Assembly: GCA_001794195.1 (NCBI GenBank)
Contig: MGJI01000022.1
Coordinates: 3,564 to 35,971, forward strand
Length of the DNA stretch: 32,408 nucleotides
Direction of reading: 5' to 3'
From: Candidatus Yanofskybacteria bacterium RIFCSPHIGHO2_01_FULL_44_17
GTDB lineage: Bacteria; Patescibacteriota; Minisyncoccia; 2-02-FULL-40-12; IGHO2-01-FULL-4-A
This document shows, piece by piece, positions 1 through 32,408 of this stretch. Numbering within the stretch: the first letter of the stretch is position 1; each line of letters begins with the position of its first letter. The position numbers and the translations under genes are program-made. Below the pieces are notes generated by a model, which worked only from the letters and a program-made list of their open reading frames with translations, did no database searches and was not told where the DNA came from.

Positions 1-653
1 GCCGACAACAATAATGGAAAAACAACGTCGCCTGAACCAAGAATCATAAACCCTTGGCCCGGCGCAACGCCGGAAATCTTATGTCTAACGGACTTACCAG
101 GCTCGGGAATAACAAATCCGAAGATCGCCCGAGATTCGATCATGGCTTGAGCCATTTTTATCATGTGACCGGTCTTGTAAACGGAAATAATGTCATAAAA
201 AGAAAACGCTACGAGAACATAGACAACGGTAATCGGCAAAAGTGAGATGCCGATAGCCGCACCAATACCGGCAATAGTCAAAATCATGGCTAGATTTTGC
301 ATGAGAATGCTCTGATGAAACCAGAAAATCACAACCAAAGCGATGGCAAGGGCCGTCGCGACTAGCGGCATAAACAAAGCTCCCAACACTGCCTGAGAAC
401 CTGAAAAAATTATAAGAGACAAAAAAACCTTATAAAAAACCGAGCCCGCCCGCTTGAATTTAACCGCAAAAACAAAAAATACGGCGATAAATATTGCCAG
501 CACGACAAGGTCAACCCAAGAAAAACTTCCCCAATCCGCGGTCTTAGCCACAACCGCTTCAGGCAAAAACCGCCAAGCGGCGTAAAGCCCCAGCGCCTGC
601 GTCAACCCAAAAGGCACCAGCACTCTCCAAAAATTGTTTAGTTTAAAAATCAT
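1..653 (-). CDS. Presenilin/signal-peptide-peptidase-like intramembrane aspartyl protease, C-terminus missing
   Basis: This open frame runs off the left edge, so the ORF track misses it; 217 codons are visible from the ATG at 653. It is a polytopic membrane protein with about six hydrophobic segments. Two separated motifs match the A22 (presenilin/SPP) protease family: a YD pair in SFYDIISVYKTGHM and an LGSGD motif near the cut edge. In this family the two aspartates lie in neighbouring helices and cleave membrane-embedded helices. The usual second motif is GLGD, so GSGD is a variant. The C-terminal PAL motif would lie outside the window. The gene has a long leader containing structured repeat copy 1 and no clear Shine-Dalgarno. 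Family assignment is fairly secure; substrate unknown. Confidence 0.75.
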   Translation of the reverse strand, partial: MIFKLNNFWRVLVPFGLTQALGLYAAWRFLPEAVVAKTADWGSFSWVDLVVLAIFIAVFFVFAVKFKRAGSVFYKVFLSLIIFSGSQAVLGALFMPLVATALAIALVVIFWFHQSILMQNLAMILTIAGIGAAIGISLLPITVVYVLVAFSFYDIISVYKTGHMIKMAQAMIESRAIFGFVIPEPGKSVRHKISGVAPGQGFMILGSGDVVFPLLLS

Positions 654-705
654 AAACTAGCCGCACAATTTCACGCACACTTAAAAAATCGCTGCTCCCT
701 TGCCA

Positions 706-910
706 TTTTTCTTACAACATCATGTCTTCCTACAAATATATGCAAAGCTCGCTAAATTGTCGGACACAGACCAGTTCTCCGTTTGCCGCTAGAAAACTTC
801 GTCATTTCATTCCTCGTTTTCTACGCGTTTTCCGACTAGTCCTAGTGTTGCCCGACAATTCTTAACGCTTGCTTTGCTAATTTGTCAGTCGACAGATGAA
901 TGACGAAAAA
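706..910. repeat. Structured long-hairpin repeat, copy 1
   Basis: About 205 bp that can fold over its whole length. It starts with TTTTTC and ends with GAAAAA. Arms include TGCAAAGC with GCTTTGC, TTGTCGG with CCGACAA, ACAC with GTGT, GACCAGT with ACTAGTC, and TAGAAAAC with GTTTTCTA. A second copy lies at 10833-11033 in the same orientation. The stem positions that differ between copies mostly change in pairs, which points to a conserved fold. It lies 52 bp upstream of the presenilin-like start codon, so it would be in that gene's leader. A TATAAT on the minus strand at 946-951 is a possible start signal upstream, without a good -35. Alternatives: structured leader RNA or a MITE-like element. 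Confidence 0.85.
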
Positions 911-1216
911 CGGCAAGTTAGCATTGATTTTTGTTCTAGTAGAAAATTATAAAAATGGCACAACTCGATTCATGCTTAAATGATTGACTTGGCTGGGGGT
1001 TACACTCAGCACCAACGAGACAAATTATCATCCCAAAATTAATAATGACCTGGAACCGAAGGTGATTTTTATCGTTTACGGATTGCCAAGAAGAGTGTTA
1101 GCCCAGGCTGGTCACCCGGCGGAGACGAAGGCTTTTTGTGAGCTCCGTCGAACAAAAAGACTTCGTGTAGCCGGACAGCAAGCCGCCCTTTGATTCAGGA
1201 GTTTTGCAATGATCGG
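911..1216. other. Gene-free stretch with an imperfect hairpin
   Basis: I see no convincing gene here; the 69-aa plus-strand ORF at 984 starts with TTG and has no ribosome site. A 14-bp inverted repeat with one mismatch (CGAAGGCTTTTTGT pairing with ACAAAAAGACTTCG) lies at about 1125-1165. Short inverted repeats GTAGCCG/CGGCTAC and CCGGACA/TGTCCGG overlap the end of the 96-aa gene. Neither is followed by a T-run, so they are not standard terminators. Confidence 0.5.
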
Positions 1217-1507
1217 CTACCTCTCCGCCCAGGGTTTGTCCGGATATTTTTTAATTATATAGCGGTAGCCGACGTCTTCGACTGAAACGCCGACGTTGCT
1301 CTTAGTTAACCAGTCGTCAATCAGAGTTTTTTCTTCATCAGAAAAAGTTCTCAGTTTAACCCCATTATCAGAAGAAGCCAGTATCTCGGTATCTGAACTG
1401 AAATTCTTAACGGCCAGCATAAAAATGCCAACCAAAAAAACCGCGAACACTAAAACTATTACCGACCCGACCCAAGATTCTACATGAAGTGATAATGGAT
1501 TTCTCAT
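1217..1507 (-). CDS. Small single-pass membrane protein, unknown
   Basis: A 96-aa protein with one hydrophobic helix (about residues 12-34) and a polar C-terminal part of about 60 residues on one side of the membrane. Its ATG overlaps the TGA stop of the cupredoxin-like gene (ATGA), so the two are translationally coupled and probably work together. No family motif is recognised. It may be a partner or anchor for the cupredoxin-like protein, but that is inference from the overlap only. Confidence 0.6.
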   Translation of the reverse strand: MRNPLSLHVESWVGSVIVLVFAVFLVGIFMLAVKNFSSDTEILASSDNGVKLRTFSDEEKTLIDDWLTKSNVGVSVEDVGYRYIIKKYPDKPWAER

Positions 1508-1938
1508 GGTCTTACTATAATTGTCCCGCTTTCTTCGGGATTTTTGGCGTTGTGATAGCCAAAAGTTCCGACACTACTAAAAGTATACGTGAAAACGCCT
1601 TCGGATTGAATATCCCCGATACTATCAAAACCTGGAAGATCCGGCACTGCTCCCGTAGAATCAGAAACTATTCTTATCGTAACCTTACTGTCATTTTGGA
1701 ATCTTATGCTATCACCCACGTGTATCCTTATGTTTGTCGGACTAAAAACCTTAAGACCGTAGAAAACCGTGTAAACTCTCGGCTGCCTACTGGTGATAGG
1801 CCTTCCTATGGGCAGCGTACCACCGGTAAGATCAGGATTATTCCTGCTGAAATATATCACCGACAAAGCAAAGGCAACCAAAACTAATATAATTAAAAAC
1901 CAGATCGCCCCTTTTGGCTGGAATTCTACTTCGGACAT
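1504..1938 (-). CDS. Membrane-anchored cupredoxin-fold protein lacking usual copper ligands
   Basis: A 144-aa protein with an N-terminal membrane anchor (about residues 11-30) and a C-terminal plastocyanin-like beta domain. The fold is suggested by VHVGDSIRFQND-type and GTFGYHNAKNP...GTIIV strands. Active cupredoxins have Tyr-x-Cys-x-x-His-x-x-Met near the end and an earlier His. Here the region reads YHNAKNPEES and the earlier His position is not seen, so type-1 copper binding is doubtful. The track starts at a TTG; I prefer the in-frame ATG at 1938. A possible promoter TTTACG-N17-TAGAAT ends 6 nt before that ATG, suggesting a leaderless mRNA. It overlaps the next gene by 4 nt. Confidence 0.7.
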   Translation of the reverse strand: MSEVEFQPKGAIWFLIILVLVAFALSVIYFSRNNPDLTGGTLPIGRPITSRQPRVYTVFYGLKVFSPTNIRIHVGDSIRFQNDSKVTIRIVSDSTGAVPDLPGFDSIGDIQSEGVFTYTFSSVGTFGYHNAKNPEESGTIIVRP

Positions 1939-2000
1939 AATCAAATTCTAACATAACCGAGAAATCACGTAAAATTGCACGGCCAGGAGTGACACCTAAT

Positions 2001-2030
2001 AAAAAAGGGCCCACCGCTAAGAGCCCCCAA
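2001..2030 (-). terminator. Weak hairpin with T-run
   Basis: On the minus strand a GGGC...GCCC stem of only 4-5 bp is followed by TTTTTTATT. The stop codon of the 2017 ORF lies in the loop. It gives modest support for a transcript ending here. Confidence 0.35.
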
Positions 2031-2457
2031 AAAACGAAATAAATTTGTTAAACCGCTGAATAGGACAAGACGTTTTGCTGACTCTGCACACGTGTATACT
2101 AATGTTGTTTTGGCGAATACATTCCTTTTCAGAATCCGCCTTGAGTCCATGATGTCGACTTTTAGTGGCACGCTCCTCCCTGCCAACAGCTAAGATAAAC
2201 CGCTTATCTTTTGTTAAAAAAACGAATTTTGTAACCACCCCCGGCGTTTTTGGAATCCCCCCGCGTCTTATCATGCGAAAGAAAAAAAGTATGACTTGTC
2301 GGTCAGAAAGACCTCTTGGGGCCTTCTCTGCAATAACCTGCGCCCTGTCATCAATCTTATGGCCATCCGGACAGGAACACAGATGCCGCCCGCCCACACA
2401 TTCATCTAGAAAAACCACAAAGCTAAACGGTCCGAGATTAGGTTCAGCCACTCTCAC
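2017..2457 (-). CDS. Doubtful small ORF, no recognised family
   Basis: A 146-codon frame starting with GTG (a second GTG at 2451 has AGGGG about 6 nt before it). It is cysteine- and arginine-rich and matches no family I know. In favour: a short GC hairpin plus T-run follows in the minus direction around the stop, and the stretch would otherwise be an empty 500 bp. Against: non-ATG start, odd composition, and competing frames on both strands (2165-2488 plus, 1965-2186 minus). It may be decayed sequence. Confidence 0.3.
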   Translation of the reverse strand: MRVAEPNLGPFSFVVFLDECVGGRHLCSCPDGHKIDDRAQVIAEKAPRGLSDRQVILFFFRMIRRGGIPKTPGVVTKFVFLTKDKRFILAVGREERATKSRHHGLKADSEKECIRQNNISIHVCRVSKTSCPIQRFNKFISFFGGS

Positions 2458-2523
2458 CCCTCAGCTTTCGCTGCTAACGGACTATTAGATCTTACTTTGA
2501 AGATACGCTTCGACAAAATTTTA

Positions 2524-2552
2524 GTCAAATTAAAAGCGGACTCGCGTCCGCT
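2524..2552 (-). terminator. Rho-independent terminator after the 2558-2989 gene
   Basis: A 7-bp stem AGCGGAC/GTCCGCT with a 4-nt loop is followed on the minus strand by TTTTAATTT, directly after the stop at 2558. Confidence 0.75.
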
Positions 2553-2557
2553 GCTAA

Positions 2558-2989
2558 CTATTCCAGCCTGAGCTTCTTGAACGTTCCGGTTTCTATTACG
2601 ACTAGATTCTTAGCATCATTCTTTATCTCACCCTCAAAGGCATCTTTCTTGAACTGGTAGAGTCTTAATCTGCGCTCCATATTTGCTCCAGTAGTCTCTT
2701 CGTTAATCATGCTCAGGCCAAGACTAATATCGACTCCGTCTTGATAAATAAACGCCACCGCAAATTCGCCGGCGCTTATCTCTGTTCTGGGCAAACCGTT
2801 TCTGACGCGATCCGGCCCCACGACCCCGATGGCTGTCACAAAAAATAAAGCTGTAAGGAAAAGACCTACTATCGAAGATAGTATCGCTTCACGAAACGAA
2901 GCTTTATTAGTCACGAGATTGGTAATACCAGCAGTGGCCAGAACGCATGAGCATACAATACTAAGTATCACTAACGTTAAAGGTTCCAT
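2558..2989 (-). CDS. Small membrane protein with soluble C-terminal domain, unknown
   Basis: A 143-aa protein with two N-terminal hydrophobic segments (about residues 5-25 and 35-60), followed by about 80 polar residues. The start is well supported by AAGGAG seven nt upstream. A terminator follows the stop. No catalytic motif or known family is seen. It lies directly downstream of the murE-like gene with a 13-bp gap, so it is probably co-transcribed with it, but no link to cell-wall synthesis can be shown. Confidence 0.7.
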   Translation of the reverse strand: MEPLTLVILSIVCSCVLATAGITNLVTNKASFREAILSSIVGLFLTALFFVTAIGVVGPDRVRNGLPRTEISAGEFAVAFIYQDGVDISLGLSMINEETTGANMERRLRLYQFKKDAFEGEIKNDAKNLVVIETGTFKKLRLE

Positions 2990-3002
2990 TTTTTCTCCTT
3001 GT

Positions 3003-4280
3003 TTATTTTAAAAGTTCTTCTACGACTTCCTTGTCAGACCAAGAAATCTTGCGGTCTCCGGCAATTGCCATTGAGGTCTCAGATCCCTTGCCTGTTATAA
3101 CCATATTATCACCTTCTTTTGCTAACGTCAAGGCATGTTTAATCGCCTCGCGACGGTCAAGAATCTTTTCATGTTTTTGTGCCTCCGGGAATCCTTTTTC
3201 AATTTGTTCTAAAATCAAAAGCGGATTCTCTTCATATGGGTCCTCATTGGTCAAAATAATTTCATCACAATATTTCGCGGCGATTTTGCCGAATTCTGGT
3301 CTTTTCCATTTATCTCTGCCGCCACCGGCAGCGCCGAGTACGCAAATCAGCTTAGGTTTTAGGTTATAGATGTTAGGTTTTAGACTATTTTTCAATGTTT
3401 CATAAACAAGCCTTAGCGAGTCAGGCGTATGCGCATAGTCGACTACCACGCTGAAACCCATGTTTGAACTAATTACTTCCATTCTACCGGGAATTAGCTC
3501 TATTGAGTTGAGCGTCTCTACTGCCCTGTCCATATCCAGATTATAGGCATGCGCCACTGCCAAAGCCGCCAAGGCGTTAAATTTATTAAACTCTCCCAGA
3601 AGTTTTAAATTGAGATCTGTAACTGGTGATTGGCTATTGGCCAAAGATATAACTCCCCATTTCTGACCGTAAGTAATTTTATGCTTAGCCGGAAAATTGG
3701 CAAACTTCTCAAAATATTGATCGTCAATATTTAATACGTGGATCCCGCGCGTTTTCAAAAAAAGCTTCTGTTTGGCCGCCATATAATTCTCAAACGAGCC
3801 GTGGCTCTCCAGGTGCTCGCGATGTAAATTAGTATAAACCGCGCAATCAATTTTTACTCCGGCAAGCCTCTGCTGAGTAATGCCTTCCGATGTGGCCTCG
3901 AGCACAATAAACCTAACGCCCGCCTTTTTAGCCCGCCACAAGAATTTCTGTAGTTTCATCCTCCCGGGCAAGGTCATTTTCAAGGTGTTGGGCCAAGTTT
4001 TATCTTTTATCTTATAGCCCAACGAGCCCACTGCCGCTATCGGTAATCCCTGATCTTCAAAAATCTTACTTATCATGTAAACCGTAGTTGATTTTCCCTT
4101 GGTGCCGGTAACGGCAATCACTCGCATTCCACGTGATGGTAAAGCAAAAATCACCGCCCCAAATATTCCCAACCCCCAATGATAAATCGGCTGAGCAGCC
4201 CGGAAAATTCGCCGAGGTATTATTTTGCGGCCTAAATTAAGTAATGCGCTTAACGCTTTATTTTCTATAAACATTAACAT
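3003..4280 (-). CDS. murE: MurE-like Mur ligase without the N-terminal substrate domain
   Basis: An ATP-dependent amide ligase of the Mur family; MurE adds the third amino acid to UDP-MurNAc-dipeptide. Visible motifs are GTKGKSTT (ATP loop, residues 59-66), HREHLESHGSFENY, DYAHTPDSL, GAAGGGRDKWKRPEFG, NEDPYEENP and TGKGSETSM. The ATP loop comes at residue 59, so the usual UDP-MurNAc-binding N-terminal domain of about 90 residues is mostly absent and replaced by a short basic/hydrophobic segment. At the specificity loop, where meso-DAP enzymes have DNPR, this protein has EDPYEEN, so the added amino acid cannot be predicted. A 35-bp heptamer repeat inserts about 12 residues (near LKPNIYNLKP) in frame before the GAAGGG motif. 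A second in-frame ATG at 4274 is an alternative start. The gene could be another Mur ligase-like paralogue. Confidence 0.8.
   Translation of the reverse strand: MLMFIENKALSALLNLGRKIIPRRIFRAAQPIYHWGLGIFGAVIFALPSRGMRVIAVTGTKGKSTTVYMISKIFEDQGLPIAAVGSLGYKIKDKTWPNTLKMTLPGRMKLQKFLWRAKKAGVRFIVLEATSEGITQQRLAGVKIDCAVYTNLHREHLESHGSFENYMAAKQKLFLKTRGIHVLNIDDQYFEKFANFPAKHKITYGQKWGVISLANSQSPVTDLNLKLLGEFNKFNALAALAVAHAYNLDMDRAVETLNSIELIPGRMEVISSNMGFSVVVDYAHTPDSLRLVYETLKNSLKPNIYNLKPKLICVLGAAGGGRDKWKRPEFGKIAAKYCDEIILTNEDPYEENPLLILEQIEKGFPEAQKHEKILDRREAIKHALTLAKEGDNMVITGKGSETSMAIAGDRKISWSDKEVVEELLK
3352..3386. repeat. Heptamer repeat array inside murE
   Basis: Five 7-bp units: TTAGGTT, TTAGGTT, ATAGATG, TTAGGTT, TTAGACT. 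The total of 35 bp is not a multiple of 3, yet the frame is open across it. The same TTTTAGG unit recurs at 18678-18709. Confidence 0.8.
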
Positions 4281-4299
4281 CTATAATAACATCATGTTC

Positions 4300-4330
4300 A
4301 AAAAACAAAAGCCCAAGTTTTAATTGGGCT
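4300..4330 (-). terminator. Terminator after the Fic gene
   Basis: A 7-bp stem AGCCCAA/TTGGGCT with a 7-nt loop, followed on the minus strand by TTTTGTTTTT. It lies between the Fic stop and the murE start and separates the two units. Confidence 0.85.
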
Positions 4331-4360
4331 AGATATCCGAAGAGCGTTTAGCTTAATTAC

Positions 4361-5041
4361 TTATGTCCTGGCTATTTCCGGGCAACCCATCTTAGTAAAA
4401 AAATACTCTTCCATCGGACGAACATTGGCTGGATCAATAAAACAGGGATAGTAAAGCTCGGATTTATCCATACTAGTAAAAATAAACGGCTTCAGCATCG
4501 CCCAGCGCATTAGATAATAAACCAAGGCGCGACCAGTACGGCCGTTGCCGTCAGCAAAAGGATGTACCGCCTCAAAATCAAGATGGAAACGCGCTATAGC
4601 TCTGACATTTTGGTCCCAGGCCTGAAAACGAGAATTGTCTTGCCACCAAACTATGCGATCAATCAAACTATTCATCAAAGCTGGTACCACCTCAGGATCA
4701 GGAAAAAAATATTTGCCTCCTTTGACGCCTACCCAACAGTCACGATACTGACCTACGTGTTTCGGCAATAACCTGGGCACATTGCGCTTCCTTTGCTGCT
4801 CGGCTGTTATTAGGCCTTGTATTTTGCAAATTACTTCTTTGGTCACATAACCGGGGACGTTGCATGATAGACGCACAAGACCTTCCAGCATTAACATAGC
4901 CCCGACATGGCCGTCTTTTTTTCTAGATTCGATCTGTTTAATTAATACTCTGGGCTCATCGTATATATTCTCAATCCAGTCAGATTCACAAATAAATTCT
5001 GCAAGATTGATAGCTGATTCGCTGGCAGTAATCTCCGGCAT
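4361..5041 (-). CDS. Fic-domain protein (probable AMP transferase) with built-in inhibitory helix
   Basis: A 226-aa Fic protein. The catalytic loop HPFADGNGRTGR lies at residues 160-171 and matches the family signature HPFx[D/E]GNGRxxR; its His is the catalytic base. Family members usually move AMP from ATP to a hydroxyl of a target protein. Near the N-terminus, SDWIEN (residues 20-25) fits the [S/T]xxxE[G/N] inhibitory motif, whose Glu blocks productive ATP binding. This would be the arrangement in which the inhibitory helix is on the same chain N-terminal to the Fic core. GGGGAAG precedes the ATG. It has its own terminator and no obvious antitoxin neighbour, so it looks self-regulated. Target unknown. 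Confidence 0.88.
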   Translation of the reverse strand: MPEITASESAINLAEFICESDWIENIYDEPRVLIKQIESRKKDGHVGAMLMLEGLVRLSCNVPGYVTKEVICKIQGLITAEQQRKRNVPRLLPKHVGQYRDCWVGVKGGKYFFPDPEVVPALMNSLIDRIVWWQDNSRFQAWDQNVRAIARFHLDFEAVHPFADGNGRTGRALVYYLMRWAMLKPFIFTSMDKSELYYPCFIDPANVRPMEEYFFTKMGCPEIART

Positions 5042-5105
5042 TGAACTTCCCCATCCATTGTCAATAAACTGAAGTTAGTGTACTACGTTAGACTTGAAAG
5101 TCCAA

Positions 5106-5132
5106 CAATAAAAACCGGCCTTATCCGCCGGT
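5106..5132 (-). terminator. Terminator overlapping the stop of the 5121 gene
   Basis: Stem ACCGGC/GCCGGT (6 bp) with the stop codon in its loop, followed on the minus strand by TTTTTATT. Confidence 0.75.
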
Positions 5133-5672
5133 AATTTTTATAAGAGGGCCAATCGGCCTAGGTACGTTTATAAGAAATTTTTCTTCGTGTAAATGCCAGT
5201 TGAGATAGGCTAACAAATTCTGCCAAGCCCTAAAATTTTTTCCCATTTCGACAAGGACTTTTTTCCTTCGGCCCACCGCCGATTTCATAAAAAGACTTCG
5301 GCCAGTTTTTTCGATATCGGCTAAGTTGTAACTAGCCGCAGTGTCATGGAAATAAAATCCCCCTAAAAGCAGCGCACTGCATGCTGCTATTTCCATCTTT
5401 TTTGGATTGCTAGCGAAATCTACATCGCTCATTAAGCTCCTATAAGCTATCATGAGCCTAGGCAAAGTCGGGAAATAAACCCCTAGTGGCGCAGATTTCA
5501 AAGAAAATGCGGTTAAAAATCTGGCAACATAATGAATCTGCCCCCCGATTTTAACATCATTTGGAACTACAAAACATACTTGATCATACCAAAACTTAAA
5601 AGTTTTTCTTTTGTTACAGCTTAGAAAGTCTAGGACTTCTTCATGGCTCATCCTGCTAAAATTGAACGGCAT
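5121..5672 (-). CDS. Uncharacterised protein, 183 aa
   Basis: No family recognised. The protein is mixed alpha/beta in appearance and rich in aromatic residues, with a central hydrophobic stretch (about residues 93-108, near CSALLLGGFYF) that may be buried rather than membrane-spanning. It has no signal peptide. The ATG at 5672 is preceded only by a weak GGTG. A clear terminator lies at its end, so it forms its own unit or the end of one starting at ruvA/femX. The good terminator and clean frame suggest a real gene. Confidence 0.55.
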   Translation of the reverse strand: MPFNFSRMSHEEVLDFLSCNKRKTFKFWYDQVCFVVPNDVKIGGQIHYVARFLTAFSLKSAPLGVYFPTLPRLMIAYRSLMSDVDFASNPKKMEIAACSALLLGGFYFHDTAASYNLADIEKTGRSLFMKSAVGRRKKVLVEMGKNFRAWQNLLAYLNWHLHEEKFLINVPRPIGPLIKITGG

Positions 5673-5733
5673 ATTTCACCACGCACCTGATATTAAAGAT
5701 CTACGTATATACTATTACTAACTTGGAAATTAT

Positions 5734-6663
5734 TCAAAATTTCCTAACAATCCTATAGGCCAAATACCAGAATCTTGAAACCGGCAGATCAAAAGCGCCC
5801 GGAAGTTCGACTGTCCGACCGCCCCAGCCAAGTTTGAAGCGGGTAACACCCGGCCATTTGCGTGAATCAATCCCCCACATGTCATAATGTTTTAAGTTTT
5901 TGGCTTTAAGTTGTTTTATTATGTGCCAGTGAAGTGCCTGGGGCGCCATTATGGCTCGGTGGTCATAATCCGAAGCGCCGTGAAGATAGTATCCTGTATC
6001 GCCATATATTAATATAATCGCTGCAGCGATTGGCTTGTTGTCGTATTTAGCCAAGTATAGTTTGGTCTGGAGCCCATTGTTACTTAGAAGTTTTTTGTAA
6101 TAATCACCGGCATGCGGACTGAACCTGTCCCGCTTAGCTGTTTTTTTAATTAGCTTAAGAAATACCTCCGAATCATTGCTTTCCCCTACAACTACACCGT
6201 GCTTATCAGCTACACCAATATTATAACGAGTTTTATGGTGCATGCGGCCAAGCAGCTCGTTTTCGCTTTGTTCTAGGTCAATTATAACGGTCTTGCTCGG
6301 CTGGATCTCTTTTTTTGATTTTCTCCAGCCAGAGGCTGGTCCGCCTCCGGCGGAAAATTTACCGCCACTCGCCAGCACTTGCGCCACGCTATCAATCAAT
6401 GGTTCGACTTTTATAAAAATAGATTTACGTTTTTTTCCTTCCTCGCGCAACCACTTAACAAAATTAGCCACAGGATTCTTAAGACCGCCGGTCATTTGAT
6501 TAAAATCCATCGCCGGGCCGTGCGGAATATAAAGATAATTCTTACCAAACGGCAAGTCGTACTTGATTGCCTTGGCGGATATCCCCTCCTTGTCATATTC
6601 TAAAACCTCCCGCCCCAGCGATCGTTGAAACTCCATCCATTCTTTAGATTGTAGAAAAGCCAT
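5734..6663 (-). CDS. FemAB/FemX-like peptidoglycan aminoacyltransferase
   Basis: A 309-aa GNAT-fold protein of the FemABX type, which uses aminoacyl-tRNA to add residues to the lipid-linked cell-wall peptide. Supporting stretches are the N-terminal AFLQSKEWMEFQ and the C-terminal GYYLHGASDYDHR followed by HWHIIKQLKAKNLKHYDMWGID, typical of the second GNAT-like half. Its ATG overlaps the ruvA TAA (TAATG), so the two are coupled. An unusual glycine/serine-rich stretch, near SGGKFSAGGGPASGW (about residues 99-113), is encoded by two small back-to-back hairpins and looks like an in-frame repeat insertion. The transferred amino acid is unknown. Confidence 0.8.
   Translation of the reverse strand: MAFLQSKEWMEFQRSLGREVLEYDKEGISAKAIKYDLPFGKNYLYIPHGPAMDFNQMTGGLKNPVANFVKWLREEGKKRKSIFIKVEPLIDSVAQVLASGGKFSAGGGPASGWRKSKKEIQPSKTVIIDLEQSENELLGRMHHKTRYNIGVADKHGVVVGESNDSEVFLKLIKKTAKRDRFSPHAGDYYKKLLSNNGLQTKLYLAKYDNKPIAAAIILIYGDTGYYLHGASDYDHRAIMAPQALHWHIIKQLKAKNLKHYDMWGIDSRKWPGVTRFKLGWGGRTVELPGAFDLPVSRFWYLAYRIVRKF
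6321..6362. repeat. Paired palindromic mini-repeat inside the femX-like gene
   Basis: Two adjacent small hairpins, CCAGCC-TCT-GGCTGG and CCGCC-GGA-GGCGG on the minus strand, sit in frame in the coding region. Their translation (Gly/Ser/Ala rich) looks foreign to the enzyme family. They resemble REP-type insertions. Confidence 0.5.
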
Positions 6664-7253
6664 TATTTTTTAGTTCCTAAAATTTTAAGCGCCTCCTTAA
6701 TCTTTTCTTCTGACGTCTTGGCGGCTCCGCTCACCTGCTTCAAGACATCCCTGGCCTGATACTGGGAATATCCGAGCGTTACTAGCGCATCTATGGTTTC
6801 ACCGTCCGTACCCGCGTCCGAACCCGCCTTAACGCCAAGATCGGCGCTCATGATTTTGGTTTTAAGCTCCAGTACCAGCCGATGGGCCGTCTTCTCGCCT
6901 AGGCCCGTCACCTTGCGTAAATAATCACCGTCTCCCCTTACAATTCCTATTTGTAACGTCTGTAAGTCGGCTGAAGCAAGTATTGCTTGTGCTGACTTCG
7001 GACCGATTCCAGACACCGTAGTTAATAATTCAAAGAAGTTCAATTCTTCTGGAGTCGTAAAACCATAAAGCTCAACTGAACCGTCGCGCGGGTTGGTTTG
7101 ATAGTGCGTAAATAACTTGACTTGCTCCCCTATTTTTGCTATACTATTCAGACTCTTAGCTGGCATAGTGACACGATAACCCACCCCGTTAACATCAACG
7201 ATAGCGTATTTACCAGATATGGCCTGAATTGTACCGCTTATATAACCAATCAT
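6663..7253 (-). CDS. ruvA: Holliday junction branch-migration subunit RuvA
   Basis: A 196-aa protein of normal length for RuvA, which binds four-way DNA junctions as a tetramer and loads the RuvB motor. It starts with MIGYISGTI and has an OB fold at about 1-65. Two helix-hairpin-helix motifs follow (TVSGIGPKSAQAIL and VTGLGEKTAHRLVLELK), then an acidic linker and a small C-terminal domain (LVTLGYSQYQARDVL) that contacts RuvB. No ruvB or ruvC is in the window. It diverges from uvrB with only 15 bp between start codons and has no Shine-Dalgarno, so the message is probably leaderless. It overlaps femX by 1 nt. Confidence 0.96.
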   Translation of the reverse strand: MIGYISGTIQAISGKYAIVDVNGVGYRVTMPAKSLNSIAKIGEQVKLFTHYQTNPRDGSVELYGFTTPEELNFFELLTTVSGIGPKSAQAILASADLQTLQIGIVRGDGDYLRKVTGLGEKTAHRLVLELKTKIMSADLGVKAGSDAGTDGETIDALVTLGYSQYQARDVLKQVSGAAKTSEEKIKEALKILGTKK

Positions 7254-7268
7254 ACCAATATAATAACA
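7254..7268. promoter_or_regulatory. 15-bp divergent start region between ruvA and uvrB
   Basis: Only 15 bp separate the two start codons. A consensus -10 box TATAAT (7259-7264, plus strand) ends 4 nt before the uvrB ATG; its complement offers TATTAT-like boxes for ruvA. Neither gene has a ribosome site. The -35 regions would lie inside the opposing gene. Confidence 0.55.
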
Positions 7269-9272
7269 ATGTTTACTCTTTCATCCAAATTTAAACCAGC
7301 TGGAGACCAGCCAGAAGCCATTGAGAAGCTCACTCGCAGCCTAAAAGCTGGCATGAAACACCAAACGCTTTTGGGCGTTACGGGATCAGGCAAGACTTTT
7401 ACTATCGCCAATGTCATCGCTAACATCAAGAAGCCGACGCTTGTAATCTCGCATAACAAAACCCTCGCCGCCCAACTTTACCAGGAATTTCGCGAATTTT
7501 TTCCAAATAACTCTGTGCATTATTTTGTTAGTTATTACGACTACTATCAGCCGGAAGCCTATATGCCTCAAAGTGATACATATATCGAAAAGGACGCCCA
7601 GATCAACCAGGAGATTGACCGCTTACGCCATGCCGCCACCCAAGCAGTAATGACTAGAGACGACGTTATAGTCATAGCTTCGGTTTCATGCATCTATAAT
7701 CTGGGCTCACCGGAAAACTACCAAAAACTTTCGCTTAGTCTTTTTGAGAAGCAAAAAATTAATCCGAAACAATTAATGGACTCGCTCAGTAAACTACAGT
7801 ACACCCACGACCTGGAGTTAAAGCGTGGCACTTTCCGCAAATCAACGGATGAGCTCGAAATCGTTTCCGCCACCGGCGATCGTATTACAAAAATCAAATT
7901 CAAAGGTTCAAAAATTGAAAAAATATCAACTGCCGAAGGCGTGGACCTGGATTCACTAATTTATAACGTTCCGGTTTATGAAAAAATAATTGAAACCAGA
8001 ATCTTCCCAGCTAAATACTGGATAGCGGCCGATGATAAAGTTGATTTGGCGATACAAAACATAAAGGCTGAGATGCAACAGCATGTTAAAAAATTAGAGA
8101 AGGATGGGCTTCGTCTTGAGGCCGCAAGGCTTAAAGAACGAACGGAATACGATATGCAAATGATCAAACAGGCTGGCTATTGCCATGGCATTGAGAACTA
8201 TTCCAGACATCTGGACTTCCGTGAATCTGGCGCCCCGCCCTTTACGCTTATTGATTTCTTCAAGACCAAGGGCGATTTCCTGACGGTCATAGATGAATCG
8301 CACATGACGATTCCCCAGATTAACGGCATGCATGGCGGCGACCACTCACGCAAATCAACTCTAGTAGAATATGGATTCCGCTTGCCCTCAGCGCTGGATA
8401 ACAGGCCGCTTCGTTTCGATGAATTCGAAAAAAACATTAATCAGAGGGTATATATATCAGCCACCCCAAAACCATATGAAATAAAAAAGTCCACTAAAAA
8501 AGGCGTGGCCGAACAGTTAGTCAGGCCTACGGGATTGCTGGATCCAATTATAGAGATCCAACCAACCGAAAATCAGATTCAGCATCTTCTTGAAGAAATA
8601 CGCAAGCGAGCGGCCAATGGCCAAAGAGTTTTGGTTACAACTCTTACCAAGAGAATGGCCGAAGACTTGTCCGAACACTTAGCTGACAACGGCGTAAAGG
8701 TAAATTACATACACTCTGAGATTAAGACTCTCCAGCGCCTTGAGATTATACATGATCTGCGGCTTGGCAATTACGATGTTATCGTGGGGGTTAACTTGCT
8801 CCGCGAAGGCTTGGACCTGCCTGAGGTTTCACTTGTGGCAATACTGGATGCTGATAAGGAAGGATTCCTGCGTAATACCACAACCTTGATCCAAACCATG
8901 GGCCGAGCTGCACGGCACGTAGACGGTCACGTTATTATGTACGCCGACAAAATCACGCGCTCAATGGCGAACGCAATTAAGGAGACTGCGCGCAGACGCA
9001 AGGCGCAAGAAGAATTTAATATAAAGAACGGCATTACGCCAACAACGATTATAAAAGCGGTTAAACGCTCTGATTTGCCATCATCCAAAAAAGCACGCAT
9101 CAGCAAATGGTATAGTTATGACCCAAGCGACAAAGAAGAGCTGGAGCACCTCACACCAATAAAACAACTAGATCGCCTGCAAAAAGATATGGAGCGTGCG
9201 GTCAAAGAACTCAAGTTTGAGCGGGCCATGATACTCCGCGAACAAATACTTAAGATTAGGAAATCATTGTAG
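7269..9272 (+). CDS. uvrB: Excinuclease ABC subunit B (UvrB)
   Basis: The damage-verifying helicase of nucleotide excision repair; UvrA hands it damaged DNA and it recruits UvrC. The track ORF starts at 7122 inside ruvA; the true start is the ATG at 7269 (MFTLSSKFKPAGDQPEAI), giving 667 aa, a normal length. Visible features are Walker A GVTGSGKT, the beta-hairpin YYDYYQPEAYMPQSDTYIEK used to probe damage, Walker B DESH, the conserved GGDHSRKSTLVEYGFRLPSALDNRPL region (quoted in parts), helicase motif VI region MGRAARH, and a C-terminal UVR coiled coil (about 628-667). A TATAAT box 4 nt before the ATG suggests a leaderless transcript. Confidence 0.97.
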   Translation: MFTLSSKFKPAGDQPEAIEKLTRSLKAGMKHQTLLGVTGSGKTFTIANVIANIKKPTLVISHNKTLAAQLYQEFREFFPNNSVHYFVSYYDYYQPEAYMPQSDTYIEKDAQINQEIDRLRHAATQAVMTRDDVIVIASVSCIYNLGSPENYQKLSLSLFEKQKINPKQLMDSLSKLQYTHDLELKRGTFRKSTDELEIVSATGDRITKIKFKGSKIEKISTAEGVDLDSLIYNVPVYEKIIETRIFPAKYWIAADDKVDLAIQNIKAEMQQHVKKLEKDGLRLEAARLKERTEYDMQMIKQAGYCHGIENYSRHLDFRESGAPPFTLIDFFKTKGDFLTVIDESHMTIPQINGMHGGDHSRKSTLVEYGFRLPSALDNRPLRFDEFEKNINQRVYISATPKPYEIKKSTKKGVAEQLVRPTGLLDPIIEIQPTENQIQHLLEEIRKRAANGQRVLVTTLTKRMAEDLSEHLADNGVKVNYIHSEIKTLQRLEIIHDLRLGNYDVIVGVNLLREGLDLPEVSLVAILDADKEGFLRNTTTLIQTMGRAARHVDGHVIMYADKITRSMANAIKETARRRKAQEEFNIKNGITPTTIIKAVKRSDLPSSKKARISKWYSYDPSDKEELEHLTPIKQLDRLQKDMERAVKELKFERAMILREQILKIRKSL

Positions 9273-9326
9273 GCTCGACTATCGGCTTATTATATAGTTT
9301 TAAATATAGCTCGGAAAATTAGCTTC

Positions 9327-9350
9327 AACCCGCTACGGCGGGTTTTAATT
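9327..9350 (+). terminator. uvrB terminator
   Basis: Stem AACCCGC/GCGGGTT (7 bp), loop TACG, then TTAATTAATTT, 55 bp after the uvrB stop. Confidence 0.8.
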
Positions 9351-9403
9351 AATTTGCAAAAAAATCATACCCATGTTAGTCTGTGTTTTAATAATTGAAC
9401 TTT

Positions 9404-9679
9404 ATGCCAATAACACAATCGGCCAAAAAGGCCTTAAGACAATCAAAAAAGAAGCATGCTCATAACGTCAGACGGAAAACTAAATTCCGTGTTTTTGTTA
9501 AGGAATTCCGTAAGGCCGTTATCGCTAAGAATTTTGATAAAGCCAAGGAAATACTGCCCAGCGTTTATAAGGCGCTCGACAAGGCCGCCAAGAGCAAAAC
9601 TATCAAGAAAAACACTTCGAGTCGGCTCAAATCAAGGCTGACTCGGCTGATCAATAAAAACACTCAGCCAAAGCAATAA
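9404..9679 (+). CDS. rpsT: 30S ribosomal protein S20
   Basis: A 91-aa basic helical protein that binds 16S rRNA. It starts MPITQSAKKALRQSKKK and has the S20 pattern of lysine-rich helices (NVRRKTKFRVFVKEFRKAV, then KALDKAAKSKTIKKN and SRLKSRLTRLI). The track's TTG start at 9395 adds three residues; the ATG at 9404 matches the family. It stands alone between the uvrB terminator and its own terminator. A weak promoter candidate is TTGCAA at about 9354 with a poor -10. Confidence 0.95.
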   Translation: MPITQSAKKALRQSKKKHAHNVRRKTKFRVFVKEFRKAVIAKNFDKAKEILPSVYKALDKAAKSKTIKKNTSSRLKSRLTRLINKNTQPKQ

Positions 9680-9716
9680 AAAACACCCACGATGTAAGAT
9701 CGGGGGTGTTTTTTAT
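9678..9716 (+). terminator. Bidirectional terminator between rpsT and ftsW
   Basis: Stem ACACCC-x-CGAT pairing with ATCG-x-GGGTGT around a 5-nt loop, flanked by an A-run on the left and T6 on the right. It can end both rpsT (plus) and the ftsW/rodA unit (minus). Confidence 0.85.
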
Positions 9717-9734
9717 TAAAGTGCGTAAGTTACG

Positions 9735-10817
9735 TCAGGAGCGTTCGGCGACATTTACCGCAATGCCCAGTCCAGCAAGTATTGATACCAGCGAAGAACT
9801 TCCAAAACTTATAAACGGTAGCGGCAAACCCGTAAGAGGAATTAAGCCTGAGATGGCGGCAATATTAATAATGGCCTGCCCAGATATCCAAACCGCTATA
9901 CCCAAGACTACCATGCGACCAAAGGGATTGACGGCCTTAGCAATCCCGGCCAATGTCAGTGAAAGTGCCAAAAACAAACCAAGCAAGAAAATCGCACCGA
10001 TGAAGCCAAGCTCTTCAACTACAATCGCAAAAATAGAGTCCCCCACCGGTTCCGGCAAATAGTTAAATTTCTGACGGCTCTGACCAAACCCCAATCCAAA
10101 TAGTCCGCCCGAACCAATACCCAACATGGCCTGATTGACATGGTATGATATGCCCTGCTTATCTACATTCGGATTCAAATAAGCCTTCAATCTATCAAAT
10201 CGATACGGCTCTATAACTGCTAACGCTCCCAATAAAATACCGAGCACTAAAATCAGTACCAAAAAGTGGCTTAGTTTAACTCCGGCGAAGAAATACATTG
10301 AAAGAGCAATAATACTTACCAGCACCAATGTACCCATATCTGGCTGTAACAAAAGCAGGCCTCCGATAAAAGTCATGACTACAAAAAACGGAATTGCCGA
10401 GCCGGGACCGACATCAATATGGCCGTCGCGCCGGCTAAACCAAGCAGCCAAATAAATTATCAATGTTAACTTCAAAATTTCTGACGGCTGAAAAGTAAAC
10501 AACCCGAAATCCACCCAACGCTGCGCCCCTCTGAGCCCATAGCCTACACCAGGCACAAAAACGAGAACCAATAGCCCGACCACCGCAACCAGCAGGGGCA
10601 AAGCCATTTTTTTCCAAAATTTATAATTTATTTTTGAAAAAAGAAAAAAGAGGGCAAGGCCTGGCAAAACTCCATAGAGAAGCTGGTGTATAAAATAATA
10701 ATAGGACGAGCCGAAACGCTTCTGGCCATCCACGATACCGGCAGACGAAAGTATAACCAAGCCAAAAACAATTAGAATAAAAACTAATATGCTTAGGGTT
10801 TTGCCGGATTTAGACAT
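9735..10817 (-). CDS. ftsW: SEDS-family peptidoglycan polymerase, FtsW/RodA type
   Basis: A 360-aa, ten-helix membrane protein of the SEDS family, which joins lipid II units into glycan strands with a partner PBP. Signature stretches are GSGGLFGLGFGQSRQK, the PEPVGDSIFAIVVEELGFIG loop, and the C-terminal GLIPLTGLPLPFISFGSSS. The PEPxxDxIFA/EELGF pattern fits FtsW at least as well as RodA; without its PBP partner the choice stays open. The track uses GTG at 10820; I prefer the ATG at 10817, with AAGGGG 7 nt upstream. Structured repeat copy 2 ends about 12-15 nt before this start. Confidence 0.92.
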   Translation of the reverse strand: MSKSGKTLSILVFILIVFGLVILSSAGIVDGQKRFGSSYYYFIHQLLYGVLPGLALFFLFSKINYKFWKKMALPLLVAVVGLLVLVFVPGVGYGLRGAQRWVDFGLFTFQPSEILKLTLIIYLAAWFSRRDGHIDVGPGSAIPFFVVMTFIGGLLLLQPDMGTLVLVSIIALSMYFFAGVKLSHFLVLILVLGILLGALAVIEPYRFDRLKAYLNPNVDKQGISYHVNQAMLGIGSGGLFGLGFGQSRQKFNYLPEPVGDSIFAIVVEELGFIGAIFLLGLFLALSLTLAGIAKAVNPFGRMVVLGIAVWISGQAIINIAAISGLIPLTGLPLPFISFGSSSLVSILAGLGIAVNVAERS

Positions 10818-10832
10818 CACATCGCCCCTTAA

Positions 10833-11033
10833 TTTTTCTTACAACATCATGCCTTCCTACAAATTACGCAGAATTCGCTAAATTGTTGGACACAGACCAG
10901 TTCTCCGTTTACCGCTAGAAAGCTTCGCTTAACCGCTCGCTTTCTGCGCGTTTTCCGACTAGTCTTAGTGTTACCCAACAATTCTAAACGCTCATTCTGC
11001 TAATTTGTTAGTCGGCAGATGAATGACGAAAAA
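10833..11033. repeat. Structured long-hairpin repeat, copy 2
   Basis: About 201 bp, aligning end to end with copy 1 (706-910) in the same orientation; long blocks are identical and the stems differ by paired changes. Arms here are GCAGAAT with ATTCTGC, TTGTTGG with CCAACAA, AGAAAGC with GCTTTCT, and TGCC with GGCA. Both ends are flanked by TTAA. It sits immediately upstream of ftsW, as copy 1 sits upstream of another multi-helix membrane protein. Confidence 0.87.
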
Positions 11034-11241
11034 TTAAAGATCTCAGTATGGCCGTTTCAAGAGATTGACCCTTACTATCTTAAATTTTACGCCAAAACTC
11101 ATGTTTATGAAAATGGCTGAAATAAAAAATTGCCTTGCGACAATTAAAAAAAGCTTCCTAAAGAGCCAGGCTTAATTTTAGTAATCAATCTGCCCACTAA
11201 GTCCAGAGTGTTATTCACAAGCTTCCTTCGATAAAAACTAA
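11034..11241. other. Gene-free stretch between repeat copy 2 and mraY
   Basis: No ORF. On the minus strand a small AATTG...CAATT stem followed by TTTTTTATTT (11121-11145) and a T7 run just before it could end the aspS-dacA-mraY transcript. A TAAAAT on the minus strand near 11070-11077 is a possible but weak -10 for ftsW, which would place the whole repeat in the ftsW leader. Confidence 0.4.
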
Positions 11242-12315
11242 TTACCCAAGTAACGGTGGCAGTTTACTATCTACTAGAAATATAATCAACCCAATAATAG
11301 CTCCTATGGCGGAAATCATCCAGAAACGCATGGTCACTTGCGTCTCATGCCAGCCCCTGGCTTCAAAGTGGTGATGAATTGGCGTAGAAAGAAAAATTTT
11401 CTTGTGGCGTAGTTTTTTGGAGACTAGTTGTAAGATAACAGACCCGGATTCAATTATAAAAATCACTCCGATTGGTATCAGTAAAAATGGTGTGTTGGTT
11501 AGCATCGCAATAATACCGAGCACCACGCCAAGCGACATTGAGCCGGTATCACCCATAAAAAATTTGGCTGGAAAAATATTAAACCACAAAAACGCAATCA
11601 AGGCACCGATAATGGCAGCGATAAACGTAACCAAGTCCATTCTACCTTGGTCAAAAGCAATCGCACCATAAGCTGCAAACATTGTAAGGAATACTCCGGC
11701 CGCTAAACCATCCAACCCGTCTGTTTCATTCGCCGAAAAAGCCGATGCGACAATTACAAAAATAAAGAATGGGATATACCACCAACCGACAGCAAAATCA
11801 CCGAGAAATGGCACGTTTATTGAATTAAAATCCAGCTTGAAATAAAACCACCAGGCACCACCGGCAGCAACGACAATATAGAGCAACAGCCTATCGCGCA
11901 TACGCAGGCCGCCACCGCGAGGCCCCTTACGGAACACGCCCATTAAGTCATCGGCTAGACCAAAAATCGCCGCCACAATCAAAGCCCCAAGGGGCAGCCA
12001 CGTCTGGCCACGAGAGAAAAAGTTAACCCGCGACCAAAATCCGTCTGCAGTGCTGTGCAAATACCAAAAGACAAGGGCCAGCAGAGTAACCGTGATCCAG
12101 ATTATGACGCCGCCCATTGTCGGAGTGCCTTCTTTCTTTTTGTGAAGCTCATGAAAAATTGGCGCACTCTCGATGGAGCGAAGCTGCTTACCTAGCTTAT
12201 ATTTATGCAAAATCTTATTCCAAATTGGCGTCAACACAATGGCCACAAAAAAACCCAGTGCTGCCAGCACGAATATGCGAACCACGTTGAATACCGTGAA
12301 AAGACTTTCGGCCAT
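11242..12315 (-). CDS. mraY: Phospho-MurNAc-pentapeptide transferase MraY
   Basis: A 357-aa integral membrane enzyme that moves phospho-MurNAc-pentapeptide from UDP to undecaprenyl phosphate, forming lipid I. Motifs seen are GTPTMGG (63-69), FGLADDLMG with the Mg-binding DD (122-123), NETDGLDGLAAG (196 on), FFMGDTGSMSLG, and the loop PIHHHFEARGW. Length is normal. It begins 6 nt after the dacA stop and is the third gene of an aspS-dacA-mraY run. ftsW follows after a 420-bp gap that holds the structured repeat. Confidence 0.96.
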   Translation of the reverse strand: MAESLFTVFNVVRIFVLAALGFFVAIVLTPIWNKILHKYKLGKQLRSIESAPIFHELHKKKEGTPTMGGVIIWITVTLLALVFWYLHSTADGFWSRVNFFSRGQTWLPLGALIVAAIFGLADDLMGVFRKGPRGGGLRMRDRLLLYIVVAAGGAWWFYFKLDFNSINVPFLGDFAVGWWYIPFFIFVIVASAFSANETDGLDGLAAGVFLTMFAAYGAIAFDQGRMDLVTFIAAIIGALIAFLWFNIFPAKFFMGDTGSMSLGVVLGIIAMLTNTPFLLIPIGVIFIIESGSVILQLVSKKLRHKKIFLSTPIHHHFEARGWHETQVTMRFWMISAIGAIIGLIIFLVDSKLPPLLG

Positions 12316-12321
12316 AAAGTT

Positions 12322-13260
12322 TTACTGCCAAGAATAGGCCTTCTTAGCCCACACTATTAATTTTGTCGTCTCACCGAATCTATCATTTGAACCAAGTACT
12401 ACGCTTATGACTTGATCAATTCCATTGTCAAGATTAACTTCAAGTACCATGGTTCCCAATGCAATGTCAGTATATCCTGTTTTCCCAAGCACGATGTCGG
12501 TGATTTTGCCTAGTAGGTTGTTGGTATTTATAATGCCATGTTTTATCTTACCGTCGGCAGAACTGACTTCCTCGGCCACAGTTGTAAGAACTTCCGAAAT
12601 TTGTTTTCTCCCTGCAGTGTGCCTAACCAATTTTATCAGATCAGCGGCGGTTGAAAAGGTGTCGGCATCAGAAAGGCCGGCGGGATCAGAAAAACGCGTG
12701 TCAGCCATACCTAACTCTTGGGCCTTCAGGTTCATTTCCTGAACCAAATTTATCCCTCGTCTCTCAGCCTCGGTAGCAAATGTTAGAGCGGCATCGTTAG
12801 AGGATTTGATGAGCATAATTTTAAAAAGATCAAGGCCCAAAAAACGCTCATCTTTATAAAGATCGGCCCCAAGCCCATCCACATTTACATTTTCAGCAGA
12901 CACGACATAGATGTCATCAAGACTTAGACGATCCAAAACGATTATAGCCGTCATTAACTTAGTAATAGAGGCGATGGGTAACCTTTTATTTATGTTTTTG
13001 GAAAAAAGAAGCCGCCCCGACTGAACATCAAACAACACTGCTGCCTCAGCCTCAATTATAGGTTCAGTAATATTAAAATCACGCACCGGACGGTAATTCG
13101 TCTCCGTTACCGGCAGTAGGAAGGCTTGAGCCCCCCCACTTAGTGGTTCGGCCGCTAAGTTAGCGCCTGGAACCTCAACCGGATATCCAAAAATAAAAAA
13201 AACCCCACCGCAAACGATCCCTCCCAGAACAATAGTAAATAAAATGATACTTGGCCTCAT
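12322..13260 (-). CDS. dacA: D-alanyl-D-alanine carboxypeptidase (PBP5/S11 family)
   Basis: A 312-aa exported serine peptidase that trims the terminal D-Ala of cell-wall peptides. An N-terminal hydrophobic segment (about 5-25) acts as signal or anchor. The three penicillin-binding motifs are present: SITK (98-101), SSN (153-155) and KTG (260-262). The enzyme is shorter than E. coli PBP5 and ends soon after the catalytic domain, so it has no C-terminal amphipathic membrane anchor. Its ATG overlaps the aspS TAA by 1 nt, showing coupling. Related beta-lactamase-like roles are unlikely given the motif spacing. Confidence 0.93.
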   Translation of the reverse strand: MRPSIILFTIVLGGIVCGGVFFIFGYPVEVPGANLAAEPLSGGAQAFLLPVTETNYRPVRDFNITEPIIEAEAAVLFDVQSGRLLFSKNINKRLPIASITKLMTAIIVLDRLSLDDIYVVSAENVNVDGLGADLYKDERFLGLDLFKIMLIKSSNDAALTFATEAERRGINLVQEMNLKAQELGMADTRFSDPAGLSDADTFSTAADLIKLVRHTAGRKQISEVLTTVAEEVSSADGKIKHGIINTNNLLGKITDIVLGKTGYTDIALGTMVLEVNLDNGIDQVISVVLGSNDRFGETTKLIVWAKKAYSWQ

Positions 13261-14642
13261 TACTTTTTTACCTGCAAGTGCAATTCTTTCAATTGTTTTT
13301 CTTCCAGCTCGCTGGGCGCATCCATAACTGAAGTGCGGCCAGAACTAGTTTGAGGAAAAGCTACAACCTCACGCAAATAATCTTCGCCGAGCAGCGTCAT
13401 AAGGTTTCGCTCTACACCGTGGGCTATTCCCCCATGAGGAGGAGTGCCAAATTTAAATGCCTCTAGCATGTGGCCAAACTGCCTATCGATAGATTCTTTG
13501 GAATAACCCATAATTCGAAAGACCGCCTCTAGCATGTCCGGCTTGTGAGCTCTAATACTGCCGCCTCCGACCTCGACACCATTACAAATAAGGTCATATT
13601 GCGTAGTTAAAATATCTCCGACATTATCGCCCTTCAGCAACCAGTCGGCATGCTCTGGCTTAGCCATAGAAAAAGGATTGTGAGTAAACGTCCATTTGCC
13701 CTCTTTGTCTTTTTCGAAAAACGGGAAATCCTTTACCCACGCATAGGCCAACACGCCAGACTTCTTGTCTTCTTCTGTTCGCAAATCAAATTTGTCTGCA
13801 CCAATTTTTTCCATTGCTTCCTTGTACGTAAAAACGGGAAATGGCTTCTCTTTAATTTTATACCCCAACGACTCAACAACGCTCACAGTAAACTCCTCGT
13901 CCAGAGCCGTTACATCTTCCTGCCCAACAAAGCTCATTTCAATATCTATCTGCGTATGCTCAAATCCTCTGTCAGCACGAAGATCTTCGTCGCGGAAGCA
14001 TCTAGCAATCTGAAAATACTTTTCAAAACCAGCAACCATTAAAAGTTGTTTATACTGCTGAGGCGACTGCGGTAAAGCAAAAAACTTGCCTGGATTCAAG
14101 CGCGACGGAACTACAAAATCTCTAGAGCCTTCGGGGGTCGGCGCGCTTAAAATAGGCGTCTCTATTTCTAAGAAGCCTTTTTTGAATAAAAACTGCCTTG
14201 CCGCATCAACAAATTTAGACCTGAGCGCAATATTTTTCTGCAGGCGTTCGCGACGAAGATCAAGGTAGCGGTATTTCAAGCGGACTTCCTCACCTATCTC
14301 GCGGCCATCGGTATCTAATGGAAACGGCGGAGTTTCTGCCTGCGCCAAAACCTCAAGCGATTCCGGCTGGATTTCTATTTTACCGGTCTCAATCTCAGAG
14401 TTAATCATCTTCTCCGGCCTCTCCGCTACTTTACCGGTAATTTTCAAAACCCATTCTGAGCGAAGCGAGCTGGCAAGCTCATAATCTTTTTGCTGGGGAA
14501 CAAAAACAATCTGTACCGTGCCTGAGCGATCACGTAGGTCAATAAAAATTAACTTGCCATGATCCCGCCGGCTATGCACCCAACCAAAAAGTTCCACCGT
14601 CTCCCCTGCTTTGTTTTTGGTATCGGCAACGTGAGTTCTCAT
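13260..14642 (-). CDS. aspS: Aspartyl-tRNA synthetase without the GAD insertion domain
   Basis: Class II synthetase charging tRNA with aspartate. The start MRTHVADTKNKAGE at 14642 matches the family and gives 460 aa; the track's upstream start would overlap a terminator. The order is an OB-fold anticodon domain (about 1-100), motif 2 region (QIARCFRDEDLRADR) and motif 3 region near GIAHGVERN. Bacterial AspRS is usually near 590 aa because a GAD domain of about 120 residues sits between motifs 2 and 3. Here IGADKFDLR is followed almost directly by AYAWVKDFPFFEK, so that domain is missing. Catalytic motifs are intact, so the enzyme should work. Confidence 0.95.
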   Translation of the reverse strand: MRTHVADTKNKAGETVELFGWVHSRRDHGKLIFIDLRDRSGTVQIVFVPQQKDYELASSLRSEWVLKITGKVAERPEKMINSEIETGKIEIQPESLEVLAQAETPPFPLDTDGREIGEEVRLKYRYLDLRRERLQKNIALRSKFVDAARQFLFKKGFLEIETPILSAPTPEGSRDFVVPSRLNPGKFFALPQSPQQYKQLLMVAGFEKYFQIARCFRDEDLRADRGFEHTQIDIEMSFVGQEDVTALDEEFTVSVVESLGYKIKEKPFPVFTYKEAMEKIGADKFDLRTEEDKKSGVLAYAWVKDFPFFEKDKEGKWTFTHNPFSMAKPEHADWLLKGDNVGDILTTQYDLICNGVEVGGGSIRAHKPDMLEAVFRIMGYSKESIDRQFGHMLEAFKFGTPPHGGIAHGVERNLMTLLGEDYLREVVAFPQTSSGRTSVMDAPSELEEKQLKELHLQVKK

Positions 14643-14661
14643 ATACGGATTAATCTTATTA

Positions 14662-14690
14662 TAAAAACAAAAAGCCCGCAAACGCGAGCT
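14662..14690 (-). terminator. Terminator upstream of aspS
   Basis: On the minus strand AGCTCGC-GTTT-GCGGGCT (one G-T pair) followed by TTTTTGTTTTT. It ends the DoxX-like gene and shows that aspS must start downstream, at 14642. Confidence 0.85.
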
Positions 14691-14714
14691 CAATGTCTTA
14701 ATTCTGAGAGATGG

Positions 14715-15080
14715 CTACTCTCGCTTATCCTTCAAGAGGTAATAAAGCGCCAGCGGTGCGGCCCAATTAGCAGCACGCTCGATAAAGTCGAGCCAGCCAA
14801 TACCCACCAAAGGTCGAACTAAGGCCGTCCAGAAACCCCAGGCGGCCGCCCAGAGTAAGACAGGACGCATAGGCCTGATCAATATTATCGCGGCAACGAT
14901 TAAATCACTGACGCCAACAAGCGTTAGAAGGCTAGTCGCCGTTAGATCGTTTACATTAACCATCTGGGCAATCCACTTGATCCAATCTGCTTTGCCGCCT
15001 ATGGCCAACAAACCATGGCCGGCGAACTCGCCAGCGACACCGACACGCAATAACCACTCTATTTTTTTATTTGTAGTCAT
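14715..15080 (-). CDS. Small four-helix membrane protein, DoxX-like
   Basis: A 121-aa protein with about four membrane helices (GEFAGHGLLAIGG, LLTLVGVSDLIVAAIILI, VLLWAAAWGFWTALV and a C-terminal segment). Size and helix layout resemble small DoxX-like quinol/redox membrane proteins, but no decisive motif is visible. The track start at 15140 runs into a broken tRNA sequence; I use the ATG at 15080. TATAAT ends 6 nt before that ATG, consistent with a leaderless message. A terminator follows. Confidence 0.6.
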   Translation of the reverse strand: MTTNKKIEWLLRVGVAGEFAGHGLLAIGGKADWIKWIAQMVNVNDLTATSLLTLVGVSDLIVAAIILIRPMRPVLLWAAAWGFWTALVRPLVGIGWLDFIERAANWAAPLALYYLLKDKRE

Positions 15081-15116
15081 ACTCTTATTATATTGTTTAA
15101 TATATTTAATACGATG

Positions 15117-15390
15117 TCCGCCCTGTTGGAGTCGCACCAACGACCATCTCCTTAAAATTTGGTTACGAAGTCCACCCTGCTGGATTCGAACCAGCGACCT
15201 TCTCCTTAAAAGGGAGCAGCTCTACCAACTGAGCTAAGGGTGGACTTCGTAACCAAAAATTGTTTGCTCTTCCTGGGAAATTTGATTTGTTACCCACGAC
15301 TTCGTCGTGGACAAATACATTTCACTTCGTTCATTAAATTTCGCGTTAAAGTGCCGCCAGGCACTTTAACCCAACTGAGCTAAGGGCGGA
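15117..15390 (-). pseudogene. Broken tRNA-Lys-like gene surrounding the intact tRNA-Lys
   Basis: The 5' part (15370-15390) reads CCGCCCTTAGCTCAGTTGG and the 3' part (15117-15157) runs from an anticodon-loop-like TTTTAAG to AGGGCGG. The two acceptor arms are perfectly complementary, yet about 210 bp, including an intact tRNA-Lys, lies between them. The T-loop is TGCGACT rather than TTCGAAT, so it is probably non-functional. The insert also contains an 11-bp perfect hairpin (15345-15370) and a CCACGAC/GTCGTGG hairpin. Confidence 0.6.
15171..15243 (-). tRNA. tRNA-Lys (anticodon UUU)
   Basis: A 73-nt cloverleaf: acceptor CCACCCT/AGGGTGG, D-arm GCTC...GAGC, anticodon TTT at 15208-15210 in loop CTTTTAA, T-arm GCTGG-TTCGAAT-CCAGC, discriminator A, no encoded CCA. 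Position 27-43 is a G-A mismatch. The leader and trailer flanking the acceptor are perfectly complementary for a further 13-14 bp (TTTGGTTACGAAG and its complement), extending the acceptor stem to about 20 bp in the precursor. Confidence 0.93.
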
Positions 15391-15420
15391 AATTAAAAAA
15401 TCTTATTTTGACTTTACCAT

Positions 15421-15448
15421 AAAAAACAAAAACCGGCAATTAAGCCGG
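15421..15448 (-). terminator. Terminator after the Nudix gene
   Basis: Stem CCGGC/GCCGG with a 6-nt loop followed on the minus strand by TTTTTGTTTTTT, 22 bp after the stop at 15470. Confidence 0.85.
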
Positions 15449-15469
15449 CGGGAGCTAAAAATTGGTTAT

Positions 15470-15994
15470 TTAAACCAACCTCAATTCTTTCAGAATCAGA
15501 TACCAAACCGGCTCAAGGCCGGGTTCATTCTGCCATTCAACATCTTCGCAAAGTCTTCTTGTTAATGAGGTCAGATCACCCGCCGGATCAAGTTCATACT
15601 TTCTGGCAAAACTTTCAGTTCTAGCGACAGCCTGCCTCAACCCTTCTGCGGAAGTCCAACTTATTCGTCGGACTTTTTCTTTTTCTTCTTCTCTTATGGA
15701 CGTCTCACCGCTCCATTCCTGGGCCCCATAAACAGACCAGTGATGGTGGTCACCGCCTTCTCTCTTGCATGGGTTGGCAAAATCTTTTTCCAAAACCAAG
15801 CTCTGCTTAACAATGGTCAGTCCGACTTCTTCTGCTATTTCCCGCACCGCACCGTCCTCTGCTCTGTCGCCATCCAGATGTCCAGCCGGGGCCGCCATAC
15901 CATACGGCCAGCTCTTCCTCTCTATCAAAAGCAGGTCGCCAGTGCTATTTCTAATTATCACGCCGACAGAAGTATTATCGCAGATCTTTGCCAT
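15470..15994 (-). CDS. Nudix hydrolase
   Basis: A 174-aa Nudix-fold protein that would cleave a nucleoside diphosphate linked to another group. The start MAKICDNTSV at 15994 has a perfect AAGGAGG 7 nt upstream; the track's longer start overlaps the previous gene. The Nudix box is GHLDGDRAEDGAVREIAEEVGL. The REIAEEVG core is intact, but one residue is missing from the usual GX5E spacing and Asp replaces its Glu, so activity may be altered. It is the last gene in a run behind two deoxyribosyltransferase-like genes and is followed by a terminator. Substrate unknown. Confidence 0.85.
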   Translation of the reverse strand: MAKICDNTSVGVIIRNSTGDLLLIERKSWPYGMAAPAGHLDGDRAEDGAVREIAEEVGLTIVKQSLVLEKDFANPCKREGGDHHHWSVYGAQEWSGETSIREEEKEKVRRISWTSAEGLRQAVARTESFARKYELDPAGDLTSLTRRLCEDVEWQNEPGLEPVWYLILKELRLV

Positions 15995-16005
15995 AAGCCT
16001 CCTTT

Positions 16006-16431
16006 TTATGTAAGTCTTTTCATTAATTCTTCGGGCGTATTTATAATCTCGGTAAATAATATGTCCCTGCAAATCTCACCACCGAAATTTGGAGGTTTTT
16101 CAGGCTCAAAGGCGTAAATTATCATGTTCTTGCCGTGAGCAAAACCAACTTCCAGTGTCGTGTTAACTCCAAGATAGCCCTCTTTGTTATAAACAAAACA
16201 AACATCGGCCTTCCTTATCCTGTCAAAATGCTCATGAACCATGGCCGGAACCCTGATACGGTAACTTTTTGACAGCAATCTGTCCTTCTCTTTTTTTTTG
16301 AGCATTCTGGTCCGCTGTCTTTGAAAATTAGGCTCAAAAACTACCCCGACTCCGAGAGCCTTGAGTTTATCTACAAAAGACCTGATCTCGCCTTTATATC
16401 TTTGGGAGCCGCAGATGACAACACTCTTCAT
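16006..16431 (-). CDS. Nucleoside 2-deoxyribosyltransferase-like protein (paralogue B)
   Basis: A 141-aa Rossmann-like protein starting MKSVVICGSQRYKGEI (ATG at 16431; the track start 20 codons earlier overlaps the preceding gene). Features typical of the deoxyribosyltransferase-like group are an N-terminal strand ending CGS, VVFEP after the second strand, then ADVCFVYNKEGYLGVNTTLEVGFAHGK. The Glu in the last motif corresponds to the family's catalytic Glu. Members cleave or swap N-glycosidic bonds of nucleosides or nucleotides. It shares GY-[ILV]-G-x-[NS] and a following Glu with its neighbour at 16475 and with the fusion at 29795. It lies 11 bp upstream of the Nudix gene. Confidence 0.75.
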   Translation of the reverse strand: MKSVVICGSQRYKGEIRSFVDKLKALGVGVVFEPNFQRQRTRMLKKKEKDRLLSKSYRIRVPAMVHEHFDRIRKADVCFVYNKEGYLGVNTTLEVGFAHGKNMIIYAFEPEKPPNFGGEICRDILFTEIINTPEELMKRLT

Positions 16432-16474
16432 ATTTAACAAGCCCGCTAACCATCCCTCCCGATGATTAAAGAGG

Positions 16475-16933
16475 CTACTTAATTTTTTCAAATAATTCCT
16501 TAGGTGTCTTCACAATATCGTGTATCAGATAGCTTGCCGATGGCTCATCATACAGATCATTTGGATAATTACCCATGAGGAATCTGTGATCAAGGGCGAA
16601 TATGAGCTTGGAATCAATGGCGGCGGCAAAAAGTTCACCATACGTATTGGCTCCTACATAGCCATCCTTATTGAATATAAATACGACATCCGCCTGTTTA
16701 ACTTTACGAAAAAGATGATTATAAACAAGACCGGGAATTGATTTCCTGTAGGCTATGTTTTCTAGCCGCACCTTCTCGCTACTGAGTTCGAAGTCGCGCT
16801 CTTTTTTTTCAAATTCAGGATGTAATATTATAAAACTGCGCATATTCTTTTTGCTGATATTTTGAAAATTTTTTATGAATTTTTCAAGCTCTGGCCTAAA
16901 CTTCTGCGAAGAGCAAAAACAAATCTTTACCAT
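16475..16933 (-). CDS. Nucleoside 2-deoxyribosyltransferase-like protein (paralogue A)
   Basis: A 152-aa paralogue of the next gene. Matching blocks are KICFCSSQKFRPELEKF, IILHPEF, and ADVVFIFNKDGYVGANTYGELFAAA, in the same order and spacing as ADVCFVYNKEGYLGVNTTLEVGFA. The first strand reads CFCSS instead of CGS. The putative catalytic Glu is kept (GEL). The pair probably arose by tandem duplication. It begins 35 bp after the ATPase stop, so it may be carried on the same transcript as the TraG-like genes. Nucleotide specificity cannot be read from sequence. Confidence 0.7.
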   Translation of the reverse strand: MVKICFCSSQKFRPELEKFIKNFQNISKKNMRSFIILHPEFEKKERDFELSSEKVRLENIAYRKSIPGLVYNHLFRKVKQADVVFIFNKDGYVGANTYGELFAAAIDSKLIFALDHRFLMGNYPNDLYDEPSASYLIHDIVKTPKELFEKIK

Positions 16934-16968
16934 GACAGAATGATAACAACCTGCCAGAAAAGAATCAA

Positions 16969-18678
16969 CTATTCTTCTTTTTTACCTAAAGTTTCATCCA
17001 ATATCCTGCGCAACCCCTCAACATCTGCTTCAACTTTAGCTCTGGGTGGCTTGGCTTGCCCTGAACCTGTTGAATGGGACTTAAGCGGACGACCGCGAAA
17101 ATCAACCGGTCCGCGTCCAGCAGCCTCAGAAAAAGACAGCGGCTTACTTGCGTAACTGGTAGACTGAGTGATACCTGATCTTACGGGCGCCGGCGATTCG
17201 TATCTAATAGGAGCTGCCCCTTGATTGCTATTCTGAGTAGGCGGCCTACCGGAGGGCCTGTCAAACCTTGACCCATCCCTACCCGTCGATCTGTCAAAAC
17301 GCTCTTCGAACCCATAGCCTCCGCCTTGATCCTGTCTGGACTGGCCAAAACCACCCCGACGAGGCGAAAAAGAATCATCAGCGCCAGAAGCAGCGACAGT
17401 AAGCTCTCGCCATTTTAAAATCGCGTCTTCTATATCTTTACGAGCCTTGGCATAGGTAGCTCGAGAGAACTCTATAACTTGCTCTCTGGGGCTTATCGGC
17501 GGCGGCGCAATGGTATCCATTGTTGTGGCCGAAAAAGACCTGGAAGAAACACCGTCAATCATTAATTTCAAGTATATTTGTCGTTTACCAAGATTAACGA
17601 TGTCGGTCGCCATAAACTCCGGCGACATTTCCTTTTCAAGCAGTTCCGCATCTTCGGCACCGACACGGAAGGACACAATTGTTCCAACATTACCAAAAAC
17701 TGCATCCCTTACACCCTCTTCCATCTGAGTAACATATTGATGGGCAATGACCAGGCTTAAATTGAATTTTCTAGCCTCTGACAAAATATTAGCGAAAGAA
17801 GCTGTCGCAAAATTTTGAAACTCGTCAACAATAAGAACAAAATCCTTCCTTTCTGCCCTGGGAATATCAACACGAGACATGGCGGCTATTTGAATCTTGG
17901 TAATCAATAAGCCGCCGAGCAGTCTTGAGGCATCTTCTCCGACTCTGCCCTTAGAAATATTAATAAGCAATATCTTTTGTTCGTCCATTGCTTGTCTTAT
18001 GTCAAAACTGGACTTCTTCTGACCGACTATATTCCTAATAACCACGTTAGAAACAAACTGTCCGATCTTATTTTGAATGGCGGCAGTAGCGTCCATGCGA
18101 TACTTAGGATCCCATTTTTCAAATTCTTGCGTCCAAAAAGCCTTACACTCCGGATCTTTGATTTGTCCAACCACCCATTTCCGATACTCCTTCTCCGCCA
18201 TCATGCGGTTAATTCCAAGCAAGGTTGAATCCGGCACCTCTAAAAGGGCCAAGATAGTATAGTTGAGAATATACTCCATTCTGGCCGACCAAAGATCTAT
18301 CCAAAGCTTCTTAAAAACTGCCATGATACCATCGGCCACAAGGTGCCTCTTGTCTGGGTCGACGGACTCTAAAACATTAAACGCTATCGGATATTCCAAG
18401 TCGGCAGGGTTAACGTAAATAACGTCCTTAATTCTTTCCGGCGGAATATAGTCAAGCAGATCCTCCACCGGATCTCCATGCGGATCAACAAAGGCTAACC
18501 CACGACCATCTCGAATATCCTGAATGGCAATGTTTTTAAGAAGCTCTGATTTGCCCATGCCGGTCTTACCGATGATATACATATGGCGCCGACGATCATC
18601 CATCTTGATGCCAAAAGTCACCTTCTTGTTTCGAAAGTTGGTTTCACCAAATAAAACTACTGGGTTTTCTGCAGACAT
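16969..18678 (-). CDS. TraG/VirB4-like (DUF87/HerA-type) DNA-transfer ATPase
   Basis: A 569-aa hexameric-motor type ATPase. Walker A GKTGMGKS is at 37-44, FVDPHGDP follows, and Walker B VDEFQNF is at 284-290; AHQYVTQM and IVSFRVGAEDAELL are typical of TraG/TraC-like proteins. These pump DNA or protein at the membrane. The last 170 residues are low-complexity (Gly, Arg, Ser, Pro) and likely disordered. They include HSTGSGQAKPP, whose opposite strand reads PEPVEW, a known REP-like insertion signature. The ATG lies inside a heptamer repeat and has no ribosome site. It follows the membrane-protein gene at 18746; no relaxase or other secretion genes are in the window. Confidence 0.85.
   Translation of the reverse strand: MSAENPVVLFGETNFRNKKVTFGIKMDDRRRHMYIIGKTGMGKSELLKNIAIQDIRDGRGLAFVDPHGDPVEDLLDYIPPERIKDVIYVNPADLEYPIAFNVLESVDPDKRHLVADGIMAVFKKLWIDLWSARMEYILNYTILALLEVPDSTLLGINRMMAEKEYRKWVVGQIKDPECKAFWTQEFEKWDPKYRMDATAAIQNKIGQFVSNVVIRNIVGQKKSSFDIRQAMDEQKILLINISKGRVGEDASRLLGGLLITKIQIAAMSRVDIPRAERKDFVLIVDEFQNFATASFANILSEARKFNLSLVIAHQYVTQMEEGVRDAVFGNVGTIVSFRVGAEDAELLEKEMSPEFMATDIVNLGKRQIYLKLMIDGVSSRSFSATTMDTIAPPPISPREQVIEFSRATYAKARKDIEDAILKWRELTVAASGADDSFSPRRGGFGQSRQDQGGGYGFEERFDRSTGRDGSRFDRPSGRPPTQNSNQGAAPIRYESPAPVRSGITQSTSYASKPLSFSEAAGRGPVDFRGRPLKSHSTGSGQAKPPRAKVEADVEGLRRILDETLGKKEE
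17050..17090. repeat. REP-like insertion in the ATPase C-terminus
   Basis: The plus strand reads GCCCTGAACCTGTTGAATGG, close to the widespread repeat whose translation contains CPEPVEG (here CPEPVEW). In the gene's own frame it adds STGSGQA inside the disordered tail. Confidence 0.45.
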
Positions 18679-18748
18679 AGGTTTTAGGTTTTAGGTTTTA
18701 GGTTTTAGGACTTTAATCTAACACCTAAAACCCAACACCTATCACCTA
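18678..18748. repeat. Heptamer repeat block between the ATPase and membrane-protein genes
   Basis: Four TAGGTTT units (18678-18705 plus a partial) face ACACCTA, AAACCCA, ACACCTA and TCACCTA (18721-18748) in inverted orientation, so the spacer can form a hairpin. The block runs from the stop codon of the membrane-protein gene to the start codon of the ATPase. Confidence 0.8.
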
Positions 18749-20023
18749 TCTTATTGGTAGTCCAGCCGGCGGTTGGCCTTTCTTCGATTCTACGCGCGGA
18801 AAGGCTGGCGCCTTAACCCCAATTCCCGGCAAGTGAAAAAGGGTCGCCAATTCTTCAACGCCAAGAATAACGAATTGATCTACAAACTTTCGCTGCCTGT
18901 AGTTTCTGTAAAGATACCACTTCCTTAAAAATTCCTGCTTCTTGTAGCCAAATCCCTTGTCGGATGGAAAAAGCCAGGGGAACCATCCCTTGGCTAGGGT
19001 CCAGGTCCTTTTATTGGGTCTGAATGAATTTAAATTATTTAGATAGAACTGCTTGAAGTAGCCGGTTACAGCCGCAACGCGCGACATACGAAAGCGGTCC
19101 TTGCGTGCAAGATAAATAAACCTATAGCCTGACTTGAATCCAAGCTGAGCAATTTTATTCTCAACTTGCTCCAAGACAAATTTCTGACCACCAGTCAGCT
19201 TCATTAAAGAAAACTCCTCCCTCTTTTTTTCTTCAGGAGCTGGTACGCCCCCCGGCAATAACTGATCTATAAAATCAACAGCCTTGCCCAAAGCATCGCG
19301 TTCAATTTTAGGCTCCCTACCGGTCAGCTTATCTACTTCGGCTTGTGCTTCTTTGGCCCAGGCGCCACCCGTTGCCCTGATAACTAGTTGGACCCATATA
19401 TGCTCGCCGGGCTCAAGAGAGCTCATGGTTTCGGCTAGTGGAGCAAGGGGGTCAGTACGTTTGAATTCATCTTTGCCAGATTCCTCTTCGAAGAAAGGAT
19501 AGGTTTTTATTGGATAGGCATCTGGCTTGGAAAATATCAACTCTGTGCCCCAAAGTTCATACTCGTCGTTAGGCAAATATTCCGGTAAAGAATTAACGTA
19601 ATCTTCAGCAACCTTGATCTCGGCATCCGGGTATTGCGCAAAAACTTGTGCCTCTACCAGATCGCGCAAGCGTTCTGGGGTTCGAATATAAAAACCCGTC
19701 TCACCGCCATTGCCCACTATTTCAAATGAGAACCAAGGCTGAACTTGGCCTTCAAAAAATCTCTCTTTCCAAGTTTTTGAAGTGATATACCCAGCGTGTA
19801 GACCGGAAAAGATATTTTCAGCTATTTTAGGGCTTTTTTGAACGTCCGGAGGTGGTTTGATCTCAAGCAAAACCCACTTCAGAGAAAGAAGGTATTGTTG
19901 TTGTTTATACGAGAGCCATGATTCATAGGCACTAAAAAACAGCAAAAACGGGACGAATGTCCACCAGTATTGCTCCAGGTAATAAAAAGCGGTTTTTAGT
20001 GGACTGAGAATGTCGAGAAACAA
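18746..20023 (-). CDS. Membrane protein paired with the TraG-like ATPase
   Basis: A 425-aa protein with an N-terminal membrane region (about residues 15-40, WWTFVPFLLFFSAYESWLSY) and a large soluble remainder with alternating beta and helical stretches. It resembles the conserved large protein often found next to a DUF87 ATPase in Patescibacteria (of the kind annotated DUF8128); that name is from memory. Likely role: membrane platform for the ATPase in a DNA-transfer, uptake or pilus-like machine, inferred from pairing only. A heptamer repeat array begins exactly at its stop codon, and another (GTTGGCA units) lies just upstream of its start. Confidence 0.6.
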   Translation of the reverse strand: MFLDILSPLKTAFYYLEQYWWTFVPFLLFFSAYESWLSYKQQQYLLSLKWVLLEIKPPPDVQKSPKIAENIFSGLHAGYITSKTWKERFFEGQVQPWFSFEIVGNGGETGFYIRTPERLRDLVEAQVFAQYPDAEIKVAEDYVNSLPEYLPNDEYELWGTELIFSKPDAYPIKTYPFFEEESGKDEFKRTDPLAPLAETMSSLEPGEHIWVQLVIRATGGAWAKEAQAEVDKLTGREPKIERDALGKAVDFIDQLLPGGVPAPEEKKREEFSLMKLTGGQKFVLEQVENKIAQLGFKSGYRFIYLARKDRFRMSRVAAVTGYFKQFYLNNLNSFRPNKRTWTLAKGWFPWLFPSDKGFGYKKQEFLRKWYLYRNYRQRKFVDQFVILGVEELATLFHLPGIGVKAPAFPRVESKKGQPPAGLPIR

Positions 20024-20032
20024 CGAGAATCA

Positions 20033-20062
20033 GTTGGTAGTTGGCAGTTGGCAGTGAGCAGT
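20033..20062. repeat. Heptamer repeat, GTTGGCA type
   Basis: Units GTTGGTA, GTTGGCA, GTTGGCA, GTGAGCA, then GT, in the gap between the membrane-protein and sigma4-HARE genes. Confidence 0.75.
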
Positions 20063-20116
20063 CTAATCAGAGAACATAAATCTTGCTCACCCAGTTTTAT
20101 TTTTAATTTTATACTT

Positions 20117-20146
20117 CTACTCACTACTCACTACTCACTACTCACT
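20117..20146. repeat. Heptamer repeat, CTACTCA x4
   Basis: Four exact CTACTCA units plus CT, ending a few bases before the stop of the sigma4-HARE gene. Confidence 0.85.
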
Positions 20147-20148
20147 TA

Positions 20149-21207
20149 TTAGGCTTCACGGAGAACGTATACACCATCTCCCTTTTTTTCAAAGGTTTTG
20201 GGATCCTGCAGATTCAGCAATATAGTATTTTCTTTTACTAAGCGATGCGATAAAACTTGGGCCACTATGTCTTTTTTATGAAGTGGCTTGTTGGATAAGC
20301 GCATCAAATCTATTATAACATCTTTTACTGTCCCCGCCTTATAGCCCCAGTCAACCAAACCATATAAACCACGTCCTACCAAGACAAATCTCTTGTCTTT
20401 TATGAGCTCATTATGAACTGTCTGAACATTGGCTCTCCTGCCATCATTAAAGGACGCTGAATTTATAAGCTGCGCAATCTCTCTGAAATGTTTGGGCTTA
20501 CCATCGCGCTTAAGCACTAAGAAGGCCTTGTCTCTGACTCCGCGCGGCTTAATATCCGGCCAACTAGTCAAACCAACCTGGCCGAAATTATTTTTAGCTA
20601 TGTTTTTAGAAATTGAAAGATAAGAATCAACCACAGCCGAAGTAACGTCCTTAAAAGAGGCTCCGGACTTTTTATAAAATTCTACTAAGGCCGCCTCTGC
20701 TATCGGTGTCTTTTCTTTATTTAAAGAAGCGATGAAAGAAGACATTGAATCTCCGAACGATTCGGCGTGCTGTTTAGAAAGAGACCAAAAAGTATTAAAA
20801 TCATCGTCCTCGGCAAAACGCTGGAACTTGCTATCAAGAGAAAGAAAGAAAACTAAAGCGGCATTCGCCGGACTTTCCTTAGCAATGCCCGAAAACTTAG
20901 CAAAAAGATGCTCTTCTCTGACAGATCCACCGCCCTGTTCCAAGATGTTCTCGGCAAGGTTAACAAAGGGCTTGATCTTGGCTACTGATCCGGAATCAAA
21001 GCCCTCTCTTATTTGTCGCAGAGAAACCTCTTCAATCTGCCTGACTCGCTCGCGCGTAATGCCGTAGCTCTTACCTATTGATTCAAGGGTTTCTTTCTTG
21101 CCGGTCTTCAAACCAAAACGGCGAGAAATAACATCCTTATTTCTAGTATTTAAAACCGAAAGTAACTGTCCGACCACTCCCCTGATTGAATTATTTAAAT
21201 TTGGCAC
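20149..21207 (-). CDS. Sigma-region-4 plus HARE-type winged-helix regulator
   Basis: A 352-aa protein joining two DNA/RNA-polymerase-related modules. Residues about 22-70 match sigma-70 region 4 (VISRRFGLKTGKKETLESIGKSYGITRERVRQIE), the part that reads -35 boxes. Later segments (PKHFREIAQLINSASFND..., VHNELIKDKRFVLVGRGLYGLVDWG, and the C-terminal KKDIVAQVLSHR) look like HARE/RpoE-delta winged helices. No sigma region 2 is present, so it cannot melt promoters by itself. It may be a polymerase-bound regulator. It starts with GTG, with a good promoter (TTGACA-N17-TATATG) about 90 bp upstream. Confidence 0.8.
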   Translation of the reverse strand: MPNLNNSIRGVVGQLLSVLNTRNKDVISRRFGLKTGKKETLESIGKSYGITRERVRQIEEVSLRQIREGFDSGSVAKIKPFVNLAENILEQGGGSVREEHLFAKFSGIAKESPANAALVFFLSLDSKFQRFAEDDDFNTFWSLSKQHAESFGDSMSSFIASLNKEKTPIAEAALVEFYKKSGASFKDVTSAVVDSYLSISKNIAKNNFGQVGLTSWPDIKPRGVRDKAFLVLKRDGKPKHFREIAQLINSASFNDGRRANVQTVHNELIKDKRFVLVGRGLYGLVDWGYKAGTVKDVIIDLMRLSNKPLHKKDIVAQVLSHRLVKENTILLNLQDPKTFEKKGDGVYVLREA

Positions 21208-21296
21208 CAGTAATTGAGATCAAGCGGATATGCCTTAGCAATGGGCCCGTAAGCTAGTGCTAATTGCCACACCCTACTTAATCTAGTCAAATATAC

Positions 21297-21325
21297 CATA
21301 TAGCAATACGACAATCAAGTGTCAA
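21297..21325 (-). promoter_or_regulatory. Promoter for the sigma4-HARE gene
   Basis: Perfect -35 TTGACA (21320-21325), 17-bp spacer, -10 TATATG (21297-21302) on the minus strand. It predicts a leader of about 80 nt before the GTG at 21207. Confidence 0.6.
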
Positions 21326-21332
21326 CCCCATG

Positions 21333-22220
21333 TTAAGATTTCTTCTTTCTGCTTAGCCATACAAGTATGGGTGCGGCCACAAAAAATGATGAGTACGCCC
21401 CGCAAAATATTCCTAGAATTAAAGCTAGCGCGAAGTACTTAATAGACTCTCCACCGAAGAAATAAATTGAAACCAGCGACAACAGGGTGGCGAATGTCGT
21501 ATTAAGAGAGCGCACCAACGTTTGCATAATGCTCTTATGCACAAGTTCACCGAAATTATCTTTATGGCCAAGCCTCAGTACGTTCTCTCTTACTCTGTCA
21601 AAAACAACTACTGAATCAGATAACGAATAGCCCAGTATAGTAAGCGCCGCAGCTACAAAAACCGCGGTTACTTCTATGCCATAGTAATGCCCAAGCCAAG
21701 CAAAAATACCGGTCGGTATAAGAATATCATGAATCAACGCGGCAATCGCTGATAAACTTACCGCCCATGGCGAAAGGACTCTTGATAGTTTCCTGAAAAC
21801 AAAAGCAATATAAAAAGTTACAGCCAAAAGTAAAATAATTATTGAGGTTATACTCTTACGACGTAACTCACTGCCGATTGTCGGCCCGATAGAATCAAAA
21901 CGTTTTTCTATCACCTGGCCAAACTTTTCCGCTACTTGCTGAAGAATAGCTTGGTGTGCAGGCTCACTGATATCGTTGAGCCTGACGATAGCATCCTTGT
22001 CCCCAGCCAAGTTAACGCTCACATTTGTAACCTCGCTAACTGCGCTTACGGCATGCTCTAATTCAGTGGCAGTGGGCCTGGCAGCCTCAAAAACAAGTTC
22101 AATTACTGAGCCTCCCTTAAAATCAATGCCATATTGTAGACCAAAAATAGCAATAAATATTATCGCCAGAACAGTCAGCGCCACTGAAATCCAAAACATA
22201 ATTTTATAAAAATTGCGCAT
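21333..22220 (-). CDS. secF: Protein translocase subunit SecF
   Basis: A 295-aa six-helix RND-type membrane protein that, with SecD, uses the proton gradient to help exported proteins clear the Sec channel. Signature parts are YGIDFKGGSVIEL near the N-terminus and GYSLSDSVVVFDRVREN in the fourth to fifth helix region, followed by SLNTTFATLLSL. The track start is a GTG at 22235 overlapping secD; the ATG at 22220, two nt after the secD stop, gives the usual start MRNFYKIMFW. Confidence 0.95.
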   Translation of the reverse strand: MRNFYKIMFWISVALTVLAIIFIAIFGLQYGIDFKGGSVIELVFEAARPTATELEHAVSAVSEVTNVSVNLAGDKDAIVRLNDISEPAHQAILQQVAEKFGQVIEKRFDSIGPTIGSELRRKSITSIIILLLAVTFYIAFVFRKLSRVLSPWAVSLSAIAALIHDILIPTGIFAWLGHYYGIEVTAVFVAAALTILGYSLSDSVVVFDRVRENVLRLGHKDNFGELVHKSIMQTLVRSLNTTFATLLSLVSIYFFGGESIKYFALALILGIFCGAYSSFFVAAPILVWLSRKKKS

Positions 22221-22222
22221 AT

Positions 22223-23575
22223 TTAGAATAGCCACTTCTTATTTTCAAACTTACGTCCTGTAAATAAATTTAAGAATGTTCTGGCGATAACCGTGGCCGT
22301 GAAAAGACTCATAAGTACTCCGATACCCAGTGTCAACGCAAAACCCTTAACAACTGACGTTGAAAATATATACAAAACCAAGGCGCCTAGAATCGTTGTT
22401 ATATGACTATCCCTGATTGAAAACCAAGCGCGCTCAAATCCCTCATGAACGGCCTGCCGCAAAGGTTTACCAGCCTTCAACTCTTCGCGCAAGCGGGCAA
22501 AAATTAAAACATTAGCATCAACAGCAATGCCTAAGGACAATATGAATCCGGCGATACCGGCCAGCGTAATGGTAACGGGAATTACTTTATAGATAGACAA
22601 AACTACCGCCATATAAATCAAAAGTGCAAAAACCGAAATTGCGCCCGGCAAACGGTAATAAATTATCATAAAAGCCGCCACTAAGAACAGGCCGTAAAGA
22701 CCCGCCTTGAGAGAACTACTCAAAGAGTCTTGGCCCAGAGACGGACCTATGGTCTGCTGTGATACCAAAGTAATCGGCACTGGCAAGGCTCCGGCATTAA
22801 GTCGGTTAGCAAGATCTTTGGCTTCTTTAATACTGAACCCGCCCGATATAACCGCACGTCCATCAGGAATTTCGCTTTGTACCACAGGTGCACTTATCGC
22901 AACACCATCGAGATAAATCGCCACCAGCTTGCCAAGATTGCGCTTGGTTATATCGCCAAAAAGTTTCGCACCCTCATCGTTCAACTCAAGAGAGACCTGG
23001 GGCTGAGAAGTATTCTGGTCAAAAATCAGCTGTGAACGCTTGAGATAACGACCGGTTAGGCCGGTAGACATGAAATATGGATCCTCGATTAACTGCTGAT
23101 CCTTGGCCTGTGCGTCAAGTATTTTTTTTGACTCATCTTCTGGGCGCTGTTCTTTAAATTCTAGGAAAGGAGTTTGGCCAATCAGTTGTATCGCCTGATT
23201 AACGTCGCTTACGCCAGCTAACTCAACGACTAGACGATCCTTACCCTCTATCTGTACCAACGGCTCAGCTACGCCGAAAAGATTAACCCTGCGCTCAATA
23301 ACATCCCTCACTCCTGACATGGCTTCATCAGAACTCTGATCACCGCTACCGGACAGATCAGCCTGGTAGACCAGGTGAGTACCGCCGAGAAGATCCAGGC
23401 CAAGCCTGAACGGTGGAACATTGAAAAAATGAGGAATCCTAAACTTTGAGTTTTGAATTTTGAGTTTTGAATTTACGATATCGGCTCCCCTGTCCCACCC
23501 CTGCGGGTAAACAAAAATCGCCAGGAACAAAGCGACGATTAAAATAATTAAGGGAGTGAATTTGTTGTTACGCAT
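22223..23575 (-). CDS. secD: Protein translocase subunit SecD
   Basis: A 450-aa partner of SecF with one N-terminal helix, a large periplasmic-side P1 domain and five C-terminal helices. Visible: RLGLDLLGGTHLVYQ, VIERRVNLFGVAEP, LNAGALPVPITLVSQQTIGPSLGQDS, and GIAVDANVLIFARLREEL. I use the ATG at 23575 (MRNNKFTPLI); the track start adds 47 residues of unrelated sequence. A TATACT box ends 5 nt before this ATG, suggesting a leaderless start. Heptamer repeats (23446-23473) encode NSKLKIQNSKFRI between the first helix and P1, an insertion not expected in SecD. Confidence 0.95.
   Translation of the reverse strand: MRNNKFTPLIILIVALFLAIFVYPQGWDRGADIVNSKLKIQNSKFRIPHFFNVPPFRLGLDLLGGTHLVYQADLSGSGDQSSDEAMSGVRDVIERRVNLFGVAEPLVQIEGKDRLVVELAGVSDVNQAIQLIGQTPFLEFKEQRPEDESKKILDAQAKDQQLIEDPYFMSTGLTGRYLKRSQLIFDQNTSQPQVSLELNDEGAKLFGDITKRNLGKLVAIYLDGVAISAPVVQSEIPDGRAVISGGFSIKEAKDLANRLNAGALPVPITLVSQQTIGPSLGQDSLSSSLKAGLYGLFLVAAFMIIYYRLPGAISVFALLIYMAVVLSIYKVIPVTITLAGIAGFILSLGIAVDANVLIFARLREELKAGKPLRQAVHEGFERAWFSIRDSHITTILGALVLYIFSTSVVKGFALTLGIGVLMSLFTATVIARTFLNLFTGRKFENKKWLF
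23446..23473. repeat. Heptamer repeat inside secD
   Basis: Units TTGAGTT, TTGAATT, TTGAGTT, TTGAATT, in frame. They encode part of the linker between the first membrane helix and the P1 domain. Confidence 0.8.
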
Positions 23576-23687
23576 TAAAAAGTATAATAAAATAACACAC
23601 CTATAAAAGCAAGGCCATATGTGCCCGCCTAGGACAATATTACCTTTTTGAGAACTTCGCCTCGCCCCAGATTTTACAATTTTGTGA

Positions 23688-23713
23688 TAAAAAAACAGCG
23701 AGGGGTTTCGCTG
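23688..23713 (-). terminator. Terminator after the secreted-protein gene
   Basis: Stem CAGCGA/TCGCTG with a 6-nt loop followed on the minus strand by TTTTTTTATC, 24 bp after the stop at 23737. Confidence 0.85.
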
Positions 23714-23736
23714 CATGAGATCATCGAACTAATTTT

Positions 23737-24222
23737 TTACCAAAGCATAGTAACCGTAAGAACAGCGTGTGTAATCTCATTTGTAGCGCCGGCAGAGCTA
23801 AGTGATAAAACAAATGTATTATTGTTTGAAGGATTTAGTAGAGCTATTAGATAGCCTCCGGTCGACCATGCTACCCGATCCCAGCTGTCGCGTGGTTCAT
23901 TAGGATAGGCGGTACCGTGTGTAGTATTCGTAGCAGAATCATATACGAATGTATCGTGCGCGACCAAACCGGTTGAAGTTACCCTTCCTCCTGGTCCGGA
24001 TATATTAGAAAAACTAGCCATAACAAACACTGGCTCGTTACTTACAGGTAACGGTATGACTGTATCTACCGCAGAGTTCAATATGAAGGTCCGTTTTTGG
24101 CGATGGCTTCCAACATTATCAGAATTTCCTTGGGCAAAGGCAACGTTTTTGTTGGAAAATTGAAGTAATCCTATTAATAGTACCGCTAGAAAAAACAAGA
24201 TAATTGAAAGTTTTTTTCTCAT
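23737..24222 (-). CDS. Secreted protein of unknown function
   Basis: A 161-aa protein with a clear signal peptide: basic MRKK, hydrophobic core to about residue 22, likely cleavage near AFAQ (about 31). The mature part is rich in Ser, Thr, Asn, Gly and Val and looks all-beta. No known domain is recognised. A strong AAGGAG precedes the ATG and a terminator follows, so it is a single-gene unit. Probably exported or surface-attached through the Sec system. Confidence 0.75.
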   Translation of the reverse strand: MRKKLSIILFFLAVLLIGLLQFSNKNVAFAQGNSDNVGSHRQKRTFILNSAVDTVIPLPVSNEPVFVMASFSNISGPGGRVTSTGLVAHDTFVYDSATNTTHGTAYPNEPRDSWDRVAWSTGGYLIALLNPSNNNTFVLSLSSAGATNEITHAVLTVTMLW

Positions 24223-24358
24223 TTCTTCTCCTTGTTCTTATTTTAAATGACCAGCAAATCTGAAAGACCTTGTAATATAAAGCCTTCCAGCGTTAATATC
24301 CTAGCAAATCTTCGTAAATTGATCAGGCCCTACTTTATATGATTCCACCAAAATCGCG

Positions 24359-25720
24359 TTACTTATTACACCTTAATTCTTCTTCGGCCTTTTTAATTAA
24401 TTCGTTGGATTCAGTTATAAGTTGTATGCCTTCGCTCCGTCTACTGTTAACAAGATAGTATAAGCCCAAATTATAATTAGCATTTATGCTTTTTGGAGAA
24501 TCTTTGGCCATGCTAGTAACTAATACTTCCTCGTTTAACCAAATGCGATTACGCTTTACGATCGTTGTTCCATAAATCAATAATAGTGCCGCTAACAAAA
24601 TATAAATTAATGGCCTGTATCTTTTTGATAATAAATAATTAATCCCAAAAGCTACTATAATAACAAGCCCAGCTGATGCGGCGTAAACCAGTCGATCGGC
24701 CATAATTGTCCCGATCGGGAAAATTAAGTTTGAAATCGGAAAATATACTGCCACAAAAAAGGCTGCGCCAAATGCCAGCGGTCCTCCACAGCTTTTGCGT
24801 CTAAAAATTAGGCAAATCATGGCTAATATTAACATCAAGCCCACCAACATCACCAAATCTAATGGGGAAGTAATGGGTACTGTCTGGGCATAGGCGTAAT
24901 CGGCCGATAAGTGAAGTGGAAAAAATATTTTCCATATATACACTGCCGCCAACTTAAGCGAAGTAAGTATTCGAGTTGACTGACAAACCGTGATAAGGGG
25001 GTTAGCAATGAGTCCGTTATCATTGGCCAGAAAGTTATTGCCCAGAGCAGCCCACCTTAAAACTATGTAGGCGACTCCGGAAACCATGAAAGGAACTATT
25101 TTTTTAAACCAACTCGCAAAATTATATTTTTCCGTAGCGAATAGCCAAAAGATAATAAACGGGAATATTCCTATCGCAACCTCTTTAGATAAAACCGCCA
25201 AAAGGAAAGCAAGCCCGGAAAGCCAATACTTTTTCAAATAAAAAGCCAATAAGATTAGCAGGCCAAAGAAAAGGGCTAACAAATCAGAACGGCCAGAGAT
25301 GTAAGTTACTGCCTCGACATGAATTGGCAAAAACAAAAACAAGCCATATGAAATATAAGCCAGCCGCCTAGATTTAAAAACTCGGATTACGAGAATAAAC
25401 AAAAGCCAGGTATTTAGGGAGTGGATCAATATATTTACAACGTGAAACAGGGTCGGCTTATCGCTTACGGCAAGATTGAGAACATAAGATATCTGGGTCA
25501 GCGGTCGATATAGCCCGGTAGTAGATTGCCACAGATAATACGGTCTTAAAAATTCCATGGGTATGGTCCCCATGCTTCTCTCCTGTGGGCTTGGGAAAAT
25601 TGCCCGACCATCATCCAATATAAAACTTCCTCCGATGCCGTTGCCGAATAATAAAAAAGTTAGGGCAACGGTAGCTAAAAGAGTGGGTATTTCAAACTTT
25701 TTTAGTTTTGCTGACCACAT
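24359..25720 (-). CDS. Multi-helix membrane glycosyltransferase, TMTC/GT39-like
   Basis: A 453-aa protein with about ten membrane helices. Features of TMTC/PMT-type GT-C transferases, which take sugar from a polyprenyl-phosphate donor: an acidic pair in the first outer loop (SFILDDGRAI), LYRPLTQISYVLN, HVEAVTYISGRSDLLALFF, and LSKEVAIGIFPFI. The C-terminal 55 residues (INANYNLGLYYLVNSRRSEGI) look like a single TPR unit, as in TMTC proteins, which carry many. It may glycosylate exported proteins. Neighbouring secreted and nuclease genes give no specific hint. Confidence 0.75.
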   Translation of the reverse strand: MWSAKLKKFEIPTLLATVALTFLLFGNGIGGSFILDDGRAIFPSPQERSMGTIPMEFLRPYYLWQSTTGLYRPLTQISYVLNLAVSDKPTLFHVVNILIHSLNTWLLFILVIRVFKSRRLAYISYGLFLFLPIHVEAVTYISGRSDLLALFFGLLILLAFYLKKYWLSGLAFLLAVLSKEVAIGIFPFIIFWLFATEKYNFASWFKKIVPFMVSGVAYIVLRWAALGNNFLANDNGLIANPLITVCQSTRILTSLKLAAVYIWKIFFPLHLSADYAYAQTVPITSPLDLVMLVGLMLILAMICLIFRRKSCGGPLAFGAAFFVAVYFPISNLIFPIGTIMADRLVYAASAGLVIIVAFGINYLLSKRYRPLIYILLAALLLIYGTTIVKRNRIWLNEEVLVTSMAKDSPKSINANYNLGLYYLVNSRRSEGIQLITESNELIKKAEEELRCNK

Positions 25721-25752
25721 AAACTTATTGCCCGAACAACTGTCTTTCGTTA

Positions 25753-27207
25753 TTATTCTGGCAGTTTCTCCCTCGAAACCCTGGGCTTCTGCTTATCCAA
25801 CCACTCCTTTATGAAAAGCGTGGCGCGGACGTCGTCTTCGTTGTATTTGACGATTTTGTTCATGATTTTTTGATCGCCGGTTTTGAGCCAGTCGTTATAC
25901 CAAACAACAGACTCGGCTCCGCCGGCGTCCTCCGCCTCCCACTTGAATCCAAGATATTTAGCCACATCTTTGAGACTGTAGAAATATATGGGCAAAACCG
26001 CAGCCTCAATGAATTTCCAATGCAAATCAATGGTATTATTCTTGAACTTATCGTCAAGTGCTATCGAAATGCCGTATTTGTTGCCCAGCCGCCTGAAAAC
26101 CTCTCTTTCATAATATGAGTAGTGATAAATTACAAAATTTTCCAAAGACTCAAGGAAATCCAAAAACTCCCGCCAAACCCTGGCTTCATCTTCTTTATCT
26201 TTGGCCCAAAAATACTTATATTCCGCTTCTTTCCCCGGCTTCTTAATAATCATCCCCAGTAAGTAATCAATGCCATCGGTAGGATCAGACTCAATATCAA
26301 AATATATTTCATTCTTAACTTCAGGAAATTCGCTTTTCTTGAGAATCCTCGGCTCATTAGAAATCAAAACTTGCGCCTGATTATAAAAACGTAAAATCTT
26401 ATCAAACGGCCAATCCTCAAGTCGGTAGCGCAGATTATCAAGATCGGCAGACGCAAGATCCTTAACCGTATGAATGCCCAGATCGTAAAATCTACGCTGA
26501 TCATTCTGGCTCAGTTTATAGACGAGCGAAATATCATCACATTCTTTAGCCTCTTCGGTACAAAGCGAATACCACGGGGACTGCTTGCAGCCGCTCTTGA
26601 GAAACGGGGGCGGCTTTTCGCCAGCCAACACCTGTTCAATCCTATCTTTTGTAAGATGGAAATAGTCAAGAAAGTCATCCACCATAAAAGATCTTTCCTC
26701 GCCATCGGAATTGATTATATAAGCATCTCGCGGCAAAACGCCCTGTAACCGTTCAAGAATTAAACTATAAAAAACTAACTGAAACTTATATTCATCCCTT
26801 ATTTCTTTACCAGTTTTTATGTCGTAGACAACGTAGTAGTGATCGCCGAAGTTAGACTTCATTCCCTTCTCAACCGGTCTTGCCTCAAGCAGGTCGGGAA
26901 TACCAACCCAATTTTGGTCCATTAAAACGCCATGATAGATATTCTTGCCCTGTTTCATCATTTCCATCGTTGTCAGGAAGGCTTCATCGAGATCGCGCAT
27001 AAGTTCCGGCTTAATCTCCTCAAACTTGCGGCCCTTGATCATTTCACGCTCATGCTTGAGTCCACCCTTATGTATCATCTGGATCAACGGCGGTATCTCG
27101 CCCTTCTTTGTCTGGTCGCCATAGATGTCATACCAAATCCAATGTGGACACTGGAAAAATTTATAAAAATGCTCCCCTGTTAATTTTGGTTTTTTATTTT
27201 CTGGCAT
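25753..27207 (-). CDS. TM0106-type nuclease: Cas4-like RecB domain plus DEDD exonuclease domain
   Basis: A 484-aa two-domain nuclease (numbering follows the 486-aa track ORF). The N-terminal half has PD-(D/E)XK motifs: GIPD (D107), YDIKT (D131, K133) and QLVFY (Q145, Y149). Four cysteines (C22, C209, C218, C225) are placed as in Cas4 proteins that hold an Fe-S cluster. After a helical linker the C-terminal half starts with YFDIESD (D306, E308) and ends with YNEDDVRAT, typical of a DnaQ/RNase H-like 3'-5' exonuclease. The track begins at TTG; the ATG is at 27207. A palindrome matching the one before the Cas2-like gene lies about 64 bp upstream. Role likely in DNA processing or defence; not proven. 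Confidence 0.85.
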   Translation of the reverse strand: MPENKKPKLTGEHFYKFFQCPHWIWYDIYGDQTKKGEIPPLIQMIHKGGLKHEREMIKGRKFEEIKPELMRDLDEAFLTTMEMMKQGKNIYHGVLMDQNWVGIPDLLEARPVEKGMKSNFGDHYYVVYDIKTGKEIRDEYKFQLVFYSLILERLQGVLPRDAYIINSDGEERSFMVDDFLDYFHLTKDRIEQVLAGEKPPPFLKSGCKQSPWYSLCTEEAKECDDISLVYKLSQNDQRRFYDLGIHTVKDLASADLDNLRYRLEDWPFDKILRFYNQAQVLISNEPRILKKSEFPEVKNEIYFDIESDPTDGIDYLLGMIIKKPGKEAEYKYFWAKDKEDEARVWREFLDFLESLENFVIYHYSYYEREVFRRLGNKYGISIALDDKFKNNTIDLHWKFIEAAVLPIYFYSLKDVAKYLGFKWEAEDAGGAESVVWYNDWLKTGDQKIMNKIVKYNEDDVRATLFIKEWLDKQKPRVSREKLPE

Positions 27208-27270
27208 AAGCAATAGTTGATATGACCTCAGTATATAATTAATTCTGCCGAAAAGCTAATAACTAATTTT

Positions 27271-27306
27271 TGTCGCTCCTAGATACGATCGTATTTAAAA
27301 GCGACA
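27271..27306. promoter_or_regulatory. Palindromic operator-like site 2
   Basis: A 36-bp imperfect palindrome with a perfect 12-bp core ATACGATCGTAT and perfect outer arms TGTCGCT/AGCGACA. It lies between the Cas2-like stop and the TM0106-type nuclease start, upstream of a possible TATACT -10. Its halves align without gaps to site 1. Confidence 0.8.
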
Positions 27307-27825
27307 TTAGCTAAAATATCTTTTGACAGCTGCCTCTCTCCCGCCCAAAGACTCCGCGACAACAACACAGACGTACTTACTAATCGCCAATAACCTTACC
27401 AACTCTTCAATGTCTTTCTCACAGGCATAACAAGTTACATAAACACTCTTTTGCAGTTGGTAGCATTCCCACTCATTCAGTTTGCTGCGAAGTAAGTCTC
27501 TGGCAGCCCTCTTTTCTTCCGGAATATCAAAAATAATTACGCGCCACCGACCGTCACGTTTTTTATTTTCTATTTTAAGTTCCTCCAGTTTGGCAAAATT
27601 GATATATTTATATCCCTTCTCCGTAATAACTGCTTCGACCCCATTTGAATACTTGATAAAACCACGTCGCTTTAGTGCGTAAAGTTTGCGACTAAGAACA
27701 GTTTTATTCGGAAAAAGTTTAGATCTTATTAGGTTTTGCTTAAATGTACTTTTAGGCAAACCACCATAAAGTCGGCGTTCAATGGCATCAAGAATACCGT
27801 AATTTGGATATTTGCTGTACCTCAT
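27307..27825 (-). CDS. PaaX-like regulator with Cas2-like C-terminal domain
   Basis: A 172-aa protein. Residues 1-85 form a winged helix (LSRKLYALKRRGFIKY, then VITEKGYKYI). Residues about 93-172 have the Cas2/PaaX ferredoxin-like fold: WRVIIFDIPEEKRAARDLLRSKL, then YQLQKSVYVTCYACEKDIEEL. The Asp in FDIPE is where Cas2 nucleases have their metal-binding Asp. PaaX-family proteins are dimeric repressors, and the dimer symmetry suits the perfect palindrome 12 nt upstream of the ATG, so it is probably self-regulated. It is flanked by two Cas4-like nucleases; no cas1 or CRISPR array is seen. Confidence 0.8.
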   Translation of the reverse strand: MRYSKYPNYGILDAIERRLYGGLPKSTFKQNLIRSKLFPNKTVLSRKLYALKRRGFIKYSNGVEAVITEKGYKYINFAKLEELKIENKKRDGRWRVIIFDIPEEKRAARDLLRSKLNEWECYQLQKSVYVTCYACEKDIEELVRLLAISKYVCVVVAESLGGREAAVKRYFS

Positions 27826-27836
27826 TAAATCTCACG

Positions 27837-27878
27837 ATTTGTCGTCTTTAAATACGATCGTATTTAAAGACGACAAAT
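27837..27878. promoter_or_regulatory. Perfect 42-bp palindrome (operator-like site 1)
   Basis: Perfectly self-complementary with no spacer; centre AAATACGATCGTATTT, outer arms TTTGTCGTC/GACGACAAA. It sits 11 bp before the Cas2-like ATG. Site 2 repeats the same 36-bp layout. Most likely an operator for the PaaX-like dimer; a cruciform or processing site for the nearby nucleases is possible. Confidence 0.85.
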
Positions 27879-27913
27879 AATTTAAATTATCCCACACCGC
27901 CTAACCCAAATCG

Positions 27914-28612
27914 TCACTCATTACGATGGCTGGCCCAAGCACAATGCTGGCACTCTGCGCCTGACTGTGGTGGGGTATCTGAACGGGCTAATTGAACGGC
28001 ATTGGCAAATAGATCGTGAATATAAGTCGGGTCGGTTGTTACCTCGCGAATTATACCTCGAAATGGCAAACGACCCCTAAAACCATCGGTTTTATCTACC
28101 TGATAAAAAACAAAAAAGGCCTTGCCTGCAATTTTATAACCGGACTTATCCAGTATGTGAGTATAGGTATCCATCTGCATTTGATAATCATCATAAACTG
28201 AAATTTCTTTGGCACCAGATGACTTATAATCAATCACCGCAAGCGAGCCATCATTGAACTCCAGCATATCATCAACCGCACCGAACAATGTCGCGTCGAG
28301 TTCTTCGTCGTGATATTTAAGGCCTTCGAAATTATTGCGCCATTTCTGAAGTTGGACGTGATCAGGATAAAGATGCGCCTCAGACATGCCATCGTGATCA
28401 ACTAAGACAGGATGCATCTCTCCCCTTTCACGGTACCCATCAAACTCCGCCTTCAGCAATTGGTCTACTGCGATTGATAATGTATAAGGATAGCCCTGGG
28501 GACGGCCAATACCTTGGTGCTTATACATCCAAAAACAACGAGGGCATTCCTTCATAAGCTGAATATTCGCGCGCGATATTTTTAACGGTTTTGAGGTACG
28601 TACTATTGACAT
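27914..28612 (-). CDS. Cas4-like PD-(D/E)XK nuclease
   Basis: A 232-aa single-domain nuclease. Cysteine pairs CPRC (C23, C26) and CQHC (C221, C224) at the two ends could hold an Fe-S cluster as in Cas4/AddB. The catalytic core shows GAVDD (D114), VIDYKS (D128, K130) and QMDTY (Q146, Y150), matching the RecB motifs. Likely an exonuclease on DNA ends. Its start codon lies inside the spacer region of a strong opposite-strand promoter for a candidate RNA; a TATATA box ends 4 nt before the ATG, so it too may be leaderless. It lies upstream of the Cas2-like gene. Confidence 0.82.
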   Translation of the reverse strand: MSIVRTSKPLKISRANIQLMKECPRCFWMYKHQGIGRPQGYPYTLSIAVDQLLKAEFDGYRERGEMHPVLVDHDGMSEAHLYPDHVQLQKWRNNFEGLKYHDEELDATLFGAVDDMLEFNDGSLAVIDYKSSGAKEISVYDDYQMQMDTYTHILDKSGYKIAGKAFFVFYQVDKTDGFRGRLPFRGIIREVTTDPTYIHDLFANAVQLARSDTPPQSGAECQHCAWASHRNE

Positions 28613-28634
28613 TGGTTATATAATTTGCTATAAT
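28606..28634 (+). promoter_or_regulatory. Exact consensus sigma-70 promoter
   Basis: TTGACA (28606-28611), 17-bp spacer, TATAAT (28629-28634), predicting a start near 28641. Full 6+6 matches are rare and usual for stable RNA genes. It overlaps the start of the divergent Cas4-like gene. Confidence 0.85.
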
Positions 28635-28640
28635 TAATAG

Positions 28641-28736
28641 TACGTTGAGAGCAACCATCGGGCTAGCCGAAATGGCCGAAGTGGTTGGGGAGGGCAATCG
28701 AGCAATCGGCACCCCTCCGCCTCAGCGTTTTTATTT
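28641..28736 (+). ncRNA. Candidate structured small RNA, unknown family
   Basis: Downstream of the consensus promoter is a ~95-nt sequence with a closing stem CGTTGAG (28643-28649) with CTCAGCG (28721-28727, one G-U), then TTTTTATTT as a terminator tail. Inside, AACCATCGG pairs with CCGA-AG-TGGTT, and GGAGGG pairs with CCCTCC, giving a likely three-way junction. I see no match to SRP RNA, 6S, tmRNA or RNase P. The stretch GGCCGAAGTGGTTG looks like a tRNA-Ser D-arm but no cloverleaf forms. The 71-aa ORF overlapping it is not convincing. Confidence 0.6.
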
Positions 28737-28757
28737 CCTTAAAACTAATTCTATTTT

Positions 28758-29435
28758 CTATTTACTAATTTCTATTTTATTTACTGCATCCCCTTGTTTA
28801 ATTTTCAACACCACATCCATACCCTTCACCACCTTGCCGAAAACCGTGTGCTTGCCGTAGAGATGCTGCTGCGGCTTGGTGGTAACAATGAAGAACTGGC
28901 TGCCGTTGGTATTCGGTCCAGCATTGGCCATGGCTATATAGCCCGGATCCACCGGTAGCGACTTGAGGGAACTACTGTACTTGTAACCCTGCGCTTCATA
29001 TTGGGCGATGAGTTCGTCTGTGGCACCAAGTGATTTTAAATTAATCTCATCTTCAAACTGATAACCGGGTCCGCCAGTACCTACGCGAGGATCGTCGGTT
29101 TTAGATAATGGGTCACCGCCCTGGATCATGAAATCATCAATAACTCGATGAAATTTAGTTCCATCATAAAAACCAGCCTCAGCCAGCTTAACAAAGTTAG
29201 CTACGGTCTTAGGGGCAACCTCTGAATAAAGCTCCAGTTCAATATCACCGCGAGCAGTTTCCATCGTGACCTTAACTATATCCGGCATAGTTTCTTGAGA
29301 ATTAACGGTGGCCACAGGAGTCGGAGATGATTCAGGAGTTTTATCTAAAGCAGAATTATTTCTCTGCTGAAAATAAAAATAACCGCCGAAACCTATAACC
29401 AACGCAATAAAAGTTAGAATTAAAATCTTAAGCAT
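28758..29435 (-). CDS. Membrane-anchored cyclophilin-type peptidyl-prolyl isomerase
   Basis: A 225-aa protein with an N-terminal membrane anchor (about 3-22), a Ser/Pro/Thr linker, then a cyclophilin domain that speeds proline isomerisation in folding proteins. Motifs: [15 protein letters not shown] (catalytic Arg), [19 protein letters not shown] and [13 protein letters not shown]. An insertion between the GGD and AMAN parts ([22 protein letters not shown]) is longer than in minimal cyclophilins. The active domain should face outside the cytoplasm. It begins 4 nt after the previous gene and closes a five-gene operon. Confidence 0.93.
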
Positions 29436-29439
29436 AAAA

Positions 29440-29814
29440 CTACTCTAGCAAATTATCTAGTTCTTGCAAAACATCATCGGGTATTTGAATCGGCCTACCT
29501 GCCGGGCTGATCCCAGGATAACGCCAAGCAGAAATTATTCTTACTGCCGGGATCTGGAATTTAGAATTTATGGTTTGGCTGCGTAAATTTTGATCTATCT
29601 GCTGATACATAACCCAGACCTCCTGGGGTTTTTTCTTATTGCTGGTCGGCTGCATAACGGCAACTGTTCTCTCGGCCACGCCGTCTTCTTTACGCTTGGG
29701 AAACCTGACTATTCTTTTAATCAAGCCCTCCGATATTCCATAATAAACCATCTTGCCTTTCACGTGATTAGTCCAGCGATACTTGTCATCATTTTTAGGA
29801 GGCTTGAACTGCAT
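29440..29814 (-). CDS. Small protein, possibly DUF4258/toxin-fold-like
   Basis: A 124-aa protein with [26 protein letters not shown], which resembles the W..H...K....gIs...I...v pattern of DUF4258/BrnT-like small proteins (RelE-like fold). The resemblance is loose. No antitoxin is adjacent. It overlaps the preceding fusion gene by 20 nt and is followed 4 nt later by the cyclophilin, so it is translated from the same operon. A heptamer repeat encodes TINSKFQIP in its middle. Confidence 0.55.
29554..29578. repeat. Heptamer repeat inside the 29440 gene
   Basis: Degenerate units CTGGAAT, TTAGAAT, TTATGGT, TTGG. They encode NSKFQI, nearly the same peptide as the secD insertion (NSKLKIQNSKF). Confidence 0.6.
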
Positions 29815-30733
29815 GTTTGTTTTTTAGATAAAGCTCCAATGTGTGTCTAGCGTTTGGCTCTATGTCTAGGTCGCGCAAGGCTGCATCAGCCGGCATCCAG
29901 TCATAGCCTTCGGCTTCATCGTTTAGCTTGGCCCTCTTGCTACCGACACGAACAATTTTATCAACAAAAATATGATTGGTGCCGGATATATAGTAGCCGG
30001 ATTTTTTTATTTGATCAAAAGTACAAATATGGTCGCCCACCCTGGCGGCCAAACCAGTCTCTTCTTTTATCTCTCTGAGCAGGGCATGATCAAGACGTTC
30101 GTTGCGCCTTAACTTACCACCAATTATTGAATATCGCCCGCCCCACTTGTGGGTTTTTACAAGTAAAACCTGTTTCTCATGACCGCGCCTGGGAACATAT
30201 TCTATAATCCCGCCCACGGCAATAACCGAGCCCGGAACCATCAGGCTTTCCCACAGCCGGTGTATGGCTGACTCGCTGCGCTTAACCTGCGGCAATGGCA
30301 AGCACCCTTTAGCCTTAATAAACTCAATTAGAAGTTCAGGTTTCCATATAGAATTTTGGTGAACGTATGCCGGATGGTCTTGCGGTTTCTCCATAAAGAA
30401 GCATCTCGTATTTGAAATTTGAGCAATACCCAGTTCGTAAGAGACGCTTCTGCCAATGTAGCCTTCCGGATTAACAAAATAGCTAAAGCCATTTTCGCCA
30501 AGACGCTTGAGATTTCTCAAATACAAAAGCTCAATCATCCTCGGATCTTTTTCGGTGTCGCTTTCCAACATAGCAAACCCTCCATTACTGTTGGTTATAT
30601 CGGAAAACTCAGGCGCTATAACCTCAATTCCGGCAGCACTAAAAAGCCTGTGTGTTTTCTTTATTTCTTCAAAGTGTTTGCCAAAACTTCCATGCAAAAC
30701 ACATCTGAATTTTGGGTTTAATTCGGTACGCAT
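29795..30733 (-). CDS. Fusion: deoxyribosyltransferase-like domain plus Nudix hydrolase
   Basis: A 312-aa two-domain protein. Residues about 10-140 form a deoxyribosyltransferase-like Rossmann domain (CVLHGSFGKH, EVIAPEF, then GFSYFVNPEGYIGRSVSYELGIA with the likely catalytic Glu at 100). Residues about 168-305 are Nudix, with an exact box G206-x5-E212-x7-R220-E-I-x-E-E-x-G-L. The same two domains exist as separate adjacent genes at 15470-16933. The first could cut a base from a nucleoside or nucleotide and the second a pyrophosphate bond, so the likely substrate is a nucleotide derivative. Start is 4 nt after the DisA_N-like gene. Confidence 0.83.
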   Translation of the reverse strand: MRTELNPKFRCVLHGSFGKHFEEIKKTHRLFSAAGIEVIAPEFSDITNSNGGFAMLESDTEKDPRMIELLYLRNLKRLGENGFSYFVNPEGYIGRSVSYELGIAQISNTRCFFMEKPQDHPAYVHQNSIWKPELLIEFIKAKGCLPLPQVKRSESAIHRLWESLMVPGSVIAVGGIIEYVPRRGHEKQVLLVKTHKWGGRYSIIGGKLRRNERLDHALLREIKEETGLAARVGDHICTFDQIKKSGYYISGTNHIFVDKIVRVGSKRAKLNDEAEGYDWMPADAALRDLDIEPNARHTLELYLKNKHAVQAS

Positions 30734-30737
30734 ATGG

Positions 30738-31295
30738 CTACCCGAGAGAATACACTATTCTGCCGTTTTCGAAAACATGGAAGGAGTTGGTCTCTTCGGA
30801 AACCGTAAAAACGGTCGTGTCTTTAAAAACATGCGAAGATGTGATGGCAAAAAGGTGTCGAGAATGAACCTTCTGTGAAAAACCGAATTGTTCAGACAGA
30901 TCAGCGAATTTGCCGGGGTTAACCCGTTCTGCCACAGATCGCGGCCTTAAGCCCTCCAGGATTACACCAGAGTGCACCACTTCACCATTGCCATCTATTA
31001 ATATCGCGCCGTCGAAGCCAACCGTGGACTCAACCTCGCGGTACCAATCGGCGTGGTTTTCGATATCGGCGACATTGATATGATGCTTAACAAAAATATC
31101 CTGAGTGCTGTCAGAAATATCGGTATAATCCTGCCATTGATCATGCCAACCCAGCACAATAAAAAGACCAAAGTTTTTCTGATTTTTCATCAAATTTAAA
31201 ACCAACTCAGCGGTTTTCATTTTCAAAGAAATTGGCAAATTAACCGCCGACTTCTTAAAAATTTCTATTAATTCAAAAATTGCTTTTTCCGTCAT
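30738..31295 (-). CDS. DisA_N/diadenylate-cyclase-like protein with altered RHR motif
   Basis: A 185-aa protein whose second half matches the DAC (DisA_N) domain that makes cyclic di-AMP from ATP. DGAILIDGNGEVVHSGVIL carries the DGA motif (95-97), and TVFTVSEETNSFHVFENGRIVY matches the VSEE strand pair (165-168). The usual G-T-R-H-R motif reads H-S-R-H-L (144-148), so the last Arg is lost and cyclase activity is uncertain. The N-terminal 90 residues (KNFGLFIVLGWHDQW) belong to the same fold or a linked domain. ATG overlaps the preceding stop by 1 nt. Alternatives: a nucleotide sensor, or a synthase of another product. Confidence 0.65.
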   Translation of the reverse strand: MTEKAIFELIEIFKKSAVNLPISLKMKTAELVLNLMKNQKNFGLFIVLGWHDQWQDYTDISDSTQDIFVKHHINVADIENHADWYREVESTVGFDGAILIDGNGEVVHSGVILEGLRPRSVAERVNPGKFADLSEQFGFSQKVHSRHLFAITSSHVFKDTTVFTVSEETNSFHVFENGRIVYSLG

Positions 31296-31747
31296 TACCT
31301 TTTAGAACGACCAGAAACCAACCAAGAGCTGGATTGGATTTTACCTCCATGGCCGACGTTGAATACCATTTTGCATCTTAGGCCGTTACAAACGGCAACT
31401 TCTGGAATATTATCGGCAGTACGGTCTCCGCCGTTGGCAAAAATACTAGGTTTAAGTTTTTTTAGCTCAGCGCAAACACTCATATCGTCGCTGTTCGGAC
31501 CATGGCCGGTAATGATAACGTGGTCAACCACCGCCAGTCCCGCTATCACTTCTTTGCGCTCGTCTTCACGCATAAAAACATAGCCCTTTTTCTTTTTGAG
31601 CCAGTTGTCATTATTGAGAATTACTACCAGCTTATCGCCCAATTTCTTAGCCTCCTTAAAAAGCCTGACGTGACCAGCATGAAGCGGATCCATTCCGCCT
31701 GATACCGCTACGACGATTTCCTTTTTCTTTTTTATTCGTTTTTTCAT
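31295..31747 (-). CDS. HxGH-type nucleotidyltransferase (cytidylyl/adenylyltransferase-like)
   Basis: A 150-aa enzyme of the TagD/RfaE-C/FMN-adenylyltransferase superfamily, which transfers NMP from NTP to a phosphate ester. Motifs: SGGMDPLHAGHVRLFKEAKKLGD (HxGH as HAGH), NNDNWLKKKKG, MREDERKEVIAGL, and IFANGGDR...NIPE. The substrate cannot be told. The C-terminal SSSWLVSGR replaces the common IS(S/T)T-R motif. It is the first gene of the operon with the DisA_N-like and deoxyribosyltransferase-Nudix genes and overlaps the next start by 1 nt. Confidence 0.82.
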   Translation of the reverse strand: MKKRIKKKKEIVVAVSGGMDPLHAGHVRLFKEAKKLGDKLVVILNNDNWLKKKKGYVFMREDERKEVIAGLAVVDHVIITGHGPNSDDMSVCAELKKLKPSIFANGGDRTADNIPEVAVCNGLRCKMVFNVGHGGKIQSSSWLVSGRSKR

Positions 31748-31831
31748 TTACTTCTCTAATTCTAGCGCAATTAGACCGCACTTTCTAATTTTTTCCTTAT
31801 AGCCAGGGAAGGTATGGCAGAGCTTGCGCAG

Positions 31832-32098
31832 TTAGCTTTCTGATTTTACGTTTGGATTGATTTCTTTAACTTTGTACTTTTTTAGTAATGCCTCTATAGT
31901 TTTAAAGATTTTCGCCTTAGCTATGAGCTTAGTAAACTTGTTTTTACTGCAAACTAATATGACGAGATCTCCAGCCTTAATGTTTCGGTATTTAGCCGTT
32001 GCCGCCCGAGTCTCTACTTTCTTTTTGCCACCGCGAATGGCATCAAAAATATCCCGATTTACCGCCTTGAATCTTAATGTATATAATTTATTTTTCAT
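31832..32098 (-). CDS. ASCH-domain protein, short
   Basis: An 88-aa protein with the ASCH pattern: LRFKAVNRDIFDAIRGGKKKVETRAATAKYRNIKAGDLVIL, where GKKKVETR and KAGD are the conserved parts. ASCH domains are RNA-binding, PUA-like folds; some are RNases or act on modified cytidines. The C-terminal strands are short compared with the usual 100-130 aa, so it may be minimal or truncated. It begins 3 nt after the small membrane protein gene. Confidence 0.7.
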   Translation of the reverse strand: MKNKLYTLRFKAVNRDIFDAIRGGKKKVETRAATAKYRNIKAGDLVILVCSKNKFTKLIAKAKIFKTIEALLKKYKVKEINPNVKSES

Positions 32099-32101
32099 AT
32101 C

Positions 32102-32308
32102 TTAACGCTGCTTTTTGTTTTTCTTTAAAAGTTTAAAAATAGCTCCTAGTACTATCATCAGCATGCCCAGACCTGCCGCGATTCCGAAAAGGTTAGCAAT
32201 ATTGCGTAACTCTCCGAACGTAATAACTGACGGTATCACAGCCACAAACCAGCCGATCCCACCGACCATAAAAATTATTACACCCCATAAAAGAATTTTA
32301 TTTCCCAT
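32102..32308 (-). CDS. Small two-helix membrane protein
   Basis: A 68-aa protein with two hydrophobic helices (about 5-30 and 40-60) and a lysine-rich tail KLLKKNKKQR that should stay in the cytoplasm. No family recognised. It is 3 nt from the ASCH gene, so they are co-transcribed. Confidence 0.55.
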   Translation of the reverse strand: MGNKILLWGVIIFMVGGIGWFVAVIPSVITFGELRNIANLFGIAAGLGMLMIVLGAIFKLLKKNKKQR

Positions 32309-32350
32309 GGCATTTTTACTTTTTATTCACTATCCCGCACAGACCTTCCT

Positions 32351-32408
32351 TTATTTTTCAGCCATAGCTTCTTGAAGAATGGCATTGTCAGTGTTGATAG
32401 CATAAATG
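32351..32408 (-). CDS. C-terminal end of an unidentified gene
   Basis: An open frame entering from the right edge ends IYAINTDNAILQEAMAEK followed by TAA at 32351. It is too short to identify, but composition and lack of other frames suggest a real gene tail. Confidence 0.4.
   Translation of the reverse strand, partial: IYAINTDNAILQEAMAEK

Follow-up and report, generated by a model that had tools for sequence, protein, structure and literature searches.

What is a perfect 42-bp palindrome doing immediately upstream of a Cas2-like gene? This question is raised by the window analysed here, a stretch of 32,408 nucleotides from Candidatus Yanofskybacteria bacterium RIFCSPHIGHO2_01_FULL_44_17. 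The palindrome, which we call P1 (27837-27878, unstranded), has the sequence ATTTGTCGTCTTTAAATACGATCGTATTTAAAGACGACAAAT and is exact and spacerless. Its 36-bp dyad reads TGTCGT..ACGACA around the centre CGATCG, and 11 bp separate the palindrome from the start codon of that gene. The original prediction held that such a repeat is very unlikely to arise by chance, and our analysis confirms that P1 is real and far beyond chance. No other arm in the whole window is as long as its 21 bp, first-order Markov simulations of the window (100 runs) gave arms of at most 10, and the expected number of P1-like palindromes in the window is 9e-9. On the opposite side of the gene (27307-27825, minus strand), directly after the stop codon, lies P2 (27271-27306, unstranded), a 36-bp quasi-palindrome whose arms are 86% complementary (over the reported arms). 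P2 shares its centre with P1 and is 82% identical to it. This related site had also been pointed out before, although the number of copies was understated, as more of them are found on four other contigs (C29, C7, C16 and C19). Palindrome, gene and palindrome form a unit of 608 bp (27271-27878, minus strand), with P1 as its upstream and P2 as its downstream end, that is missing at the orthologous position in four relatives. We regard it as fairly likely that P1 and P2 are the paired ends of a one-gene mobile cassette and that the encoded protein binds these terminal palindromes.

The 172-aa product combines a winged helix with a Cas2-like domain. It matches PaaX_M (Pfam PF20803) with 76.2 bits against a gathering cut-off of 24, and 30 of 30 family members match the same profile (E<=0.01). 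In an AlphaFold2 model of the protein (pLDDT 87.6), residues 1-84 form an N-terminal winged helix of the MarR/DtxR type (Z ~10) and residues 92-172 a C-terminal Cas2-like domain (Z ~9 to Cas2). Structure comparison of the model places this domain in the ferredoxin-like Cas2 fold: Cas2 6jhz_A aligns with residues 93-166 (Z 9.3, rmsd 2.8, 71 aligned) and Cas2 5xvn_E with residues 92-172 (Z 9.0, rmsd 2.3, 77 aligned). E. coli PaaX (8a39) aligns with residues 7-172, across both domains, with Z 9.8. Hence, the protein shares with PaaX the PaaX_M Cas2-like domain and the two-domain architecture. However, it is about half as long, fails the cut-off of the NCBIfam PaaX equivalog (TIGR02277, 21.5 bits vs 264.55) and lacks a Pfam match to PaaX_C, which is matched by 1 of 30 relatives. 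Moreover, it carries Cas2-like FD(I/V)P and Q-x-S motifs, and we noticed no phenylacetate genes adjoining it. With Cas2 it has in common the ferredoxin-like domain, the Asp that ends strand 1 and the QKSV motif, but it differs in the winged-helix fusion, in the flanking palindromes and in falling just under the Cas2 cut-offs of Pfam (PF09827, 22.0 bits vs 23.8) and NCBIfam (TIGR01573, 19.6 bits vs 24.5). Judged by the curated profile cut-offs, the protein is a PaaX_M family member, and neither a PaaX equivalog nor a CRISPR Cas2. F99, D100, P102, R109 and S127 do not vary among 30 aligned members, and the FDIP...QKSV signature resembles strand 1 of Cas2 and the motif that follows. The invariant Asp is suggestive only, as a hint that the Cas2-like domain might cut DNA. 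The Pfam matches of the window protein include no known transposase domain, and Y1_Tnp (PF01797) is absent from those of the protein and its relatives. The protein shows no recognisable catalytic domain of the transposase type and may act solely as a regulator.

The arrangement is by no means confined to this locus. Genes of the family are present in 102 of 286 Patescibacteria genomes, about a third, with up to 11 per genome. A matched repeat pair, defined by a local score >=17 within 200 bp on each side, brackets 78 of the 114 family genes with usable flanks (a few of them counted twice), compared with 4 of 227 control ORFs from the same loci. At a score of 20, 65 family genes and 3 controls remain paired, and a wider search that allows for misplaced start codons finds a pair for 10 of the 36 failures. 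Removal of duplicates left 111 genes, 73 of which have a pair fit for further analysis. The flanked genes are spread over all main branches of the tree. Some pairs are perfect or nearly so (L006, L014, L080, L089 and L098), and other family genes, such as L056, L057 and L015, have none. The repeats vary from gene to gene and agree within a pair. These data bear out the earlier claim that the PaaX/Cas2-like gene and the two palindromes belong together. They also make it scarcely credible that the palindromes are terminators, or non-functional repeats lying near the gene by coincidence. A simple scan does mark P1 as terminator-like on the plus strand, but chance proximity does not account for controls that are so rarely paired, for a conserved core at the repeat centre or for copies inside genes. 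At a few loci (L079, L020/L075, L033 and L139), three or four repeat copies form short arrays upstream or downstream, spaced by ~65-170 bp. Runs of N start in or near palindromes at L038, L147 and L151, and the downstream flanks of L147 and L151 are therefore incompletely scored. Palindromes may thus break assemblies, which makes our copy counts lower bounds.

A dyad profile over 130 repeat copies revealed a common plan in which each half spans 18 bp. The innermost positions, 0-2 (CGR, one half of the core), are 89-97% complementary. They are followed by an AT-rich interior (positions 4-9, 68-78%) and by outer half-sites (positions 10-17) of element-specific sequence that are 76-90% complementary; at position 18, complementarity drops to 48%. 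The shared core is CGRYCG, with CGATCG, CGGCCG or CGGTCG at the centre in 52 of 73 cassettes. Such a dyad is what one would expect from selection by a symmetric protein dimer bound to double-stranded DNA, and its geometry suits the dimer originally proposed. We also considered that the repeats act at the RNA level, as transcribed hairpins flanking the mRNA on which the Cas2-like domain would work as an RNase, in a toxin-antitoxin system or in autoprocessing. The Cas2-type Asp (FDIP), invariant in the family, would fit an RNase of this kind. However, the self-complementary centre would be the loop of a hairpin, where pairing is superfluous, and the interior positions tolerate about 22-32% mismatches. 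Dyad mismatches have no G-U bias either (73 GT/TG, 55 AC/CA and 250 other), and Rfam gave no match near the cassette. An action on RNA is therefore very improbable.

The position of the repeats relative to the gene is informative about regulation. The dyad centre lies at a median of -32 from the start codon for upstream copies and of +30 from the stop codon for downstream copies. Promoter-like sequence overlaps upstream copies in 36% of cases in the direction of the gene, 14% in the reverse direction and 5% in shuffled sequence. Autoregulation is therefore likely, and the part of the original prediction that concerned self-control stands. Its other part, control of the downstream nuclease gene, is unsupported: downstream copies are not enriched in promoters (15% in gene direction vs 17% in reverse), the next gene is convergent in 22 of 73 cassettes, and in four relatives that nuclease follows the neighbouring nuclease gene by 2-14 bp with no cassette between them. 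The same observations bear on the possibility that the protein is a regulator and nothing else, that is, an autorepressor with one operator over its promoter and another beyond its gene that would serve in looping or act on the following gene, the gene being spread by ordinary horizontal transfer, in which case the solitary copies would be regulon sites. The winged-helix domain, the similarity to PaaX and the promoter overlap of the upstream copies favour this possibility, whereas the downstream copies, which lack that enrichment and often face a convergent gene, do not.

Comparison with relatives indicates that the unit was inserted as a whole. The cassette is located between a gene for a Cas4/RecB-like PD-(D/E)XK nuclease (27914-28612, minus strand) and one for a TM0106-family RecB-like nuclease (25753-27213, minus strand; TIGR03491, 335 bits vs a cut-off of 97). 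Both genes are kept in cassette-free relatives, the former at 75-83% identity and the latter at 80-89% where both nuclease genes are present. In G001, G002, G003 and G006, a block of PPIase, Cas4-like nuclease and TM0106 nuclease is conserved, and the two nuclease genes stand 2-14 bp apart with no PaaX-like gene between them; in the window genome, they are separated by ~700 bp. The genome contains a second PaaX/Cas2-like gene on C21, 27% identical to the first over 119 aa, which is bracketed by a spacerless pair of another sequence: a perfect 44-mer with the centre CATATG and a quasi-palindromic partner. This second cassette lies between ligA and gatC, which are 760 bp apart here but separated by 10 bp in G001, G002, G003 and G006. 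The cassettes are edged by about 20-60 bp of additional DNA that cannot be aligned, and this, together with the divergence of the relatives, makes exact junctions and target-site duplications undefinable. These insertions into gaps of 10 bp and 2-14 bp are left unexplained by a protein that only regulates. At the ligA/gatC junction of G004 (L183), we observed a different stretch of ~790 bp, which contains a G+C-rich palindrome of its own. Elsewhere in the window, the sequence at positions 28606-28634 (plus strand) fits the sigma-70 promoter consensus perfectly (TTGACA-17-TATAAT, with a TG); the G+C-rich DNA that follows has no evident gene and no Rfam match. The gene at 20149-21207 (minus strand) encodes a protein in which HARE-HTH domains are combined with a sigma-70 region 4 domain.

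Solitary copies of the repeat provide a further line of evidence. By pattern searches, the P1-type core occurs at six places in the genome, two at the gene and one on each of the four contigs mentioned above. The C29 copy is a perfect 38-bp palindrome between pgk and a DHH-family gene, about ten bp before the latter, and the C19 copy (L038, near 28399) is a half copy upstream of dprA that runs into an N gap. Those on C7 and C16 lie in frame inside an O-antigen-ligase gene and inside tgt, respectively. Both share one reading frame (V-A-x-x-x-D-R-I), and both have lost the in-frame TAA expected from the consensus palindrome. Copies just before genes, as on C29 and C19, are what regulon sites would look like, but copies within the coding sequences of tgt and the O-antigen ligase are not. 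The original prediction had tied the palindrome to this regulator; instead, solitary palindromes lie away from it, two of them inside coding genes. Altogether, we consider a purely regulatory protein unlikely, and the mobile cassette remains our preferred reading. The loop of tgt that takes up the insert is shorter in G003 and G006. In G002, G004 and G007 (L062, L064 and L065), the same variable loop seems to contain different hairpin-like or palindromic inserts, and it is possibly a hot spot at which unrelated palindromic elements insert. The genome has no solitary copies of the C21 palindrome family. It has one Y1_Tnp gene, on a different contig (C6), and we rejected a RAYT link on the ground that this gene is not on the cassette contig.

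Outside this genome, no P1 core with <=1 mismatch was found among 57 related genomes, and the repeat sequence is thus species-specific among the genomes sampled. Searches of viral contigs returned neither an exact match to a 19-mer of the core nor relatives of the protein family, and tblastn gave no match in plasmids and phages. An 18-bp half-site is matched exactly in three viral contigs. A comparable case is G162, where the core of one cassette has seven occurrences: the two on either side of its gene, one ahead of a different gene of the family, and four with no family gene within 1.5 kb. The outer arms of these copies vary, yet nearly all are self-complementary, which indicates that symmetry is maintained copy by copy.

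Inheritance of the cassettes is mixed. Some are vertical, as both neighbours are shared (L011/L012/L013, L119/L108, L120/L127 and L131/L128). On the other hand, the pairs L006/L022, L014/L017 and L014/L022 have proteins that are 69-83% identical and no flanking genes in common. Both neighbours place L131 and L128 at a single locus. Their arms are unrelated, but each has the CGGCCG core on both sides; their winged helices are 50% and their Cas2-like domains 64% identical. The arms of both copies have changed together. In L127, the orthologue of L120, the sequences of the two palindromes diverge outside the core, and the two copies are thus not always kept alike. L011 lacks the downstream repeat found in its orthologues L012 and L013 at the same locus, consistent with a ~100 bp deletion after the stop codon. 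Across the family, similarity of proteins and of repeats is weakly correlated (Mantel rho 0.08, above the null mean and below the largest null value of 0.12), probably because the arms evolve fast.

We propose the following mechanism. The winged-helix and Cas2-like protein, as a symmetric dimer, would recognise its own family of 36-bp palindromes, with their CGRYCG centre and element-specific outer half-sites, and on the upstream palindrome would probably also repress the promoter of its gene. The whole cassette would insert between genes, moved by the protein or its complex rather than by a host system, with solitary palindromes of the same family scattered elsewhere, also in frame inside genes. 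Against mobility stand the family genes without a pair, the weak Mantel correlation, the vertical cassettes and the lack of solitary copies of the second family. A bolder version, which we put forward tentatively and hold to be somewhat doubtful, is that the winged-helix-fused Cas2-fold protein is itself the enzyme moving DNA bounded by its cognate palindromes, in which case the cassettes would constitute an undescribed class of mobile elements widespread in Patescibacteria. What began as one odd palindrome is a phylum-wide pattern, in which most of the family genes examined are bracketed by palindromes of their own. If the protein moves the cassette, a Cas2 fold would take part in DNA mobility independently of Cas1. 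The cassette would then be relevant to the unsettled question of how CRISPR systems acquired Cas2, as a candidate model for the first meeting of Cas2 and palindromic repeats. If the protein only regulates, the family is still striking for paired operators able to change in concert.

We found no report of palindrome-flanked PaaX/Cas2-like genes in the open-access literature, subscription papers being outside the search. Nor did this literature yield a paper that links PaaX to Cas2, or one that brings together Cas2-like proteins, transposition and the Candidate Phyla Radiation; papers on palindromes and mobile elements in Patescibacteria include none on palindrome-flanked Cas2-like genes, as judged by title and abstract. 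Rickettsia palindromic elements are palindromic inserts within genes. The copies in tgt and the O-antigen-ligase gene resemble them in being palindromes in frame within protein-coding genes, but the palindromes described here are much shorter (36-42 bp), few in number and tied to a cognate gene. A closer parallel is offered by the RAYT unit, in which a single gene lies between two palindromic repeats and cognate repeats occur elsewhere in the genome (PMC2817692). REP sequences are likewise species-specific, and complementary changes keep them palindromic (PMC2817692). The cassette shares with REP/RAYT units the gene between two cognate palindromes and the further genomic copies. However, RAYTs are IS200/IS605-like tyrosine transposases with two inverted REPs, each an interrupted palindrome with a GT(A/G)G head (PMC2817692), whereas the cassette encodes a winged-helix and Cas2-like protein in place of an HUH/Y1 tyrosine transposase. 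In addition, its best palindromes are spacerless, have a CGRYCG centre and are low in copy number; the pairs are mostly direct (57 of 73, with 16 inverted), and, as read from the sequence, neither P1 nor P2 has a GT(A/G)G head next to it. Membership in the REP/RAYT systems thus fails, because protein superfamily, repeat plan and orientation differ. Nevertheless, it is to these units that the organisation of the cassette appears closest, and the cassette may well work as they do, with an unrelated protein of the Cas2 fold.
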